DNA from: Roseomonas rosulenta
Lineage (GTDB): Bacteria > Pseudomonadota > Alphaproteobacteria > Acetobacterales > Acetobacteraceae
DNA length: 64,000 nt
Reading direction: 5' to 3'
Assembly (NCBI RefSeq): GCF_016106005.1
Contig: NZ_JACADR010000004.1
Location: 1 to 64,000, forward strand
Below the pieces are notes generated by a model, which was not told where the DNA came from, searched no databases, and saw only the letters and a program-made list of their open reading frames with translations. The stretch's first letter is position 1; each line of letters opens with the position of its first letter. Positions 1 to 64,000 of this stretch are shown here, in pieces. The position numbers and the translations under genes were made by a program.

Positions 1-2
1 CC

Positions 3-185
3 TGCGCGCTCGCCGCGGGCGCCATCGCGGCGGCGCGCAGCGTGAGGCACGTCCGGCCTCTTACGCCGGCCGCCATGCGGGCCCGCGCCGTCGCGACCGC
101 GCAGCAGCTCCTCGCCCGCCCCGCCGACCGGTCGCGCATCGGGGCAGGCATGCTGAACCTGCAGAGGCTAATCGCCCTGCCTTGA
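3..185 (+). CDS. C-terminal end of an unidentified protein (partial)
   Basis: An open frame enters from the left edge and stops at the TGA at 183-185. It gives about 60 residues, rich in Ala and Arg and ending in GAGMLNLQRLIALP. A glycine-rich 'GAG-hydrophobic-N' end like this is seen at the end of some subtilisin-like peptidase domains, but no catalytic residue is in the window, so that is only a guess. It converges with the TIR protein gene on the other strand, with 27 bases between the two stops. It could also be a chance open frame in GC-rich DNA. Confidence 0.35.
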   Translation, partial: CALAAGAIAAARSVRHVRPLTPAAMRARAVATAQQLLARPADRSRIGAGMLNLQRLIALP

Positions 186-212
186 CCCGCCGTGGCGATG
201 CCGCCGCGCCTG

Positions 213-2054
213 CTATTCGGGAAACCCCACCGCCCGATACGCCCCGATGATCCGCTCCGCATACGCCTTGTCCGGGTTCTGCGCATAGACGCGCTCAGCG
301 AAGACCCGATAGGCCGCCGGAGTCTCCCGCCGCAACTCCTCCGCAGCTTGCCGCGCCTCGTCCATCCGCCCGAGCATCGCAAGGCTCGCCACCACCACGC
401 GCCGCGGCGCCCCGAAGCGCGGAGAGGCGCGGATCGCCGCCTGGCCGAAGGCGATGGCGTCCTCAAGGCGCTCAGCCATCTGGTGGGCGAAGGCGATGCC
501 CATGAGGAACGAGCCCATCCAGGGATCGAGCGGACTAAGCCGCATGGCGCGCTCGAAATGGTGGATCGCCGGCTCCGGGCGGCAGCCATACAGATGCACG
601 AGGCCGGCACTGCCTTCGACCAGCGCGGAGTTCGGGCACAGCGCGACCGCGCGCTCGACCGCGCTCAGCGCTTCCTCATGCGCATAGGCGAGGTAGGCGA
701 TAGCAAGGGCCGCCTGCGCAAGCACGGTCGGGTCGTCCGGCATCTCGGCCATCGCTTCGCGGGCGAGGCGTATCGCCTCCTCCCGCTCGCCGGGCCTCGC
801 CCAGCCTTCCGCCTCGCGCCGCACGTGGCAGGCGGCCAGCAGAGCCTTCGCGCGCGCGAAGTGCGGGTTGAGCTCGAGAGCGCGGCCCAGCAGCGCCACC
901 GCCTCCGTGCTGCCCGGCTCAGTCATGGCGTGATACTCGGGCAATGCGCGGAGATAGAGATCGTAGGCGTCGAGGCTTCGGGGCGGCTTGCGGCGCGCAC
1001 GCTCGATCTCGGCGTTGCGCAGGCTCGGATCGAGCAGCCCGACGACGGTTTCGGTGATGCGGTCCTGCAGGTCGAAGATGCCCTGCAGGTCGCCGTCGAA
1101 GCGGTCGGCCCAGAGATGGTGGCCCGTCTCGGCCTCGATCAGCTGGCCGGAGATGCGGACCCGGTCGCCTGATTTGCGCACGCTGCCCTGCAGGAGGTAG
1201 CGCACGCCGAGCTCGCGCCCGATCTGCCGTACGTCCGCCGCGCGGCCCTTGTAGGTGAAGGCGGAATTGCGCGCGATGACGAAGAACCACCGCAGCCGCG
1301 CCAGGCCTGTCGTCAGTTCCTCGGTGATGCCGTCGGCGAAGTAGTCCTGGTCGATATCGTTGCTGAGGTTGGCGAAGGGCAGCACTGCAAGAGAGGGCCG
1401 ATCGGGCAGGGCGGGGAAAGCAGTCGTAGGTGGGTCCATCGTGGCGGGCGGAGCGTTCCCCGAACTGCTCCGTGCCTGGCTCTTTGCCAAGACTGATCGC
1501 CCTCCCCACAGCCCCCCCGAGACCACGCGGGCGATGGCGCGTGCGGAGGAAGACCAGCCTGCTTTCGCGCCTGCGGCCGCCGTGCTGCCAGCCGGCACTC
1601 CTGCGCTTGGCGCGCTGGCACCGACCGGCAGGAGCGGTGCGTCCTCGCCTTGCGGCAGGGGAGCCCTGCCAACCAGGCGCGCCACTTCCTGCACAAGCCG
1701 TTCGACCGGGGGGCCGCGCGACGCGCCATCCCAGCGCGTCAAGTCCACGGCCTGGAGCGATACAAAGCCGAGGGGCACATCCACGCGCTCGAGCCGGACG
1801 GGGATGATGGTCCGCAGCCGCTTGGCGAGGGTCGCTTCCTCGCGGACCCAATCGCTGCGGACGGAAAGGCTGCACCAGAGCACGAGGACGGCGCGCGCAT
1901 CGCGCAGTTCCCGCTCGATCGATTGCGAGAACTCCTCCCCCGCCAGAAGCGCGCGGTCGAACCAGACGCTGTAGCCGCGTCGTTCGAGGACGTGCGCGAT
2001 CTGCTCGGCGGTGGTGCGCCTGTCGGACTTGTAGCTGATGAACACGTCGGCCAT
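213..2054 (-). CDS. TIR domain / TolB-like domain / TPR repeat protein
   Basis: About 613 residues. Residues 1-130 are a TIR domain: it opens MADVFISYKSDRRTTAE, has GYSVWFDRALLAGEEF, and has SDWVREEA with the Glu (about 72-73) that is the catalytic position in NAD-cleaving TIR proteins. A Pro/Ala-rich linker leads to a TolB-like domain at about 225-360 (LAVLPFANLSND, YFADGITEEL, GVRYLLQGSVRK). TPR-like helices fill the rest. The family architecture suggests a sensor or regulator whose TolB part resembles that of alphaproteobacterial adenylate-cyclase-like regulators. A TIR domain there could sense, scaffold, or degrade NAD in a defence response; the sequence does not decide. The start is the ATG at 2054, where the TIR fold begins and GGAG lies about 10 bases upstream; an in-frame ATG at 2123 adds only low-complexity sequence. 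Confidence 0.85.
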   Translation of the reverse strand: MADVFISYKSDRRTTAEQIAHVLERRGYSVWFDRALLAGEEFSQSIERELRDARAVLVLWCSLSVRSDWVREEATLAKRLRTIIPVRLERVDVPLGFVSLQAVDLTRWDGASRGPPVERLVQEVARLVGRAPLPQGEDAPLLPVGASAPSAGVPAGSTAAAGAKAGWSSSARAIARVVSGGLWGGRSVLAKSQARSSSGNAPPATMDPPTTAFPALPDRPSLAVLPFANLSNDIDQDYFADGITEELTTGLARLRWFFVIARNSAFTYKGRAADVRQIGRELGVRYLLQGSVRKSGDRVRISGQLIEAETGHHLWADRFDGDLQGIFDLQDRITETVVGLLDPSLRNAEIERARRKPPRSLDAYDLYLRALPEYHAMTEPGSTEAVALLGRALELNPHFARAKALLAACHVRREAEGWARPGEREEAIRLAREAMAEMPDDPTVLAQAALAIAYLAYAHEEALSAVERAVALCPNSALVEGSAGLVHLYGCRPEPAIHHFERAMRLSPLDPWMGSFLMGIAFAHQMAERLEDAIAFGQAAIRASPRFGAPRRVVVASLAMLGRMDEARQAAEELRRETPAAYRVFAERVYAQNPDKAYAERIIGAYRAVGFPE

Positions 2055-2159
2055 AGGCACTCCGGGCTCCGTGCCGCGATCGCTGCGCAGGCGCGTGCCG
2101 ACCGCGGACCGTATTCTGGCCACGCAGAGAAAGGCCGTCGAGGGCGTCTTGGTGAGGTA

Positions 2160-2414
2160 TCATCGAGCGGTGTGGCCGCCGCCTTCCGATGTCGATCGGT
2201 CGTGTCCCGGTACGAGGTGATATGGGCGGCGCCTGTCTTGCGCGCGAACGCCGGCGCGCTTGCGCGCGAGCGCCGACGCGCTTGCAAGTTCTGTGGCCGG
2301 CGGCCGTTGCGGCTCGACGGGGAACTCCATCACCCGCGGGCAGGGCCACGCGGAAAACCCCGCGCCGCAGGCGCTCAGCAGCGCCAGCGCGCTCGGCACT
2401 GCATGCTGCCGCAT
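2160..2414 (-). pseudogene. Decayed copy of the outer-membrane spanin (Rz1-like) gene
   Basis: The frame begins MRQHAVPSALALLSACGAGF, then WPCPRVMEFPVE. It matches the intact lipoprotein spanin at 8915-9121 (MRRLVMLSVLVLLSGCGAGI, then RPCPRVTEFPTE) over about 45 residues, including the lipobox-like LSAC. After ALAR the sequence diverges into Arg-rich text with no relation to the intact copy. It sits in the same order as in the intact cassette, next to a frameshifted inner spanin and a truncated endolysin, so I read it as prophage debris. A short lipoprotein could still be made. Confidence 0.55.
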
Positions 2415-2572
2415 CGCCGGCCTTCCTCGTCAGTTGCTCTGCTATGGCCGCAGCCACCTTCGGCGCATCGCGGCCCTCGCGGCGTCCGGCCAGATACGCG
2501 GCACTGAGCGTGGCCAGGGGCGCCCCGACGAGTGCCAGCCGGCCCTGCGCGCGCCCCGGCCGCCGCGATCAC
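2355..2572 (-). pseudogene. Frameshifted copy of the inner-membrane spanin (Rz-like) gene
   Basis: A GTG at 2572 overlaps the stop of the endolysin relic, exactly as in the intact cassette at 9281. It starts VIAAAGAR, then leaves frame. The homologous text continues in another frame as AAYLAGRREGRDAPKV and AEQLTRKAGDAA, against AAYLAGRRDGRDARSV and EEQQTRKVGDAA in the intact protein. The frame break near 2545 and the missing stop mean no functional spanin is made. Confidence 0.6.
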
Positions 2573-2940
2573 GCCGCACGCTCCCGGTGCAGCAGGATGG
2601 CGATCGCGCTGGTGGCGACTGCCAGCACGAGCGCGACGCCGATCCAGCCCGGCACGCCCGCCAGCGCCTGTACCGCCGGGGCTGCGGTCGCCGCCGTAAC
2701 CGCACAGCCGCCCGGCTTCGCCGCCTCGGCGCCTTCCGAGGGCGGAGCGGCGGGCGCGACATGTCGGCTGGCGACGACCGCCCCACACGCCCAGAGCCCG
2801 GCCTCGGCGGCACGCCGGTTCACCAGCCCCGGCAAGGTGATCAGCCACCCGTTGCGCCGGCGCTTCGCGTAGAGCCCCATTCGCTTGAGCGCGCCGTCAT
2901 CGTCGCCGTGGTAGAGCGGGGCAACGATGTCGGAGAGTGG
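2569..2940 (-). pseudogene. N-terminally truncated copy of the phage endolysin gene
   Basis: The frame reads MGLYAKRRRNGWLITLPGLV, then NRRAAEAGLWACG and GWIGVALVLAVA, nearly the same as the last 103 residues of the intact endolysin at 9278-9991. Nucleotide similarity continues upstream to about 2935 and then stops. The whole catalytic half is missing. The remaining part holds the C-terminal hydrophobic segment. With the neighbouring spanin relics it marks a second, related prophage or a duplicated lysis end. Confidence 0.65.
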
Positions 2941-3084
2941 TCCGCCCCGGTGTTTGTTGCGGCCCAGCCCCGATCAGGAAGAGAGCACCATCATGATCTC
3001 ACCCTTCGCTTGGCTTCGCGCGGATGCGGAGCGAAAGGTCGCTCACGTTCAGAACAGCGCGCTGCGCCGCTGAAGCTCAGGCCG

Positions 3085-3220
3085 CGGGGCTCGGACCGGT
3101 TGCACCTCGGATCATCGGGTGCGGACCAGAAGCACCCGACCATGACCAGGCTGTCCGACACCCAGCGCGTGATCCTTGGCCACGCGAGGGGATGCGCGAG
3201 CCAGCGCGAAAAGCGGCGTA
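3085..3220. pseudogene. Fragment of the leader and first codons of the DUF3489 gene
   Basis: This stretch is clearly related to 34725-34850. Both have GGGGCTCGG, a GCACC...GGTGC stem, a Pro/Asp spacer, then ATG followed by CTGTCCGACACCCAGCGC or CTCTCCGACACCCAGCGG. The copy at 3140 reads MTRLSDTQRVILGHA against MKLSDTQRIILSQA and then loses the frame. Two pieces that lie 25 kb apart in the prophage are therefore side by side here. Confidence 0.6.
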
Positions 3221-3242
3221 GCGGTGCGAACCAAAGCGAAAC

Positions 3243-3298
3243 TGGCGGAGGGAGTGCGCCCCGATTCGAACCGTCGCTGGCGTAGAAGGCACCTCTCC
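3243..3298 (-). other. tRNA-Ser-like remnant, possible attachment scar
   Basis: Read on the minus strand this begins GGAGAGGTGCC, a typical tRNA-Ser 5' end. After only about 15 bases comes GGTTCGAATC, a T-loop, and it ends ACTCCCTCCGCCA, a typical tRNA-Ser 3' end with CCA. The D arm, anticodon arm and variable arm are absent, the T stem does not pair, and the acceptor stem has one mismatch and one wobble. It cannot be a working tRNA. Position at the junction between prophage debris and the toxin-antitoxin genes fits an old integration or deletion scar. Chance resemblance is possible. Confidence 0.3.
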
Positions 3299-3303
3299 AA
3301 CGA

Positions 3304-4407
3304 TCAGCCCTTCGCGTCCTCCTTCGCCCAAGCGTAAGAGACCTTCAGGCTGTTAAGGTGGCTCCAAGGAAGCCAACGCTCCTTCTGCATCCGCCCCACC
3401 ACTATCCCCGGGGCAACGCCCATTTCCTTGGCGACGGCCTGGACACGCGCGGCTGACACCGACCCTTCTTTCGACAGCGCGTGCAGCTTCCGAGCGTAAG
3501 CCGGCGGCACGAGCCAATCCCTGGCAAAGGCGTCCGCTTCGGCTTCGCTTTCGGGGTCGAGCGGTGCAACGCCCTCTACAAATTGCATCCGCTTGCCATG
3601 CAGCAGGATGTGCGCCGCCTCATGAAAGAACGTGAACCATAGGTGGTCGTTGGTACGATACCGCAGGCTCAGCATGAGCAGAGCCTTGTCCGGCGCAAGC
3701 CACCTCGTTGCCCCGCTAGCAGGACAACCCTTCGGTGCCTGCGCGAAGACCACAGCGACACCGCACTCCGCCGACCGCCGAACCAACACATCGACGAACC
3801 GCTCCGGCGGCTCGGTGGTCAGTGCGCGAAACTCCCCAAGCGCAGCGCGAAAGACTCCCTCGTTGAACGGCCGACATGCCAACGCTTCGGCCGCTCGCTC
3901 TCCCTGCCGCAGCCAGGCCGCCACCGCTCCCACTGCCATCGCCTGCGACTTGGCCGCGCGAAACGCCGCGACGGGGGTCGCATAGTGCTGCCTCCACGCA
4001 TCGACAGATGCTACCCCGAAGAACCGCAAGCACTCGGTCAATTGGTCGGCCCGGTCCTTGACCTTCGGCACCCACCCGAAGCCAACCATGTCGCGCAGCG
4101 GCAACTCGCTAAGCCATTCGGTCTGCGCTTGCCGCTGTTCACGTGCCCGAAGCGCCTCCTGTGCCGCGCGATACTGCGCCTCCCTTCGAAGCCAGAACCC
4201 CGTGGTCGAACCAAGCACTGTCGCCAGCCGCTCCGCCGCATCCGGCGTCATGGCCGTGCGGCCCTGGATGAGATCGTTGACGTGCTTACGCGTAAAGCCA
4301 AGGCGATCCGCCAACTCAGCCTGCGTCCAGCCCCGCTCGTCGAGGACGTCCGCGATGGTCTCGCCAGGCGGGGAGACCCAATCCGGGGCAAAGGCGGTCT
4401 CAGTCAT
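3304..4407 (-). CDS. higA: HigA-type antitoxin with C-terminal ImmA/IrrE-like metallopeptidase domain
   Basis: About 367 residues. Residues 15-75 form an XRE-type helix-turn-helix (GWTQAELADRLGFTRKHVND), the part that binds the operator and the toxin in HigA-family antitoxins. The C-terminal half carries HEAAH at about 262-266, the zinc motif of ImmA/IrrE (COG2856) peptidases, within DHLWFTFFHEAAHILLHGKR. The gene follows the HigB-like toxin with an 8-base overlap, so they form one operon. The ATG at 4407 was chosen because the HTH follows directly and earlier in-frame codons run back into the toxin gene. Long fused antitoxins of this kind are common next to HigB in proteobacteria. It probably represses its own operon. 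Confidence 0.85.
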   Translation of the reverse strand: MTETAFAPDWVSPPGETIADVLDERGWTQAELADRLGFTRKHVNDLIQGRTAMTPDAAERLATVLGSTTGFWLRREAQYRAAQEALRAREQRQAQTEWLSELPLRDMVGFGWVPKVKDRADQLTECLRFFGVASVDAWRQHYATPVAAFRAAKSQAMAVGAVAAWLRQGERAAEALACRPFNEGVFRAALGEFRALTTEPPERFVDVLVRRSAECGVAVVFAQAPKGCPASGATRWLAPDKALLMLSLRYRTNDHLWFTFFHEAAHILLHGKRMQFVEGVAPLDPESEAEADAFARDWLVPPAYARKLHALSKEGSVSAARVQAVAKEMGVAPGIVVGRMQKERWLPWSHLNSLKVSYAWAKEDAKG

Positions 4408-4720
4408 GGTAATCCCCAACAAAGACGATCTCGATTGCAGTGACCCGTTTCCAATCAGGCCCGGTTGTCGACCCTCCCTGGCCTGCCGCGCGGAAAACCA
4501 AGCGATGCCCACCAGCTAAGTCCAGCGCGAACTGACCCGCGCGGGATCCAGTCAGTGGATGCGGCCTGCCAGCAACCAGCTCAGCAACCGTGTCGGCTGC
4601 CTGGAGATCCGCGAGGCGGGACCGAAGCTTTCGAGCGCTGTCGGCTCCAAGCGCCTTTGTGGCCTCTCGGGGATCCGAACAAAGCTTTGCAAGCTTCCTC
4701 GATGCGAAAGATATATCCAC
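4400..4720 (-). CDS. higB: HigB/RelE-family toxin
   Basis: A 106-residue protein of the usual RelE/HigB size. It has the small alpha-beta pattern of the family: an N-terminal KLAKLCSDP helix region, AADTVAELVAGRPHPLTG, then QFALDLAGGHRLVFRAAG and a final beta strand VTAIEIVFVGDYHD. HigB proteins cut mRNA on the ribosome. The toxin comes first and the antitoxin second, the inverted order typical of higBA loci. It lies between prophage debris and a small HTH gene. Confidence 0.8.
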   Translation of the reverse strand: MDISFASRKLAKLCSDPREATKALGADSARKLRSRLADLQAADTVAELVAGRPHPLTGSRAGQFALDLAGGHRLVFRAAGQGGSTTGPDWKRVTAIEIVFVGDYHD

Positions 4721-4813
4721 GACTCGGGAAATTCAAGATTGATGAACCTCTTAGGTGCATGCTTTTGGCGTCCCAGGTCAAGGTAGATGTTTGGGCGCCG
4801 CTCGCACCGCAGC

Positions 4814-5191
4814 TCATCGATCAATCTCGTCCAGCAGCTTCGCGGCCTCGCTGACGACCGACTTGAGCTTTGCAATCTGCCTGCCCCGCGGCGATCGATC
4901 TCGGCCACTGACTTTGAGGACTGCCCCATGCACGGCATCGGAGCACGCCATCAGCAAGACCAGGTGTAGGCCACTTGGTCCCCGCGTTCCGCTGATCCAC
5001 CCCTTCACCGCACGCTCACTCGCCCAGGTCCCGCGCATGAGGTCCTTCGCCGACCGGCCAGTGGCGGCGATCTCACTTCGCAGCGCCAACCCGATCTCGC
5101 GCGCGTAGCACTCACGCGCTTCCCGCGCATTCTCGAAGAAGGGCAACCTGTTGCCCTTCGAGTGCAACCGATTGCCCTTCTTTGTCCGCAC
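4814..5191 (-). CDS. Small HTH-like protein
   Basis: Up to 125 residues. The centre (RSAKDLMRGTWASERAVKGW, then GPSGLHLVLLMACSDAV) has the layout of a lambda-type helix-turn-helix. The first 20 residues (KGNRLHSKGNRL) are coded by a DNA repeat described separately, so the true start may be further in and the repeat may be an operator. It is divergent from the recombinase gene at 5320 and could regulate it. No further family assignment. Confidence 0.55.
   Translation of the reverse strand: MRTKKGNRLHSKGNRLPFFENAREARECYAREIGLALRSEIAATGRSAKDLMRGTWASERAVKGWISGTRGPSGLHLVLLMACSDAVHGAVLKVSGRDRSPRGRQIAKLKSVVSEAAKLLDEIDR
5138..5180. promoter_or_regulatory. Perfect 10-bp palindrome plus a half-copy, candidate operator
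   Basis: GAAGGGCAAC-CT-GTTGCCCTTC at 5138-5159 is a perfect inverted repeat with a two-base centre. A further half-site TTGCCCTTC follows at 5172-5180, and GCAA-CCGA-TTGC lies between. It is at the 5' end of the small HTH gene and about 140 bases before the recombinase start, which is where an autoregulator would bind. Confidence 0.45.
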
Positions 5192-5319
5192 AGCACGATT
5201 CGCCCTCGCTATCCTCGGGACGAAATTGCAACGCGGTCCGAACTGTCGCGCAGCTTCTGCTTCTCAGCAGGAGCGGCAGGGTCCCTACGCGGAGCGAATG
5301 ACAATGAGAGGGACGCAGC

Positions 5320-6888
5320 GTGACGCAGGCTCCCGGCGCGAACGACGACAATCCATCGGTGCCCACCACCATCCGTGCCGCGGAATACGTGCGGATGTCG
5401 ACCGATCACCAGCGCTACTCCACGGAGAACCAGGCCGACGCGATCCGGGAGTACGCCAAGCGACGCGGCATCGAGATCGTCCGCACCTATGCGGACCACG
5501 GCAAGAGCGGCCTCAGCATCGCTGGCCGGGACGCGCTGAAGCGGCTGCTCGATGATGTGCGGTCTGGACGTGCCGACTTCACCACCATTCTTGTCTACGA
5601 TATCAGCCGCTGGGGTCGCTTCCAGGACGCGGACGAAAGTGCCTATCACGAATACGTCTGCAAGCGCGCCGGCGTCACGGTCGAGTACTGCGCCGAGCAA
5701 TTCGAGAACGACGGCAGCGTCGGCTCCGACATCCTCAAGAGCGTCAAGCGGGTCATGGCGCGGGAGTACAGCCGGGACCTGGGCAACAAGACCTTCATCG
5801 GTCAGTGCCGGCTGATCGAGCTGGGCTTTCGCCAAGGCGGAGCACCTGGGTTCGGCCTTCGGCGAGAGCTGCTCGATGAGGCTGGCGCATCGAAGGGCGT
5901 GCTGACGCGGGGCCAGCAGAAAAGCATTCACACCGACCGTGTCGTGCTCGTGCCCGGACCATTGGACGAGGTCGAGACGGTGCGCTGGATCTATCGCACT
6001 TTCGTCGAGGACGCCCGGCCGGAGCGTGAGATCGCGGCCATGCTCAACGCCCGCAATCTGCGCACGGACCTGGACCGCCCCTGGACACGTGGCACGGTCC
6101 ACCAAGTTCTCATCAACGAGAAGTACGTCGGCGACAACGTCTGGAACCGTATCTCCTGCAAGCTCCATGGCAAACGAGTTCGCAATGGACGCGATATGTG
6201 GGTGCGTCGCGACGCCGCGTTCGAGGCCGTGGTCGATCGCCTGCTGTTTGACGCTGCGCAGGTCATCATCCAGGAGCGCTCGCGCCGGCTTTCGAACGAC
6301 GAGATGCTGGACGTGTTGCGCCGTGCCCTCGCGCATCACGGATATCTGTCTGGCCTGGTCATCGACGAGACGGACGACGCTCCCTCCAGCAGCGCGTACC
6401 AGCTTCGCTTTGGAAGCCTGATCAGCGCCTACCAGATGGTCGGCTTCACGCCGGACCGGGACTACCGCTACATCGAAGTCAACCGCCTTCTGCGGGCGAT
6501 GCATCCCTCAGTCGTGGCAGCCGTCCTTGAGGGAATTCGCGCTGCCGGTGGCTCGGTGGAGCAGGATCCGAAGACGGAGCTCCTGACGGTCAACCACGAG
6601 TTCACCACATCGGTCGTTCTGGCGCGCTGCCAGGAGACAGCGTCGGGCGGGCGTCGGTGGCATGTCCGCTTTGATACGGGCATTGCTCCCGACATCACCG
6701 TCGCGGTTCGGATGGCGCCAGGCAATTCCGAGGCGCTCGACTACTATCTCTTGCCGCGCCTCGACATGAACCTGCCGCGCCTTCGGCTCCGCGAGAGCAA
6801 TGGCATCTCCCTCGACGCATACCGGTTCGACAGACTCGACGCGCTGTTCGATTTGGCAGCGCGAACTCATATTCTGGAGGTCGCATGA
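5320..6888 (+). CDS. Large serine recombinase
   Basis: About 522 residues. The N-terminal resolvase domain is clear: EYVRMSTDHQRYSTENQ with the catalytic Ser at about residue 27, then SGLSIAGRDALKRLLDD and ILVYDISRWGR. The recombinase domain follows (GGAPGFGLRRE, then RPEREIAAMLNARN and WTRGTVHQVLINEKYVGDNV). The C-terminal half differs from the zinc-ribbon/coiled-coil integrases. GTG start at 5320 with GAGAGGGAC upstream. It overlaps the next gene by 4 bases (ATGA), so it forms one operon with two ParB-like genes. Such enzymes integrate, excise or invert DNA; here it may move a small element of its own. Confidence 0.85.
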   Translation: MTQAPGANDDNPSVPTTIRAAEYVRMSTDHQRYSTENQADAIREYAKRRGIEIVRTYADHGKSGLSIAGRDALKRLLDDVRSGRADFTTILVYDISRWGRFQDADESAYHEYVCKRAGVTVEYCAEQFENDGSVGSDILKSVKRVMAREYSRDLGNKTFIGQCRLIELGFRQGGAPGFGLRRELLDEAGASKGVLTRGQQKSIHTDRVVLVPGPLDEVETVRWIYRTFVEDARPEREIAAMLNARNLRTDLDRPWTRGTVHQVLINEKYVGDNVWNRISCKLHGKRVRNGRDMWVRRDAAFEAVVDRLLFDAAQVIIQERSRRLSNDEMLDVLRRALAHHGYLSGLVIDETDDAPSSSAYQLRFGSLISAYQMVGFTPDRDYRYIEVNRLLRAMHPSVVAAVLEGIRAAGGSVEQDPKTELLTVNHEFTTSVVLARCQETASGGRRWHVRFDTGIAPDITVAVRMAPGNSEALDYYLLPRLDMNLPRLRLRESNGISLDAYRFDRLDALFDLAARTHILEVA

Positions 6889-7775
6889 TGGCCGATGCCC
6901 AGCCGCCGATGGTTCAGTCCGTTGCGATCGACCTGATAGAAGTGATCAACCCGCGAGCCAGAAGCCAGAAGACCTTCCAGGAGATCGTCGCGAGCATCGC
7001 AGCCATCGGTCTCAAGAGGCCGATCACCGTGGCGCGGCGCGTGACTGCTGGGGCGGCGCGGTACGATCTGGTCTGCGGCCAGGGTCGACTGGAGGCGTTT
7101 CGTGTCCTCGGCCAAACCGCAATCCCGGCGATCGTGGTCGAGGCAGACAGCGAGGATTGCCTGGTTATGAGCCTGGTCGAGAATTTGGCCCGGCGACAAC
7201 ACCAGGCTCTCGATCTGCTGCATGACATCGATGGCATGCGCCAGCGCGGTCATTCCGAAGCGGACATCGCGCGCAAGACCGGACTGACTGGCGAGTATGT
7301 GAGAGGGGTGCTTCGCCTGCTCGGCAAGGGCGAAACACGTCTGATCCGCGCCGTGGAAGGCGGCCAAATCCCCGTGAGCATCGCGGTGGACATCGCCATG
7401 GCCAAGGATGAGGAGACCCAAAACGTCCTGCAGGACGCGTATGAGCGGAACCTGCTGCGGGGCCATAGGTTGATCGCGGCCAAGCGCCTTGTGGAATTGC
7501 GCCGACGCCGCGGCAAGGGGCTGAGTCCGACCGACCCGAAGCGCCATCGCACGCTGTCGGTCGAGGCCCTCGTTCGCACCTACCAGCAGGACACGGACAA
7601 AAAGCGCATGATCGTCCGGAAGGCGGAGGCGACACGAGATCGCCTCGTCTTCGTGACGGAGGCGCTACGTGCGCTGTTCTCCGAAGACGCGTTCGTCAAT
7701 CTGCTTCGGGCGGAGCAACTGGAAACCCTGCCGCGTGGCCTCGCCGAACGCCTGCAGAGCAAGGGGACGAATTGA
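6885..7775 (+). CDS. ParB/RepB-like protein, first of a tandem pair
   Basis: About 296 residues. It has the ParB N-terminal domain with Box I-like RYDLVCGQGRLEAFRVLG and Box II-like SLVENLARRQHQALD, followed by an HTH (SEADIARKTGLTGEYVRGVL). ParB-family proteins bind DNA at centromere-like sites and many are CTPases; RepB relatives partition plasmids. No ParA gene is next to it, so a role in partition is unlikely and a role in controlling or assisting the recombinase is more plausible. Starts inside the stop of the recombinase gene (ATGATG). Confidence 0.8.
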   Translation: MMADAQPPMVQSVAIDLIEVINPRARSQKTFQEIVASIAAIGLKRPITVARRVTAGAARYDLVCGQGRLEAFRVLGQTAIPAIVVEADSEDCLVMSLVENLARRQHQALDLLHDIDGMRQRGHSEADIARKTGLTGEYVRGVLRLLGKGETRLIRAVEGGQIPVSIAVDIAMAKDEETQNVLQDAYERNLLRGHRLIAAKRLVELRRRRGKGLSPTDPKRHRTLSVEALVRTYQQDTDKKRMIVRKAEATRDRLVFVTEALRALFSEDAFVNLLRAEQLETLPRGLAERLQSKGTN

Positions 7776-7777
7776 CC

Positions 7778-8677
7778 ATGGCCGTCGATCCCATCACCGG
7801 TCCAGTTCGTTCGGCCTTCGAGAGCGCGGGCATCAGGATCCCGATCACCAGCATCGAGATGCTGCACTCGGTCCCAGCAAAGGTGAAACGGTCTTCGAAG
7901 TACGCCCGGATTGCCGCCTCAATTCGAGAAGTCGGCGTGATCGAGCCGCCGGTCATCGCGCGCCATCCCTCAAAGCCAGGACGCTACCTGCTGCTCGACG
8001 GTCACCTGCGCATGGCGGTGCTGGAGGAGCGCGGTGATGTCGATGTGGTGTGCCTGATTGCGACGGATGACGAAGCGTTCACCTACAACAAGCGCATCAA
8101 TCGGCTCGCCATCGTCCAGGAACATCGGATGATTCTGAAGGCAATCGAGGACAGGGTTCCCGAGGAGCGCATCGCCCGCGCTCTCAACATCGACATCAGC
8201 ACGCTGCGCCACAAGAAGAAGCTGCTGCACGGTGTGTGCCCGGAGGCTGTCGAGATTTTGAAGGACAAACCCGTTTCGTCGCATGTCTTCGCCGCACTGA
8301 AGAAGATGGCTCCGATGCGTCAGATCGAGGCGGTCGAGCTCATGGTGGCCATGGACCGATACACAGAGAACTACGCCCGGGCCTTGCTTGCTGCAACGCC
8401 GCAGGCGCAGCTGATCCCTGATGGAAAGCCCAAGCAGGTGAAGGGCCTCAGTGATGATCAATTAGCTCTGATGGAGAGGGAGTCGGGGCAACTGAACCGC
8501 GAGATGAAGGTCGCCGAGCAATCTTATGGAGGTGACCATCTCCATCTCGTGCTGGCGCGCGGATACCTCGCGCGGTTGCTCGGCAATGCGCGTGTCGTTC
8601 GCTATCTCGCGCAGCAGCGGCCTGAGTTTCTGGCCGAATTCCAAAAGATTGCGGAGATGGACAGCGTGGCCGCGTGA
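7778..8677 (+). CDS. ParB/RepB-like protein, second of a tandem pair
   Basis: About 299 residues. The ParB-like core is KYARIAASIREVGVIEPP, then GRYLLLDGHLRMAVLEERG, and an HTH region RIARALNIDISTLRHKKK. It resembles RepB-type plasmid partition proteins (DGHLRMAVL), and differs a good deal from the preceding paralogue. I use the ATG at 7778; a TTG at 7772 would overlap the previous stop. Last gene of the recombinase operon, with hairpins following at 8813. Confidence 0.8.
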   Translation: MAVDPITGPVRSAFESAGIRIPITSIEMLHSVPAKVKRSSKYARIAASIREVGVIEPPVIARHPSKPGRYLLLDGHLRMAVLEERGDVDVVCLIATDDEAFTYNKRINRLAIVQEHRMILKAIEDRVPEERIARALNIDISTLRHKKKLLHGVCPEAVEILKDKPVSSHVFAALKKMAPMRQIEAVELMVAMDRYTENYARALLAATPQAQLIPDGKPKQVKGLSDDQLALMERESGQLNREMKVAEQSYGGDHLHLVLARGYLARLLGNARVVRYLAQQRPEFLAEFQKIAEMDSVAA

Positions 8678-8812
8678 CCGTACCCGGCCATTGAAAGCCC
8701 AAGGAGCTACGGGGACCCGGACCCGAAAGCGCGGGGACCGCCGGAGACGCTGCACTGTGGGGCAGATCGAGGGCGGTGGTGGGGATGGCGGCGAACCCGC
8801 TGGTGCCCGCCA

Positions 8813-8903
8813 GGCCGGCCGGCATAGGGCCGGCCGTACCATCAGCGTCCGACCGTGCCTGCCGCCGCTCGGCACACCCGCCTGGAGCGCCGGGCACGGT
8901 CGG
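8813..8903. terminator. GC-rich hairpins between converging operons
   Basis: GGCCGGCC at 8813-8820 and 8828-8835 form an 8-bp stem with a 7-base loop. A second perfect 11-bp inverted repeat, CCGACCGTGCC at 8849-8859 and GGCACGGTCGG at 8893-8903, follows with a 33-base spacer. They lie between the end of the recombinase-ParB operon and the end of the phage lysis genes. No T-run is present, so a bidirectional terminator is an inference from position. Confidence 0.4.
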
Positions 8904-8914
8904 CGCGATGAACC

Positions 8915-9121
8915 TCACCGACAGATAGCCCGATTGAACGCGCGGTCCGCCGCCATCGCATCCATCATGCGGGCGAGCGCCGGCGCGTTGCCGAGTTCGA
9001 GGACGGCCTGCCGCTGCAGCTCGGTGGGGAACTCTGTCACGCGCGGACAGGGCCGATCAGAAATCCCCGCTCCGCAGCCGCTCAACAGCACCAGTACGCT
9101 CAGCATCACGAGCCGCCGCAT
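8915..9121 (-). CDS. Outer-membrane spanin lipoprotein (Rz1-like)
   Basis: A 68-residue protein with a lipoprotein signal (MRRLVMLSVLVLLSGCGAG, lipobox LSGC), then a short periplasmic part with RPCPRVTEFP. Its first 65 bases overlap the end of the inner spanin gene in another frame, the nested arrangement of lambda Rz/Rz1. Spanins join the two membranes and disrupt the outer one at the last step of lysis. AGGAAGG sits well upstream of the ATG at 9121. Confidence 0.75.
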   Translation of the reverse strand: MRRLVMLSVLVLLSGCGAGISDRPCPRVTEFPTELQRQAVLELGNAPALARMMDAMAADRAFNRAICR

Positions 9122-9281
9122 CTCCAACCTTCCTCGTCTGCTGTTCCTCGCGCATGGCCTCGACACTGCGGGCATCGCGTCCGTCGCGGCGCCCCGCCAG
9201 GTAGGCGGCGCCGATGGCCGCCAGTGCTGCCCCCGCGAACGCAAGCCAGCCCTGCACCCGCGCCCAGACCGCGGCGATCAC
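9057..9281 (-). CDS. Inner-membrane spanin (Rz-like)
   Basis: A 74-residue protein. It has one N-terminal membrane segment (GWLAFAGAALAAIGAAYLAG), then a charged, probably coiled-coil periplasmic part (RDGRDARSVEAMREEQQTRK). The GTG start at 9281 overlaps the endolysin stop by 4 bases. Partner of the nested lipoprotein spanin gene downstream. Confidence 0.75.
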   Translation of the reverse strand: MIAAVWARVQGWLAFAGAALAAIGAAYLAGRRDGRDARSVEAMREEQQTRKVGDAAARDAERTGAVERLRSGDF

Positions 9282-9991
9282 ACCGCGCGCTCCCGGCGCA
9301 GCAGGACCGCCACGGCCACGGCCGCAACGGCCAGCACCAGCGCGACACCGATCCACACAGGCACACCGGCCAACGCCTGCAGCGCCGGCGCCGCGGTGGC
9401 CGCCGCAGCCGCATAGCCGCCCAGCTTCGCCGCCTCGGCGCCTTCCGTAGGCGGCGCGGCGGGCGCGACATGCCGGCTGGCGACGAACTCCCCGCGCGCC
9501 CACAGCCCGGCCTCGGCGGCGCGGCGGTTCACCAGCCCCGGCACGGTGACCAGGCGGCCATTCCGACGCTGCTTCACGTACAGCCCCATGCGGCGGAGCG
9601 CACCGTCATAGTCGCCGCGGTTCAGGACGGCCGCGATGTTGGCCAGGGGCTTCCCCGTCGCGGTGCTGTGGCCAAGGTTGAACGCGAACGACACCAGCGC
9701 GCCGTGCTGGCCGTCGGTGAGCGGAACGGTGATGCTGCGCGCGATCGCCGCCTCGACCGGCGCCAGGTCCTCCAGGAGCAGCCGCTCTGCCTCGGCCTGC
9801 GTGATCCGCTGCCCCGGCCGCGCGGTGCGGGTGTGCCCATAGCCGATGGTCAGAGTCCCGCGGACGGCATCGCCAGGCTGAATGAACCGCGGCGGCCGCA
9901 ACGGATCGGCGTCGTCATAGGCGTGGAGGACGCAGCCCTCCCAGCGCTTGAGCAGGTCGAGCGCCTCGGCGCTGATTCGGCGGGCGGTCAT
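9278..9991 (-). CDS. Endolysin, GH24 lysozyme, with C-terminal membrane segment
   Basis: About 237 residues. The muramidase domain has the T4-lysozyme-type triad pattern: Glu in LLKRWEG, Asp in HAYDDAD and Thr in GTLTIGYGHT; the helix LVSFAFNLGHSTATGKPL follows and NRRAAEAGLW closes it. It degrades the cell-wall glycan for phage release. Unusually, the C-terminal 75 residues add an Ala-rich linker and a hydrophobic segment (GVPVWIGVALVLAVAAVAVA) with a basic end, so the enzyme may be membrane-tethered. The ATG at 9991 overlaps the stop of the previous gene. Confidence 0.85.
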   Translation of the reverse strand: MTARRISAEALDLLKRWEGCVLHAYDDADPLRPPRFIQPGDAVRGTLTIGYGHTRTARPGQRITQAEAERLLLEDLAPVEAAIARSITVPLTDGQHGALVSFAFNLGHSTATGKPLANIAAVLNRGDYDGALRRMGLYVKQRRNGRLVTVPGLVNRRAAEAGLWARGEFVASRHVAPAAPPTEGAEAAKLGGYAAAAATAAPALQALAGVPVWIGVALVLAVAAVAVAVLLRRERAV

Positions 9992-10245
9992 TCCCCACCT
10001 CCGAACCGCGCGGTGAGCAGCCGGTCGAGCTTGCCGTCGAGCTTGTCGAGGCGGGCGAGGACGCGGCCGACATCGGCGTACAGATCCGCCTTGGTCGCGT
10101 ATTCGCGGGCCAGCTGCTCGCGCGTGCGCGACAGGCAGAGCTCCATCTGTCGCAGGCGATCGAGCGATGCCTTCAGGAAATAGGCCAGCGGCGCGATGGC
10201 AAGCGTCGTCACCACCTGCCACAGCAGGGTCGGGGTGAGGTCCAT
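9988..10245 (-). CDS. Small membrane protein upstream of the endolysin, possible holin
   Basis: An 85-residue protein. The N-terminus has one hydrophobic stretch (LLWQVVTTLAIAPLAYFL), then a long charged helix with YATKADLYADVGRVLARLDK and KLDGKLDRLL that looks like a coiled coil. Its place directly before the endolysin and the single membrane segment suit a holin or lysis regulator, but the coiled-coil tail is not typical. I do not recognise the family. Confidence 0.55.
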   Translation of the reverse strand: MDLTPTLLWQVVTTLAIAPLAYFLKASLDRLRQMELCLSRTREQLAREYATKADLYADVGRVLARLDKLDGKLDRLLTARFGGGE

Positions 10246-10322
10246 GATGTCCTCCAGGGGAGTGTGAAGCCGGCCGGGTGGGGCGTGGTGCTGTGGCGGA
10301 CCGCCGGGCGTGGGCAGGCCGT

Positions 10323-11504
10323 TCAGGCGATGGTCACGCCTTTCCAGACCGCGGCGCCGGCGGCGGCATCGGTGCAGAACCAGATCTTGTCGCCGACGGT
10401 ATCGAGCCACTGCGAGCCGACGCCGTAGCCGGCCGCGCTGTCGTCGCTGGCGCTGGGCGCGACGGTCGCAGTCAGATTGTGCCGCGGCCCGAACTCGATG
10501 CCGTTGGCGGCACCGTTCACCCGCAGCAGCTTCCCTGCCGCGCCGGCGTAGGAGGCCGGGGTATCGGTCAGCGCGAGCAGGGTTGGGTTGGCCGCGTCCG
10601 CGGTCTCGACCACCTCGATGGCGAATTGCAGGCCGTTGGCAACGCTGGTGCGGTTCGCCGAGGCGAAGGCCAGGATCTCGAAGTAGTCGCCCGGCGTCAC
10701 GGCGACGACCGCCGAGACGAGGCTGACGTCGGCGTTGGTGTAACCCGAGGCGGCGATGAAATCCGCCTGGCCGACGAAACTGGCGCCGTTGCGAAAGATC
10801 CGCGCGCCATGATTGGCACTGCCGCCGGTCCAGCTGATCCGGCCCCAGAGGCGAACCTTGGTCACACCGGCCGGCACGGTAAGGCGGGTCGGCGCCGCAC
10901 CGCTCCAGAAACCGTCCGTGTCGTAGGTCGCGTCCGTGAAGGCCAGGGCCGTCGCGGTGGTGGTGATTGTGAGCGTCGTCGCCCGCCGCACCAGCGCACC
11001 TTTGAAGGGCAGCATGACGCGCGCCAGGATGCCGCTGCCCGCAGGCCGCCAGGCGGAGCCGTCGAATTGCAGCAGGTCGCCGTTCAGGAACGGCCCGACC
11101 ACATCGGTGAGATCGCCGAGCGCGGCGGCACCGCCCACGCCATAGCAGTTCGTCCCGTTGCCCTGGATCAGCACGATGGCGCCGTTGCCGATCGTGACGC
11201 TGGTGCCCGTTGCATAGCCCACGGTGATGTCGAGCGCGCCGCCAGTGCTGTTCTGGATGGCGAGGCGCCGCGCCTTGCTCGGCAGGGTCACCTTGCGCAC
11301 CGCGGTGTTGCTGCCGGTCAGGGTCACCAGGCCGGCGCGCAGCGCCTGGGCGTCGGTCAGGGTGATGTTGGCATCGCCCATGGCGATGGCGATCGCCGCA
11401 TTGGCGCTGGCGTCAAGCGCCTCGAAGGCGGCGTTGGCAGTCACTTCCTTTTGGTTCTGAGCCGCCTGGATGAAGGGAATGCCGAGGCTGGTGGTGCCGC
11501 TCAT
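10323..11504 (-). CDS. Phage tail protein with DUF2793 domain
   Basis: About 393 residues. The start (SLGIPFIQAAQNQKEVTANA) is the DUF2793 signature, common in tail-end proteins of alphaproteobacterial phages. The middle is a beta-rich region (VTKVRLWGRISWTGGSAN, RIFRNGASFVG) like a fibre or C1q/TNF-type fold, and the end repeats a DUF2793-like SQWLDTVGDKIWFCTDA. It is probably a fibre or tip component. GAGGAGCAGCCC precedes the ATG. It directly follows the tail-tip gene. Confidence 0.75.
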   Translation of the reverse strand: MSGTTSLGIPFIQAAQNQKEVTANAAFEALDASANAAIAIAMGDANITLTDAQALRAGLVTLTGSNTAVRKVTLPSKARRLAIQNSTGGALDITVGYATGTSVTIGNGAIVLIQGNGTNCYGVGGAAALGDLTDVVGPFLNGDLLQFDGSAWRPAGSGILARVMLPFKGALVRRATTLTITTTATALAFTDATYDTDGFWSGAAPTRLTVPAGVTKVRLWGRISWTGGSANHGARIFRNGASFVGQADFIAASGYTNADVSLVSAVVAVTPGDYFEILAFASANRTSVANGLQFAIEVVETADAANPTLLALTDTPASYAGAAGKLLRVNGAANGIEFGPRHNLTATVAPSASDDSAAGYGVGSQWLDTVGDKIWFCTDAAAGAAVWKGVTIA

Positions 11505-11514
11505 GGGCTGCTCC

Positions 11515-14500
11515 TCACAGGACGGCCTCGGCGGGCAGGCCGCGGCCGACCTGGGCGCTGATCTGCTGCAAGCGGACAAACACTGCGGCCTGGGTGGCGC
11601 CGAAGTCGGTGGTCTGGTTCGCCGCCGAGTAGTTCGCGGTGGGCGCGGTGACGGCGATGGTCCGCACCACCGCCTGCGTGTAGGTGACGGCGGCGATGTC
11701 TGGACCGCCGACGGTGGCGTAGAATGCGAGCTCGGGGATGTTCCACCAGGAACCGCCGTTCAGCGCGGTCACCGCGATGCGGAGACGGGCATACGTCGCG
11801 GGTGCGGCGAGGCTGTATTTGCGCAGTTCGTTGACGGCCCAGCCGGTGATGCCGCTGCGGGTGTCGAGGAGCTCCCAGGCGGTGCCGTTCCACCCTTCGA
11901 CAGTCCAGGCGTTGGGGCTTTCGGAGGTGGCCCCGGCGGCGCCGCGCAACCCGTACTGGCGGACGGTCTGCGGGGTGGCGAAGGTGACCTCGGCGGTACG
12001 CGGCGAAGGCGAGGCGCCGATAATGGTCCAGGTAGATGGATTGCCATCGAAGATCACGGAGGCGGTGCCGCCTGATGCCGCGTAGGTCCTGGTGACCGCC
12101 GGCGGCCCGTTCAGCACATCGATCTCATAGGCCTCCGAGGCTTCCGACAGCGGCACGGTGCCGGTGCCGTCGAGCCATTCGCCGCCGAGACGGGTGCGGC
12201 GGATCCAGCTGATGGTCAGGTTCTGGCTGCCGTCCCGGCTCCCGGTGACCTGGCAGGGGGCATAGGGGCGCTCCGCCCGGCCGCGCGCTGCCTTGGTGAC
12301 GGTGCTGGCCGCGGTTTCCACCGTCTCGAACACGGTGACCGCGCGGTGATGCCGGGTGGCAGATACCTCGCTGGCCTGCGCCTGGAACTGGAAGCGCGCA
12401 CTGTCCAGCAGCACGAAGCTGTCGCCGGCGGCGCGGGAGGCGATCAGGTCCTCGGTGCCGCGCCGCCCGCGCAGCAGGCCGGTCACGCGATACCGCCCGG
12501 CGCCGAGGTCGGTGGCGTCGCGGAACTGCACAATCTCGGCGCGGCCGTCCGAGCCGATCAGCGCGGCACGGTTGGCGCCGTTCAGCACCTCGAGCTCGGT
12601 GGCACTGTCGAGCTCGCCATCGGCCAGCTGCACCTCGATGGCGCTGGCCTCGTCCCAGATCCAGGGCGAGACGGACACGGCGGGACCTACCTGGACGCTG
12701 CCCCAGGTGACTGGCGTGGTGATGGCGCCGAGGCTGGCCCAGCTTGCCTGGTCCGGGCTGCGGTTCAGCACGACGCCGCGGAACCGCTGGCCATCATAGG
12801 CACCGACCAGGGCGTATTCCCGCAAGCCGGCCTGGCCGAGATCGTCGCCGTCATCGACCAGGGCGAGGTCGGGCAGCAGCAGGCGAGCGAAGTACGGCGC
12901 CGGCATGCCGGGCTCGGCCCAGCCGGCGCCGCCCTCGGCTGGCGCGGTCAGGGCGTAGCTGGCGGCATCCTCGGTCACCGCCTCCAGCCGCGTGACCCAG
13001 TTCGCCCCCAGTTGCGTCGACAGGACGCGGCAGCGGATGGCGGCGCCGTCGCGCGTGGTGAGCGTCACCGGATCGGTCGGCACCAGCCGCGCGTGTCTGG
13101 GGCCAACGGCGCAGGACAGGCGCGTGCGCTCGCGCCAGCTGCCGGTGATCAGCCGCCGCGCCACCGCCTTGGCCTCGCCGGCGGTCAGCGGGATGGGGAG
13201 GTCAATGGCGGCAGAGGCATTGGCGCCGACCGTGGCGGTCGGGCTGGTCGGCCGGCGCCAGGACTGGGCGTTCTGCTCAAAGCCGCGATCGACATCGAGA
13301 AACCGCACGGCCAGTTCGCGCGGCAGGTCGGCATCTTGCGCCCGCTGCTCCTGCAGCACGGAGCCATCGGGTTCCTCCCGCACCAGCTCCGCGTAGGGGA
13401 TGGTGCCGACGACGGACCCGCCGCGCTTGCGGAACAGCAGCACGTCGTCCTGCTCGACGGCGTCGAACTGGTAGGCGCTGGCGAGCGGGGTGATGGCGTC
13501 GCGCGCCGAGGTGGGCCGCGGCAGGATGTAGCCGCGCAGGCTATCGGTCAGCGCGACGGTATTGATGTCCGTCCCCGTCAGGCCAGCGCGCTGGCACAGC
13601 GCGGTGACCACCTGCCCGACGGTCAGGGTGTTGGCCGCGGCGCGGGAGAGGTAGCGCTTGGCGATCTCGCGCACGCCGGCGCCGGCGGAGACCTGGCCGA
13701 GCACCGCCTGCTGCTCGTCGAGCCAGAACAGCGTCTTGAAGTTCGCGCCCGCCTGGTTGACCAGCACGTCGCCCGAGCCGGTCTGGAGCAGGAAGTTGCC
13801 GCCGAGGCCCCAGGTGGCACCGAGCACGCGGGTGATCTGACCGCGGCCGTCGTGGAAGGCCGGCAGCACATGGTCGACCACCTTCCAGACCACGCCGCCA
13901 CCGGGCGCCCACTTGATGGTGGAGAAGCGTCCCCAGCCGCTGAGTGGCCCGCCGATGCCGGACAGCGTGATGACCAGCGTGTCGTCGCTCTGATCCCAGA
14001 AGGCGGCCTGCAGCAACGGCCGGACGGCGAGCGGGTCGATCTCGGCCTGGACGTCGATGCTGGCAAAATCGTCGCGAAAGATGCCCATGGCGGCGCCGCC
14101 GCCGAGGCTCGCCGCCCCCGAGTAGTAGCGGAAGCGGGCGACATCGATGCGGAAGGGCGTGGCGAGTTCCGAGGCGCGCAGATACCACAGCTCGACGCCG
14201 CCATCGTCGCGGGTGCGCCCGGGGACGAGGATCACCGGAAAGGTCAGCGGGCCAATGCCGAGCCCGATCGGCACCGGCGGCGGTTCGATGGCGACGTCGC
14301 CGGCGCCCCAGACGTACTCCATGCGGTCGGCGTCGATGGTCAGGGTCGATGAGTAGGAGCCCTGCACGATGACGAAGCTGCGCGGCCGCGCCCCAAGCCG
14401 CGGCACCGACAGGCTGGTGATCGCCATCGGGTTGACCAGCCGGGTGCCGTTATCGCCGAAGCCGAAGCCGTCGCCGAGCGGATTGCCGAAGACCCCGACC

Positions 14501-15531
14501 CCACGCATGGCGTCCGGGTCGATCTTGAACAGCGGGACGCGGTTGGCGCCGCCGCCGGTGATGTAGAGGAAGCCGTCGACGCCGAGATGCATCAGCCCGG
14601 TGCCGGTGCTGTCCGGTCCAGGGGTGCTGCCGAGGGGGAACAGTGGGCCGAGGATGCGGTCGAGCGTGTGCTCGCCGAGCGTCTGCAGGGTCACCAGGTC
14701 GTAGACCCGGATCATCTCATTGGCGCCGCCGCCCGAGGTCGAGGTGCGGACGCGCCCCTCGTAGATGCGGCCGCGGCGGTAATCGACGGCGACATTGCAG
14801 GCCCAGTTGCCGATATAGGTGCGCCCCGAGGGCGAGGACGGCCACAGCGGCGCCGCCGGCGGGATGGTCGCCACCTGCGGGAAGCTGCGCGCGGCGTCGC
14901 CGGCGAGTTCCACGGTGACGTTCGGCATGCGGTTGCCGAAGCGCTCCAGCGGCACCTCCTCGAAGACGAGGTAGGCGAGGCCCCTATGCGCTGGTGCCTC
15001 GTTGGCGCCGAGGGTGGCTGCGAGCAGCGGATCGGGCAGCTGGGTCTCGCTCCCCGGATGGAAGCGCCAGACCAGGCCGGGGATCTGCACCACCTCGCTG
15101 GAGCCGGTGGTGTCGTAGACCAGCTGGGCATCGAGCCAGATCCGCAGCACCTGCGGGTTGCTGGGTGGGATCAGCCATTCGCACAGGCCGACCGCCCAGG
15201 AGAGGTAGTAGCTGTAGGTCGTGGTTTTTGCCCCACCGCCACCCTTGCCCTGGCGGTGGGTGGTGGCGCGTTCGCGCAGGTCGGTTTTCCAGACGACGTT
15301 GCCGGCCAGTTTGACGCGGCCGACCGCGAGCGGGATGGGCAGGCCGTAGCCGGAGGTCTGGACGGTGAGGTCGTTGAGCCGCGGGCCCTGGGTGTCCTGA
15401 CCCTTCGGCGGGAAGAGCAGCGCGCCTGCGGCGCCGCCGAGTGCCCAGCCGATCGAGGCGCCGAGCGGGTTGAAGCCCGAGACGACGAAGCCGATTGCCG
15501 CGCCCGCGCCGGCCACGGCAAGCTGGGCCAT
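11515..15531 (-). CDS. Large tail-tip / host-specificity protein (gpJ-like) with a discoidin-like domain
   Basis: A 1338-residue protein. It begins with a glycine-rich hydrophobic section (VAGAGAAIGFVVSGFNPLGA), then the tail-tip core PLAVGRVKLAGNVVWKTDL. The order after NlpC/P60 and DUF2163 genes is that of GTA gp15 and lambda gpJ, the receptor-contacting tip. At about 1140-1280 there is a domain with the layout of an F5/8 type C (discoidin) module: ASVIFDGNPSTWTIIG, then EVTFATPQTVRQYGLRG, PNAWTVEGWNGTAWELL and YARLRIAVTALNGGSWWNI. Such modules bind sugars, so this may be the receptor-binding part. Confidence 0.85.
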   Translation of the reverse strand: MAQLAVAGAGAAIGFVVSGFNPLGASIGWALGGAAGALLFPPKGQDTQGPRLNDLTVQTSGYGLPIPLAVGRVKLAGNVVWKTDLRERATTHRQGKGGGGAKTTTYSYYLSWAVGLCEWLIPPSNPQVLRIWLDAQLVYDTTGSSEVVQIPGLVWRFHPGSETQLPDPLLAATLGANEAPAHRGLAYLVFEEVPLERFGNRMPNVTVELAGDAARSFPQVATIPPAAPLWPSSPSGRTYIGNWACNVAVDYRRGRIYEGRVRTSTSGGGANEMIRVYDLVTLQTLGEHTLDRILGPLFPLGSTPGPDSTGTGLMHLGVDGFLYITGGGANRVPLFKIDPDAMRGVGVFGNPLGDGFGFGDNGTRLVNPMAITSLSVPRLGARPRSFVIVQGSYSSTLTIDADRMEYVWGAGDVAIEPPPVPIGLGIGPLTFPVILVPGRTRDDGGVELWYLRASELATPFRIDVARFRYYSGAASLGGGAAMGIFRDDFASIDVQAEIDPLAVRPLLQAAFWDQSDDTLVITLSGIGGPLSGWGRFSTIKWAPGGGVVWKVVDHVLPAFHDGRGQITRVLGATWGLGGNFLLQTGSGDVLVNQAGANFKTLFWLDEQQAVLGQVSAGAGVREIAKRYLSRAAANTLTVGQVVTALCQRAGLTGTDINTVALTDSLRGYILPRPTSARDAITPLASAYQFDAVEQDDVLLFRKRGGSVVGTIPYAELVREEPDGSVLQEQRAQDADLPRELAVRFLDVDRGFEQNAQSWRRPTSPTATVGANASAAIDLPIPLTAGEAKAVARRLITGSWRERTRLSCAVGPRHARLVPTDPVTLTTRDGAAIRCRVLSTQLGANWVTRLEAVTEDAASYALTAPAEGGAGWAEPGMPAPYFARLLLPDLALVDDGDDLGQAGLREYALVGAYDGQRFRGVVLNRSPDQASWASLGAITTPVTWGSVQVGPAVSVSPWIWDEASAIEVQLADGELDSATELEVLNGANRAALIGSDGRAEIVQFRDATDLGAGRYRVTGLLRGRRGTEDLIASRAAGDSFVLLDSARFQFQAQASEVSATRHHRAVTVFETVETAASTVTKAARGRAERPYAPCQVTGSRDGSQNLTISWIRRTRLGGEWLDGTGTVPLSEASEAYEIDVLNGPPAVTRTYAASGGTASVIFDGNPSTWTIIGASPSPRTAEVTFATPQTVRQYGLRGAAGATSESPNAWTVEGWNGTAWELLDTRSGITGWAVNELRKYSLAAPATYARLRIAVTALNGGSWWNIPELAFYATVGGPDIAAVTYTQAVVRTIAVTAPTANYSAANQTTDFGATQAAVFVRLQQISAQVGRGLPAEAVL

Positions 15532-15534
15532 GGC

Positions 15535-15984
15535 TCAGGCCTCCGCGGAGATTGAGAGAGACGGCAGCCGGAAGGCGCCCAGCAGGGGCTTGCTGAGTTC
15601 CGCGTCCATCGGCTGCTCGACCACCTGGCGGCGAGGCGCATAGGCATGCAGGCACGCCGGCACGCCCCAGGCGGGGTGGACGGAGGCGATGCCGACATGG
15701 CCGCCGTACAGGCCCATGCGGAACAGCAGCACGTCGCCGGGCAGGATCTCACTGACGCGCTCGGCATGCGCCAGGACCCCCTCCAGCAGGCGGGTGCCCT
15801 GCGGCTCGCGGGCGTAGGGTGCCGGGTCGGGGAGTTCCACGCCAACCTCCCGCGCAGCGAGCAGCACCAGGCCGATGCAGTCCACCCCCGTGCGGCTGCG
15901 GCCGAGATGGCGCCACGGCACGCCGACATAGCTGCGCGCGGCGGCGACGAAGGCCGCGGCGGCGACGAAGGCCTCTGGGCTCAC
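15535..15984 (-). CDS. Phage NlpC/P60 cell-wall peptidase
   Basis: A 149-residue protein. Catalytic Cys in GVPWRHLGRSRTGVDCIGLV and His in GGHVGIA, in the usual NlpC/P60 order. It corresponds to GTA gp14, a tail-associated peptidase that opens the wall at DNA entry. The GTG at 15984 overlaps the preceding stop by 4 bases and the gene ends 4 bases before the tail-tip start. Confidence 0.85.
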   Translation of the reverse strand: MSPEAFVAAAAFVAAARSYVGVPWRHLGRSRTGVDCIGLVLLAAREVGVELPDPAPYAREPQGTRLLEGVLAHAERVSEILPGDVLLFRMGLYGGHVGIASVHPAWGVPACLHAYAPRRQVVEQPMDAELSKPLLGAFRLPSLSISAEA

Positions 15985-16841
15985 GCCGGCGTCTCCAGCA
16001 CGGCGAGCGCGCCGGGGATGAAGGGCTCGCCGCGGAAGTTGAGGTAGTTGCCGAACACCGCCTGGCAGGTCGCCTTGCGCTTGTCGCAGCCGGGCTGGAT
16101 CCGCAGCACGTCACCGACCGTCGGCGCGAAGGGCGGTGGCGCGAACAGCGACAGCACGCGGCCGGCCTGGTTCCAGGCCAGCACCTCGCGGGCGACGCCG
16201 GCATTGGCGCCAGACTGCCAGATGGCGACGCCGCCCTCGAAATAGCCGTTGGCGAAGCCGGCGATGGCGGCGGACATCACGAGCGTCACGCTGTCCGTCA
16301 CCGTCTCTACCGTCGCCTGCTGCGTCCAGCCGGCGCCGAAGGTGAGGTCGACCTTGCAGCGCGCATCGCCGAGATCGGCGCGACATTCCGGCTGGTAGAT
16401 GGCGCCGATGGACTGCTGCAGCGCTTGGGCGAGGCCGCGCAGCTCGGCGCGGAAGCTGCCGTCATCCTGCGCGATGACCTCGCCGAGCCGGCCGCGGCGG
16501 AGTTTCAGCTCGCCGTCGCCGAGGCTCGCCCAGTTGACCGCAAAGATCCGCACTTCGGCGTGGTCCCAAAGCCCGGCGCGCAGCTCGGCGGGATCGATGG
16601 CGCTGCTGTCGAGCAGGCCGAGCAGCTCGGTCTCATCGACGGCAAGCTCGGCGCCGGCGCTGATCGCGGCGCGCTGATAGCCGAGCGCGCAGGCATAGGT
16701 TTCGCCACCATAGACGAGGTCGCGATCGTGGTCGGTGAAGGTGAACACCGCGCCGTCGCGGCGCACGACGCGCCAGAGGGTGGCGAGCGTGGTCGCCTCG
16801 CCGGCGAGGTGCGTCGCGAGCGCAGCGGAGACGGATTTCAT
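15981..16841 (-). CDS. Phage tail protein DUF2163 / BR0599 family
   Basis: About 286 residues. The N-terminal part (MKSVSAALATHLAGEATTLA, then RDGAVFTFTDHDRDLVYGGE) is DUF2163. The C-terminal part has the Cys-rich phage BR0599 domain (CRADLGDARCKVDL, then IQPGCDKRKATCQAVFGNYL). It corresponds to GTA gp13, a hub protein of the tail tip, where the four Cys can hold a metal or iron-sulfur cluster. The ATG at 16841 overlaps the DUF2460 stop. Confidence 0.85.
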   Translation of the reverse strand: MKSVSAALATHLAGEATTLATLWRVVRRDGAVFTFTDHDRDLVYGGETYACALGYQRAAISAGAELAVDETELLGLLDSSAIDPAELRAGLWDHAEVRIFAVNWASLGDGELKLRRGRLGEVIAQDDGSFRAELRGLAQALQQSIGAIYQPECRADLGDARCKVDLTFGAGWTQQATVETVTDSVTLVMSAAIAGFANGYFEGGVAIWQSGANAGVAREVLAWNQAGRVLSLFAPPPFAPTVGDVLRIQPGCDKRKATCQAVFGNYLNFRGEPFIPGALAVLETPA

Positions 16842-17458
16842 TCGCGGATCTCCACCACGGGGATGTCGGACCACTCGCCGATCTGGAACGCGGTCAGGCG
16901 CAGCGGCAGCGCGTCGGTGTCGAAGCGCGCCGGTACATCGAACTCGCAGGCCGCCTCGATCGCCTGGCCAGTCGTGCCGGCAAGCGCGCTGCCAAGGGTG
17001 ATGACACCGGTGGCGAGGTTGACCTGGAACTGGCTGGAGCCGGTGCCGAGGCTGCGCTCGGCGCCGTTGACCCAGCACCGCACGGTGCCGGCGACGGGGC
17101 GGGTGATGGTCCGCGTTACCGAGGTCGGGCCCGAGATGTAGGTGCGCAGGATCTGCCAGGTGGCATCGCCACCGCCGGTGGTGCCGATCACCTGTCGGTC
17201 GAGCTGGTAGTCCGACCAGTCCTTGAACCGGAAGGCGTGCAGCCGCCCCGCCCGCGCCCGGAAGAAGGCGATCAGTACGGCGAGGTCGTTGTCCTCCCGC
17301 AGGCCGGTGGCGACGTTCCAGCGACCGCGGCCGGCGGACCAGTTCCCCTGGCGCTGCTCATGGCCGCCGGAGGAGACGATCACCGAGGTGGAGAATTCGG
17401 GGCCGCCCTCCGCCCCCTCGGCGATCCGGTCGGGGAAGCGGACGTCGTGGAAGGCCAT
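16838..17458 (-). CDS. Phage distal tail protein, DUF2460 family
   Basis: A 206-residue protein. FHDVRFPDRIAEGAEGGPEF, then VATGLREDNDLAVLIAFF and RLHAFRFKDWSDYQ are hallmarks of DUF2460 (TIGR02217). It corresponds to GTA gp12, the distal tail protein that joins tube and hub. It lies in the conserved order tape measure, DUF2460, DUF2163, NlpC/P60, tip. Confidence 0.9.
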   Translation of the reverse strand: MAFHDVRFPDRIAEGAEGGPEFSTSVIVSSGGHEQRQGNWSAGRGRWNVATGLREDNDLAVLIAFFRARAGRLHAFRFKDWSDYQLDRQVIGTTGGGDATWQILRTYISGPTSVTRTITRPVAGTVRCWVNGAERSLGTGSSQFQVNLATGVITLGSALAGTTGQAIEAACEFDVPARFDTDALPLRLTAFQIGEWSDIPVVEIRE

Positions 17459-17461
17459 GGT

Positions 17462-20400
17462 TCAACGGTTCCGCGCGCCGCGCGCGATCGAGCGGGACAG
17501 TTCCGCCAGCACCTGGCCGCGGCTCTGCCGGAAGGAGCCGGCGTCGGGGGTCTGGATGGTGATGTTCTGCACCACTGGACGCGGCCGATCGGCGACGGCA
17601 GCGCCAACCGCAGCCTGCTGGCGCTGCGTCAGCACCCGCTCGCCGAGTTCCAGGATGGCGGGGAACTCTGTTCGCGTGAGAAAGCCGCCACCCTGGTGAA
17701 AGCGCGGTGCACCATGGAACAAGGTCAGCGGAACGACGCGGTGCTGCCGCACCGGCTCGCCCACCAGGCCGCCCTCGTGCAGCAGCGGCGCCGCGGCAGT
17801 GACCAGGCCGGCGGCGCCCTCGAGACCCTTGGCCAGGCCGACGCCGGCAACTTCAGCACCACCGCCGCCCAAGCCGATCAGGTTCAGCACGCCGCCGAGG
17901 CCGCCACCACTGCCTCCCGCGCCTCCGCCGAATGCCGTCGAGGCCAGACGCCCCAACGCATCCTCCAGCGGCTTGAGCAGCAGGGCGCGGGTGCCGAGGT
18001 CGAGCAGCGCGCGTTCCATATCGCGCAGCACGTCACTGGCGCGCCGGCCCTCGAAGGCGACCGCGCGGAAACCGGAGACGAGCACGCCCGCGGTCTCACG
18101 GCCGTACCCCTCGATCTCCTTGAGCACGCGGACATCGTCCTGGGCACGGGCGAGGTCGACAGCATTGGCGATGTACTGCCGCCCGGTGTCCGTCTCGGAG
18201 GAACCCGGCGACCGACGCTCGAGTTCGGCGCGGGCCCGGATGGCAGCGAGGGCCTCTCCCCGCTCACGCTCCCCCAGACCGATGGTGCCGCTCTCTGCGC
18301 GCACCAGGTCGATCTGCCGGCGCTGCTCCTCCAGCGAGGCGGCGGTGACGCGGTCGGCCTGGGCGCGGGCGAGACGCAGATAGCGCTCGGTGAGTTCGGC
18401 AACGGCCGCCGCCTCCTGCTCCGTGCCGGCGAGCCCGGCGCGGCGAACGTCCTCCAGGGCCTTGGCTCGCGCCTCGGCCTCCTGCATCGCTCCGGCGCCG
18501 CGACCCAGCGCCTCATTGAGCCGCCCCTCGGCCGCTATCTGGCGATCGACGTTGGCGGTCAGATCCCGGTACTGGCCCGTCGCGCGCGCCAGTACCGCCT
18601 CGCGCACGGCGGCGCGCTCCTCGGCGGTGGGGTCGCGCCCCTGGGCCCGAGCGGCCTCCTCGAGGCCCTGCATCGCCTGCGCGAGCTCGCGCGCGGCGCC
18701 CTCGCTGGTGGTGGCGATCCGCGCCGCCTCGCGCTGGCCGCGGATGAACTGCTCGATCGGCCGTTCCGTGCCGGTGATGCGGGCGCGGATCTGCTCGATG
18801 GCGTCGCCGAACTCGCGGTACTCGGCGCTGTCCGGCGCGGCCTGGCGCTGCGCCCGCTGGAAACGCTCCAGATCCCGCGTTAGCTCGGCGACATCACCGG
18901 TCGGCGTGCCACGGCGGCGGACCTCGGACAGCGCGCTGTCATAGAAGCGCTGCTCCGGCGTCGGCGTGGGTGGTCCGGAGACCGGCGCCGGCTGCGGGTT
19001 GGTAGCGGCAGCAGCTGGGGGAGAGAGAGTCGCGGGGACCGGCTGGACCGGGCCGGCAATGCCCGAACCGGAATAGCCACTCCGGATGCCGCGGACATAG
19101 CGCGCCGTCTCGTTCGGCAGCTCCGCCTGGCCGCCGAGCACGCGGTCCACCCGCCCCGGGCCGGCATTGTAGTCGGCGAGCGCCAGGGCGACGTCGCCGC
19201 GGGTCTGCAGGCGCTCCCGGAGGTAGAGCGCGCCGGCCAGCATGTTGGCCCGGGGATCGTCGATGCCGCCCTGGATGCCGTAGCGCCTGGCCAGCTCGTC
19301 GAAGGTCCCGGGCATGACCTGCATCGGGCCGCGCGCGCCCGCCGTGCTGGTGCGCCAGCTGCCGTCCGGGTTGCGCACGCCCTCGGCGCGCTGCACCCGC
19401 TCCAGCAGGGCACGGTCGACGCCGGAGACCCGCGCGGCCTCCTCCAGCAGGCCGGCAATGTCGGCGGCCGGTGCCGGCCGGGCGGTCTGCGCGCTTGGCG
19501 TCGAGGGGCCGAGCATCTGCTGCAGCCGCAGGCCGAGGGCGACCGGTGCCCCGCCGGGCAGCGCCTGCAGCACGGCGAGACCACCCTGCTCCACAAGAAA
19601 ACGCGAGTTCCGCTCCGACCGCGCCAGCCAGTCGATGAACGGTCCGCCGGCCCGCGTCAGCCCGTCGGTGATCCGGTTCCACAGACCCTCGAGCGATTTC
19701 TCGACGTTGTTGATCGCCCGCTCGAAGGCGGTGCCGCCATTGGTCGCGCCCTGCACCACGCTGGTCAGGCGGGCGATCACCTGCGCCGCGGCGCCACTGG
19801 CATCACCGGCGCGGACCATGAGCTCGATGTGGCGGCGGAACTGCTCATCGAAGCCGCGCACGCCCTGCTCGGCTAGCTCGCGCGCCACCTCCTCCGGCCG
19901 ACGCAGAGCCCGCGCCACCCGCTCGGCCGCGGCGGAGAGGTCCTTGTCGAGGGTGCGGGAGAGGTCGAGGGCGAGCGCGACGTAGCGCTCCAGGTTCTCC
20001 CGATCCTCCGGCCGCACGACCTGGGCGATACGGGCCTGCGCGGTGCGCACCTCGCTGCGGCCCGCGCCCGGTGTCAGCAGGCTCTGCTCGCGGGCGCGGC
20101 GCTCCAGGCTGCGCGCCAGGCTCTCGTAATCGGCGGCATAGCCGCGCAGCTCATTGCGCAGCCGGGCGACGCGGCGCTCGGTGCCCTCGTAAGCCGCGAA
20201 GGTGCCGATCAGCGCCCCGCCGACGGCAAGCACGCCGACCCGGACGGGGGTGAACAGCCCGCCGATGGCGCGGAAGGTGTTGCCCACCCCGCCCATGGCC
20301 TGGGTGATCTGGCCACCCTGCTGGGTCAGCACCTGGAAGGCGCTCATCCCACCGAGCAGCGAGGTCACCATGTCGTTGATCTGCGGCGCCAGCTGCTGCG

Positions 20401-20794
20401 CCTGCCGCGCCGTCACCCCGAAAGCGTTGGCGGTCTGGTTGGTCGCGGTGGTGACCGCCTGGTGGCGCTGCTGCAGCGGCACCAACAGCCGGGCATGGTC
20501 GTCGAGGCTGATCAGGCCGAGTTTCAGCGCGCGGTCGAGCTTGGCCTCGGCATCGACCAGCTCGACCGTGGCTTTGACCGCGGGATTGGTGCGCTGGGCC
20601 AGCTGTGCCACCTGGCGCGCCGTCTGGTCCATCCCGCGGGTGATGCGGTCCTGCGTCCCCGCGACCTTGTCGCCGGAGGCACGCAGGCGCTCATTGGCGC
20701 CCTCGACCTGCCGCGCGCCAGCGACATAGCCGGAGGCGTCGAGCGAGGAGCGGATGATCGACAGCAGCTCGACGCCGCCCATGGTGCCGCTCAT
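17462..20794 (-). CDS. Tail tape measure protein with lytic transglycosylase domain
   Basis: An 1110-residue protein. The N-terminal 250 residues are helical with a hydrophobic section (TPVRVGVLAVGGALIGTFAA). At about 450-570 there is an SLT lytic transglycosylase domain: Glu in ALLERVQRAEGV, GARGPMQVMPGTF, then ALADYNAGPGRVDRVLGG. Long Ala/Arg/Glu coiled-coil stretches follow and the C-terminus is a short beta-rich piece. Such proteins set tail length and the SLT domain opens peptidoglycan at infection. Start ATG at 20794 overlaps the stop of the GT-frame ORF. Confidence 0.85.
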   Translation of the reverse strand: MSGTMGGVELLSIIRSSLDASGYVAGARQVEGANERLRASGDKVAGTQDRITRGMDQTARQVAQLAQRTNPAVKATVELVDAEAKLDRALKLGLISLDDHARLLVPLQQRHQAVTTATNQTANAFGVTARQAQQLAPQINDMVTSLLGGMSAFQVLTQQGGQITQAMGGVGNTFRAIGGLFTPVRVGVLAVGGALIGTFAAYEGTERRVARLRNELRGYAADYESLARSLERRAREQSLLTPGAGRSEVRTAQARIAQVVRPEDRENLERYVALALDLSRTLDKDLSAAAERVARALRRPEEVARELAEQGVRGFDEQFRRHIELMVRAGDASGAAAQVIARLTSVVQGATNGGTAFERAINNVEKSLEGLWNRITDGLTRAGGPFIDWLARSERNSRFLVEQGGLAVLQALPGGAPVALGLRLQQMLGPSTPSAQTARPAPAADIAGLLEEAARVSGVDRALLERVQRAEGVRNPDGSWRTSTAGARGPMQVMPGTFDELARRYGIQGGIDDPRANMLAGALYLRERLQTRGDVALALADYNAGPGRVDRVLGGQAELPNETARYVRGIRSGYSGSGIAGPVQPVPATLSPPAAAATNPQPAPVSGPPTPTPEQRFYDSALSEVRRRGTPTGDVAELTRDLERFQRAQRQAAPDSAEYREFGDAIEQIRARITGTERPIEQFIRGQREAARIATTSEGAARELAQAMQGLEEAARAQGRDPTAEERAAVREAVLARATGQYRDLTANVDRQIAAEGRLNEALGRGAGAMQEAEARAKALEDVRRAGLAGTEQEAAAVAELTERYLRLARAQADRVTAASLEEQRRQIDLVRAESGTIGLGERERGEALAAIRARAELERRSPGSSETDTGRQYIANAVDLARAQDDVRVLKEIEGYGRETAGVLVSGFRAVAFEGRRASDVLRDMERALLDLGTRALLLKPLEDALGRLASTAFGGGAGGSGGGLGGVLNLIGLGGGGAEVAGVGLAKGLEGAAGLVTAAAPLLHEGGLVGEPVRQHRVVPLTLFHGAPRFHQGGGFLTRTEFPAILELGERVLTQRQQAAVGAAVADRPRPVVQNITIQTPDAGSFRQSRGQVLAELSRSIARGARNR

Positions 20795-21593
20795 GGATCG
20801 TCGTCCTCCAGCTCGACATCACGGGGGCGGGTCGCGGCCAGGCGCGCCGCCTCGACCGCGCGGCGCTCGCCATCGAGCGCCAGCACGGCGACGATCTCGG
20901 CCGGGTGCAGCGGCACCCGCATGGTGCGGCACCAGGCCTCGACGTCGCGGTGCTGGATCGGTTGCGGGATGCCGGCGTCGCTGTGTTGGCGCTGCGCGTC
21001 CAATTCACCGAAGGCGCGCCACACCGCGTCGGAGCCGGCCGGACGTGGCGGCCCCATCAACCCGGCCGGGATGCGGCCCGTCTGCCGCTGCGCCGCCAAG
21101 AGATGCTGGCGGCGCGTGCCGCCGTCCTTGAGTCGCTGGCTCAGCCAGAAGGCGTGCCGGCCATAGGCGCGGAGGGCGTCGAGCCAGCCAAAGGGAAGAA
21201 GTTGCCGCTGACGTTGAGGAAGGCGATCGCGGCGTTGCGCAGCCAGCGCAGTCCGGTGGCGTTGTAGGCACCGGTGGCGAGATCGAAGCTGCAGGGCGCG
21301 GCGATGGCGCGGCCATCCAGCCCGACCAGATGCCAGGCCTTGGTCAGACGCGCCAGCATCTGGCCCATATCCTCCCATTCCTCCTCGGCGGTGAATTCGC
21401 GGCCGAGCTTGCGCTGCGCGTTGTCGCGGGCGAGGCGATGCGCCTGCGCCTGTTCGCTCTCCCAGGAATAGAGCTCGATCCAGCCCTGCTCGCCGGCCTC
21501 GTCGGTGAGGGGCGCGCGCGTCACGGGGTGGACAAGCAGCAGCTTAGCGCTGCGATCGGTCGGCAGCGCCAGGGTGTCGAAGATGGCAGGCAT
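20791..21593 (-). CDS. Predicted -1 frameshift fusion of the tail assembly chaperones (gpGT-like)
   Basis: The second chaperone frame, 21192 to 20791, has no start codon near its beginning. Its text (GWLDALRAYGRHAFWLSQRL, later EAWCRTMRVPLHPAEIVAVL) looks like real protein. It is joined to the upstream gene by a -1 slip on CCCTTTG at 21195-21189: zero-frame codons CCT TTG become CCC TTT. The fusion would be about 267 residues. Lambda-like phages make gpG and gpGT this way just upstream of the tape measure gene, and the gene order here is the same. Confidence 0.7.
21141..21593 (-). CDS. Tail assembly chaperone (gpG-like)
   Basis: About 150 residues. It has MPAIFDTLALPTDRSAKLLL, then WESEQAQAHRLARDNAQRKL and MGQMLARLTKAWHLVGLDG. 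It is the zero-frame product of the G/GT pair, ending at the TGA 48 bases past the slippery site. It is placed between the tail tube gene (beyond a cargo gene) and the tape measure gene, as in lambda-like phages. Such proteins bind the tape measure protein during tail assembly. Confidence 0.7.
   Translation of the reverse strand: MPAIFDTLALPTDRSAKLLLVHPVTRAPLTDEAGEQGWIELYSWESEQAQAHRLARDNAQRKLGREFTAEEEWEDMGQMLARLTKAWHLVGLDGRAIAAPCSFDLATGAYNATGLRWLRNAAIAFLNVSGNFFPLAGSTPSAPMAGTPSG
21189..21195 (-). promoter_or_regulatory. Slippery heptamer CCCTTTG for -1 frameshifting
   Basis: On the minus strand the bases read C CCT TTG in the chaperone frame, an exact X-XXY-YYZ heptamer. A -1 slip moves into the open frame that ends at 20791. 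The codon phases of both frames agree with the shift. Located 46 bases before the zero-frame stop. Confidence 0.7.
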
Positions 21594-21754
21594 CGGGTCC
21601 TTCCTCCGAAGTACATGGACACTTCTTCGAAAAACTCTGCAGCCGCTTCTGATAGCGTTCGGCCGGGCGCAGGTTGGACACACCCATCGAGACCCGATGG
21701 CGGTTCGCTCCTACGCTCGGTGCAAAGCCGAAACTCTGCAGCGGAGAGACGGCC

Positions 21755-23284
21755 ATGGAATTTGACGACATCGTCGTCGGCGCGGGCTCATCAGGCGCGG
21801 TGCTAGCTGCGCGGCTTTCGGAAGACGCGCGACGCAAGGTTCTGCTGGTTGAGGCGGGGCCTCACTACGAAGACCTCCAGACGATGCCGAAGAGCCTGCT
21901 CAATGGGCGGCAAATGGCCTGGGATCACGATTGGGGCTACGCGGCCGAGATGGTTCCCGGACGGCTGGCCGCCTACCACCGTGGCAAGGTGACTGGCGGC
22001 TCGTCGAGCGTGAATGCCTGCCTCGCGTTGCGCGGCTCTCCGGCCGACTACGATGAGTGGGCGGGGCTAGGAAATCCCGACTGGACCTGGAGGGACGTGC
22101 TGCCCGCCTTTGTGCGCCTCGAGAAAGACGTAGACGCATCGGGTGACCATCATGGCAGAAGCGGTCCCACACCGATCCGGCGTTGCGCCGAAGCAGACTT
22201 GGCCCCCGCCCAAAAGTTATTCCTCGACGCCTGCTGCTATCTCGGCCACCCGAAGGTGCACGACCACAACCACCCCGAGGCAACGGGGGTCGGGCCTGTT
22301 CCGTCGAACCTTGGGCCGAATGCCGTCCGGTTCTCCAGCGCGATGGCATATCTGCATCCGGCGCAAGAACGTGCGAACCTGACGATCCGCGCAGACTGCC
22401 TCGCATGCCGTGTGCTGTTCGACGGCACGCGAGCTATTGGCATCGAGATCGAGGCGGAAGGACGCGTGCAGCAGATCCTCGGTCAACGCGTGACGCTCTG
22501 TGCCGGCGCGATCGGGTCACCGGCGATTCTGATGCGATCCGGCCTCGGGCATTCGGAAGAGCTTCGTGCCATCGGCATTGAGCCCCGGATTCATCTGCCC
22601 GGGGTTGGCCGCAACTTGATCGATCACGCTTGCATAAGGGTGAAATGGAACTCGCCTGTTGGCATGGTCGACGTGGCGGCCGCGCACCTGCAGGTGCTCC
22701 TCACACATACTGCGCCAGGCTCGAGTGTTCGCAACGATATGCAGGCGTTCTTGTTCCAATGGCCAATCCAGCCATCGCTATGGCTGCAGACAAGCCTAAT
22801 GAAGCCGCTGTCACGGGGTACAATCAGGCTGCGGTCAAATAGGGCTACCGATTGCCCCGACATCCGGCTCAACCTAGCCACGGACGCTGAGGACGTACGG
22901 CGGCTGAGCGAAGGCCTCCGGATGCTCGGAAAGCTCGTCCAGTCTCCGCAGATGAAAGTGCTTGGTGCCGATGTCTGCTCCTTCGACGACGGCCAGTCGA
23001 TGCCGGCGGAGCGATTCCTGGCCCTGCTTCGGGATGACGATTGGACGGCTGCGCAGGTCGTGCGAGCAGTCACCCACTATGTTCACCCGGTCGGCACCGC
23101 CCGGATGGGCCCCACTCACGATCCTGGTGCCGTGGTTGACCAGCATGGGCGGTTACACGGCGCCATAGGCCTTCGCGTGGCAGATGCGTCCATCATGCCG
23201 ACGATACCACGCGCGAACACCCATTTGACTTGCCTCATGATCGCTGAGCGCGTTGCTGAATGGATGCGCGCAGAGGTCACATAG
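21755..23284 (+). CDS. GMC-family FAD oxidoreductase, cargo gene inside the tail module
   Basis: A 509-residue protein. The FAD-binding start is DDIVVGAGSSGAVLAARL (GxGxxG), followed by VTGGSSSVNACLALRGSPAD (the GMC signature 1 region), GAIGSPAILMRSGLG (signature 2) and the catalytic pair region HYVHPVGTARMG and PRANTHLT. GMC enzymes oxidise alcohols such as choline or sugars. The gene is on the plus strand between the chaperone and tail tube genes, all of which run the other way, with its own GGAGAGACGGCC ribosome site. Other GMC enzymes are slightly longer. Substrate unknown. Its place suggests a moron picked up by the phage. Confidence 0.85.
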   Translation: MEFDDIVVGAGSSGAVLAARLSEDARRKVLLVEAGPHYEDLQTMPKSLLNGRQMAWDHDWGYAAEMVPGRLAAYHRGKVTGGSSSVNACLALRGSPADYDEWAGLGNPDWTWRDVLPAFVRLEKDVDASGDHHGRSGPTPIRRCAEADLAPAQKLFLDACCYLGHPKVHDHNHPEATGVGPVPSNLGPNAVRFSSAMAYLHPAQERANLTIRADCLACRVLFDGTRAIGIEIEAEGRVQQILGQRVTLCAGAIGSPAILMRSGLGHSEELRAIGIEPRIHLPGVGRNLIDHACIRVKWNSPVGMVDVAAAHLQVLLTHTAPGSSVRNDMQAFLFQWPIQPSLWLQTSLMKPLSRGTIRLRSNRATDCPDIRLNLATDAEDVRRLSEGLRMLGKLVQSPQMKVLGADVCSFDDGQSMPAERFLALLRDDDWTAAQVVRAVTHYVHPVGTARMGPTHDPGAVVDQHGRLHGAIGLRVADASIMPTIPRANTHLTCLMIAERVAEWMRAEVT

Positions 23285-23319
23285 GAGCGACCCGGACAAC
23301 CACACGCTGGTTTGAGGCC

Positions 23320-24573
23320 TCACACCGCCGCGGTGTCCGTGCAGCGCAGGGTGGTGCCGGTCATGCCGGGCGCGCTGCCGAAGTATTCCAGTGCCTGGAA
23401 CGGCACGTTCATGGTCTGCGAGCCCTCGCCCTGCACGTTCTCCTCGTCGCCGTTCAGCTTGAGCCGCGGCAGGTGGAAGGCCACCGCGTCCGCCGCGGCG
23501 CCGCCGGCGGTCAGCATGAACAGCAGCTCGACCTCGAGCTCCTCCTCGAAGGCGGCGCTGATCGCATCGGTGTCGTCCACCAGCGCTGTGAAGTCGCCGG
23601 TGACGTCGGCGGTGCCGAGCAGCACATCCGGCGGGAAGGCCTGGCCGAGCACCGCCGGCGCGTCCGCCGCCATGGCGAGGTTCAGGTTCAGTCCGGTGAC
23701 GGTGCCGACGGTGCTGCCGGCGATGCGCAGGATGCCGTTGAGGCTGTTGCAGACCTCGGTGGTGGTCGCCGCGGCCGGCGAGGTGAAATAGGGCGCCGCC
23801 GCGCCTGTCAGCGTCCGGCGGTTCCGCCCCGTGACGTTGATCCCGAAGGTGCTGTTGCCCTCCGCCGGCACGGCCAGGCGGTACCCGGTGACGCGGAGCT
23901 CGGTGTAGAGCCGGGCGCGGTCGAGATCCTCGTGGTAGCGCTCGATCGCCAGTTTGCGGCGGACGTGGCCGCTGGCCGGGATGATCGAGGACTTCCCCGG
24001 CGTGGTCAGAGTGAACGCGGTATCCGCTGCCATGGTGGTGGGCGCAGGAAACACGCTCACCTCGCGATTGGAAGTCCCCCCGAAGCCAGTGACCAGGAAG
24101 CGGACGCCGTTGTTGCCGGCCGCGGAAAGGCTGGCGAACTGGATGATCGCCCCCTTGCGCAGGCCGAGCGCGACGGGATCGCCGCCACCGAAGGTGAGCT
24201 TCGAGGTGGCGGCGTCAGCGGCGACGCCGGTCAGCTGCACCTCGGTCAGGCCGGATGGCAGGATCGGCGCGGCGGTGTCGCGATGCGCCGCCTCGATGAA
24301 GTCGAAGTAGCTGCCCGGCGAGAACTCGCCATCCAGCGGCCCCTCGACCCGGCGGGAGGTGTGGCGCGCGCTCCGCACCTGCCGCGAGGGCAGGATCTCG
24401 GCCGAGCGGGTGGCGTTCTTGCGCAGGTTCAGCCCCGCGCTGACGCGGCGGAGGATACGGCCGCCGGTGGACCCCGGCGCGGTGGCGATGTCCGCCTCCG
24501 CGTTCGTGATCATGGTGCCGTCCGCGTAGAATTTGTACGCGAAGCGGGCCGCGCTGCCTTCGGCGAGGGGCAT
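23320..24573 (-). CDS. Phage tail tube (major tail) protein
   Basis: A 417-residue protein. It starts MPLAEGSAARFAYKFYADG and continues with GRILRRVSAGLNLRKNATRS, EGPLDGEFSPGSYFDFIEAA. Beta-rich throughout with Thr and Gly and no membrane segment. Position after the neck proteins and before the chaperones and tape measure fits a tail tube protein of the lambda-like family. Longer than lambda gpV, so it probably has an added C-terminal decoration domain. GGAGAG upstream of the ATG at 24573. Confidence 0.7.
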   Translation of the reverse strand: MPLAEGSAARFAYKFYADGTMITNAEADIATAPGSTGGRILRRVSAGLNLRKNATRSAEILPSRQVRSARHTSRRVEGPLDGEFSPGSYFDFIEAAHRDTAAPILPSGLTEVQLTGVAADAATSKLTFGGGDPVALGLRKGAIIQFASLSAAGNNGVRFLVTGFGGTSNREVSVFPAPTTMAADTAFTLTTPGKSSIIPASGHVRRKLAIERYHEDLDRARLYTELRVTGYRLAVPAEGNSTFGINVTGRNRRTLTGAAAPYFTSPAAATTTEVCNSLNGILRIAGSTVGTVTGLNLNLAMAADAPAVLGQAFPPDVLLGTADVTGDFTALVDDTDAISAAFEEELEVELLFMLTAGGAAADAVAFHLPRLKLNGDEENVQGEGSQTMNVPFQALEYFGSAPGMTGTTLRCTDTAAV

Positions 24574-24609
24574 GGGAACTCTCCGATGGGAAAGAGGGAC
24601 GCGGCCGGA

Positions 24610-25050
24610 TCAGCCGCGGAAGCGATAGACGAAGACGGCGATGCCGCTGCGCACCCACCAGGCGCCGTCGGCGGAGGCGCCGGGCATCTCGATCACCGAG
24701 GTGCCGAGGAAGGAGAGCGGCCCGTCGCGGCGGCTGCGGAACACCGCAAGCGCCTGGTCGAGCAAGGCAAGCTGCGTCGTCTCGCCGAGGCCTCGTGCGG
24801 CCATCACCCGAATCACCACGGAGCCGTGCAGCTCCTTCTCGTGCGCGCCCCGGCCACCACCGAAGGCGACCAGCCGCTCGCTGCTGTGCTCGACGGCAAG
24901 GTGAAGCCAGTGCGCCGTTGTGGCGCGGGAGGGGACGGCATCACTGCCGTTGTGATGCCACAGCACCGGCACGCCGGCGGGCGCCGGCCAGCCACCCGCC
25001 CAGGCCGCAGCGATGGCAGCGATGCTGTCGGCGTAGGGCGAGGCGGTCAC
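24610..25050 (-). CDS. Tail terminator-like protein
   Basis: A 146-residue protein. It has the layout of tail terminators: a helical start (SIAAIAAAWAGGW), TTAHWLHLAVEHSSERLVAF, then ELHGSVVIRVMAARGLGETT and a C-terminal strand (WWVRSGIAVFVYRF). These cap the growing tail and join it to the head. GTG at 25050 overlaps the preceding stop by 4 bases. Assigned largely by position. Confidence 0.55.
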   Translation of the reverse strand: MTASPYADSIAAIAAAWAGGWPAPAGVPVLWHHNGSDAVPSRATTAHWLHLAVEHSSERLVAFGGGRGAHEKELHGSVVIRVMAARGLGETTQLALLDQALAVFRSRRDGPLSFLGTSVIEMPGASADGAWWVRSGIAVFVYRFRG

Positions 25051-25784
25051 GAGCGGGTGGCCCGCAGCGGGCGGATGACGATCGCCGGGTAGCGGACCTG
25101 GCTCTCGACGTCCCGGCTGCCTGGGACGCGGCGCGGCGAGCGCTCGGTGACAATCCCCCGGCTCCCGAAGCGCCGCCGCCGCGTTGCCTCGACGCTGAGC
25201 GCAAAGGCGTCTGGCACATCGACATAGGTGAAGCGCGGCTCCCAGCCGAGCGGGCGCATCACCGGACGCAAGGCAACCGCCGCCTGCTCGACGAAATGCA
25301 TCGGCACCTGCAGCACGAAGGGGCCGCCACTGTCGCGCTTGCCGACCTCGAGGCGGCGGGCGTAGTCCGCCCGCACCACCACCACCGCCTCGGTGGCGCC
25401 GGCCGGAAAACGCGCCGTGCGCGGCACCGCGGTGTCATCGACGAAGGTGGTGATGCTGGCTTTCCAGCCGCCTTTGCGCTCGGGGCCGTTCTCCTCGAGG
25501 TAGGTGACGGTGCGGATCACCGCCTCGGTCAGGTAGTGCCAGGCGATCAGGATCACGCCGTCAGGGCGAACCTGCTCCGGTGCGGCGCCGACCCGGCCGT
25601 CCACCGTGGTGGTGTGGTCCGGCACCACGCCGCCGGAGCGAGCGGCCTGCTGCCGTTCGACTTCGGCGATATGGACCCGCGCCATGGCAGCCAGTCGCCG
25701 GCTGGCCTCGGGCCCGGTCAGCCCGCGTGTGGCCACCTCGATCTCGCGGGTGAAGTTGCGGAACTGGCCGCGCGTGAAGGCCAA
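25047..25784 (-). CDS. Phage neck protein (HK97 gp10-like)
   Basis: About 245 residues. It has an N-terminal helical region (ARVHIAEVERQQAARSGGVV) and a strand-rich centre (EAVVVVRADYARRLEVGKRD, then VLQVPMHFVEQAAVALRP) that resembles HK97 gp10-type proteins of the head-tail joint. I prefer the TTG at 25784, which follows GGGGAGG by 5 bases and lies just after the previous stop; an in-frame TTG at 25802 adds six residues. Assigned by position and weak pattern. Confidence 0.5.
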   Translation of the reverse strand: MAFTRGQFRNFTREIEVATRGLTGPEASRRLAAMARVHIAEVERQQAARSGGVVPDHTTTVDGRVGAAPEQVRPDGVILIAWHYLTEAVIRTVTYLEENGPERKGGWKASITTFVDDTAVPRTARFPAGATEAVVVVRADYARRLEVGKRDSGGPFVLQVPMHFVEQAAVALRPVMRPLGWEPRFTYVDVPDAFALSVEATRRRRFGSRGIVTERSPRRVPGSRDVESQVRYPAIVIRPLRATRS

Positions 25785-25785
25785 C

Positions 25786-26124
25786 TCAGCCTCCCCGCAC
25801 AACCAACGTCCAACCGATGCGCTCGCTGCCCTCCCACACCGGGGCGGCGAAGTTCACGGTGAAGCTCTCGCCGCCATCAAGCACCTCGTCCGGCTCGCGC
25901 GGTGGCCAGGGAAAGCTGGCGGCGACCAGATCGGCATGCAGGATCTCGAGGCGACGGTCGCCCTGCACAAGCGGTGGCGCGAGATCGTCGGGCGCGTAGT
26001 CGGCCGAGAAGCCGGTCACGATGGCGCTGGCATAGGTGCCGGGCGGCAAGACCATCCGCCGGAGCGTCATCGACCGCCCGCGCCGCGCAAGGGCACGGCG
26101 ACGGGCATCGCGCAACGCGCCCAT
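25786..26124 (-). CDS. Small phage head-tail joining protein
   Basis: A 112-residue protein with a basic N-terminus (RDARRRALARRGRSMTLRRM) and a beta-rich body (GTYASAIVTGFSADYAPDDL, then PVWEGSERIGWTLVVRGG). The length and place between connector and neck genes fit a stopper protein. ATG overlaps the connector stop by one base. Confidence 0.5.
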   Translation of the reverse strand: MGALRDARRRALARRGRSMTLRRMVLPPGTYASAIVTGFSADYAPDDLAPPLVQGDRRLEILHADLVAASFPWPPREPDEVLDGGESFTVNFAAPVWEGSERIGWTLVVRGG

Positions 26125-26720
26125 CAGAGATGGAACCGCCGGTAGCGTTCGAGGGCGGCCAGGCGATCCGCGGCGAGCGGCAGCGTGTCAGCGCGATGCT
26201 CGAAATAGCCGACCGTGCCGACACCCTCTGTCGTCTCGTTGCGGACAGCGGGATCGCGCCCCTGGCCGTGCCAGAGCTCGGCGAGCAGGTCGAGGCAGGC
26301 CCGCTCCAGCGCGGGCGGCGCCTCGTCCGGCAACGCGAAGCCAGCCAGGTACTCCACAACCACCAGCCGCCCGGTCCATGGCACGCGCATCCCCTCGCGC
26401 AACCGATAGAGCAGTACGCCGACCCGCTCATAGTCAGCGGCGGCCAGCGCGACGCCGTCCTCGGTGACGGCGGAGACGATCACCCCGATGTCACGCTGCA
26501 ACACGATGACATCGACAGCGGCGGAAAGCCGATCGGTCTGCCGCAGCGTCTCCCGTCCGAAGCCACCGCGGTTGCACCACTGCGCGACCAGGTCCGACGC
26601 CTCGCGGATCAAATCCGCGATGCGAGCGTCCTGCACCGTGTCCGTGACGGCGAGTTCGCGCTTGGCGGTGGCCAGCGTCGTGAGGTCACTACTGCCGGCT
26701 GGAGTAAGGACTTCGAGCAT
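26124..26720 (-). CDS. Head-tail connector (gp6-like)
   Basis: A 198-residue protein. The N-terminal helices LATAKRELAVTDTVQDARIA, then DLIREASDLVAQWCNRGGFG match the HK97 gp6/DNA-packaging connector family. Later parts have VPWTGRLVVVEYLAGFALPD and EAPPALERACLDLLAELWHG. These proteins form the ring below the portal. Confidence 0.75.
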   Translation of the reverse strand: MLEVLTPAGSSDLTTLATAKRELAVTDTVQDARIADLIREASDLVAQWCNRGGFGRETLRQTDRLSAAVDVIVLQRDIGVIVSAVTEDGVALAAADYERVGVLLYRLREGMRVPWTGRLVVVEYLAGFALPDEAPPALERACLDLLAELWHGQGRDPAVRNETTEGVGTVGYFEHRADTLPLAADRLAALERYRRFHL

Positions 26721-26837
26721 GATGTCGGTTCCCCAGCGGCCCGAAACGCCTATGGTTTGAAGGGCTGCATCTCCGCTACGTTGGGATTGGACGGCGCGAC
26801 CGGCGCCGCCCGCATCTCTATCCGCGGAAGAAGCTCC

Positions 26838-26957
26838 ATGCGGGTGTTTGTCTTAGTTCTCTTGAGCCTGCCCCTGCTGGCGGCCGGCTGTTGCGAGCGA
26901 GTGACCTGCACGGTCCTTCCGCCCAGCGCATATAACAACGCCAACGGCGGTACCTGA
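26838..26957 (+). CDS. Putative 39-residue lipoprotein, opposite to phage genes
   Basis: The frame starts MRVFVLVLLSLPLLAAGC and has a lipobox LAAGC, then CERVTCTVLPPS and ends NGGT. GGAAGAAGCTCC precedes the ATG. It lies in a 285-base gap between minus-strand structural genes and faces the other way. Two more Cys follow the lipidated Cys. Small exported lipoproteins from prophages can alter the host surface, but no function can be assigned. Confidence 0.45.
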   Translation: MRVFVLVLLSLPLLAAGCCERVTCTVLPPSAYNNANGGT

Positions 26958-27005
26958 GGTGCCTCTGGTACAGCAGGGCACCGAGGTGATTGCACAGGCC
27001 GGGAA

Positions 27006-27284
27006 TCAAGTCCTCCGGTCAGCAGCGCGGCGCCGGCGCGCGGTCAGGGTGTCACTGCTCGGGGGCGCGGCGTTGGTGAGGGCATCCGCGGACGGGGGAA
27101 GCGCCGACGCGGCGACCGATAGGATCGGCTCGGCATACCCCTCCGAGATCAGCCCTGCCGCGGCACCGGCGCGCAGGCTGACCTCCTCGCCGGCGGCGAC
27201 GGCGATCAGCCGTACGCCGTCCAGCGAGTAGGAGAACGCCCGCAGCGCCCGGATCCGCCGCTGCCCCTCCGGCGTCATGCTCAC
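27006..27284 (-). CDS. Hypothetical small phage protein
   Basis: About 92 residues. A basic helix (PEGQRRIRALRAFSYSLDG), a short beta section (VRLIAVAAGEEVSLRAG, GLISEGYAEP) and an Ala/Ser/Pro-rich tail. The middle looks like the small SH3-like proteins often found near capsid genes. GTG at 27284 overlaps the preceding stop; an ATG at 27278 is also possible. No firm family. Confidence 0.5.
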   Translation of the reverse strand: MSMTPEGQRRIRALRAFSYSLDGVRLIAVAAGEEVSLRAGAAAGLISEGYAEPILSVAASALPPSADALTNAAPPSSDTLTARRRRAADRRT

Positions 27285-27712
27285 ACCGGCGGGTTCGACG
27301 TCGGCGCGTTGCGCGGATGGCCGAGCAGTGCAATCGCGGAGAGAGAGATGTTCCCCGTGTTGTTCGCCGGCGTCAGCGTCAGCCGCACGTAGCGCGGGCC
27401 GCCGACATAGCCGATCTTTCGCGTCGCATTGTCGTCCGCGAAGGTCAGCCCGGCCTTGGCCTCGGTGCCGATCAGCTCCTTGTCCGCCACCGCGACGGCG
27501 CCGGCCATGTTGGCGGCATCGCTGGCCTCGACCAGCGCCGTGACCGTGACGTCGGCATCGGCCAGGCTGCCGGCGGCGATCAGGAAGGTCAGACTCTCAT
27601 AGCCCTTGGTGTCGATGATCGCCGACACGAAGGGCGTGTTGTCGATCACCGCCGCGCCGGGAGCGATGGCCCGGACGGGGTGGATGTTGTTGCACAGGTC
27701 TCGGGTCGCCAT
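27281..27712 (-). CDS. Hypothetical phage capsid-associated protein
   Basis: A 143-residue protein. It starts MATRDLCNNIHPVRAIAPGA, then FVSAIIDTKGYESLTFLIAA and YVGGPRYVRLTLTPANNTGN. It is beta-rich and Thr/Ala-rich, compatible with a capsid decoration or head-fibre protein, and lies directly after the major capsid gene. I do not recognise the family with certainty. Confidence 0.55.
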   Translation of the reverse strand: MATRDLCNNIHPVRAIAPGAAVIDNTPFVSAIIDTKGYESLTFLIAAGSLADADVTVTALVEASDAANMAGAVAVADKELIGTEAKAGLTFADDNATRKIGYVGGPRYVRLTLTPANNTGNISLSAIALLGHPRNAPTSNPPV

Positions 27713-27753
27713 GGAGGATCCCCTGTCGTTGGAATGGAAGGTCTCGGCGGGGT

Positions 27754-27799
27754 CCGGGGGGCGCCACGCCCCCCGGCGGAGCGCGAGGCGGAGCCTCGC
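27754..27799 (-). terminator. Two tandem perfect hairpins after the major capsid gene
   Basis: CCGGGGGGCG at 27754-27763 and CGCCCCCCGG at 27767-27776 form a 10-bp stem with the loop CCA. GCGAGGC at 27783-27789 and GCCTCGC at 27793-27799 form a 7-bp stem with a 3-base loop. They lie between the capsid stop at 27837 and the next gene. There is no clear T-run. They could reduce read-through, so that capsid is made in excess, or stabilise the capsid mRNA. Confidence 0.5.
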
Positions 27800-27836
27800 T
27801 CTTGCTGTCGCCGTCAGTGGCCGCGGCGGACGCGCG

Positions 27837-29135
27837 TCACGCCGCCGCGCACTTCAGCTTGCGCATGGTCTCGGCCAGCACGACCGCCCCGCCCATGCGC
27901 CGGCGGAACAGGAAGCGCACATTGCCGCTGGTCGCCTGCGTGAAGGGATCGCGCAGCATGGTCATGGCGATGCGGTCGACGATGACATAGCCGCGGCGGA
28001 AGTCCCCGAAGGCGATCGGGAAGGCATCCGCCCCCTCGTTCGGCATGTCCGGGCACTCGACGTACGGCGCGCCGAGGATGGTGTTCGGCACCCCGTTCGC
28101 CAGCCCGGGCATCCAGACGTAGTTCTTGTCGGCGTCCTTCAGCTTGCGCACCGAGCCCAGCGTCACTCGGTTCAGGGTCCAGACCGCGTTGCGCGCATAG
28201 GCGGTCTTGAGGGCGTGGAATAGGGTGACCAGCCCGTTCCCCTGGCCCTCAGCATCGGAGATGGTCGCCGCCGAGCCGGAGGGCGTGAAGGCGATGTCCT
28301 GGTTGGTCAGGATGCCTTCGGCCTCGCCGACGCCGGAGCCGCCGACGAATTCCTGCCCCTCCTTGACCGCGAACTGCTCGACCGCCTCGGCGCGGATCTC
28401 GCTCTCGAGGTCGTAGGCACTGTCCTCCAGGTTGTGCTGCGAGATGTCGACCAGGGCGTAGACCTCGGGCGCGGTGATCTCGATCATCCCGTAAGCGAGG
28501 CCGGGGGTCTCGGTGCGGGTGCCCTGCTCGGAGACGCGCCGGGCGGCGAACTGGCCGGTGCGCTTCGGCAGCATGATCGACTTGCTGGACGTGCCGCGGA
28601 CCCGCGCCAGGGAGCGGACCGGGCTCATCTCGGTCACACCCTTGATGATCTCGCGGACGTACTCCGAGGGGGCCAGGTACCCGCCGGTGGTGTCGTCGGC
28701 GATCGACATCGCCTTGTGCTCGGCCGCGACGTCCGACAGGGCCTTCTGCTGCTCGGCGGTGAGGTTCGGCACGCCGAGCGTGTGGGCGTTGATCACCGCC
28801 CGCGCCCAGGTGTTCACCCTCGCATTGAGCTCGGCCTGGCGGTCGCCCGAGCCCATGCCGGGGCGGTTCAGCCGGGTCTCGATCCGCTCCAGGGCCTCCT
28901 TCGAGCCCTCCGCCGCGTCGCGGCCGGCCTTGGCCTCGAGCTCGGCCTTGGTCAGGCGCTGGTTCAGCGTCTCGAACTGGTCGAGCGCCGTGTTTACCCG
29001 CTGGAGCTTCTCCTCCAGCACGACATCGACGGCGCCCTTCTTGCCGAATTCGGCGAGGCGGTTGTCGTTGGTCGCCTTGAATTCCTCGAAGGCACGGCCG
29101 AGGCCGTCGAGGGCCTCCTTCACATCGGTTTCCAT
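27837..29135 (-). CDS. HK97-family major capsid protein
   Basis: A 432-residue protein. The first 110 residues are a coiled-coil delta/scaffold domain (LGRAFEEFKATNDNRLAEF, then LNQRLTKAELEAKAG), probably removed by the protease coded next. The HK97 fold follows: TTGGYLAPSEYVREIIKGVT, MSPVRSLARVRGT, and NAVWTLNRVTLGSVRKLKDA. It ends with FRRRMGGAVVLAETMRKLKC. It forms the icosahedral shell. Preceded by protease, portal and terminase in the standard order. Confidence 0.9.
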   Translation of the reverse strand: METDVKEALDGLGRAFEEFKATNDNRLAEFGKKGAVDVVLEEKLQRVNTALDQFETLNQRLTKAELEAKAGRDAAEGSKEALERIETRLNRPGMGSGDRQAELNARVNTWARAVINAHTLGVPNLTAEQQKALSDVAAEHKAMSIADDTTGGYLAPSEYVREIIKGVTEMSPVRSLARVRGTSSKSIMLPKRTGQFAARRVSEQGTRTETPGLAYGMIEITAPEVYALVDISQHNLEDSAYDLESEIRAEAVEQFAVKEGQEFVGGSGVGEAEGILTNQDIAFTPSGSAATISDAEGQGNGLVTLFHALKTAYARNAVWTLNRVTLGSVRKLKDADKNYVWMPGLANGVPNTILGAPYVECPDMPNEGADAFPIAFGDFRRGYVIVDRIAMTMLRDPFTQATSGNVRFLFRRRMGGAVVLAETMRKLKCAAA

Positions 29136-29146
29136 GGGGTATCCCG

Positions 29147-29812
29147 TCAGGATTGGAGGATCTGCTGCAGCCGGCGGATGCCGGCGAGCACATCGGCCCT
29201 TCCGTCCTCATCCCGAGGGTCGGCACTGGCCTTGAAGCCGCGCGAGGCGATCGCCTTGGCGCGGTCACGCGAGAACCCTGCCTCCCGCAGGAAGTCCTCG
29301 AAGTCTCGGATGGTCTGGATCCCACCGGCGCGGGCCTTGAAGTCGGTCACCACCGCAGCCGGGTTTACGCCATGGCCACGGGGCGCCAGCGACACCTCGT
29401 CCAGCCAGATGGTTTTCAGGCGACGCAGCTCTGCGGCGCGGTCGACCTCGAACAGCATGGCGGTGTAGCCGATGGACAGGTCCATCGCGCCGTCACCGCG
29501 CAGGGTGCCGTAGGCCTTCTGGCCATCGGGGTGCTCGAGGTCGAGCTGGCCGGCGCAGTACAAGCCGCGCTCGTCCTCACGGAACTCCGACCAGGCGCCG
29601 ATCGCCTTGCCGGGGTCGTGGAACCACAGCATGCGCGGGGCAGTGCCGCGGCGGGCGTGTTCGGCCAGCGTCTCGGCAAAGGCACCGGGCAGGATCACGT
29701 CACGATAGGTGTCGACCACGTCGAACACGGCGCCGTAGCCCTCGAAGGCACCGCTGTCGGCGGCGACGGACTTCACTTCGAAGCGGGCGCGGATGTCGCC
29801 ACGATGCCGCAT
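29147..29812 (-). CDS. HK97-family prohead protease
   Basis: About 221 residues. The pattern EGYGAVFDVVDTYRDVILPG, then RMLWFHDPGKAIGAW with the catalytic His and GAMDLSIGYTA with the catalytic Ser belongs to peptidase family U35 (S78). The C-terminal part is helical with DFEDFLREAGFSRDRAKAI. It matures the capsid. The start follows the portal stop (GTGATG); the ATG at 29812 is used and a GTG at 29815 is possible. Confidence 0.9.
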   Translation of the reverse strand: MRHRGDIRARFEVKSVAADSGAFEGYGAVFDVVDTYRDVILPGAFAETLAEHARRGTAPRMLWFHDPGKAIGAWSEFREDERGLYCAGQLDLEHPDGQKAYGTLRGDGAMDLSIGYTAMLFEVDRAAELRRLKTIWLDEVSLAPRGHGVNPAAVVTDFKARAGGIQTIRDFEDFLREAGFSRDRAKAIASRGFKASADPRDEDGRADVLAGIRRLQQILQS

Positions 29813-31239
29813 CACGGGGTCTCCAACTGGCCCAGAACCACGTCCAGCGCGTCGCGGGCGCCGCGGATGCGGGCCTCGTTCGCCGCCGACAGGATCCGGC
29901 CAATCCTCTGTTCCAAGGCGGGATCCTCCGCGCCGATGACGCGCGCGACGGCGGCGATGGCCGCCGCCTTGCCCTCCGCGTCGGGAGGGGATGCCGGCGC
30001 CACCGGAGGCGCCTGCTTCGCCGCGAGGGCCGCCTCTGCTTCTGCCTGCGTCGCCAGGTTCAGCGGTCGCAGCGGCTCGTCGAGGCCGGGGATCGGATTC
30101 AGGTCCTCGAGGCCGCGGGCCTCATTGCGCGTCAGCACGCCGAGGGTGATCAGCGCGCTGTAGAAGTCAGAGCGGGTGCGGGCATCGCCGCGCATCAGCG
30201 CCTGCAGGGAGAACTTCGCGTAGAGCCGGCGCTGCCGTTCCTCCCGCGTCATCAGGTCGACGCGGATCCGCTCCTCGAAGCGCCGGGTCCAGCGGCCGAG
30301 CGAGTAGACGACATTGGCGATGAAGAACTGCTCGGCCGAGGCGTAGGTGCTGGCCTTGTCGGAATGCCCGACCATGGCCGGGTAGACCCCGAAGGCGCGG
30401 CAGATCTCCTCGATCTGGAACCGCCGGGTCTCGATATGCTGGGCATCGACGCCGGTCATGCCCATCGGTTCCCATTTCAGGCCGGAGGACAGCACCGCGG
30501 TGCGCATGGCGTTGGACAATCCGCCCTGGGTCTGCTGCCAGGCGGCGCGGAGTTCATCGACCTGCTCCCGGGTCAGCCGCTGCTCGGTGGTGAGGATGCC
30601 GCCCGGGCGAGCGCCATTGGCGTGCAGCCGCGCGTGCGCCTCCTCGGTGGCCAGCGCCAGGCCGATCGCCTCGCGGGCCAGCTTGGTGGCGTCGAGGCCG
30701 GAGTACGCGTTCCACGACGGCGCGCGCAAATGGAAGACCTGCTCGCGGCCGACCGTCAGGCTGCGGCCGTCGGCGAGGACCAGATGATAGACGAGGTCGT
30801 AGCCTTGGCGCTGCTCGATCGAGACGGTGCCGGGCACCAGCGGGATCAGCTCGCGGATCGGACCGCGCGGGTTCGGGCGGTTGATGAAGGAGATGCCGTC
30901 GCCGCAGAGCACGGCGTGCATCAGCGTCGTCTCGATCCACTCGGGCCAGGTCTGCCATTCATTCGGCTGGCCGGCGAAGAAGTCCCACAGCGGTTCGTCC
31001 ACCGCGACGTCGCGTCCGCCGCCATCGCGCGGGCGGTAGATGTCGAGCGGGAGCATGGCGACGCCGCAGGCGATGGCCTGCACGCAAGCGAGTGCAGTGG
31101 TGCACTCCAGCGCGGAGGTCGCGTTCACCGTGGCGCCAGATTTCGCGGGCGGGCGCAGCGCGTCCCAGAAGCCCGGCGCGAAGGTCACAGCTTTCCGTTC
31201 CCGCCATAGGCGGGCGAGGCTGCCGATCAGACCAGGCAT
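29812..31239 (-). CDS. HK97-family portal protein
   Basis: A 475-residue protein. Typical portal segments are ECTTALACVQAIACGVAMLP, LYRPRDG-like LDIYRPRDGGGRD, FFAGQPNEWQTWPEWIE, and GARPGGILTTEQRLTREQVD. It ends with a charged helical region. It forms the dodecameric ring through which DNA enters. A cargo permease gene separates it from the terminase. Confidence 0.9.
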   Translation of the reverse strand: MPGLIGSLARLWRERKAVTFAPGFWDALRPPAKSGATVNATSALECTTALACVQAIACGVAMLPLDIYRPRDGGGRDVAVDEPLWDFFAGQPNEWQTWPEWIETTLMHAVLCGDGISFINRPNPRGPIRELIPLVPGTVSIEQRQGYDLVYHLVLADGRSLTVGREQVFHLRAPSWNAYSGLDATKLAREAIGLALATEEAHARLHANGARPGGILTTEQRLTREQVDELRAAWQQTQGGLSNAMRTAVLSSGLKWEPMGMTGVDAQHIETRRFQIEEICRAFGVYPAMVGHSDKASTYASAEQFFIANVVYSLGRWTRRFEERIRVDLMTREERQRRLYAKFSLQALMRGDARTRSDFYSALITLGVLTRNEARGLEDLNPIPGLDEPLRPLNLATQAEAEAALAAKQAPPVAPASPPDAEGKAAAIAAVARVIGAEDPALEQRIGRILSAANEARIRGARDALDVVLGQLETP

Positions 31240-31399
31240 CAGGCGTGCGCGCGTGCGCCGACGACGCCGGATCGATGCCGGCGAAGGTCTCGTGCCATGC
31301 GGCGCCTCATCGACAGGGGTACAGAGGAGTCAGGCAGTTGATGGCGGCCGCTGACGATCCGTGGCGGACATCTGAGTTCTTTCATCTCGTATTGCCGGC

Positions 31400-32188
31400 A
31401 TGGCACATTACAGAATGGCCACCATCGGGGATCTGACCGGTCTCGTCCCCTCGGGCGCCGCGCTGGCGTGGCTCTTGGCCGCGTCCTTCGCAGCGGGGTT
31501 GGCGCGCGGCTTCTCAGGCTTCGGCCAGGCCCTCATCTTCGTGCCGGTCGCCGCGGTGGCGATGAGCCCGCGGGTGGCGGCGCCGCTCATGTGGGCGTTG
31601 GAAGCCTATGCGATGGTCAAGCTCACGCCGCCGGCTTGGCGGCAGGGCGACCGGGTGGAAGCCGGCTGGCTGGGGCTCGGTGTCCTGCTCGGCACACCCG
31701 TTGGGGCGCTCGCGCTCGTCTCCTTCGATGCGCTGACCCTGCGGTGGCTCGTGGCGCTGTCCATTCTGGCCATGCTGGTGCTGCTGATCTCGGGATGGCG
31801 CTTCCGAGGCCCGCGCCGACCGGCACTGACCGCGGGCGTGGGCGCGGCTGGCGGCGTGTTTAGCGGAATCGCCATGGCGCCAGGCCCTCCGGTCATCGCC
31901 TATCTGCTCGGGCGTGACGGAGATGCGCGGCAGGCCCGCGCCACCTTCGCGCTGTTCCTCGCCGTGAACTGGATCGTTGTCGCGGTAGCATTTGCTGCAG
32001 CAGGTCTGCTGGACCACACGCTGCTCGTTCCTTTGGCTGTGACCGTACCGGCCTATGCCGCGGGGATCTGGGGCGGCCTTCGCATGTTCGGGTTGGCGGA
32101 CGAGAAGGTCTTCCGGCACGCCTGCTACGCGATGATCGGACTGGCCGCGATCATCGGTCTGCCGGTGTGGGATAGCGTGCTGAGATAG
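31400..32188 (+). CDS. TauE/SafE-family membrane permease, cargo gene inside the head module
   Basis: A 262-residue protein with about eight hydrophobic segments (for example LAWLLAASFAAGLARGFSGF, GWLGLGVLLGTPVGALALVS and RWLVALSILAMLVLLISGW). The repeated G-x-x-x-G-F/G-x-x-G pattern and size fit the sulfite exporter TauE/SafE family, which exports sulfite or organosulfur anions. It is on the plus strand between portal and large terminase, all minus. This is the second host-like gene inserted in the morphogenesis genes, so it is probably a moron. Confidence 0.8.
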   Translation: MAHYRMATIGDLTGLVPSGAALAWLLAASFAAGLARGFSGFGQALIFVPVAAVAMSPRVAAPLMWALEAYAMVKLTPPAWRQGDRVEAGWLGLGVLLGTPVGALALVSFDALTLRWLVALSILAMLVLLISGWRFRGPRRPALTAGVGAAGGVFSGIAMAPGPPVIAYLLGRDGDARQARATFALFLAVNWIVVAVAFAAAGLLDHTLLVPLAVTVPAYAAGIWGGLRMFGLADEKVFRHACYAMIGLAAIIGLPVWDSVLR

Positions 32189-32257
32189 TCCGTCCGGACA
32201 GCCGCGCCGCGCCAAGCGAGCTACCCGCCGACGGCGGAAGCACCAGCCCGCCTGCGG

Positions 32258-33898
32258 CTAGATGACAAAGACCGCCGGCGCCGACCGCGCCTCCGGGTTC
32301 CGCGACATCAGCTCCGCCGCATTGAAGGCGGCGACCAGCGGGTCGATCTTCGCCTTGCCCGCCGCCTGCTTGGTGATGGTGATCGCGTTGCCGCGCGGCT
32401 CGACCCGCGCATTGCCGACGCACCACGCCATCAGCGCCTGGCCGGGATGCCACAGCGTGCCGTCCGCCAGTTTGCGTTCCAGCGTCTTGATCGCCCCGCT
32501 GATCCGCCAGCCCTGCGGGATGCCGACCACACGATCGCCAGTGATGTGCCGCTCTGCCAGCGCATCGACGATGCCACCGATGCCGACCGGATCGAGCCCC
32601 ACGGCGTGCAGCAGGCCGGCACGGTCGATGTCGGCGACCAGGTCCGCGACCTCCTCCACATCCTCGCCGAGGCGCCCAACGATGCGCAGGTCGCCGTCGC
32701 GGGCGAAGTCCTGCATTCGGGCAGCCTCCGACTTCCGCCGCTCCAGCACGATCGGATGCGCCCAGGCGCGCGACCACAGCAGCCAGTCCCGCGTGAGGGC
32801 GTCGCGGCCGATGACCGAGAGGCCGAGCAGGTCGTCGAGCCCGCCGCCATCGATGCCGACGGTGACCACTTCCGCGCGGCGGAGCAACTGATCCAGCGTC
32901 AGGTCGGGATCCGCCTGCGGCTCCCAATGCTCCGCCCCGGCCCAGGTGTCCGACAGCAGTGCCAGGCCAATCTCGACATTGAGGTGCTGTGACGCCCAGC
33001 GGCGCAGCTCCTCCTCCCCCGCCTCGACCGCCGCGTGGTAGTCCGGGATCAGCCGCTGGACCGTGATGGACCGCCCGTCATTCGGCGTGACCATCTTCCA
33101 GTTGGCCGGGTCCCGCCATTCGATCTCCGGCGGGAACTCGTAGAGCACCGGCAGGATCGGCGCCTGCAGGATACCGTCCCGGACCTTCCTGGCCTTCATC
33201 AGCTCGGCGCGGAAAACGCCCGCGGGCGGGCGCTCCGACTGGGTGGTGATGGTGATCAGGAACCCCTCGGGCTGCGAGATCAGTCCGCCACGGATCTGGC
33301 CGATCACCCGGTCGGCGTCCGGCGCCTCGGCGATGACGTGCAGCTCGTCGAGCAGGATTCCCGCCGGCTTGGTGCCGGTGACAATCTTCGGGTCGAAGGA
33401 CTTCACCTTGAGGAAGGCATTGGTCGGCCGGTAGGTGATGCGCTTGAGGTGTTCCTGCACGTGGAACTTCGCCGCCAGCACCGGATCGGCCTCGATCATC
33501 CCGACTGCCTGGCGGTAGGCGAGGTCGGAGACATCCTGCGTCGGCGCCACGATGATGAATTCCGCCCGCGGGCGCCGGTTCATCAGCAGGGCGGTGACCA
33601 TGATCGCCGCCCCGGCGGTGGTCTTGGCGTTCTTCTTGGGGACGAGGGCGAAGATCTCGCGGATGTGCCGCTCGGTGCCATCCCAGGAGCCGAACAGCGC
33701 GCGGACGATGTCGCGCTGCCAATCGCCACCCGCGGTGGATAGCGGCGGCCGGCCCGGCACATCCGGCAACCGCAGCCGATTGAAGATGGTGACCGCCCGC
33801 TCGGCCTCGCCCTTGAGCAGGGGCAGGTCAGGCACGAGCGTCCTGCCGGCCTGGATGCGGGTGATCCAGTCCGGGCAGGCCAGCGACCAAGCCGTCAC
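32258..33898 (-). CDS. Terminase large subunit
   Basis: About 546 residues. The ATPase motif is IFALVPKKNAKTTAGAA (the HK97-type Walker A), Walker B is AGILLDELHVIAE, and the C-terminal nuclease has Asp residues in VGIDGGGLDDLLGLSVIG. It cuts and pumps DNA into the prohead. The GTG at 33898 overlaps the small subunit stop by 4 bases (GTGA), which decides the start. Confidence 0.9.
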   Translation of the reverse strand: MTAWSLACPDWITRIQAGRTLVPDLPLLKGEAERAVTIFNRLRLPDVPGRPPLSTAGGDWQRDIVRALFGSWDGTERHIREIFALVPKKNAKTTAGAAIMVTALLMNRRPRAEFIIVAPTQDVSDLAYRQAVGMIEADPVLAAKFHVQEHLKRITYRPTNAFLKVKSFDPKIVTGTKPAGILLDELHVIAEAPDADRVIGQIRGGLISQPEGFLITITTQSERPPAGVFRAELMKARKVRDGILQAPILPVLYEFPPEIEWRDPANWKMVTPNDGRSITVQRLIPDYHAAVEAGEEELRRWASQHLNVEIGLALLSDTWAGAEHWEPQADPDLTLDQLLRRAEVVTVGIDGGGLDDLLGLSVIGRDALTRDWLLWSRAWAHPIVLERRKSEAARMQDFARDGDLRIVGRLGEDVEEVADLVADIDRAGLLHAVGLDPVGIGGIVDALAERHITGDRVVGIPQGWRISGAIKTLERKLADGTLWHPGQALMAWCVGNARVEPRGNAITITKQAAGKAKIDPLVAAFNAAELMSRNPEARSAPAVFVI

Positions 33899-34293
33899 TG
33901 CAGCCGGGTGCTCGCCGGTTCGAGCAGGCTCTCCCAGGAGGTGCCGCGCTCGGCGGTCTCCGCCTCGAGGGCGCGCTGCTCCTTCTTGCCGAGATCGTCC
34001 GTGGCAGGGCGCTCGCGCCAGCCGGCGCGACACTTCAGCCAGAAGATCGCCGCCACCACCGCCTCGCGGCCGTCGCCGGTGGCCTTCTTGAACAGGGAGG
34101 CGGCGACTTTGGCATTGGCCTCGACATGGCCGACCTCGAGCTCGGTCCAGAAGTGCTTGCGCAGCGTCTTCGGGTCGATGCCGATCACCTTGGCGACGTC
34201 GTAGTCCGGGATGCCGAAGGCGGACATCGTCTTGACGGTGGCGCGGTCCTTCTCGGTGGGGGTGTAGGCCGGGCGGCCGGGCTTGCGGGGCAT
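33895..34293 (-). CDS. Terminase small subunit
   Basis: A 132-residue protein with an N-terminal HTH (DRATVKTMSAFGIPDYDVAK, then VIGIDPKTLRKHFWTELEVG) and a helical oligomerisation part ending CRAGWRERPATDDL. Recognises the packaging site and loads the large subunit, whose start overlaps its stop. Confidence 0.8.
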   Translation of the reverse strand: MPRKPGRPAYTPTEKDRATVKTMSAFGIPDYDVAKVIGIDPKTLRKHFWTELEVGHVEANAKVAASLFKKATGDGREAVVAAIFWLKCRAGWRERPATDDLGKKEQRALEAETAERGTSWESLLEPASTRLQ

Positions 34294-34458
34294 GGGGTGC
34301 AGCGCCGCGATGCGCGGCTCCCTGATGCGCGACGCTACGGCGTCACGAGATGATCGGATCGCGCTGAACTCAGCAACATCATGATCGGCAGATGCGCTTG
34401 GCTCGGGCGCGGCTCAGCGCGAATGGTCCGTCACGCGATGCGGAGGACGGAGACCACG

Positions 34459-34683
34459 ATGACCAAGCGCGCAGCGAACCAGCTCAACAGCCTTGAGGCC
34501 TTCCTGATGAAGAAGGCCGAGTTCGACGAATTGCTCGCCGAACTGCAGCAGGCCAGCGCGGATCACTTTGGGGCAGACCCCAACGCGGTGCTCTGGGGCG
34601 AAGCCGCCTGGCTTACCGACGCCACCGCGAAGCTGAAGGACATCGCCGACCAGCATTTCCGCCGCGGGGAATACGCGCCCTGA
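34459..34683 (+). CDS. Hypothetical small protein
   Basis: A 74-residue charged protein: MTKRAANQLNSLEAFLMKKA, then FDELLAELQQASADHFGADP and LWGEAAWLTDATAKLKDIAD. Helical, soluble. GGAGGACGGAG lies upstream. On the plus strand and probably cotranscribed with the DUF3489 gene. No family known to me. Confidence 0.6.
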   Translation: MTKRAANQLNSLEAFLMKKAEFDELLAELQQASADHFGADPNAVLWGEAAWLTDATAKLKDIADQHFRRGEYAP

Positions 34684-34741
34684 CGGGACGCCGCCCCCGC
34701 ACCGCCCCGACCGGCACGAGCCGGCGGGGCTCGGGCTGGTA

Positions 34742-34761
34742 GCACCCGGATCCTCGGGTGC
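34742..34761 (+). promoter_or_regulatory. Stem-loop in the DUF3489 gene leader
   Basis: GCACCCG at 34742-34748 and CGGGTGC at 34755-34761 pair around a 6-base loop, 18 bases before the ATG. The same kind of stem is kept in the relic leader at 3102-3122 (GCACC...GGTGC) though the arms have changed. This suggests a leader structure or operator. Confidence 0.4.
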
Positions 34762-34779
34762 CGAACCAGGAGCCCGATC

Positions 34780-35682
34780 ATGAAGCTCTCCGACACCCAG
34801 CGGATCATCCTCAGCCAGGCGAGCCAGCGCGACGACCGCCTCGCCATCCCGCCCGAGCGCCTCCCCGCCGCGGCACGGCAGACGGTGGCGAAGTCCCTGC
34901 TCAAGCAGGGGCTGGTCAGCGACGAGCACGCCAGCGCCTACGCCGCGCGAGACGCCTGGCAGATCGACGGGCGGACCCGCCTGCTGCGCATCACCGACGC
35001 GGGACTGCGCGCCATCGGTGTGGCGCCGGAGGGCGAGACGGAGGAGGTCGAGGACACCCGCCCGCGGGACGAGCGCAACGGGGTGGATCCCCGCCTCATC
35101 GACGGGGACGACAACGGCGAGCCGGCCACGGTTGGCGACACGGCGCCCACGGGCGCGGAGAGCGCCGCGCCGCATGACGCCCTCGCAGCCCCGACCAAAC
35201 CCGCCCAGGCTGCGCCCCTGGCGGAGGAGGCGGCCCTGCTGGACCAGGCCCTCGCCATGCCGCGCCCGGCGGCGCGCCCCACCCTGCGCACCGCGGCCCA
35301 GCGCCTCCTCGATGCATGGGACGATGCTGCCAACCGCGAGGGCGACAAGATCGGCGCCCTCGATGGCCCGATGGAGGCCCTGCGTGCCGCGCTGGCCACG
35401 AAGCCGGGTCGCCCGCCGCGGGAGCCGGGCGCGCCGCGCAAGCCGCGCGAGGGGACGAAGCAGGAGGCGGTGCTCGCCCTCCTGCGCCGCCCCGAAGGGG
35501 CGACGGTGGCGCAGGTCGCCGAGGCGACCGGCTGGGCGCAGCACACGGTGCGCGGGTTCTTCGCCGGACTGAAGAAGAAGGGCGTCGAGGTCACGGTGCT
35601 GGAGCGGGTCCGCCAGGTCGGGCCGAACAAGGAAGGCGCCCGCGGGTCCTACAGCGTCTATCGTGTACCTTCAGCGCGATAA
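34780..35682 (+). CDS. DUF3489-domain protein
   Basis: About 300 residues. An N-terminal LSDTQRIILSQASQRDDRLA, then LKQGLVSDEHASAYAARDAW and LRITDAGLRAIG looks like a DNA-binding wing-helix. A central Pro/Ala-rich linker follows. The C-terminal DUF3489 has EGTKQEAVLALLRRPEGATV, AQVAEATGWAQHTVRGFFAG and LKKKGVEVTVLERVRQ, a winged-helix layout. Such proteins are frequent in alphaproteobacterial mobile elements and are thought to bind DNA. A decayed beginning of the same gene is at 3085-3220. Confidence 0.7.
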   Translation: MKLSDTQRIILSQASQRDDRLAIPPERLPAAARQTVAKSLLKQGLVSDEHASAYAARDAWQIDGRTRLLRITDAGLRAIGVAPEGETEEVEDTRPRDERNGVDPRLIDGDDNGEPATVGDTAPTGAESAAPHDALAAPTKPAQAAPLAEEAALLDQALAMPRPAARPTLRTAAQRLLDAWDDAANREGDKIGALDGPMEALRAALATKPGRPPREPGAPRKPREGTKQEAVLALLRRPEGATVAQVAEATGWAQHTVRGFFAGLKKKGVEVTVLERVRQVGPNKEGARGSYSVYRVPSAR

Positions 35683-35813
35683 GCAGAGCGCCAACTACCG
35701 CTCCCGGAGTGCTCGAGTTTGCGCTCCGGGGCGGCCTGCCTGGCATCGGTCAGCGTTGAAGCGTCGCGCGCGCGATCGCAACTGATCTGCCGCGGATCCC
35801 AAGGAGATACTCG

Positions 35814-36110
35814 ATGGCAGTCGACCTGCATTTCATCTGCAAGCACGGTGAAAACCACCGAAGGCTCGAGCTACAGCGCTACGAAACGGGCGATTGGGTC
35901 GTCAGCGACGCGACGGCAGACGAGGCGATAGGCGGCCGAGTCTATCTGCATGAGCGCCAAGACGAACCTGCGTGGCACGGCGGCACGATTCTCGGTTGGC
36001 GCGCCGCGGATGAACCGGAGCGCAAAGTCTTTACGTACGCGGTGGATGGGCCCTTTCGCATTCGGTGCTCGGGGGCTTGGGGCCGCGAGAAAGCGATAGT
36101 GCGACGGTAG
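35814..36110 (+). CDS. Hypothetical protein overlapping the end of the methyltransferase
   Basis: A 98-residue protein: HFICKHGENHRRLELQRYET, then GDWVVSDATADEAIGG and HGGTILGWRAADEPERKVFT. AAGGAGATACTCG precedes the ATG, so a real gene is likely. It converges with and overlaps by 80 bases the end of the methyltransferase gene on the other strand, which suggests that one of the two ends has been extended or altered. Function unknown. Confidence 0.55.
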   Translation: MAVDLHFICKHGENHRRLELQRYETGDWVVSDATADEAIGGRVYLHERQDEPAWHGGTILGWRAADEPERKVFTYAVDGPFRIRCSGAWGREKAIVRR

Positions 36111-37401
36111 TTCGAGGAAGGACGTTCAATCGTCTTGGCGTCCTGGGCTCGTTCAACCCGCGGGCGGCTGCCATGTCGTCGAAGGTCCGATCCTCGCCTG
36201 CAAGCAGCGCTGCCTTCCCGGTCAGCGCCTGCCAGCGCAGCACGGCGACATCCACGTATTGCGCATCAATCTCCATCGCGTAGCAGCGCCGCGCGGTGGT
36301 CTCCGCCGCGATGATGGTGGTGCCGCTGCCCGAGAAGGGCTCGTAGACCGCGTCGCCCACCGCGCTGTTGTTGACGATCGGCCGCCGCATGCACTCGACC
36401 GGCTTCTGCGTGCCGTGGATCGTTTCGGCATCCTCGTCGCCGCCGAAGCCGATCGACCACAGCGTTGCCTGGTCGCGCGCCCCCTGCCAATGGCCCGTCG
36501 CCCCTTTGCGGACGGCATAGAGGCAGGGCTCGTGCTGCCAGTGGTAGTCGCCGCGCCCGAGTACGAAGCGCGGCTTGGCCCAGATGATCTGGCTGCGGAT
36601 CGCGAAGCCCGCCGCCTCGAGGCTGTCGATCACCGTGCGCGCATGCACGCCGGCATGCCAGACATAGGCGACGTCGCCGGGGAACAGGGCCCAAGCCTCG
36701 CGCCAGTCAGCGCGGTCATCGTTGGCGACCTTACCCGTACGAGTGGTGGCGGACACGCCGGCCTCGTTGCGCCAGGACGGGTCGTACTCCACTCCATAAG
36801 GCGGATCGCTCGCCATCAGGTGCGGCTTCGCGCCGTCGAGCAGCCGGGCGACGTCCGCGACGTTGGTGGCGTCACCGCACAGCAGCCGATGACGGCCGAG
36901 GATCCACAGATCACCTGGACGCGACACTGGGACCGCGGGGGGCTCCGGCGCCGGCGCGTCGGGATCTGGACCGCCGGTCTCGTCCTCCGCGGGGCCGGCC
37001 AGCAGCCGGTCGAGCGTCATGGCATCGAAGCCGATCAGCCCGAGGTCGAACTCGGCATCGAGCAGCCCGCGCAGCTCGCCGGCCAGCAATCCCTCGTCCC
37101 AGGTGGAATTCAGCGCCAGCTGGTTGTCCGCCAGCCGATAGGCCTTGGCCTGCGCCTCGGTGAGATGCCCGAGCCGGATGGCGGGGATGCTAGCGAGGCC
37201 CAGCGCCTTCGCCGCCAGCACGCGGCCGTGGCCGGCGATCAGCACGCCCGCATCATCGATCAGCACCGGTACGTTGAAGCCGAACTCGCGCATCGACGCC
37301 GCCAGCTGCTGCACCTGCGCCTCGGGGTGCTGCCGGGCATTGGCCGCATAGGGCGCCAGCGCCGCCGTCGGCAGCATCTCGACGCGGAGGTCAGGCTGCA
37401 T
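36031..37401 (-). CDS. ParB-domain / N6-adenine-type DNA methyltransferase fusion
   Basis: A 456-residue protein. Residues 1-100 are a ParB/sulfiredoxin-like domain (LAPYAANARQHPEAQVQQLA, IAGHGRVLAAKALGL). Then a DNA methyltransferase: LICGD-like LLCGDATNVADVARLL, the catalytic ASDPPYGVEYDPSW (motif IV DPPY), and EPFSGSGTTIIAAETTARRC (SAM motif I). DPPY is the form of N6-adenine or N4-cytosine enzymes of the beta class. It may protect phage DNA from host restriction or regulate. A paralogue follows on its 5' side. The last 35 residues look unlike the family and overlap the opposite gene. Confidence 0.85.
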   Translation of the reverse strand: MQPDLRVEMLPTAALAPYAANARQHPEAQVQQLAASMREFGFNVPVLIDDAGVLIAGHGRVLAAKALGLASIPAIRLGHLTEAQAKAYRLADNQLALNSTWDEGLLAGELRGLLDAEFDLGLIGFDAMTLDRLLAGPAEDETGGPDPDAPAPEPPAVPVSRPGDLWILGRHRLLCGDATNVADVARLLDGAKPHLMASDPPYGVEYDPSWRNEAGVSATTRTGKVANDDRADWREAWALFPGDVAYVWHAGVHARTVIDSLEAAGFAIRSQIIWAKPRFVLGRGDYHWQHEPCLYAVRKGATGHWQGARDQATLWSIGFGGDEDAETIHGTQKPVECMRRPIVNNSAVGDAVYEPFSGSGTTIIAAETTARRCYAMEIDAQYVDVAVLRWQALTGKAALLAGEDRTFDDMAAARGLNEPRTPRRLNVLPRTTVALSLSRGPKPPSTECERAHPPRT

Positions 37402-38845
37402 TGGCCATCTCCGCCGCCCGCGTCGCAGCGACCGCGTCGTAGTCGCGCCCGTCGCCGTCCAGTTTGACCTTCAGCTCCGGGAACACCATCCGGTAGCGCG
37501 CGATGGCGAGGTCGACATAGGCCGGCGCGAGCTCGATCGCTCTGACCTTTCGCCCCGTGCGCTGGCCAGCCAGGATCGTCGTACCGGAACCGGCGAAGGG
37601 CTCGAAAACCACGTCGCCGAGATTGGCGTAGCTCTGCAGCAGCAGTTCAGGCAGGGCGACCGGGAATACCGCCGGGTGCTCGGTCTCGATGCCGCGCCCC
37701 TTGTGCCGCGTGATGCGCAGCACGCTGTCCGGGATGCGCATCTCCTGCACCGGCAGGCCGGCATGGGTGTACGCCTTCACCTCCCCATCCGCCGCGCGCA
37801 ACCCGCTGCCCTTGTTCTCTGTCCCCGCCCACTTGCAGGGGATGATTTTGTTCGGCTGGCGGGACTTCCGGTTGAAGTGGAACACCAGCTCGAAGGCGGG
37901 CGCCAGCCGACCGTTCCAGTCGCCCGGCAGGCCGGGCCCTTGGTCCCAGGCGTACAGCCCGAAGCGGCGCCAGCCCTGCGCGCGCATCCATTCCACCCAG
38001 CCCTGCCAATAGGGCCGCCACTCCCCGTCACGGTGGATCAGGCCGAGGTTCACCAGCGCCTGGCCGTCCTCGGCGAGGGCCGCCGGCAGGTGCTGGAACA
38101 CGCCCTGCATCAGCGCATCCCAATCCGAGATGCCGCCGGTGGTGTAGGCGCGCTGGTTGCCGTAGGGCGGGCTGGTGAACAGCAGCGCCGCACGATCCGC
38201 GCCGAGCACGCGGGCCACGCAGGCGGCGTCGGTGCTGTCGCCGCAGAGCAGGCGGTGCTCGCCCAGCAGCCAGAGGTCGCCCAGGCGGGCGACCGCCTGG
38301 CGCGGCGGCACCGGCTCGGCGTCGGCGGGATCCTCGTCCCCCTCAGTCTCACCACCGACACCGATGCCGGCACCGCCGCTGGATCCGCTCCCAGGCTCCC
38401 CCGCGTCCGAAACCGCCACCTCGGCGAGGTCGCCGAGCAGCCCCGCCACCTCGTCGGCGCCGAAGGCGGTCAGGCCGAGGTCGAAGCCCTCGGAGCGCAG
38501 CTCGAACAGCTCGCCCTTGAGCAGGTCTGCGTCCCAGCCGGCGTTCAGCGTCAGCTTGTTGTCGGCCAGCGCGTAGGCGCGCTTGTCGGACTCCGACCAG
38601 CCGCGCGCGACCATGGCCGGCACATCCAGCAGCCCGAGCGCCTTGGCGGCGAGCACACGGCCATGGCCAGCGATCAGCTGCCCGGCTTCGTCCACCAGCA
38701 CTGGCACGGTCCAGCCCCACTCGCGGATGGCGGCGGCGATCTGCGCCACCTGCGCCTCGCTGTGGGTGCGCGCATTGCGGGCGTAGGGCAGCAGCGAGGC
38801 CACCAGACGCCGCTCGACCGTATCGGCCGGCCAGGCTCGCTGCAT
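37391..38845 (-). CDS. ParB-domain / N4-cytosine-type DNA methyltransferase fusion
   Basis: A 484-residue protein. ParB-like domain at 1-110 (LVASLLPYARNARTHSEAQV, LIAGHGRVLAAKALGLLDVP), a Gly/Ser/acidic linker, then a methyltransferase with LLFTSPPYGNQRAYTTGG (SPPY, motif IV) and EPFAGSGTTILAGQRTGR (motif I). SPPY is typical of N4-cytosine enzymes, against DPPY in the neighbour. An 11-base overlap joins the two genes. The ATG at 38845 is the first that puts the ParB fold at the N-terminus. Confidence 0.85.
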   Translation of the reverse strand: MQRAWPADTVERRLVASLLPYARNARTHSEAQVAQIAAAIREWGWTVPVLVDEAGQLIAGHGRVLAAKALGLLDVPAMVARGWSESDKRAYALADNKLTLNAGWDADLLKGELFELRSEGFDLGLTAFGADEVAGLLGDLAEVAVSDAGEPGSGSSGGAGIGVGGETEGDEDPADAEPVPPRQAVARLGDLWLLGEHRLLCGDSTDAACVARVLGADRAALLFTSPPYGNQRAYTTGGISDWDALMQGVFQHLPAALAEDGQALVNLGLIHRDGEWRPYWQGWVEWMRAQGWRRFGLYAWDQGPGLPGDWNGRLAPAFELVFHFNRKSRQPNKIIPCKWAGTENKGSGLRAADGEVKAYTHAGLPVQEMRIPDSVLRITRHKGRGIETEHPAVFPVALPELLLQSYANLGDVVFEPFAGSGTTILAGQRTGRKVRAIELAPAYVDLAIARYRMVFPELKVKLDGDGRDYDAVAATRAAEMANAA

Positions 38846-38962
38846 GCGTGAACTCCGCCTTTTTAGGGAGGGAAAAATCCCTGCGTGTCCCCCGTCGCGG
38901 AGGGGCGCCCCAAGGCGCCAGAGATCCGATCCCCCGCTCCCCATCAGCAGGGGGGCGCGGGG

Positions 38963-39271
38963 TCAGCGCGCCATGCGCGCGGCCCGGGCTGCGACGGTCT
39001 TGGTCGTGTGGCAGGCACCGCACAGCGCCTGGCCGTTGGTCACGTCGAGCGCGGCACCACCGTCGCGCAGTTCGACGATGTGGTCCGCGAAGAGCCGCAC
39101 GCCGCGCCGACCGCAGCGCTGGCAGGCATGGCCGGCACGGGCGAGCACGGCAGCGCGCCAGTCACGGTGCGCGGCGGAGCCGTAGCGCGGGTCAGGCTGC
39201 TTCGGCGGCGGCAGCGCGGTGCGCGTGTCGTAGCGGGCGATGCGCGACGAGAGCATGCGCAGCCTCGCCAC
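38963..39271 (-). CDS. HNH endonuclease
   Basis: About 102 residues. The zinc and HNH pattern is CQRCGRRGVRLFADHIVELR, DGGAALDVTNGQALCGACHT, with the catalytic His in the ADHIVELRDGG section and CxxC pairs on both sides. In phages small HNH proteins beside terminase help to cut DNA at packaging. Here it is close to the methyltransferase genes and not far from the terminase. The start is GTG at 39271 or ATG at 39256. Confidence 0.75.
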   Translation of the reverse strand: MARLRMLSSRIARYDTRTALPPPKQPDPRYGSAAHRDWRAAVLARAGHACQRCGRRGVRLFADHIVELRDGGAALDVTNGQALCGACHTTKTVAARAARMAR

Positions 39272-39429
39272 TGCCTGCCCCCATCAACGCGAAACGCCCG
39301 GGCCATTGGCTCAGGGCGATTGTCGTGCGGATCGTTGCCCGCACTTCGTCATCGTGAGAGGAATCTACGCGATGTGAGTTTCATCCTGCCACACGACATT
39401 CATTCGCGCGGCTTCCTTCTTCTTCGATC

Positions 39430-40407
39430 CTAGCTGGCGACCGGCTCATTAGCCTGCTTCGATCGTAGCAGGGCGTGCGCGAGACGATGGCACGTCGGGC
39501 AAAGCACCGTGAAGTCAGCATAGGTCGTCACGCGCTGTCCCTCTTCGAGCGGATGGAGATGATGCACGTCCAAGAGAGAGCGTGGCTTTATGGCCGTCCC
39601 ATTGATCCGGGTCGCCGGGTCAAAGCCACAGTCATCACACCGCAGCGTCCCCTTCTTCTGACGCATTCGGATGAACTTCTGCGCTAGCCACGCCGCGCGA
39701 AGACGGACCTTCCCCCACTGCTCCTTCGTCATTCCCTCGATCGCGGTCTCGCCCAGCTCGGCATCGATATGCCGTTGAAACCTCGACTCAATTTCGCTGA
39801 GTTCCGCTGCCTCGATATCTGCCTCGATTCCGATCCAGGCATTCGACGTGGGGCGACGTGACAATGGAAGCCCGGCGATCGCGGCGCGCTCCTCGTCACC
39901 GAGTGGCCGCAGTGTCGCTGACGGATGTGCGAAGACTCGTTGCATCGATTCGGGCGAGAAGACGTCTCGGGCAAGAGGCCGTGTCGTGATCTCGAAGCTC
40001 TCGATGATTGGGAAGGCGACAGACCACCGCCGGCGCTTTCCATCCTCGTCCCACATGTCCTGCAATCGAGCGTAGTCTGCTTCTCCGATAATGGTCTTCA
40101 GGGACAGCGCCGAGGCCCGAAGCCGATGCACTGCCACAAGCCGCCCTGCTACCGTGGCATGTTGAGCACGTTCGGCTAGGTACTCGGGATCATTGATGTA
40201 CGCAGCGTTGGGTGTCCCGAAGTTGCGGGTGATGTACTCAAGCACGTAGCCGTTGCCAGCCTGACCGGCGATGGTCGCTTGGCACTGCCCGGGTGCGTCA
40301 GGGCCGTTCCCAACAGGGGTGAAGCCAATCCAGTGCGACGCGGCCAGCCAGTCAGCTTTCGCCGCGGTAACTCGCGCAGGAAGATCTGCGATTGTGGCTA
40401 CCGTCAT
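39430..40407 (-). CDS. Larger HNH nuclease, possibly a restriction-type enzyme
   Basis: A 325-residue protein. The last 80 residues carry an HNH motif of McrA type: LRCDDCGFDP, RSLLDVHHLHPLEEGQRVT, TVLCPTCHRLAHALLRSK. The first 240 residues (WLAASHWIGFTPVGNGPDAP, then NFGTPNAAYINDPEYLAERA) are an unrecognised domain, which could bind modified DNA as in McrA-like enzymes. Its base composition looks less GC-rich than its neighbours, suggesting recent acquisition. It is in the position of a cargo gene. Confidence 0.65.
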   Translation of the reverse strand: MTVATIADLPARVTAAKADWLAASHWIGFTPVGNGPDAPGQCQATIAGQAGNGYVLEYITRNFGTPNAAYINDPEYLAERAQHATVAGRLVAVHRLRASALSLKTIIGEADYARLQDMWDEDGKRRRWSVAFPIIESFEITTRPLARDVFSPESMQRVFAHPSATLRPLGDEERAAIAGLPLSRRPTSNAWIGIEADIEAAELSEIESRFQRHIDAELGETAIEGMTKEQWGKVRLRAAWLAQKFIRMRQKKGTLRCDDCGFDPATRINGTAIKPRSLLDVHHLHPLEEGQRVTTYADFTVLCPTCHRLAHALLRSKQANEPVAS

Positions 40408-40453
40408 TCAACACACCAAGTTTCCCGATACGAAAGCGTAGTCACCGGATTGC

Positions 40454-41029
40454 TCAGGAGGAAGTGCTGGTTCTTCGATCTGCCTGTCTGTGAGAAAGCA
40501 AGCCATAGTGCCCCGCCAGCACACCCAGCGCCGCAACCAGCATCCCCTGCGCCTGTGATGCCGGCACAGTCCGGCCGGCCCAACCCTGGCGCAACGCCCA
40601 TTCGCGGACCGAGCACTCGAGGCCGATGACGTGCCAGACGCAGGAGCCGGCCGCACTATCAAAGCCGCCGAGTGCCGTCATGGCGTGCGCGATTTGCTCC
40701 CGAGCCGTCACCTGGCGGTCGGTGAGGCGGTCTCCGGTTCCACCAGGAACACGGACAAGCGGCATGGCGCGCAGCTGGTCCAACGCGGCGACGCGGAACC
40801 TGCCCCGGAACACCGCGCCGGCATCGTGCATTTCCTGCGTAATGGTGCCGTTGGCGAGCATCTGACCCAGCGTGTCGACGGCGCGACGGTGCACGGTCGG
40901 CAACCCCGTCTCGGGATCCGCCTCCCGCACCGGCTCGCCCACCGGACCATGCTGCAGCCGCCACTTGGAGGGCTTCGACAGATCCTCGCGCGGCGCCGCC
41001 GGCCGCTTCGCCTTGCGCTTACCGGCCAT
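40454..41029 (-). CDS. Hypothetical phage protein (DUF6456-like)
   Basis: About 191 residues. Basic start (AGKRKAKRPAAPREDLSK), then TVHRRAVDTLGQMLANGTIT and QEMHDAGAVFRGRFRVAALD, with a C-terminal HTH-like ECSVREWALRQGWAGRTVPA and a helix AAALGVLAGHYGL. It resembles the DUF6456-type region of alphaproteobacterial phage regulators. GGAGGGCAGGGGC precedes the ATG at 41029; an ATG at 41044 also exists. Confidence 0.55.
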   Translation of the reverse strand: MAGKRKAKRPAAPREDLSKPSKWRLQHGPVGEPVREADPETGLPTVHRRAVDTLGQMLANGTITQEMHDAGAVFRGRFRVAALDQLRAMPLVRVPGGTGDRLTDRQVTAREQIAHAMTALGGFDSAAGSCVWHVIGLECSVREWALRQGWAGRTVPASQAQGMLVAALGVLAGHYGLLSHRQADRRTSTSS

Positions 41030-41246
41030 GCCCCTGCCCTCCATTGCGCCGCCCCCAGCGGCGATTGGCTTCGTTGATGATCGCCTGGCGAAGCCAGGGG
41101 TCCGTGATCTCGTCGACCGGGATCGCGACGACGCCGAGCCGATGCCAGGCCGCGGCCCGCATCGCGTTCACATCCGCGTCGGTGGTCGGGCTGCGCGCAA
41201 GGTCGAGCGAGGACCGTGGCGGCTGCGGAGCACCGGGCAGGGTCAT
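41019..41246 (-). CDS. Hypothetical small phage protein
   Basis: A 75-residue protein: TDADVNAMRAAAWHRLGVVA, IPVDEITDPWLRQAIINEAN, then RRWGRRNG. Starts on the stop of the RuvC-like gene (ATGA) and overlaps the next gene by 11 bases, so it is within the replication operon. No function known. Confidence 0.6.
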   Translation of the reverse strand: MTLPGAPQPPRSSLDLARSPTTDADVNAMRAAAWHRLGVVAIPVDEITDPWLRQAIINEANRRWGRRNGGQGHGR

Positions 41247-41791
41247 GCCACACCTCCCCCAGCCTCAATGGCCCAGAGCAGCAGGGCGATGGCATCCGCC
41301 TCGTTGTCGTCGGTCGGTGCGAAGCCACGGGCGCGGATGACCGCGACCATGGCGGCTTTGTCCGCATTGCCGCGGCCTGTCGCGAAGCGCTTGATGGTCG
41401 CCACGGGCACCCCCTCGTAGGCGACGCTGCGTTCCTCGCACCAGGCGGAGAGGTGCGCGAGGAAGCCGCCATAGATGTGGGCGGCATCGGTGCCGGCATG
41501 GGCGCGGACTTCCTCGAAGACGACGCGCCCGATGCCGTCGGTGACGCGCTGCATTTCGTCGAGCCAGCCGCGGAACCGCAGGAAGCGCATGCCGCCGCCT
41601 TCGAAGCGTGATGGCCGGAACGTCATGGTGCCGGAGGTGATGCCGTCTTCGCCGAGCCGAACCGCCCAGCCCGTGGTGGTGCCGAGGTCGAGGGCGAGGA
41701 TGGTGGCGCCGCGCGCGGCGCCGTCGGCGACTGGCGCGGCGAGCGTACCGGTTGCGCCTCCCGCGGGCATGGAGAGAGTCGTGGAAGCCAT
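41243..41791 (-). CDS. RuvC-like Holliday junction resolvase
   Basis: About 182 residues. RNase-H-fold residues are in ATILALDLGTTTGWAVRLG (first Asp), RVVFEEVRAHAG (Glu), and FAPTDDNEADAIALLLWAIE (Asp pair). This is the pattern of the crossover junction endodeoxyribonuclease RuvC family in phages. It cuts branched DNA before packaging. The ATG at 41791 is preferred; the 40 codons upstream read as Pro/Arg-rich noise. Confidence 0.8.
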   Translation of the reverse strand: MASTTLSMPAGGATGTLAAPVADGAARGATILALDLGTTTGWAVRLGEDGITSGTMTFRPSRFEGGGMRFLRFRGWLDEMQRVTDGIGRVVFEEVRAHAGTDAAHIYGGFLAHLSAWCEERSVAYEGVPVATIKRFATGRGNADKAAMVAVIRARGFAPTDDNEADAIALLLWAIEAGGGVA

Positions 41792-41921
41792 GGTGTTCTC
41801 CGAGAGGGGATGTTCGTGGTGAGGGCGGCGACGGCGCGGTTCTTGGCGGAGCTCGCCGTCGCTGCCCGGCAGAGCGAAGTGACACGCGCTCGCGGGGGGC
41901 CGGTCGGCCAATTATTTGTTT

Positions 41922-42020
41922 CGGTGACGCAAGTGACACAGGCTCCGGTAAACACCGTCACGCGCGTGCGCGTGCGCGCGTGAACGGGTATTTCCTGGGA
42001 CTGTGTCACTTGCGTCACCG
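41922..42020. repeat. Perfect 20-bp inverted repeat with nested alternating tract, candidate origin
   Basis: CGGTGACGCAAGTGACACAG at 41922-41941 is repeated exactly as its reverse complement at 42001-42020, 59 bases apart. Between them 41958-41983 has 9-bp arms TCACGCGCG/CGCGCGTGA around GC-alternating purine-pyrimidine sequence, which favours Z-DNA or a cruciform. Each 20-bp arm contains two direct GTGAC motifs. It lies between the RuvC-like gene and the primase-helicase gene. This fits a replication origin or a replication-protein operator. Confidence 0.6.
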
Positions 42021-42066
42021 GAATGACCTCTGACGCCGCCTGGGTGCCGTGCATGGTCGGCACCCC

Positions 42067-44463
42067 TCAGAACTGCAGGAGGTCGGTGGGCACGAGCGGA
42101 GCCCGCACGCGGAGGCCGCGGAATGCCCGCGCGCGCCTGTCACGATCGCGCTCGAAGTTCCGGTTCAACAGGTTGTCCGAGAACCGCCGGACGGACCCGA
42201 CGTATTCGTGGTTGGCTTCCGCCCATGCCTTCCAGGACGCGAAGAGCGTGGCCGTGGGCTCGACAGAGCTCGGCACACGCTCGCAGCATTCCTCCATCCA
42301 GCGCCCGAGAGCGTCCTCCGCCTCGAAGTATTCCTCGGTGGCGGCCAGCACCGTGGCCGGCGCGCGCAGCCCTGCGCGCTGCCACTCGAGGCAGCCCTGC
42401 AGGGCCCAGGCGAGGATGCCGTCGCGCTCGGCCAGCAGCCGCTCCGGCAGGCGCTTGTCGCGCTGGGCCGGCGGGATGGTGACCGTGAAGGGCACCATGT
42501 GCAGCCGGCGCCGCATAGCCTCGTCGACGTTGCGGATGGCGGGCTTATGGTTGCCGGCGACCAGCAGCTTGAACTGCGGGGTGAACTCGAAGAAGTCCTG
42601 CCGCATGAAGCGCGCGGTGATGCGGTCGCCGCCGGTCAGCGCCTTGAGCTTGCTCTCCGCCCAGCGGCTGCCCTGCTCGGTCTCGATGGAGGTGACGATG
42701 CGGGCGCCGCGCAGCCCCGCCATGTCGGTCGGGTGGCGTTCCCCGGTGGTCGCCATGAACATGTCCATCGGCGCGACGGTGGCGTAGTCGCCGAGAATGG
42801 CGGTCAGCGTGTTGGCGAAGACCGACTTCCCGTTCGCCCCCGTGCCGTAGAGGAAGAACAGCGCGTGCTCGGTGGTCACACCGGTCAGGCAGTAGCCGAC
42901 GACGCGGCGGAGGTAGGCCTGCAGCTCGGCGTCGCCGCCGGTGACCTGCGCCAGGAAGGCGAGCCAGGTCGGGCAATCGCCCGTGGGCGCCGCGGTGGTA
43001 ATCTTCGTCATGTGCAGGGCACGGTCGTGCGGCGCGACGGTGCCGGCGCGCAGGTCGACCACCCCGGCGGGCGTGTTCAGCAGCCAGGGATCGCGATCCC
43101 AGACCTCGGTGGTGGTGGCGTGGCGGCGATCGGCGCGTGCCAGCCGCTCGACCGCGGCGACGGTCGAGGCCTGCGACAGCTTCGCGCGCACCTTGGTGCT
43201 GTTGGCCCGGTTCGCCGCCGTCCGGCAGATCCGCCGCGCCAGGTCGAAGGCGCGCAGCGTTCCCTCGCGCTCCCAGCGCGTGCCGGTCCAGGTCAGCCAG
43301 GCGCCCCACAGGGCGACGTGGCGCCAATCCTCGGCATGGAGGTCGCTGAAGGCGGCGGCCAGCGCGTCCTCGGTGAACTCCACGGGGATGGGCTCGTCAT
43401 CGCCGCCACCGGCGTCACCGGAGCCATCCCCCGCTGCCGCGGCAGTGTCCTGGGCGGCGGCCTCCGCGCCCTGCCGCGCCGCGTCGCGCCGCCACAGCTG
43501 CTCGGCCTCGTGGCGCAGCCGGTCCTCCGGCCAGGGCGGATCGATGCGCGCGGTGTTGTAGGCGAGGATCTCCTGCCAGGCCTGGGCGGGGGTGGTGTGG
43601 CCCTCGCGGCAGCGGCGGATCCAGTAGCCGATCACCCGCGACAGCGCGTCGAAGCGCGTGGTGCCGTCGACGCCGCCCTCGCGGATGCGCTGCCCGAACA
43701 GGGCGGTGACATCACCGCGCAGTTCCCCGGCGCCGTTGAAGTCCATTGGATCGGTGGGCGCGACGTCGGGCAGCACGCCGGTTTCGCCCGGCATAGGCGG
43801 CATGGCGACGACCGCCTCGGCGAGGTCGGTCAGGTCACGATCGGGGCCGCCCGAGGCGAGCACCTCCACCAGGCGGGGCGTGCCCTTGCCGTGCACCGTG
43901 CCGGCGACACGGATGGGCTGGTGCGCAGACCGGAAGGCGGGATCTCCGCCGACCTTGACCGCGATGGCGTGCCGCAGCCGGCAGACGGTGGCGAGGTCGG
44001 GCCCCTCGGCGGGTTCCGTCAGCCGCCAGTAGAGGTGCAGCTTGCGCAGGCCCTCCGCCGTCACGCCGCCGGAGGCGACCTCGAGGCTCGGCACGCCGAG
44101 ATGCTGCAGCAGGTGCGCCCGCTTGGCGGCGATGTCGCCATGGTCGAGATCGACCAGCACGGTCTGCATCTGGACCACATGCTCGGCCCGCGCCTCGCCC
44201 GGCGCCGCCACCGTGCCGGGGATGACGTAGAGGGCCATGCCGCTGTCCGCTGCCCAGCGCGCCTGTACCGTCAGCTTGGCGGCCAGCTCGCCATCGGCGG
44301 GGAGAAACGGCGTGTGCGGCGCGCGGTCCGGCCCGCCTTTCTCGGCGAGGGCGCGGACGGCGACGAAGCCCTCGCAATAGCCGAACAGCGCCTCGGCATA
44401 GGCCGCGACCATGGCGGCGTTGGGCACGATGGGCATGGGCGGCTCCACCTCCGCCGCACTCAT
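42067..44463 (-). CDS. P4-type primase-helicase (phage/plasmid primase)
   Basis: About 798 residues. The N-terminal part has a RepB/D5-type primase-like region (VLVDLDHGDIAAKRAHLL, then YWRLTEPAEGPDLATVCRLR). The C-terminal P4-family SF3 helicase has Walker A FLYGTGANGKSVFANTL at about residue 541 and downstream LVAGNHKPAIRNVDEAMRRR. Such proteins prime and unwind at phage or satellite origins. ATG at 44463 overlaps the nuclease stop (ATGA). The inverted repeat at 41922 lies just beyond its stop. Confidence 0.85.
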   Translation of the reverse strand: MSAAEVEPPMPIVPNAAMVAAYAEALFGYCEGFVAVRALAEKGGPDRAPHTPFLPADGELAAKLTVQARWAADSGMALYVIPGTVAAPGEARAEHVVQMQTVLVDLDHGDIAAKRAHLLQHLGVPSLEVASGGVTAEGLRKLHLYWRLTEPAEGPDLATVCRLRHAIAVKVGGDPAFRSAHQPIRVAGTVHGKGTPRLVEVLASGGPDRDLTDLAEAVVAMPPMPGETGVLPDVAPTDPMDFNGAGELRGDVTALFGQRIREGGVDGTTRFDALSRVIGYWIRRCREGHTTPAQAWQEILAYNTARIDPPWPEDRLRHEAEQLWRRDAARQGAEAAAQDTAAAAGDGSGDAGGGDDEPIPVEFTEDALAAAFSDLHAEDWRHVALWGAWLTWTGTRWEREGTLRAFDLARRICRTAANRANSTKVRAKLSQASTVAAVERLARADRRHATTTEVWDRDPWLLNTPAGVVDLRAGTVAPHDRALHMTKITTAAPTGDCPTWLAFLAQVTGGDAELQAYLRRVVGYCLTGVTTEHALFFLYGTGANGKSVFANTLTAILGDYATVAPMDMFMATTGERHPTDMAGLRGARIVTSIETEQGSRWAESKLKALTGGDRITARFMRQDFFEFTPQFKLLVAGNHKPAIRNVDEAMRRRLHMVPFTVTIPPAQRDKRLPERLLAERDGILAWALQGCLEWQRAGLRAPATVLAATEEYFEAEDALGRWMEECCERVPSSVEPTATLFASWKAWAEANHEYVGSVRRFSDNLLNRNFERDRDRRARAFRGLRVRAPLVPTDLLQF

Positions 44464-45224
44464 GCCCAGCACCGCGACTGCCAGGGGCAACGGGCGCATT
44501 CGAAGTGTCCCGGCTCGGCCGAGATCCGCGGCAGCCATTCGCCGGCATCGCAGGCCTGCAGGACACGGACCGCCTTGTCGCTGGTCGCCTGCGCCAGCGC
44601 CGCGTCGAACGGCACCAGCTCGTGGTGCAGTTCGGCGGTGTCCTTGTTCACCGCGGTGAACAGCGCCGGGGTTTGGGCGAGGCCCATATAGGCCTGGTAG
44701 AGCGCGATCTGCGCGGCGTAGACCGGCTTGGCGGCGGCGACCCCGCGGCGGACGATCTCCTTCCAGTTCCGCGCGTTGGCCGACTTGCACTCCCACAGCG
44801 CGGGCGCGGCGACCAGGCTCGCGGCCTCGGGCGGCGCTCCCACCACGACGCCGTCGATGTGCCCCTGGATCCTTCCATTGGCGACGGAGAAGCCGAACTG
44901 CTCGCCGTCACGCCCGCGGGTCCGGATGTCGAAGCCGGCACGGCGCAGCCAGCCGATCGCCAGGTCCTCGAAGACATGCCCCACCGCGAAGATCCGCAGC
45001 GTCTGCCCCGAGAAGCCGGTGTCGGGATCGCGCGGCAGGTCGAGGTGCTCGTACTGCAGGCGGCGGGCGCAGGGATCGCCGAGGCGCGAGCCGCCGAGAT
45101 AGTCGCGCCGCGGCCGGGAGCCGTTCTCCGCCACCAGCGCGATGTCGATCAGCGCGTTGATCGCCTCGGCGGTGGTGGGTGGCTTCGGACGGTGGTTGAA
45201 GTCAAGCGGGATGACGTTGGTCAC
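44460..45224 (-). CDS. PD-(D/E)XK nuclease, Cas4-like
   Basis: A 254-residue protein. The active site includes IQGHIDGVVVG (Asp) and ALWECKSANARNW (E-x-K). A Cys in GDPCARRLQYEH and a C-terminal FECARCPWQSRCW give the four-Cys layout of iron-sulfur Cas4/AddB nucleases. It probably processes DNA ends for recombination or replication. In the phage replication operon. Confidence 0.8.
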   Translation of the reverse strand: MTNVIPLDFNHRPKPPTTAEAINALIDIALVAENGSRPRRDYLGGSRLGDPCARRLQYEHLDLPRDPDTGFSGQTLRIFAVGHVFEDLAIGWLRRAGFDIRTRGRDGEQFGFSVANGRIQGHIDGVVVGAPPEAASLVAAPALWECKSANARNWKEIVRRGVAAAKPVYAAQIALYQAYMGLAQTPALFTAVNKDTAELHHELVPFDAALAQATSDKAVRVLQACDAGEWLPRISAEPGHFECARCPWQSRCWA

Positions 45225-45589
45225 AGCGGGATCTCCGGCTCTCCGGGCCCGGCGACGGCCCGCATGGCGTCCTGGAAGCCGCCGATGGCGACTTCGATCA
45301 GCGTCAGCACCTGCTCGGCGGTCAGGGCGTTGAGCGGCGTGGTCCAGCCGATCTCGGCCATGACCTCGGCGACCGGCTTGAGGGCGGCGCGCATGCCAGC
45401 GCGCTCCTGTTCGGTGAGGTCAACCAAGGCGGGCGACCTCCCGGCCAAGCGTGTCCAGAAGCCCTGGCACGCCATGCAGCAGAAGGAGGCCGAGGGCCGT
45501 GGCGGCATCGCCTGCCTCGGGTCGACCCAGCCATAGCCACGCGCGCGCCGCCGGCAGAGCGCGCAGAGCGAGGACGGGGCGGGCCGCAT
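45221..45589 (-). CDS. Hypothetical phage protein with Cys-rich N-terminus
   Basis: A 122-residue protein. N-terminal Cys pairs CALCRRRARG and FCCMACQGFWTRLAG suggest a zinc finger, and a helical end VLTLIEVAIGGFQDAMRAVA follows. Similar to DUF6511 proteins of alphaproteobacterial phages. Overlaps the preceding helicase end by position (ATTCAT) and the following nuclease start by 4 bases. Confidence 0.6.
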   Translation of the reverse strand: MRPAPSSLCALCRRRARGYGWVDPRQAMPPRPSASFCCMACQGFWTRLAGRSPALVDLTEQERAGMRAALKPVAEVMAEIGWTTPLNALTAEQVLTLIEVAIGGFQDAMRAVAGPGEPEIPL

Positions 45590-47275
45590 TCATGCCGCCC
45601 TCCCCATCCGCTCGCCGAGCACCGCCGCGGTGATGGCGGCGCGGTTCCACAGGAAGTTCAGCCGGCAGTTGGCGGCGTATTTCGACAGGCCGAAGTCGAG
45701 CGCCGGATTGCTGTCACCGGCGCGGGCCAGGAGCTCCCGCTGCCGTGCCGTCGCCGGATGCGACAACCACAGCCGGCTCTTGCCGGCGGCGAGGCTGGTC
45801 TCCGCCTGGCGCAGGAAGTCGTCGGCGCTGGCCAGCACCTGGGTGCGGTCGCCGACATCGATGTGGCGCAGCCGGCCGAGCTTCGCCTTGCCGACGGCGT
45901 GCCAGTGCTGCCCGTCGAAGAATACGCCGGCCCAGGCCTCGAAGCCGGAGGCCATCATCGACTGGCCGTCACCATGCATGTCCCACCACCGGAAGGGCGA
46001 GCGGTCGAGCAGGTCGATCTCGGTCAGCTGGAAGCGCTTGAGCGGGGTCTTGTCGCGGAAGGCGCGCTGCCAGACATGCCCGCAGAAGGGGCAGGCGACG
46101 GTGCCCATCGGCACCTCCGCGTCGCAGCTCGGGCAGATCTTGTAGGGCGGCTCGCCGGGCTCCTCCTCGTCCTCCTCCGGCAGGGTGCCGTCGCCCTCGA
46201 TGGAACCATGCCGCTGCGCCGCTCCGGCGAAGTCGAGCACGATGCAGTCCGTCTTGATGACGCCGGGGAAGCGCTCGGGATCCACCTTGCGCAGCCCGCG
46301 CCCGATCGCCTGGATGAAGGTGCCGCGGTGGAGCATCGGGCGCAGGATGGCGATGCAGCCGACCGGCTGGCTGTCGAACCCCTCGGTCAGCACCATGCAG
46401 TTGGTGATGACCTGCACCTCGCCGCGATCGAACCGGGCCAGAAGGTCAGCGCGCTCCTTGCCGGGCATCTCGCCGGTGACGGTGGCGGCGGTGATGCCGG
46501 CGTCGCGGAAGGCGGCGGCGACCGCCTCGGCATGGGCGACCGTGGCGCAGAAGACGATGGTGCGCCGGTCGGCCGCGTGGTCCCGCCAATGCTCGACCAC
46601 CGCCTCGTTCAGCACCGCCCGGTTCAGCACCTTGGCCGCGGCGTCCATGTCGAAATCGGCGCCGGCGGTGCCGAGATGGTCGAGCGCGTCGGCGACCCCG
46701 AGGTCGAGGGTCAGGGTCCGGGGCGGGACCAGGATGCCCTGGGCGATCAGCGCCGAGATCGGCAGGTGGTAGGCGATGTTGGAAAAGGTCTTGCGCAGGC
46801 TGCGGCGATCGCCGCGTTCCGGGGTGGCGGAGAGGCCGAGCAGCTTCACGCCCGGGTTGGTGGCGCGCGCGGCGGCGATGATCGCCTGGTAGCTGTCGGC
46901 GGCGACGCGGTGGCATTCGTCGATGACGAGATGCGAGACCTGCCCCATGCGGGCACGGCGGTTGGCACGGGCCAGGGTCTGCACGCTGCCGAACACGATC
47001 TGGCCGGACCAGTCATCGCGCTCGGCCTTGACTACCGAGGCCGGCAGGCCGGCGACGCGGCCGATGGTGGTGCGGTTTTGCTCGATCAGCTCATCGGTGT
47101 GCTGCAGCACGAGGAAGCGGGCGTCGGGCTGCGCCGCGGCCTCCTCGTTGATGTAGAAGCCGGCCACGGCGGTCTTGCCGGCCCCAACGGGCAGGGCGAC
47201 CAGCGTGTTGCCGTGCTCGGCCGTCTTGGCGCGGGCGGCGGCGACCGCCGCCCGCTGGTAGGGACGAGGGATCAT
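45590..47275 (-). CDS. DEAD/DEAH-type helicase with zinc ribbon
   Basis: A 561-residue protein. Walker A in LVALPVGAGKTAVAGF, the DECH box in VIDECHRVAADSYQA, SAT in LGLSATPERGDR, and the C-terminal helicase part with QAIGRGLRKVD. A zinc ribbon CPSCDAEVPMGTVACPFCGH follows, then a unique C-terminal region. The SSL2/UvsW-like enzyme probably remodels replication or recombination forks. Central part of the replication operon. Confidence 0.85.
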   Translation of the reverse strand: MIPRPYQRAAVAAARAKTAEHGNTLVALPVGAGKTAVAGFYINEEAAAQPDARFLVLQHTDELIEQNRTTIGRVAGLPASVVKAERDDWSGQIVFGSVQTLARANRRARMGQVSHLVIDECHRVAADSYQAIIAAARATNPGVKLLGLSATPERGDRRSLRKTFSNIAYHLPISALIAQGILVPPRTLTLDLGVADALDHLGTAGADFDMDAAAKVLNRAVLNEAVVEHWRDHAADRRTIVFCATVAHAEAVAAAFRDAGITAATVTGEMPGKERADLLARFDRGEVQVITNCMVLTEGFDSQPVGCIAILRPMLHRGTFIQAIGRGLRKVDPERFPGVIKTDCIVLDFAGAAQRHGSIEGDGTLPEEDEEEPGEPPYKICPSCDAEVPMGTVACPFCGHVWQRAFRDKTPLKRFQLTEIDLLDRSPFRWWDMHGDGQSMMASGFEAWAGVFFDGQHWHAVGKAKLGRLRHIDVGDRTQVLASADDFLRQAETSLAAGKSRLWLSHPATARQRELLARAGDSNPALDFGLSKYAANCRLNFLWNRAAITAAVLGERMGRAA

Positions 47276-47289
47276 GGCGGCGTCCCCCC

Positions 47290-47958
47290 TCAGCGCGCCC
47301 AGAAGGGCGCGTTGCCGCCGGTGGGCGCACCCGGCGCGCCCTGCGTCCCGGGTGCCGGCGGCGCGGCCCAGGACGGTGCGGTGCCCGCAGGCGTGGCCGC
47401 GGACGACGCCTGCAGCAGGGTGGGCTGCGCCATGGCGGGCGGGTTGCCCATCAGCCGGAGGTAGTCGGCGTGCTCCGGGCCGATCGCCGCGGCGATGACG
47501 TTGCGCCCCTCGTCGCGCGGATCGGCCTTGTCCTTCTCGATCCCGATCTTGGCGACGAACTCGAGACCGTTGAGGTCGCCATAGCCGCGGATGGTGCGCG
47601 CGACGCGGGCGCGGTCGCTGGTATCCTTAGCCGGCACGCCGCGGGCGCTTTCCAGCATGCCGCGGATCAGCGCCCGCCCGCGGTTGGCGTAGGTGTCCTC
47701 GGCACCTTGGCCGCCTTTGCCGCGCAGGCCGATGCGCGTGTAGATGCGGCGCTTGGCGTGGGGCCCCTCCAGCACCACCGCCTCGCAGTTCAGGTACTGC
47801 GCCTCGGAGGTCTTGCTCTGGGTGAGCCAGCCCTCCGGCCCGGCGCCGCCGGGACGGATGGAGAGACGGACCTTCGCGAGCGTGCCGGCCGGCAGCAGGT
47901 CGAAGGCTGCGCTCTGGGCGTCGGCGGTGTTGTAGTCGAGCGGATTCATGCCGGACAT
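47290..47958 (-). CDS. Hypothetical phage protein, possibly single-strand-binding
   Basis: About 222 residues. Beta-rich body AFDLLPAGTLAKVRLSIRPG, YLNCEAVVLEGPHAKRRIYT, then a helical part and a Pro/Ala/Gly-rich tail ending GGNAPFWAR. The single-strand-binding idea comes from its place next to the Sak4-like ATPase and a DUF669-like layout. No catalytic motif. Confidence 0.5.
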   Translation of the reverse strand: MSGMNPLDYNTADAQSAAFDLLPAGTLAKVRLSIRPGGAGPEGWLTQSKTSEAQYLNCEAVVLEGPHAKRRIYTRIGLRGKGGQGAEDTYANRGRALIRGMLESARGVPAKDTSDRARVARTIRGYGDLNGLEFVAKIGIEKDKADPRDEGRNVIAAAIGPEHADYLRLMGNPPAMAQPTLLQASSAATPAGTAPSWAAPPAPGTQGAPGAPTGGNAPFWAR

Positions 47959-47961
47959 GGC

Positions 47962-48885
47962 TCAGCCCTCCGTCGTCGTCGCGGTGGTGTTGGTGATGGC
48001 GGGCTCGACAGGGCCCGTCGGCAGCGGGGTGAACTGCAGCCGCTCGGTGGGCGGCGTCGTCTGCGGGCGGCGGATCTTGTCCATCAGCCGGCCGAGATGC
48101 GGTTCCTCGATCATGCCGAGGCGGCCGCTGCGATCCTTGGCCGGATAGCCGAAGGCGTTCAGCGTCGTGCACACGAAGCCGCGGATCGGCGTCTCGTTCT
48201 CGCGCGGCAGTTCGGCGAGGGTAATGACCTCGTCGACGATGCCGGGCAGCTCGAGGCCGGTCTTGCTGCCCTCGATCTGCAGCGAGAAGTACGGCCGGTT
48301 GAAGTCGTCGAGCTGCTTGTTGAGCAGGCCGACCAGCCAGACATTCTTGCTCGGCGTGTGCTGCAGATGCGTCAGCCAGCCGATCATCTCCTGGCCGAGC
48401 AGGCCGTAGGCGCCGCGGAGATCGGGCTTGCCGTTGCGCTCCGACATCGCCTGCGGCTGGCCCTTGCACCACTGCAAACAGAGCCGCGAGGCGACCGTGA
48501 TGCTGTCCACGAAGATGGTGTCGTACTTCGCCAGCTGGTCGGGGCTGCCGAAGGCGTCGCAGACGCGGGCGTAGTGCGTGACGTCATACGGCTGGTCGGC
48601 GCGCATCGCCGGGTTCGGGCCGCCGATCCAGCAGGCCAGGTCGCGCGCCATCTCCCAGCTGCGCACGCGGACCTCGTCGCCGGGCCAGCCCTGCACGGCG
48701 AGCTCGCCCGCCTCGAGGTTGACGAACAACGTGCGCGTGGCGTCCAGGGTCCAGAGCTGCGACGTCTTGCCGATGCCGGAGATGCCGGTCAGCACGCCCT
48801 TGATGCCGCGCTGCTCGGCGAGACGTTCATCGGCCGTGATGATGCGGAAGCCGCCGGGCGGGGACGAGTTGAAGGGCGCGCTCAC
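47962..48885 (-). CDS. RecA-like ATPase (Sak4-type recombinase)
   Basis: A 307-residue protein. Walker A in GVLTGISGIGKTSQLWTL, Walker B in YDTIFVDSITVASRL, and NVWLVGLLNKQLDDF. Size and layout fit the phage nucleotide-binding/Sak4 family (AAA_24), short RecA homologues for single-strand annealing. The GTG at 48885 overlaps the previous stop by 4 bases. Works probably with the next gene. Confidence 0.75.
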   Translation of the reverse strand: MSAPFNSSPPGGFRIITADERLAEQRGIKGVLTGISGIGKTSQLWTLDATRTLFVNLEAGELAVQGWPGDEVRVRSWEMARDLACWIGGPNPAMRADQPYDVTHYARVCDAFGSPDQLAKYDTIFVDSITVASRLCLQWCKGQPQAMSERNGKPDLRGAYGLLGQEMIGWLTHLQHTPSKNVWLVGLLNKQLDDFNRPYFSLQIEGSKTGLELPGIVDEVITLAELPRENETPIRGFVCTTLNAFGYPAKDRSGRLGMIEEPHLGRLMDKIRRPQTTPPTERLQFTPLPTGPVEPAITNTTATTTEG

Positions 48886-49181
48886 CGGCCGGCCTCCACG
48901 ATGCGCAGCGCGGCATCGACTGCCAGCGCGCTGCCGAGCCCGCCGGCACGGCGCGCTCGATCATGCAGGCGCCGCAGGGCGTAGAGGCGGTCGGTGGCCG
49001 CGTTGTTCTCCGCCGTCAGCGCCTGGATCGCGAAGGCGATGTCGTCGATCGTCGCCTGCACGAGCGGCTTGCTGATCGGGTGACCGAACTCGCCGAAGGT
49101 CTCGGTCTCGATCATGTCGGGCAGCGCCGACAGGCCGTACGCCTGGCGCAGCCGATCGAGCGGCTTGATGGTCCTGAACAT
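48882..49181 (-). CDS. Hypothetical phage protein
   Basis: A 99-residue protein: MFRTIKPLDRLRQAYGLSAL, ETFGEFGHPISKPLVQATID, then helices AFAIQALTAENNAATDRLYA. Helical, with a coiled-coil-like end. First gene of the recombination operon. Not recognised. Confidence 0.55.
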   Translation of the reverse strand: MFRTIKPLDRLRQAYGLSALPDMIETETFGEFGHPISKPLVQATIDDIAFAIQALTAENNAATDRLYALRRLHDRARRAGGLGSALAVDAALRIVEAGR

Positions 49182-49339
49182 GGGAACGTGGCTCCTGTCG
49201 CGTCACGCTCCGTGCCGTCATGGATGGAACTGCCGGGCCCCGACGCGGTCGGAGCGGACCGTCCTGGTATTTCCGCCGCACGGCGGTGTTGCATTCCCAG
49301 GAGGACCCGACAGTGATGCCGGGCGGGGTCAGGAGGTGC

Positions 49340-49543
49340 TCACTGGCCACCCTCCTGAAGCTGAGCCTTCTCGAAGGCTTCAACGTCATCGAGGCGGTAG
49401 ACGACGCGGCCGCCGAGCTTGAGGTAGCGCGGCCCCTGCTTGAGGAAGCGCCACCTTTCGAGCGTCCGCGCGCTGAGATCCCAGCGCGTCGCGAGCTGCC
49501 GCTGATTGAGATGAGTGTCAGCTCGCGCCGTCGTCGTGCGCAT
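49340..49543 (-). CDS. AlpA/excisionase-like HTH protein
   Basis: About 67 residues. Helix-turn-helix of the MerR/HTH_17 type: LNQRQLATRWDLSARTLERW, then LGGRVVYRLDDVEAFEKA. Such small proteins act as excisionases or as activators. ATG at 49543 preferred to the TTG upstream. Between the recombination operon and the sigma-like gene. Confidence 0.75.
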   Translation of the reverse strand: MRTTTARADTHLNQRQLATRWDLSARTLERWRFLKQGPRYLKLGGRVVYRLDDVEAFEKAQLQEGGQ

Positions 49544-49582
49544 CGCCAAGGGCTCCGTCCGATGATGCGTGTCCGTTGCGGG

Positions 49583-50173
49583 TCACGTACCGGCGCGGTT
49601 GGCGAAGTGTCGGGGTCCGGCGAGGTACCCGCCGAGCCCTGCTGCGATGGCCTGGCGCTTGAGGCGCTTCGCGTTCTCGTAGACGGAGGAGCGGTGCAGG
49701 CCGGCCGCCTCGGTGGCGGCAGCGACATTCTCCGACAGCAGGATGTCGCAGCAGCGCCGCAGCGCGGGGGTCAACGATGCGATAAAGCGCGCGACGTCGA
49801 GCCGCAGGGCGTGGGAGTCGCCCGGCGCGGCATCCTCCGGATCGGCGGGCAGCATTTCCGCGATCGTGATGTCGCTGCCCGGCACCACCGGCATGTCGAG
49901 GGGCACCGTCGCCCGCTCCGCCGCGCGGCGGGCCGTCGGACTGGTGAGGGTGGCCACGCGATGCGCGATGACGCGGTGCGCGAAGGTACGGAACGAGGCG
50001 CGTGCCGGATCGAAGGCCTCCATCCGACACCAGAGATCAAGCACCAGATCCTGCTCGAGGTCCTGGGCGTCCATGCCGGGCACGGCATGCTGACGGGCCA
50101 GGCGGCGCGCCGTCGCGCGAATGTGCTTGAGCACGCGGGGGTCGATCCCGTCGTACCGATTGAGATGCTCCAT
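49583..50173 (-). CDS. ECF-type RNA polymerase sigma factor-like protein
   Basis: About 196 residues. It has a sigma region 2-like part (RYDGIDPRVLKHIRATARRL, then DLEQDLVLDLWCRMEAFDPA, ASFRTFAHRVIAHRVATL) and a region 4-like HTH (VAAATEAAGLHRSSVYENAK). DLEQDLVLDLW matches the family. In alphaproteobacterial prophages such a factor may turn on late genes. No anti-sigma gene is next to it. Confidence 0.7.
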   Translation of the reverse strand: MEHLNRYDGIDPRVLKHIRATARRLARQHAVPGMDAQDLEQDLVLDLWCRMEAFDPARASFRTFAHRVIAHRVATLTSPTARRAAERATVPLDMPVVPGSDITIAEMLPADPEDAAPGDSHALRLDVARFIASLTPALRRCCDILLSENVAAATEAAGLHRSSVYENAKRLKRQAIAAGLGGYLAGPRHFANRAGT

Positions 50174-50353
50174 GGGATTTCGCCGTCGATCGAGGACGGG
50201 CTCGCGGCCCGATCGATGGGGACCGGCGAAATTTCGCTGAAGGGGGGCGGATCAGACGCGCGAACGCGCGGCGGCGCAGGCGAAGGCCAGCGGAATCATG
50301 GCGCTAGGGGCGACGAAAAATGTACAGATGGCGGGATCAGGGCCGGTGAAAAT

Positions 50354-51469
50354 TCACCGGCGGCGTCGTTGAGCGAGGCCCCGCAACCATTGCTCCCGTT
50401 CACGCTGAGGGCGTTCGTCGCCGACGACGAAGGCCGCGACGTAGGCACGCTGCTGCACATCCCACGGTATTGGGTCTCCGGCGATCCCGAATGTCTCCTG
50501 CAGATGCCGCGAAAGAGCTTCCTTTTGCTTGCGCACACGAGGGGCGATGGACCCCTCCCTGAACTCGAGGGTTCCGTTCTTCGTCGCGAGCAGCAGGAAG
50601 AAGGTCCAGGCAGCAATGGCCTTTGCGTTCTTGCCGCTCCGCATATCGAAGTCACCGGGATCCATCTGCCGCGCGACTCCTGGCCCGCTGCACACAACCG
50701 TCTCGGTGCTGGTGAAGCGCAGCGTGATCTGGCTCCACGTCGTCCCCGGCGGCAGCGCAACGCGCGGACCGGCCGACGTGGCACCAACGCGGGCCTGGAG
50801 CGCTGTCCGCACGTCGTGGAGGAGGACATCAACAGGCTGGACGAGCCGCAGCCCGTCGGCGCGGTCGATCACGGTGACGTCGTTGAGATGGAGCACCTGG
50901 TGTCCATGCTCCAACAAGCGCACGCGTAATAACGCGGGCAGCGCCGCTGCGGTCGGCGCGAGCACCACACTGCGCTCCGCGGCCAGCCCCCCCTGACGCA
51001 GTTCCTCCTCTACAAGCGGCTCGGTTGGCCCCGGGAGGACCAACAACACCGGTGCTGCGAGGCCCGCGGCGACGCCGTGTTCGCCCACCCGGAGGACGCG
51101 CCCCACGCGTGACTGCCCGGTGGCGGCCTGCACCGCGAGGGCCGCCACGAGATCCTTATGCAGGCGCGCAGCGTCGAGTTCCAGGATGTCCAGGTCCGGC
51201 GGATCGAGATCCACGGGATCGCATCGCCCCGTGACCGACCGGCAGACCGCGCGGAAGGTCCCGGCGGCGTTGCGGATGACGGAGCGCGGGCAGCCATCGC
51301 CGCCGGGAGAGGGACAGTCTATCGCCGTCGCGCGGCGGCCGGTCTTCCGCAAGTAGCGCTGCGCCGCTGGAAACTCGTCCCCGAGGCGCGCCATCCAATC
51401 GCGGCGATCCGTGGCCGCACCAGGGAGCTCATCAAGCGTCTGCCAGAACTGCCGTAGCGGCTTCGTCAT
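50354..51469 (-). CDS. Unrecognised protein B of a two-gene unit
   Basis: A 371-residue protein that I do not recognise. Residues 45-85 hold a possible zinc site (DCPSPGGDGCPRSV, then FRAVCRSVTGRCDPVDLD). The centre is a ligand-binding-like alpha-beta region (LVAALAVQAATGQSRVGRVL). The end has ITLRFTSTETVVCSGPGVAR, then FREGSIAPRVRKQKEALSRH and a helix that could be a winged helix. The start overlaps the end of protein A by 38 bases, so they form an operon. Confidence 0.7.
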   Translation of the reverse strand: MTKPLRQFWQTLDELPGAATDRRDWMARLGDEFPAAQRYLRKTGRRATAIDCPSPGGDGCPRSVIRNAAGTFRAVCRSVTGRCDPVDLDPPDLDILELDAARLHKDLVAALAVQAATGQSRVGRVLRVGEHGVAAGLAAPVLLVLPGPTEPLVEEELRQGGLAAERSVVLAPTAAALPALLRVRLLEHGHQVLHLNDVTVIDRADGLRLVQPVDVLLHDVRTALQARVGATSAGPRVALPPGTTWSQITLRFTSTETVVCSGPGVARQMDPGDFDMRSGKNAKAIAAWTFFLLLATKNGTLEFREGSIAPRVRKQKEALSRHLQETFGIAGDPIPWDVQQRAYVAAFVVGDERPQREREQWLRGLAQRRRR

Positions 51470-52628
51470 CGTCGGTGTCCACGCCCGTCAGGATGAAGCC
51501 GCGCTCACGCAACCAGCATTCGATGAGCTCGCTGTCCTCGTTCCGCTCGAACCGCGCGATGCCGGGCGGCCTGATGGTCACCGACCGCTCCTTTTCGGCG
51601 CCGTCGAATGCCACCTTGAAGGTCGCGCTGACCAGACGGCCGCCAGAGAGGCTGCCACCAGCGCGCGCGGCGAGCGCGCCGAACACATCCTCGGCCTTCC
51701 GCGTCTCCGTCTCGCGGAATGCCCCACCCCAGTAGCGCCGATACTCGACCAGCCGCACGCCGGTGATGCCGTCGATGTCCTCCACGTTCAGCGCCGCACT
51801 GCCGTGATGAACCAACGGATCAAGCGTGAACCGTCCCGCCGGCGGGAAGTGCTCCTCGTCGTCGAACAGCAAGCGCCCCAAGGTCCGGAGGTAGAGGTTG
51901 CGCTCGCCCTTGGTCTTGGCGTGCACACCGATGTCGCCGCTGCGCTCATCATAGAGCAGGACATCGTGGCACTGCGGCCGATAGAATTCGGTGCCCGCGC
52001 CCCCGTCGTCCCGCTGGCTCGCCTCCCGGCGCATCGTTTCGCCGTGCCGTACGAGGATCCAGGTCATCGGCGAATGACGGAAGACGAAGATCCGGCAGCC
52101 GCGCCCGCGCCGATGCGCCTCGAACCAATCGTCCAGCTCGGCTTCGATCTTCAGGCGAAGGGCGTCGTCGACATCGGGAAACGGCGCCTTGAGCGGCTGC
52201 TGCGGCCCGAAATACTCGAAATTCCGCTGCCGCATGGCGAGCGCCTCGGCATGGCGCGACCGAACCAGATCGGGAGCGGCGCACCACACGTCGATCGCCA
52301 GATCAAGCGGCGTCGCCCCGGGGTCATCCGCAATGTCGATGCCCTGTGCCTGCACCGCGGCAATCAGTTCGTCCACGTCTGACGCGCTGGCGGTTTCGTG
52401 CACGTAGTACAGCGCGTCCACCATCTCCTTCGGCGTATCGCGGTCTGGCGTCAGGAAGATCTGCGCCAGCGCGGCATAGTCGATTTCCGCGCCAGGCAGG
52501 GTGGGGAACTGGAAGCCGCGGGCGGCGAGGTAGTCATGCCACGGGACGAGGAAGGCCCTGAGCCGCTCAGGCGCGGCGGCCTTCAGGCGGTCCGGATCAG
52601 AGAACTTCCTGGGGTTGAAGGAAGCCAT
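51432..52628 (-). CDS. Unrecognised protein A of a two-gene unit
   Basis: A 398-residue protein that I do not recognise. It has an N-terminal helical half (SDPDRLKAAAPERLRAFLVP, then MVDALYYVHETASASDVDEL) and a C-terminal half with a beta-rich part (IFVFRHSPMTWILVRHGETM, then YRPQCHDVLLYDERSGDIGV) that resembles no motif I know. First gene of the unit with protein B. Its start is 62 bases from an SOS-like box and divergent from the recombinase cassette. No signal peptide or membrane segment. Confidence 0.7.
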   Translation of the reverse strand: MASFNPRKFSDPDRLKAAAPERLRAFLVPWHDYLAARGFQFPTLPGAEIDYAALAQIFLTPDRDTPKEMVDALYYVHETASASDVDELIAAVQAQGIDIADDPGATPLDLAIDVWCAAPDLVRSRHAEALAMRQRNFEYFGPQQPLKAPFPDVDDALRLKIEAELDDWFEAHRRGRGCRIFVFRHSPMTWILVRHGETMRREASQRDDGGAGTEFYRPQCHDVLLYDERSGDIGVHAKTKGERNLYLRTLGRLLFDDEEHFPPAGRFTLDPLVHHGSAALNVEDIDGITGVRLVEYRRYWGGAFRETETRKAEDVFGALAARAGGSLSGGRLVSATFKVAFDGAEKERSVTIRPPGIARFERNEDSELIECWLRERGFILTGVDTDDDEAATAVLADA

Positions 52629-52782
52629 GTGTCGCCATCGCTGATTGGGGGGAGGTCAGCAGTGTGAACAGGCTTCCTTCCTGGCATATGTTCCTATTTT
52701 GTTCAAGCCTTCCAGCGGGTACCCCGACAGGTGCTGCTCGCCCCCCGGTATGTGCGGCCACGATCCCCAGGCGACGACGAGC
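52629..52782. promoter_or_regulatory. Divergent intergenic region
   Basis: This 154-base gap separates the unknown two-gene unit from the recombinase cassette. It has the window's AT-richest stretch near 52680-52710, the SOS-like repeat, and presumably two back-to-back promoters. No hairpin was seen. Confidence 0.5.
52690..52704. promoter_or_regulatory. GTTC-N7-GTTC, LexA (SOS) box
   Basis: GTTC at 52690-52693, seven bases CTATTTT, GTTC at 52701-52704. This is exactly the direct repeat bound by LexA in Caulobacter and Rhodobacter. It lies 79 bases before the recombinase cassette and 62 bases before the unknown unit. A chance match to eight fixed bases occurs about once per 65 kb, or somewhat less often in GC-rich DNA. 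Its place in a divergent promoter makes the match more credible. Confidence 0.6.
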
Positions 52783-53001
52783 ATGACGAAGTCGACCACC
52801 GCGCCTAACCGCGCGCTGCCCTCATCGCTGCCACCTCACCTCCGTGAGGTCTGTGACCTCCTAGCCCGCGGCCTACTGCGGCTGCGCAGCCGCGCTGCTG
52901 CGGATCTCGCGCGCGACGCCGCGGACCGCGGAGAGCGGTTGCTACACTTCCCGGCCACCCAGCGCCTGCATGCGAACCGGACCACCCGGAGAGACGCATG
53001 A
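52783..53001 (+). CDS. Small protein, first gene of the recombinase cassette
   Basis: A 72-residue protein: SSLPPHLREVCDLLARGLLR, then LRSRAAADLARDAADRGERL and LHFPATQRLH. Proteins with this LPP-x-x-x-EVC-x-LLA-x-G-LLRLRxR pattern are seen before DUF2924-recombinase genes in alphaproteobacteria. ATG at 52783. Its stop overlaps the start of the DUF2924 gene (ATGA). Role unknown. Confidence 0.65.
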   Translation: MTKSTTAPNRALPSSLPPHLREVCDLLARGLLRLRSRAAADLARDAADRGERLLHFPATQRLHANRTTRRDA

Positions 53002-53504
53002 CGCGAACCACCAAGCCCAAGCCCGGCACGCCGCCGGCATTCACCGCCCCGGCTATCCCGCCCGCCGACGTGCTGGGCCGGCTCGCCGACCTGAAGACGG
53101 CCGTTACGCCCGCGCTCAAGCAGCAGTGGCGGGAACTCTTCGGCACGGAGCCGCCGCCCTACAATCGGCGCTTCCTGGAAAGCCGGCTCGCCTATCGGAT
53201 CCAGGAACTGGCCTATGGCGGCCTGAAGCCCGAGACGCTGGCGCGGCTCGAGGCGCTCGGCGAACAGCTCGACGGCGGGAAGATCACCGTCCGCCGCATG
53301 CGCGGCGACGACAAGCCGATCGCCGGCACGCAGCTGATCCGGGAATACCAAGGGGTCGAGCACGTGGTAACCGTCACGCGCGCCGGCTACGAGTACGGGG
53401 GCCAGCCCTACCAGTCGCTCTCCGCCATCGCCCGCGCCATCACCGGCACGCGCTGGAACGGGCGCGTGTTCTTCGGGCTGCGCCCGAGCCGGAGCGCGGC
53501 ATGA
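52998..53504 (+). CDS. DUF2924 protein, recombinase partner
   Basis: A 168-residue protein: LKQQWRELFGTEPPPYNRRF, then LESRLAYRIQELAYGGLKPE, and GTQLIREYQGVEHVVTVTRA, YGGQPYQSLSAIARAITGTR. This matches DUF2924, commonly beside large serine recombinases. The SAIARAITGT segment is a likely HTH. Suspected accessory DNA-binding factor. Overlaps the recombinase start by 4 bases. Confidence 0.8.
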   Translation: MTRTTKPKPGTPPAFTAPAIPPADVLGRLADLKTAVTPALKQQWRELFGTEPPPYNRRFLESRLAYRIQELAYGGLKPETLARLEALGEQLDGGKITVRRMRGDDKPIAGTQLIREYQGVEHVVTVTRAGYEYGGQPYQSLSAIARAITGTRWNGRVFFGLRPSRSAA

Positions 53505-54853
53505 AGCGCGACGCGAAGCCAGCCGCTGCGATGCCGGCCACCGTGCGAAAGCTGCGCTGCGCGGTCTACACCCGGAAGTCGAGCGAGGAAGGGCTCGACA
53601 TGGAGTTCAACTCCCTCGATGCCCAGCGTGAGGCGTGTGAATCCTACATCGCGTCTCAGCGCGCCGAGGGCTGGGTGCTGGTTCGCGAGCACTACGACGA
53701 TGGCGGCATCTCCGGCGGCACGCTCGAACGTCCCGCGCTCAAGCGCCTGGTCGCCGATATCCAGGAGGGGCTGGTCGACGTCGTGGTGGTCTACAAGATT
53801 GACCGCCTCTCGCGCTCGCTGGTCGACTTCACAAAGCTAGTCGAGGTGTTCGACGCGAACAATGTGACGTTCGTCTCCGTCACTCAGTCATTCAACACCA
53901 CCACCAGCATGGGTCGGCTGACGCTGAACATCCTGCTGAGCTTCGCGCAGTTTGAGCGCGAGGTCATTGGCGAGCGCATCCGCGACAAAGTGGCGGCGTC
54001 GCGCAAGCGCGGCATGTGGATGGGTGGGTTCGTCCCCCTCGGCTACGACGTGCGCGAGCGGAAGCTGGTAATGAACGAAGCCGAGGCCACGCTGGTGCGG
54101 CGGATCTTCCAGGGCTTCGTCGAGACGGAATCCTGCACCAAGCTAGTCCAGGCGCTGCGCGCCGAGGGCGCCACCACGAAGCGGGGCCGACCGCTCACAA
54201 AGAGCGACGTCTACCGGATCCTCAGCAACCGTGTGTTCCTCGGCGAGGCGGTGCACAAGGGCACGGCCTATCCTGGCGAGCACGACGCCATCGTCACGCA
54301 GGCGCAGTGGAACGCGGTGCACGCCGTCCTGCAGGTTAGCCCGCGGGTGCGGGTCAACCGGACGCGGAACACCACCGCGCCACTGCTGCGCGGGCTGATC
54401 TTCGACAGTGACGGCCGCGCCATGTCGCCGAGCCACAGCCGCGGCCGGGGCGGGCAGATGTACCGCTACTATGTCAGCCAGGCCGTGCTGAAGGGCGGCG
54501 CGACGGAGCGGCCGGCGATCCCGCGGCTGCCGGCCGGGGAGATCGAGGCGGCGGTGGTCGCACAGGTCCGCGCGCTGCTGCGGCAGCCCGAGATGGTGGT
54601 CGGGACCTGGCGGGCGGCGCGCGCGACAGCGCCGGATGTGACGGAGCAGGATGTGCTGCTGGCGCTGGAGCGGATCGAGCCGCTGTGGGACGAGCTCTTC
54701 CCCGCCGAGCGGGCGCGGATCGTGCGGCTGCTGGTCGACCGGGTCGACGTCCGGGCCGAGGGCGCCGCGGTTCGGCTGCGGCTGGACGGGCTCGGCAGCT
54801 TGGTCCGCGAACTCACCGCCCCGGCCCCCGACGCCGGGAGGGCAGCGGCATGA
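53501..54853 (+). CDS. Large serine recombinase (phage integrase-type)
   Basis: A 450-residue protein. The resolvase domain RCAVYTRKSSEEGLDMEFNS has the catalytic Ser, then LDAQREACESYIASQRAEGW, VYKIDRLSRSLVDFTKLVEV and FAQFEREVIGERIRDKVAAS. The recombinase domain follows (AEATLVRRIFQGFV, LTKSDVYRILSNRVFLGEAV) with a zinc-ribbon-like region missing its Cys. It probably carries out integration and excision of the prophage. Sequence type differs from the recombinase at 5320. In a four-gene cassette with 4-base overlaps. Confidence 0.85.
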   Translation: MKRDAKPAAAMPATVRKLRCAVYTRKSSEEGLDMEFNSLDAQREACESYIASQRAEGWVLVREHYDDGGISGGTLERPALKRLVADIQEGLVDVVVVYKIDRLSRSLVDFTKLVEVFDANNVTFVSVTQSFNTTTSMGRLTLNILLSFAQFEREVIGERIRDKVAASRKRGMWMGGFVPLGYDVRERKLVMNEAEATLVRRIFQGFVETESCTKLVQALRAEGATTKRGRPLTKSDVYRILSNRVFLGEAVHKGTAYPGEHDAIVTQAQWNAVHAVLQVSPRVRVNRTRNTTAPLLRGLIFDSDGRAMSPSHSRGRGGQMYRYYVSQAVLKGGATERPAIPRLPAGEIEAAVVAQVRALLRQPEMVVGTWRAARATAPDVTEQDVLLALERIEPLWDELFPAERARIVRLLVDRVDVRAEGAAVRLRLDGLGSLVRELTAPAPDAGRAAA

Positions 54854-55215
54854 GTGAGGCAGCGCAGACTCTCACCGTGGTCATCCCGCTTCGCGTGAAG
54901 CCGCGCGGCGGGCGGAAGGCGATGCTCACGCCCGGCGTGCTGGCGCTGGAGCGCCGGCAGGACATCACGCTGATCAAAGCGGTGGCGCGGGCGTTCCGGT
55001 GGCGGCGAATGCTGGAGTCCGGCCAGTTCGCCACAATCAAGGACCTCGCAGCGGCCGAGAAGATCAACTCGTCCTACGTCTCGCGGGTGCTGCGGCTGAC
55101 ACTGCTGGCGCCCGACATCGTCGAGGCGATCCTGGATGGGCGGCAGCCGGAGGGGGTGACGTTGCCGGGGCTGATGGAACGCTCCCCCGAAAGATGGGAC
55201 GAACAGCACGCATGA
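54850..55215 (+). CDS. Small HTH-type protein, last gene of the recombinase cassette
   Basis: A 121-residue protein: VIPLRVKPRGGRKAMLTPGV, then TLIKAVARAFRWRRMLESGQ and AAAEKINSSYVSRVLRLTLL, an HTH with SSYVSRVL as the recognition helix. Close relatives usually follow serine recombinases and DUF2924. ATGA overlap with the recombinase stop. Likely a recombination accessory or regulator. Confidence 0.7.
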   Translation: MSEAAQTLTVVIPLRVKPRGGRKAMLTPGVLALERRQDITLIKAVARAFRWRRMLESGQFATIKDLAAAEKINSSYVSRVLRLTLLAPDIVEAILDGRQPEGVTLPGLMERSPERWDEQHA

Positions 55216-55216
55216 A

Positions 55217-55292
55217 GGATGGCATTCCTTCTCTTCGTTATTCGCCATCCTCAATGCTGTGTAGCAGGCGCTGTGTCCTACATGAACTACAC
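55217..55292. repeat. Inverted repeats at the right prophage limit
   Basis: GGATGGC at 55217-55223 pairs with GCCATCC at 55244-55250, just after the last cassette gene, perhaps a terminator. GTGTAG at 55259-55264 pairs with CTACAC at 55287-55292, which covers the symporter stop. An att site of a serine recombinase could lie here, but no matching partner on the left was identified. Confidence 0.35.
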
Positions 55293-56135
55293 GGCCCGCG
55301 CCGCGCGGCCGAAAATCGCGGCGGCGGCGAAAGCGACGGCGCCCGTCAACGGGATGGCGAGGACGCACATGGCGATGGCGCGACGGTCAGTGCCCGCGAC
55401 GGACAGCAGCGGCGCCAGCGCCGCGCCGATGTTGCGGGTCGCGATGCCGATGGCCAGAACGGTCCGCTGTTCCTCCGGCAGGCGTCGGGCGAAGCCGTAG
55501 GCGGCAGCCGTCACCAGCGCATAGAACAAGACCTGCGACCCGATCGCGTAGGACCCGACCGAGCTGATGAAATCCCGTCCGTAGAGCCAGAAGATGAGCA
55601 GGAGCATCAGCCCGGTGTCGATCGAGGTGATCGCCTTGACGACCGGCCTGGCATGGTCGGCGCCCCGTGGCGACAGGAGGCGCACGATCACGCCGACCAC
55701 AAGCGGAATCGCCACGAAGAACACCAGCGGCTTCGCAATGGTCCAGGTGTCGGCGCTGAATCCATGGACCAGGACCGGCACCATGAGCGGCATGTAGAAC
55801 ACGACGCAGACAGACGACAGCACCATTAGCCCGGCGACATAGCCGAGGTCGCCACCCGACACCCGTGCGGCCATCGGGACGAATGGTGCGCAAGGTGCGA
55901 GTCCAAGCAGCATCAGGCCGATCCCGTAAGGCGCTGGCATCGGGATCACCGCCACCATCAGGAAGGCCAGCGCCGGGCAGAGCACAAAGCCCCACACGAG
56001 GCTGTGCCCGACGAAGCGCAGGTCGGTCAGGGTCTTGCGCGCATCGCTCAACACAAGGTCGAGTCCGAGGCCAAGCAGGTTCCCGACGATGAACACGACC
56101 AGTGTCAGGTTGAACACGGTTTCGATGGATGGCAC
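55287..56135 (-). CDS. Bile acid:sodium symporter (BASS) family transporter
   Basis: A 282-residue protein with about nine hydrophobic segments, for example FNLTLVVFIVGNLLGLGLDL, APYGIGLMLLGLAPCAPFVP and LVLSSVCVVFYMPLMVPVLV-like text, and IGIATRNIGAALAPLLSVAG, the charged-polar motif of the family. BASS proteins take up carboxylates with sodium. It is 24 bases after the activase gene, so it is the last gene of the radical enzyme operon and a likely importer of its substrate. GTG start at 56135. Confidence 0.8.
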   Translation of the reverse strand: MPSIETVFNLTLVVFIVGNLLGLGLDLVLSDARKTLTDLRFVGHSLVWGFVLCPALAFLMVAVIPMPAPYGIGLMLLGLAPCAPFVPMAARVSGGDLGYVAGLMVLSSVCVVFYMPLMVPVLVHGFSADTWTIAKPLVFFVAIPLVVGVIVRLLSPRGADHARPVVKAITSIDTGLMLLLIFWLYGRDFISSVGSYAIGSQVLFYALVTAAAYGFARRLPEEQRTVLAIGIATRNIGAALAPLLSVAGTDRRAIAMCVLAIPLTGAVAFAAAAIFGRAARAV

Positions 56136-56159
56136 GCGTCTCCCTCCTGCGATGCGCGG

Positions 56160-57107
56160 CTAGGGTTTCGTGCGTCCGAACGCCTCGTCGATGATCCCCT
56201 GCAGCCGGCGCAGCGTCTCGGCCGGCACGGACGGGAAGTCCTTCAGCGCATAGACGCGCCCCAGGAAGCCGTACTTCCCCTCGCCGTAGCGGTGATACGG
56301 CAGCAATTGATAATCGACGACGTTCGGGTAGGGCCGGATGAAGGCGAGGACCGACCGAATGTGCTCCTCATCGTCGTTGACCCCCGGAATGACGGGCGTG
56401 CGGGCCACGAACCGCGTCTGGGGGAATGTCGTATAGGCGCGCCGGAAGTTTTCGAGGATCCGCGCGTTGCTGACACCCGCCCACCGCTTGTGGCGCCCTG
56501 GATCCGTCAGCTTGTGGTCATGCATCACGATATCGACGTGCTGAAGTACCTGCTGGAAATAGTCCCACGGCACATTGCCGGCCGTCTCGATCGCCGTGTT
56601 GATGCCGCGTCTGCGCGCTTCGGCCAGGAGGGCCGCGCTGAACTCCGGCTGCAGCGTGCATTCCCCGCCCGACAGCGTGAGGCCACCACCTGATTCCTGA
56701 TAAAAAGCGGCATCCTGCTCGACCTCGGCGAGCACCTCCTCGACCGTCATCTCACGGCCGAACTGGAACAGCGCCTCCGTGGGGCATGCCGGAACGCATT
56801 TGCCGCAATCGGTGCACAGGTCCCAGTTCACGCGCACCTTGCCGTCTGCCTCGACGACATAGAGCGCGTCCTCCGGGCACTCCTTCAGGCAGAGCCCGCA
56901 TTCCTTCTCGCCGATGCACTTCCTGACATCAAAGGCGAGTTCCGGCTTGGGGCGGATGCTCTCCGGGTTGCAGCACCAAGCGCATCGCAGCGTGCAGCCC
57001 TTGAGAAAGACGGTGGTGCGAATGCCGGGACCGTCATTGGTGCAGAAATGCTGGATGTTGAGCACCCGGCCGGTCACGCCGGCGGCACCTGCTGCGGTCG
57101 CGCTCAT
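56160..57107 (-). CDS. Glycyl radical enzyme activating enzyme (radical SAM)
   Basis: A 315-residue protein. The radical SAM triad is in FLKGCTLRCAWCCNPESI (CxxxCxxC). Two ferredoxin-type [4Fe-4S] motifs follow (CIGEKECGLCLKECPEDAL-like and LCTDCGKCVPACPTEALF). SAM-binding residues are near GGGLTLSGGECTLQ and TNAIETAGNVPW-like text. It abstracts hydrogen from the glycine of its partner, surely the glycyl radical enzyme of this operon. ATG at 57107 overlaps the preceding stop by 4 bases. Confidence 0.9.
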   Translation of the reverse strand: MSATAAGAAGVTGRVLNIQHFCTNDGPGIRTTVFLKGCTLRCAWCCNPESIRPKPELAFDVRKCIGEKECGLCLKECPEDALYVVEADGKVRVNWDLCTDCGKCVPACPTEALFQFGREMTVEEVLAEVEQDAAFYQESGGGLTLSGGECTLQPEFSAALLAEARRRGINTAIETAGNVPWDYFQQVLQHVDIVMHDHKLTDPGRHKRWAGVSNARILENFRRAYTTFPQTRFVARTPVIPGVNDDEEHIRSVLAFIRPYPNVVDYQLLPYHRYGEGKYGFLGRVYALKDFPSVPAETLRRLQGIIDEAFGRTKP

Positions 57108-58300
57108 GGCTGTGCGCCTCCCTCGTCGCCCAGTGCGATGCCGAGCGCGCGCGCCGTCTGTATCAGGGCGCCGTCGGCCGGGACGGTGCGGATGCGGCCC
57201 AGCGTCTCGCGCAGGGGAACACTTCCGAGGTCGGGTGGCCGGTAGCTCACCATGATGCCGTCCTCGCCCGCATGCAGTGCCCGCACCGCCGCGGCGCCAT
57301 AGGACAGGCCGAGTTGGCGATCGAGCACGGATGGCGGCCCGCCTCGCACCAGGTGACCCAGCGAGAAGGGCAGCACTTCGCGGTCGGTCAGCCGCTGCAG
57401 GGCCGTCGCCACGGTTTCTGCCAGCCCTCCGGTCCGGTCCATGACATGCGCGCCCTCCCCGAAATCGGGATCGGCATTGGGCGTGAGGCTGGCGCGCAGC
57501 CCGCCAGGTGGCGCCGGGGGGGATGGCGCCGCACCAACGGCGGACCGCGCGCCTTCCGCGACGACGACCAGGGCGCAGCGATGGCCGGCGCGCTCCCGCA
57601 AGGCCAGTGCGCCGGCCACTGCGGCCAGGTCGTGCGGAATCTCGGGCAGCAGGATCGCGTCGGCCATCGCCGCGATCCCGGATTGCAGGGCCAGCCAGCC
57701 GGCGTGCTGTCCAGGGACCTCGACCACCGCGAGGCGCCCGACATCGCGCGCGCCGATGCGGATACGCTCGAGCGTCTCCGCCGTGTGGGAGAGCACGCTG
57801 TTGTAACCGAAAGCCTGTGGCACACCGGCGATCTCGTTCTCGATCGACTTCGGGATGCAGGCGGTGCGCACGCCCTTCCGGTTCAGCTTGAAGGCGACAC
57901 TGAGCGCGTGCAGGCCGGTGACCGCGCTGCCGCCGACGATGGAGATGACGGCTCCGATCCCGGCCGCGCGCAGGCCGGCCAGGATGTCATCGGAGCGATC
58001 GACCTCCTCGACCTCGTGATCCGCGGTGCTCACCCGCACCCGGAACGGGTCGGTGCGCGCCGCTGTGCCGATCAGGCTTCCACCGTGCCCAACGTTGTCC
58101 ACCATCGCGGGGCGCAGGGGCACCAGGCCGCCATCGGGGTAGCGATCGGGGTAGAGAAGCCCATCGTAGCCGTCACGGATGCCGACGAGCTCGAGGTCCA
58201 GACGGTCCGCCGCGAGGGCCGCGCCGGCCACCACCAGGTCGAGGCCAGGCAGCAATCCGCTGCCGATGTTGATTGCGATGCGCAATACAGGTTGGGTCAT
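57104..58300 (-). CDS. Phosphofructokinase-fold protein with altered active-site motifs
   Basis: About 398 residues. The fold is clear: VDNVGHGGSLIGTAARTDPF, GYNSVLSHTAETLERIRIGA, and GRLAVVEVPGQHAGWLALQS, all PFK-family landmarks. But the nucleotide motif GGDGS is GGSAV at about 123-127, the PGLN-region start is SGLLPGLD, and the catalytic PKTIDND is PKSIENE at about 150-156, with Glu in place of the catalytic Asp. It may bind a phosphorylated ligand or use another donor. It ends 4 bases into the activase gene. Confidence 0.75.
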   Translation of the reverse strand: MTQPVLRIAINIGSGLLPGLDLVVAGAALAADRLDLELVGIRDGYDGLLYPDRYPDGGLVPLRPAMVDNVGHGGSLIGTAARTDPFRVRVSTADHEVEEVDRSDDILAGLRAAGIGAVISIVGGSAVTGLHALSVAFKLNRKGVRTACIPKSIENEIAGVPQAFGYNSVLSHTAETLERIRIGARDVGRLAVVEVPGQHAGWLALQSGIAAMADAILLPEIPHDLAAVAGALALRERAGHRCALVVVAEGARSAVGAAPSPPAPPGGLRASLTPNADPDFGEGAHVMDRTGGLAETVATALQRLTDREVLPFSLGHLVRGGPPSVLDRQLGLSYGAAAVRALHAGEDGIMVSYRPPDLGSVPLRETLGRIRTVPADGALIQTARALGIALGDEGGAQP

Positions 58301-58384
58301 GACCGTTCGCCCCTCATGCCCTGGCGGAACCCGTGCGCCCCGTTGGATCGGGGTGCACGGGCGGCGCGTCGCCGGATGAATGCG

Positions 58385-59806
58385 TCAGTGCTGCGCCCAG
58401 GTGTGGCCCCGGAACTCCTCGACGTCCTCGATGCCGGGATGGCGCCCCTCGGCGTATTCGAGCGGTTCGTCCCACCGGGTGGAGACATACTTGCCGGTCA
58501 CCGCTGCGTTCACGAGCTCGGTCAGGCTGCCGAAGATGACCTTGTGCCCCAGGCCGCCGAAGATCTTGAACTGCTTGAAGCTGTTGGTGGCGACCGTGAA
58601 GTCGCTGCCCCAGTCCACGCTCAGCGCGTTCATGCCCCAGCAGGTCTGGTGGTAGATCTTGCCGCCGGCTTCTTCAATGATGCGGGCGTCACCATAATGC
58701 TGCGCCATGAAATAGCTCGGCGTATCGGTCTGCACCCACAGCATGACGTCCTTGTGCACCTTCCTGCCCTGGAGCGCGCGGGCGATCTGCTGGATCTCCT
58801 CGTAGATCAGGAAGGGACAGCCGAAGTGGACGATGTCCACCTTGTCGGTCTTGGCGGTCCGCAGCTCTGCGTACATCGCCTTCACGTCGGCCAGCGTGAG
58901 ATGGATCCGCTCCACGTCCGCGGGCACCTTTCCGCCGAAGGCAGCCTCGAGCGTCGGCGATCCAGGGGTCTTGCCGATCAGGTGCAGTAGGGGGTCGTTC
59001 ATGCCCGGGGACGCGCAGGCGGTCAGTGCCTTGGCGGCGGACGGCATCATGCGTGGCGGCAGATTGAGCACCGCGGGAATGCGATTGTTTGCCCGCTTGG
59101 CAATGGCGCCGCCCAAGGCAGCCCAGTCGGCCGGATCGTCCACGATGTTGTTCTTGATGTCGTCATCAAGCTCGTAGATCACCTTCGCGAGGCGGTTCTC
59201 ATCCAGCAGCAGTCCATACTTCGGGATGCAGCCGGTGATTGTCGCGTAGGGCGCGATCACGGCGCTCTCCCGGTTGGTCTTCACCCCCAGGATGGAGTTC
59301 AGATAGGAGGCGCAGCTGGACTCGCAGCTGGCGGCGTACTCGCCGGGGAGCGCGAACGCGCTGTTGAAGTGCGGCGTGCAGGAGTAGGTCGGGAGCCAAC
59401 CTGTCTTCTGCATGTGTTCGTAGCCATCCTTGACCGCCTTGAACACCGTTGGCGACATCTTGAAGTACTTGTTGTTCCAGGGCATGCCTTCCTTTTCATA
59501 GGCATCGACCTGCGCGACGTAGGGATCGCAGGAGCAGACCACGTTGGGATCCTTGGTGGCCTCGGCCCCCATCTCCCAGAAGGGCTCCAGAACCAGGCCC
59601 TGCCCCCACTCGAACTGCTGGTATTCCTTGGACTCCTTCGGCAGACCCTTCTGGCAGCCGATGTAGTGGATGAAGGAAACCTTCACCATCTCCTTGGCAC
59701 CGACAGCCTCGCCGAAGGCCACCAGCCCTTCCATGGCCAGCTTCTTTGCGGGACCGTGAACACCGTCGAGCATTTCTTGTTCGTAGGTGGTCAGCTTCAT
59801 GTTCAT
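58385..59806 (-). CDS. Aconitase X catalytic (large) subunit
   Basis: About 473 residues of the DUF521/AcnX type. Landmarks: MKLTTYEQEMLDGVHGPAKK, LPTYSCTPHFNSAFALPGEY, LGVKTNRESAVIAPYATITG, KYGLLLDENR, then FGSLTELVNAAVTGKY near the end. AcnX enzymes dehydrate hydroxy acids, such as cis-3-hydroxyproline or mevalonate 5-phosphate, with an iron-sulfur cluster. Cys at about 143, 193, 330 and 389 could be ligands. The usual GCPHxS motif reads FGCPFLIYEE and the TGRTPNYG motif TGCIPKYG, so the active site is modified. Start ATG at 59806 after GAGAGGAAA; a second ATG is at 59800. Confidence 0.85.
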   Translation of the reverse strand: MNMKLTTYEQEMLDGVHGPAKKLAMEGLVAFGEAVGAKEMVKVSFIHYIGCQKGLPKESKEYQQFEWGQGLVLEPFWEMGAEATKDPNVVCSCDPYVAQVDAYEKEGMPWNNKYFKMSPTVFKAVKDGYEHMQKTGWLPTYSCTPHFNSAFALPGEYAASCESSCASYLNSILGVKTNRESAVIAPYATITGCIPKYGLLLDENRLAKVIYELDDDIKNNIVDDPADWAALGGAIAKRANNRIPAVLNLPPRMMPSAAKALTACASPGMNDPLLHLIGKTPGSPTLEAAFGGKVPADVERIHLTLADVKAMYAELRTAKTDKVDIVHFGCPFLIYEEIQQIARALQGRKVHKDVMLWVQTDTPSYFMAQHYGDARIIEEAGGKIYHQTCWGMNALSVDWGSDFTVATNSFKQFKIFGGLGHKVIFGSLTELVNAAVTGKYVSTRWDEPLEYAEGRHPGIEDVEEFRGHTWAQH

Positions 59807-59852
59807 TGTACTTTCCTCTCCGCCGGTTTTCTGATGAACTGATGAAACGGCA

Positions 59853-60287
59853 CTACTGCTTCCGGTTGACCATGACGACCGCTGGCTTGCCGTACTCATC
59901 CGCCTCGATTGTCACCCAGTCGCCGCTCTTGATGGCAGTCAACGGGTCTTGATCCAGGCCATCCACCGCGGGGATATTGGCTGCTATTGCACCGGACAGG
60001 TCGATCGTGTGGACGTTCTGGCAGATGATGCCAGCGGGGCCATTGTGAGAGCCCTTCACCTTGAACAGTAAACCGAAGGCACCGGAGGTCGATCCGGTGA
60101 CCGTGGGGTAGACAACGATCTTACCCTTCACGTTCTCGCCGCTGACGGGATTGCCGACCATCTTGACTGTTCCATCATTCAGGATGGAACACGGAGCCCA
60201 GCTCAACGGCATCTGGCTCACCAGCGCCTCGCCTTCTGCTCGCCCCTTGGCCTTCGTGCGGCCCTTCAACACGAGTTCTTCGGCCAT
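59853..60287 (-). CDS. Aconitase X swivel (small) subunit, DUF126
   Basis: A 144-residue protein: ELVLKGRTKAKGRAEGEALV, then NPVSGENVKGKIVVYPTVTG and STSGAFGLLFKVKGSHNGPA, IICQNVHTIDLSGAIAANIP, GDWVTIEADEYGKPAVVMVN. This is the DUF126/AcnX small subunit with the swivel-domain Ser-containing loop GSTSG. It pairs with the large subunit coded 46 bases downstream. GGAGGACGAAGTG precedes the ATG. Confidence 0.85.
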   Translation of the reverse strand: MAEELVLKGRTKAKGRAEGEALVSQMPLSWAPCSILNDGTVKMVGNPVSGENVKGKIVVYPTVTGSTSGAFGLLFKVKGSHNGPAGIICQNVHTIDLSGAIAANIPAVDGLDQDPLTAIKSGDWVTIEADEYGKPAVVMVNRKQ

Positions 60288-60372
60288 CACTTCGTCCTCC
60301 TGTGGTTGAATTCGACACGATGATCGAGTCGATGGAACAGTTTCAGAACTGATCCCATGCAACAAACTCAGT

Positions 60373-62880
60373 TCAACCCATCTGTTCCTCGGTGCGCGCG
60401 ATGATCTCGGCCTGCTGCGCGGGCGTGAGGTCCACGAAGTAAGCGCAATAGCCGGCGATCCGCACGACCAGGTCGCGGTACTTCTCCGGATGCTTCTGCG
60501 CGTCCAGCAGGGACTCGCGGTTGATGATGTTGAACTGGATGTGGGCGTGCTTCTGGCTGCTCCAGACGCGGATCAGCTGCATCAGCCGGCGCGTGCCCGC
60601 CTCCCCCGCCACGTTCGCGGGCGACATCTTCATGTTGAGCAGGTCTTCGCGGTGCTCGCGGTAGATGTGGCAGGTCGCCCTGGCGATGGATTCCAGGGTC
60701 ACCGTGGGTCCCTTGGTGTCCATGCCATGCGAGGGCACGATCCCGTCCGACAGGTACTCGCCGGCCGGTCGACCGTTCGGCGTCGCCATCGTCACCATGC
60801 CCGCCGGCACATGGAATGTAATGGGGATGAGCCGCAGGTTGAAGCTCTGCCCATGAGGCTTCGGGTGGCTGCGCGCGTACTCCATGATGGTACGCTGGAT
60901 GCGGTAGCCGATCGCATCCACCCACTCGATGCCATTTCCGTATTTCGGCGCATGGAGGCAAATCTGGCGGATGGCTTCGCTGCCCTCCCAGTTTCGCTCC
61001 ATCGCGTCGAGGAGCTGATCCCAGCTGAGCCTCTTTGTGTCGTAGATGAGGTGCTTGATCGCGGCGAGCGAGTCGATCGCTGTCGCGAAGCCGCCCATCC
61101 CGTCGATGCAGGACGCGTCGAGCGCGCCCGGGAAATACTCGCCGTGTGTATGGAGGTCGCGGCCCTGCTCCATGGCAAGGTCATGCAGTAGGGAGGTCAG
61201 GGGCGCCGCGATGTATTTCGGCTTCAGCGCAAGCGCCGTGTAGACGTGGATCATGCAGTGCTTGACGACGTTCTCCAGCTGCAGCCGGTAGGCGTTCCAC
61301 ACCTCGTCGAAGGTCGCAAAGCCTCGCGGATCGCCCGTCCTGAGGCCGAACTGTTCATCGTTGTAGAATTTGATCCTGCCGTCTCGGAGCGCCATCTCCA
61401 TGATCGCGCCGTAGTTGACCATGGAGTTGCCGGTCTTCCCCGTCTCCCGGTTGGGCAGGCGTGATTCGGAGCAGCCGGAGATCGCGTAGTCCAGCGCCTC
61501 GCGGCGCTCCACCCCGTTGCCCATGAACCACGGGACCATGAACTCGTCGTTGAGCAGCTTAGGCGAGCCCTTGCCGTCCTTGATCACCTCGGCCACGGCA
61601 TGCAGGAACCGTTCGGGCGTGTTGGCGTGGATGCGGGCGCCAAGCTCGGGATAGCTGGTGCGCAGCGGCCGCGTCGATTCGAGCAGGACATAGGAGAGCT
61701 CGTTCGTTGCATCGAAGCCGTCCGGCGTCTGGCCGCCGATGGTGACCGTCTCGTGGTGGGAGAAGCCCTGCCGCCCTTTTGCCGCAGCGGGAGACATCTG
61801 GGATTCGGTGCTCTGCATCGTGTTCAGCCAGAGGCACTGGAACAACTCCTGCGCCGCCTCCGGCGTGATGCGCCCCTCCTCGAGGTCCTTCTTGTACGTG
61901 GGGTAGAGATACTGATCCATGCGGCCGACGTTGACCTGGCCGCCGACGAGTTCCTCCAGGCGCGCGAACAACTGCGTGAACCACTGCGCCTGGATCGCTT
62001 CGCGGAAGGTCCGCGCGGGATTCTCGGGCACCCAGGCGCAGATCGCCGCGATCTCCTCCAGCTCCTTCCGGCGCTGCGGGTTCACCGTCTGGGCGGCCAT
62101 TTCCGCCGCGCGCTCGGCGTAGCGCCGCGCGAAGAGGCTCAGCGCATCGCAGGTGATGATCGCCGCCTCGTAGAAGGGCTTGCGAAGGGCCAAGTCGCGC
62201 GGGTGCTCCAGCGCCTCGAGCCTCGCCAGCGCTTCCGCGCGCAGGCCCTTGCAGCCACGGGTCAGCATCTTTCCGAAGTCGGGGACCCAGTTCTGCGAAT
62301 GGCGCATCGTGGAGGTGCTGACGACGACGAAGGTCTGCATGACCCCGACATTGTCCGGGTCCGATCCGAAGGTGATGTGCCGTGAGTCGGGCGGCAGGGC
62401 CTTGATGAAGTTGCGGCAGAAGTCCTTCCCGTCCCAGTAAGGGAAGAGGACCTCGTCGATGATGCGCTTGTCTTCGTCGGTGACGGTGATCGCATCCGGG
62501 GCGCCCTTTGCGGCGATAAAGGCCTCGGCACCCGCCTTCATGATCGTGCCGTCAAGTTCCGGATACACGAGGGAGTAGCGCCCAAGCCAAGTGTTGGGCC
62601 GGCCGACGATCAGCTCATCGTCGAAGATAGTGACCGGGATGTTCGCGGCGATGTGCTGCAGGGCCTTGGCCCAGCGCCAGACCAAGGGCTGTCCTTCCGT
62701 GGCCTTGAAGGATTCCGTGAAGTAGATTGCGCGGTCCAGCGTGACACGCGGCGGGCCATAGGCGCGGATGGTGTCCAACAGCCTGAGAACACGTTCGCTC
62801 GCCGTGCCGTGCAGAACTTTGCGGCCTTCGAGGATCGCTCGCTCCTGCGAGGAGAGGACGGCGTCAGCAGCCTGGCTCAC
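60373..62880 (-). CDS. Glycyl radical enzyme of unknown substrate
   Basis: About 835 residues. The active Cys is in YAISGCSESRLPNRET (Cys470, with Glu472), and the radical Gly is in VVRIAGYCAYFVDLTPAQQ (Gly810). The second hallmark MATPNGRPAGEYLSDGIVPS lies at about 698-717. The C-x-E pair is like that of dehydratases and arylacetate decarboxylases rather than pyruvate formate-lyase (which has C-C). The start is GTG at 62880: it overlaps the preceding stop (GTGA) and GGAGGC lies 5 bases upstream; longer in-frame versions to 63258 add noise. Substrate not recognised. Would need anaerobic conditions. Confidence 0.9.
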   Translation of the reverse strand: MSQAADAVLSSQERAILEGRKVLHGTASERVLRLLDTIRAYGPPRVTLDRAIYFTESFKATEGQPLVWRWAKALQHIAANIPVTIFDDELIVGRPNTWLGRYSLVYPELDGTIMKAGAEAFIAAKGAPDAITVTDEDKRIIDEVLFPYWDGKDFCRNFIKALPPDSRHITFGSDPDNVGVMQTFVVVSTSTMRHSQNWVPDFGKMLTRGCKGLRAEALARLEALEHPRDLALRKPFYEAAIITCDALSLFARRYAERAAEMAAQTVNPQRRKELEEIAAICAWVPENPARTFREAIQAQWFTQLFARLEELVGGQVNVGRMDQYLYPTYKKDLEEGRITPEAAQELFQCLWLNTMQSTESQMSPAAAKGRQGFSHHETVTIGGQTPDGFDATNELSYVLLESTRPLRTSYPELGARIHANTPERFLHAVAEVIKDGKGSPKLLNDEFMVPWFMGNGVERREALDYAISGCSESRLPNRETGKTGNSMVNYGAIMEMALRDGRIKFYNDEQFGLRTGDPRGFATFDEVWNAYRLQLENVVKHCMIHVYTALALKPKYIAAPLTSLLHDLAMEQGRDLHTHGEYFPGALDASCIDGMGGFATAIDSLAAIKHLIYDTKRLSWDQLLDAMERNWEGSEAIRQICLHAPKYGNGIEWVDAIGYRIQRTIMEYARSHPKPHGQSFNLRLIPITFHVPAGMVTMATPNGRPAGEYLSDGIVPSHGMDTKGPTVTLESIARATCHIYREHREDLLNMKMSPANVAGEAGTRRLMQLIRVWSSQKHAHIQFNIINRESLLDAQKHPEKYRDLVVRIAGYCAYFVDLTPAQQAEIIARTEEQMG

Positions 62881-63200
62881 GGTTCGCCTCCGCTCTCTTG
62901 CTGTATGCTTGGCAGGACCTGTGATGCCGTGGCGTCGCTGGCCGCCTTCAGCGTCGCCAGGAGTTCGGCCTCGAGTTCCTGCACAAGCGTCCGGTATTCG
63001 CCGAGCTCGGATCGTGGGCCGAGCGTCGCGAGCACCTCGAAGGTGGTGCGGCCGTCCTGCGCAAGGCGATAGTCCTCGCAGATGCTGCGGAAGGCGGGGT
63101 GCGTCAGATAGAGGTGCCGGACCAGCACCGCCCTGTCGGGAAACCGGGCCAGGACCAGATCCAGATCCAGATCGGAACGGGCAGCAGGCGTCTGTGGCAT
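62877..63200 (-). CDS. Small protein upstream of the glycyl radical enzyme
   Basis: About 107 residues. SDLDLDLVLARFPDRAVLVR, HLYLTHPAFRSICEDYRLAQ, then a coiled helix ELGEYRTLVQELEAELLATL. Similar short proteins with the PAFRSICEDYRLA pattern occur in many proteobacteria without a known role. Its stop overlaps the GRE start by 4 bases (GTGA), so it is translated with it. The start is uncertain: ATG at 63200 or 63245 or GTG at 63269. Confidence 0.6.
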   Translation of the reverse strand: MPQTPAARSDLDLDLVLARFPDRAVLVRHLYLTHPAFRSICEDYRLAQDGRTTFEVLATLGPRSELGEYRTLVQELEAELLATLKAASDATASQVLPSIQQESGGEP

Positions 63201-63245
63201 CGCTTGGAGGCTCACGGGTACCCGGCGGGGTGTGACGGCATTCAT

Positions 63246-63536
63246 TGCCGGACAGCACGGCACGGGCACCGCGACGCAGGAACGTACGTCACTGTTAGCG
63301 CCCGGGCGGGGCGGTATGCTCGGCGCCGCGTCACATCACGGCGCCCGCGCCCCGTCCGATGCCGCGACATGAAATCGCGGGCGTGGCATTTCCGGTCCAA
63401 GACCTCATATGATGTCGGGCCTGTGTACCAGGATGAGGGACGCTCAGTGCCCGAGACATTGGAGCAACCGGACGGCGCGGATCATGGGCTGGGCCGCCGC
63501 ATCGGCGCAGATGCTGGGGCCGGCAAGGCGTAGGTC
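63246..63536. promoter_or_regulatory. Divergent promoter region of the glycyl radical operon
   Basis: A gap of about 290 bases between the first gene of the operon and the divergent regulator-like gene. It should hold both promoters. No clear sigma-70 or sigma-54 motif or long palindrome was found beyond a GTACGT core near 63284. Confidence 0.4.
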
Positions 63537-64000
63537 GTGACAACTGTCCGCCGCGAAATCGACGACAATGCCATCCGTGCGGAACTCGGCCGCATCCTTG
63601 CGTCGCCCGAATTCGACGCGACCGAACGGAACCGCCGGTTTCTCCGGTATGTCGTCGAGGAGACGCTGGGCGGCCGTGCCAGCCGGATCAAGGCGTACAG
63701 CATCGCCACATCGGTCTTCGGCCGCGGCCCCGACTTCGACGCACAGCTCGATTCGATCGTCCGCATCGAGGCGGGGCGGCTGCGGCGCGCCCTCGATCGG
63801 TACTATCTGACGGCCGGGCGCGCTGACCAGGTGCGGATCAGCATCCCGCGCGGCGCCTATCTGCCGGTCTTCCTGAACGCGAGCGATGCGGCGGCGGCGG
63901 AGGCTGTCGCGCCGAGCCTTCCCGCCGGCCGGAACCAGCCGGCGCGGCGCGGCTGCGCTATCCTCGTCGTGCCCTTCGAGATGGAGGGCGATCCCTCAGC
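63537..64000 (+). CDS. Regulator-like protein with the beginning of a TolB-like domain (partial)
   Basis: The window ends inside this gene; 154 residues are visible. AIRAELGRILASPEFDATER, then FLRYVVEETLGGRASRIKAY, VFGRGPDFDAQLDSIVRIEA and VRISIPRGAYLPVF are the N-terminal domain of alphaproteobacterial TolB/adenylate-cyclase-like TPR regulators. RGCAILVVPFEMEGDP begins the TolB-like domain, as in the protein at 213-2054. GTG at 63537 is chosen. Divergent from the radical enzyme operon, so a likely regulator of it. Confidence 0.65.
   Translation, partial: MTTVRREIDDNAIRAELGRILASPEFDATERNRRFLRYVVEETLGGRASRIKAYSIATSVFGRGPDFDAQLDSIVRIEAGRLRRALDRYYLTAGRADQVRISIPRGAYLPVFLNASDAAAAEAVAPSLPAGRNQPARRGCAILVVPFEMEGDPS

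What the first reader, a model, noticed from the sequence alone, without database searches (positions are those of the whole stretch)
41922..42020. Perfect 20-bp inverted repeat with nested alternating GC tract in front of the primase gene
Two exact 20-bp arms, each with two GTGAC motifs, surround a 59-base spacer with its own 9-bp palindromic arms and Z-DNA-prone sequence. Such order is too precise for chance and fits an origin, a cruciform, or a site for the ParB-like or other DNA-binding proteins.
Basis: partly seen in the sequence, partly recalled or inferred. Interest (0 to 1): 0.62.

Follow-up and report, generated by a model that had tools for sequence, protein, structure and literature searches.

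The report
Prophage stem-loop replication origin with iterons
The perfect inverted repeat just after a prophage primase gene is very probably the phage's replication start site, built from four copies of a 9-letter word that the phage's own primase-helicase seems to read, a design shared with an archaeal plasmid whose stem-loop is known to be needed for replication.

Summary
The repeat is real: exact 20-bp arms (41922-41941, 42001-42020), 59-nt spacer, concentric 9-bp inner palindrome. It scores 20.7; the best of 12 shuffles of the whole window scored 16.8. It lies downstream of the primase-helicase gene (minus strand), 46 nt after the stop, before a RuvC-like resolvase.

Near relatives keep the arms paired while the sequence changes: all 19 pairs show double changes, only 2 of 437 cells are G-U, and elsewhere mismatches show no G-U excess. 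Selection is therefore on DNA. In 145 of 165 non-redundant primase loci (17.9 expected) the best palindrome of the locus follows the primase stop.

Anatomy and gene order match the ~100-nt stem-loop essential for replication of archaeal plasmid pRN1. New here: each arm is a tandem pair of ~9-bp iterons (lag-9 identity 0.52 versus 0.27, z=13.6, 42 arm families), pRN1 included. In Bordetella-BIP-1-type primases the iteron core tracks two residues of the C-terminal winged helix (34/37 distant pairs with the same dipeptide share the core, versus 6/287).

Best reading: the prophage replication origin, bound by its AEP-SF3-winged-helix primase-helicase. Not a terminator or ParB site. Initiation here is inferred, not shown.

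The parts
42001..42020 (-). primase-proximal arm of the stem (20 bp) = iteron pair GTGACGCAA (42010-42018) and GTGACACAG (42001-42009)
   Evidence: sequence; period-9 repeat general in 42 arm families
41922..41941 (+). distal arm (20 bp), exact inverted copy = iteron pair GTGACGCAA (41924-41932) and GTGACACAG (41933-41941)
   Evidence: sequence
41942..42000 (.). 59-nt central spacer (loop), itself dyad-symmetric around about 41971
   Evidence: concentric inner palindrome in 90% of arm families
41958..41983 (.). inner palindrome TCACGCGCG-8-CGCGCGTGA in an alternating purine-pyrimidine tract
   Evidence: I22; conserved in near relatives
41919..42023 (.). whole imperfect dyad = proposed replication origin
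   Evidence: covariation
42067..44796 (-). primase-helicase: N-terminal AEP PrimPol, D5_N/SF3 helicase, C-terminal winged helix; proposed initiator
42070..42300 (-). C-terminal winged-helix region of the primase-helicase (about aa 833-909); proposed iteron reader
   Evidence: predicted bHHbb, pLDDT mostly 75-90; RFX-DBD-like Foldseek match; specificity dipeptide mapped in the homologous segment of BIP-1-type proteins
41243..41791 (-). RuvC-like Holliday-junction resolvase downstream of the element (start by inspection)
   Evidence: phrog_159 E=1.6e-26
41911..41939 (-). promoter-like GTGTCA-17-AATAAT overlapping the distal arm; possible promoter of the resolvase gene
   Evidence: 1 found, 0.0 expected; consensus match only

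Best explanation
The element is the prophage's replication origin. Inferred sequence of events: the C-terminal winged helix of the adjacent primase-helicase binds the four 9-bp iterons, two direct copies in each arm, the arms facing each other. This places two SF3 helicase hexamers head to head around the 59-bp dyad-symmetric centre, which is melted or extruded as a hairpin, and the N-terminal AEP domain makes the first primers on the exposed strands. Shown here: anatomy, linkage to the gene, DNA-level conservation of the pairing, iteron periodicity, and correlation of winged-helix residues with iteron sequence in the BIP-1-type relatives. Inferred: binding and initiation in this prophage, hexamer loading, extrusion.
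For: The best palindrome of the whole locus lies within -30..+1000 nt of the primase stop in 145/165 non-redundant loci found by protein, 17.9 expected. Covariation: 19/19 pairs with changes on both sides, 95.4% paired, 0/500 shuffles. No G-U excess over A-C (15 vs 15). 9-bp iterons in arms, z=13.6. Winged-helix dipeptide and iteron core match in 34/37 distant pairs vs 6/287, 0/2000 permutations; the two columns rank first and second of the whole protein. 72/79 loci found by arm sequence alone adjoin an SF3/D5 gene. N-terminal AEP fold: S-2L PrimPol Z 21.1, RepB' Z 17. pRN1 (PMC4234260, PMC3869888): a 100-nt stem-loop with 21-nt stem and 58-nt loop, 54 bp after the prim-pol gene, is needed for replication, works when moved, and a stem mutation is rescued by restoring symmetry. 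SaPI/PICI origins lie just downstream of rep, with iterons recognised by the Rep C-terminus (PMC7581432, PMC6092414).
Against: No replication or binding experiment exists for this prophage, and in pRN1 the start site itself was not mapped. GC skew in the window shows no turn at the element. One clade (L005, L008, L009, L020, L030) has degenerate arms. The residue-iteron link was strong in BIP-1-type primases and only modest in the window's own group (winged-helix windows rank 2nd, 4th, 6th and 7th of 223). The arm sets were chosen by palindrome score, which inflates pairing figures.
Confidence: 0.85

Rival explanations
1. Iterons only: the element is an initiator-binding dyad, and the perfect pairing of the arms is a by-product of four copies of one site being kept alike (or of palindrome-templated correction); no hairpin or cruciform forms. 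This is a rival to the hairpin step, not to the origin reading.
For: 9-bp direct repeats inside arms. In the related Cch2 helicase, deleting direct repeats abolished binding and deleting inverted repeats did not (PMC7581432). A clade with degenerate arms keeps TGAC motifs.
Against: Where the two iterons of an arm differ, the arms still pair in 241 of 272 cases. Inner palindromes are concentric in 90% of families. A pRN1 stem mutation was rescued by restoring stem symmetry (PMC4234260).
Confidence: 0.35
2. Operator: the primase-helicase binds the element to repress the downstream RuvC-like gene, whose promoter overlaps the distal arm; not an origin, or origin and operator both.
For: Promoter-like match inside the distal arm. 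In most relatives the element lies inside the 5' end of the resolvase reading frame.
Against: Element found with no resolvase gene next to it, upstream of the primase (L109, L140, L157), on plasmids and in pRN1, where it is needed for replication.
Confidence: 0.1
3. RNA hairpin in the primase-resolvase transcript (terminator, processing or attenuation signal).
For: RNA of the region folds far better than shuffles (z=-9.08).
Against: No U tract and no terminator found; no Rfam match; mismatches show no G-U excess over A-C and only 2 of 437 cells are G-U; the element also occurs upstream of or 3 kb from the primase gene.
Confidence: 0.04
4. Double-strand origin of rolling-circle replication with a nick site in the loop, as one group proposed for pRN1.
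For: PMC3869888 argues this for pRN1; loop deletions of 3 bp were not tolerated there.
Against: The window's primase-helicase has AEP, SF3 and winged-helix parts and no nicking domain was matched; loop sequence varies widely between relatives.
Confidence: 0.03

Closest known systems
pRN1 stem-loop origin (Sulfolobus; PMC4234260, PMC3869888)
   Same: about 100 nt, about 20-bp stem, 58-59-nt loop, about 50 nt after the stop of an AEP-SF3-winged-helix gene; structure kept while sequence changes; pRN1's own arm also hides a 9-bp repeat (TGTCCATAG TGTCCAACT)
   Different: here a bacterial prophage with a GC-rich loop; iterons were not recognised in pRN1 (the paper states it lacks iteron structure)
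Bordetella phage BIP-1/BPP-1 stem-loop (noted in PMC4234260)
   Same: 22-bp perfect arms, 60-nt loop, arm = TTGCCTCGT twice
   Different: 468 nt after the primase stop; different iteron
SaPI/PICI replication origins (PMC6092414, PMC7581432)
   Same: just downstream of an SF3 Rep gene; two iteron sets flank a central region; Rep C-terminus recognises them; the SaPI5 primase-helicase is a sequence relative (7ola, E=3e-7)
P4 alpha protein with ori/crr iterons
   Same: helicase-primase with C-terminal winged helix that binds repeats at its origin (described in PMC4234260)
   Different: TOPRIM primase instead of AEP; no stem-loop described

Membership tests
pRN1-type stem-loop origin of AEP-SF3 replicons | about 100-nt inverted repeat, about 20-bp stem, about 58-nt loop | tested here: met
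   20-bp arms, 59-nt spacer
pRN1-type stem-loop origin of AEP-SF3 replicons | lies close downstream of the replication protein gene | tested here: met
   46 nt after the stop; 145/165 relatives
pRN1-type stem-loop origin of AEP-SF3 replicons | structure conserved while sequence is not | tested here: met
   19/19 pairs with double changes
pRN1-type stem-loop origin of AEP-SF3 replicons | replication protein has AEP, SF3 helicase and C-terminal winged helix | tested here: met
   AEP; D5_N/TIGR01613; winged helix predicted (helicase core modelled poorly)
pRN1-type stem-loop origin of AEP-SF3 replicons | required in cis for replication and movable | not testable with these tools
   needs an experiment; natural relocation seen in L109, L140, L157
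SaPI/PICI-type iteron origin | two sets of iterons flank a melting region, downstream of rep | tested here: met
   two pairs of 9-bp iterons flank 59 bp
SaPI/PICI-type iteron origin | AT-rich centre | tested here: not met
   centre is GC-rich alternating sequence
P4 alpha/crr system | TOPRIM-type primase domain | tested here: not met
   N-terminus folds as AEP
intrinsic terminator | GC-rich stem followed by a T run | tested here: not met
   0 found
ParB/parS partition site | site bound by a ParB encoded nearby, usually in several copies | tested here: inconclusive
   exact arm pair unique in genome; the only ParB_N match among the ten window proteins scanned is a sub-threshold one in a DNA methylase
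rolling-circle double-strand origin | nicking Rep endonuclease in the replicon | tested here: inconclusive
   none matched in the primase-helicase; whole prophage not surveyed

The most novel reading that the evidence does not exclude
Stem-loop origins of AEP-SF3 replicons and iteron origins of PICI type are one class across archaea, phages, plasmids and islands: each arm is a tandem pair of ~9-bp iterons read by a two-residue code in the wing of the initiator's winged helix, and all four copies change in concert with that dipeptide, giving fast-evolving replicon specificity (incompatibility types).
Probability: 0.55. Interest if true: 0.75.

Novelty: new member of a known kind. Interest (0 to 1): 0.62.

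Why it matters
It gives a likely replication origin, findable from sequence alone, to a large group of phages and plasmids that carry this kind of primase-helicase. It reinterprets the pRN1 stem-loop, described as lacking iterons, as iteron pairs, and so links it to the PICI origins. The residue-to-base correspondence makes initiator specificity directly testable by swapping two residues, and predicts which co-resident phages and plasmids can cross-replicate.

Tried and rejected
Rfam search of the window: no match. GC skew of the window: drift, no turn at the element. Terminator scan: none. Translation of the 9-nt period as codons was considered: the frame through the element is open into the resolvase in most alphaproteobacterial relatives but not in the window, and the element is non-coding in pRN1, so coding does not explain it. 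Viral-contig search with the Parageobacillus primase gave one relative. AlphaFold of the helicase part was poor except the winged helix (pLDDT 55 overall). Foldseek/VIA did not list pRN1's own prim-pol among the top rows; not taken as evidence. In the window's own group the residue-iteron correlation did not single out the winged helix.

Full report
What is there. The minus strand carries a replication module: Sak4-like annealing protein, helicase, Cas4-like exonuclease, primase-helicase (42067-44796), then the element, then a RuvC-like resolvase. The inverted repeat is exact over 20 bp per arm with a 59-nt spacer and a concentric inner palindrome. It is the strongest palindrome of its span in the window, above the best of 12 dinucleotide shuffles of the full 64 kb (20.7 vs 16.8). 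The arm occurs nowhere else in the window; within two mismatches the held genome has one other single site.

Relatives. Eighty viral contigs encode relatives of the primase at 64-92% identity. Most have an inverted repeat of about 90-115 nt span within about 50 nt after the primase stop, with arms that differ in sequence between phages but pair within each. On 23 distinct elements every one of the 19 outer pairs shows changes on both sides, 95.4% of cells pair, 91 cells are double changes against one single-sided wobble change, and no shuffle or slid control comes near on pairing or covariation. Across 78 elements at under 90% identity, G-U and A-C mismatches are equally frequent (15 and 15 in the first 16 pairs). 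An RNA hairpin would favour G-U on the transcribed strand, so the constraint is most simply on DNA.

Linkage. A scan with the commonest arm form, blind to genes, returned 53 viral and 26 genome stretches, mostly Alphaproteobacteria, with a few MAG records labelled Acidobacteria, Planctomycetota, Synergistaceae and Actinomycetes. In 72 of 79 the element begins within -120..+500 nt of the stop of an SF3/D5 gene. Of the seven others, two are cut by the contig or locus end, one overlaps the gene, three have the element upstream of the primase or several kb away (L109, L140, L157), and one adjoins a split primase plus an ATPase gene, by inspection (L156). Starting instead from proteins, including phage Aminay, Karkharias and BIP-1 queries, the best palindrome of the whole locus lies within 1 kb after the primase stop in 145 of 165 non-redundant loci against 17.9 expected. 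Some plasmids with this protein show it too (Methylobacterium plasmids, a Bacillus plasmid), others do not (Thermaerobacter, Planctomyces, Singulisphaera, Parageobacillus).

Precedent. In the archaeal plasmid pRN1 a 100-nt stem-loop with a 21-nt stem and 58-nt loop, 54 bp after the prim-pol/SF3 gene, is essential, works when moved, and one stem mutation was rescued by restoring symmetry (PMC4234260); a second group found the same region essential (PMC3869888). The first paper also noted such a stem-loop in Bordetella phage BIP-1. Neither mapped initiation directly. The pRN1, pRN2 and BIP-1 sequences were fetched and the elements found again as the top palindrome of each stretch.

New observation: iterons inside the stem. 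In 42 arm families under 80% identity, self-identity at a shift of 9 bases is 0.52 against 0.27 in shuffles (z=13.6); 41 of 42 have their best shift at 8-10. pRN1 (TGTCCATAG TGTCCAACT), BIP-1 (TTGCCTCGT twice) and the window (GTGACGCAA GTGACACAG) all fit. PMC4234260 states that pRN1 lacks iteron structure. The literature library gave no prior report of iterons in these stems, though most subscription papers are not held. PICI origins are described as two iteron sets flanking an AT-rich region downstream of rep, recognised by the Rep C-terminus (PMC6092414, PMC7581432), which is the same logic.

Who reads them. In BIP-1-type primases the core of the iteron is GNNNCG, and it changes between phages whose primases are about 80-95% identical. 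The protein's C-terminal winged helix is hypervariable at one spot. Pairs of primases under 75% identical that share two residues there share the triplet in 34 of 37 cases; pairs that differ share it in 6 of 287; no permutation of 2000 reached this; the two columns rank first and second in mutual information over the whole protein. KD goes with GCGACG, RD with GCGTCG, MN with GGAACG, QN/QH with GTACCG. By the predicted order of secondary-structure elements they fall in the wing strand after the recognition helix, and the Foldseek list for the window's C-terminal part includes the RFX DNA-binding domain (E=0.026, a weak match). The permutation treats loci as independent, but the restriction to distant pairs limits the effect of shared descent. 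In the window's own group the signal is present but not specific.

The protein. The N-terminal half folds as an AEP PrimPol, closest to cyanophage S-2L PrimPol (Z 21.1, rmsd 2.5, 183 aligned) and plasmid RepB' (Z 17). The C-terminal half matches D5_N, TIGR01613 and, by sequence profile, the SaPI5 primase-helicase and ASFV C962R. The helicase core was modelled poorly; the winged helix at pLDDT mostly 75-90.

Open points. Whether the arms pair in the cell is unsettled: arms stay complementary even where their two iterons differ (241 of 272, a set selected by palindrome score), and inner palindromes are concentric in 90% of families, but in the related Cch2 the inverted repeats were dispensable for binding. 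A promoter-like sequence in the distal arm would allow autoregulation of the resolvase gene as well.

Noticed in passing
L032, L017, L085 and other alphaproteobacterial relatives, just after the primase stop: The stem-loop lies inside the 5' end of the RuvC-like resolvase reading frame (39 of 52 frames open with an ATG upstream, 18 of them without a later start), giving a VTDVTD...SVTSVT N-terminus; in the window the frame is not shared.
   Followed up: partly
window 36031-37401 and 37391-38944 (-): Two adjacent proteins that look like ParB_N-like N-terminus plus DNA methylase domain, a probable phage modification pair (domain search run on the first only).
   Followed up: partly
window 49583-50173 (-): Sigma-70 region 2 protein inside the prophage early region, next to a small HTH_17-like protein (49340-49549).
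   Followed up: no
L160 5507-5590 and 5605-5700; L207, L240: Some phages (Arthrobacter phage Karkharias and others) appear to carry two strong stem-loops; in Karkharias they are in tandem after the primase.
   Followed up: no
L156 1734-4369 and 4759-4859: A contig labelled Synergistaceae with the same stem-loop beside a separate primase-like gene and an ATPase gene ending in a winged-helix-like tail (by inspection).
   Followed up: partly
L109 1579-1661 and L140 3297-3379: Identical element about 3 kb upstream of the primase, separated by inserted genes: natural relocation.
   Followed up: partly
L005, L008, L009, L020, L030, first 150 nt after the primase stop: A clade with degenerate arms: TGAC motifs kept, some as three copies per side at 8-10-bp spacing, pairing imperfect.
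   Followed up: partly
window 41877-41885: A further single AAGTGACAC, 37 bp outside the distal arm; could be a lone iteron or chance.
   Followed up: no
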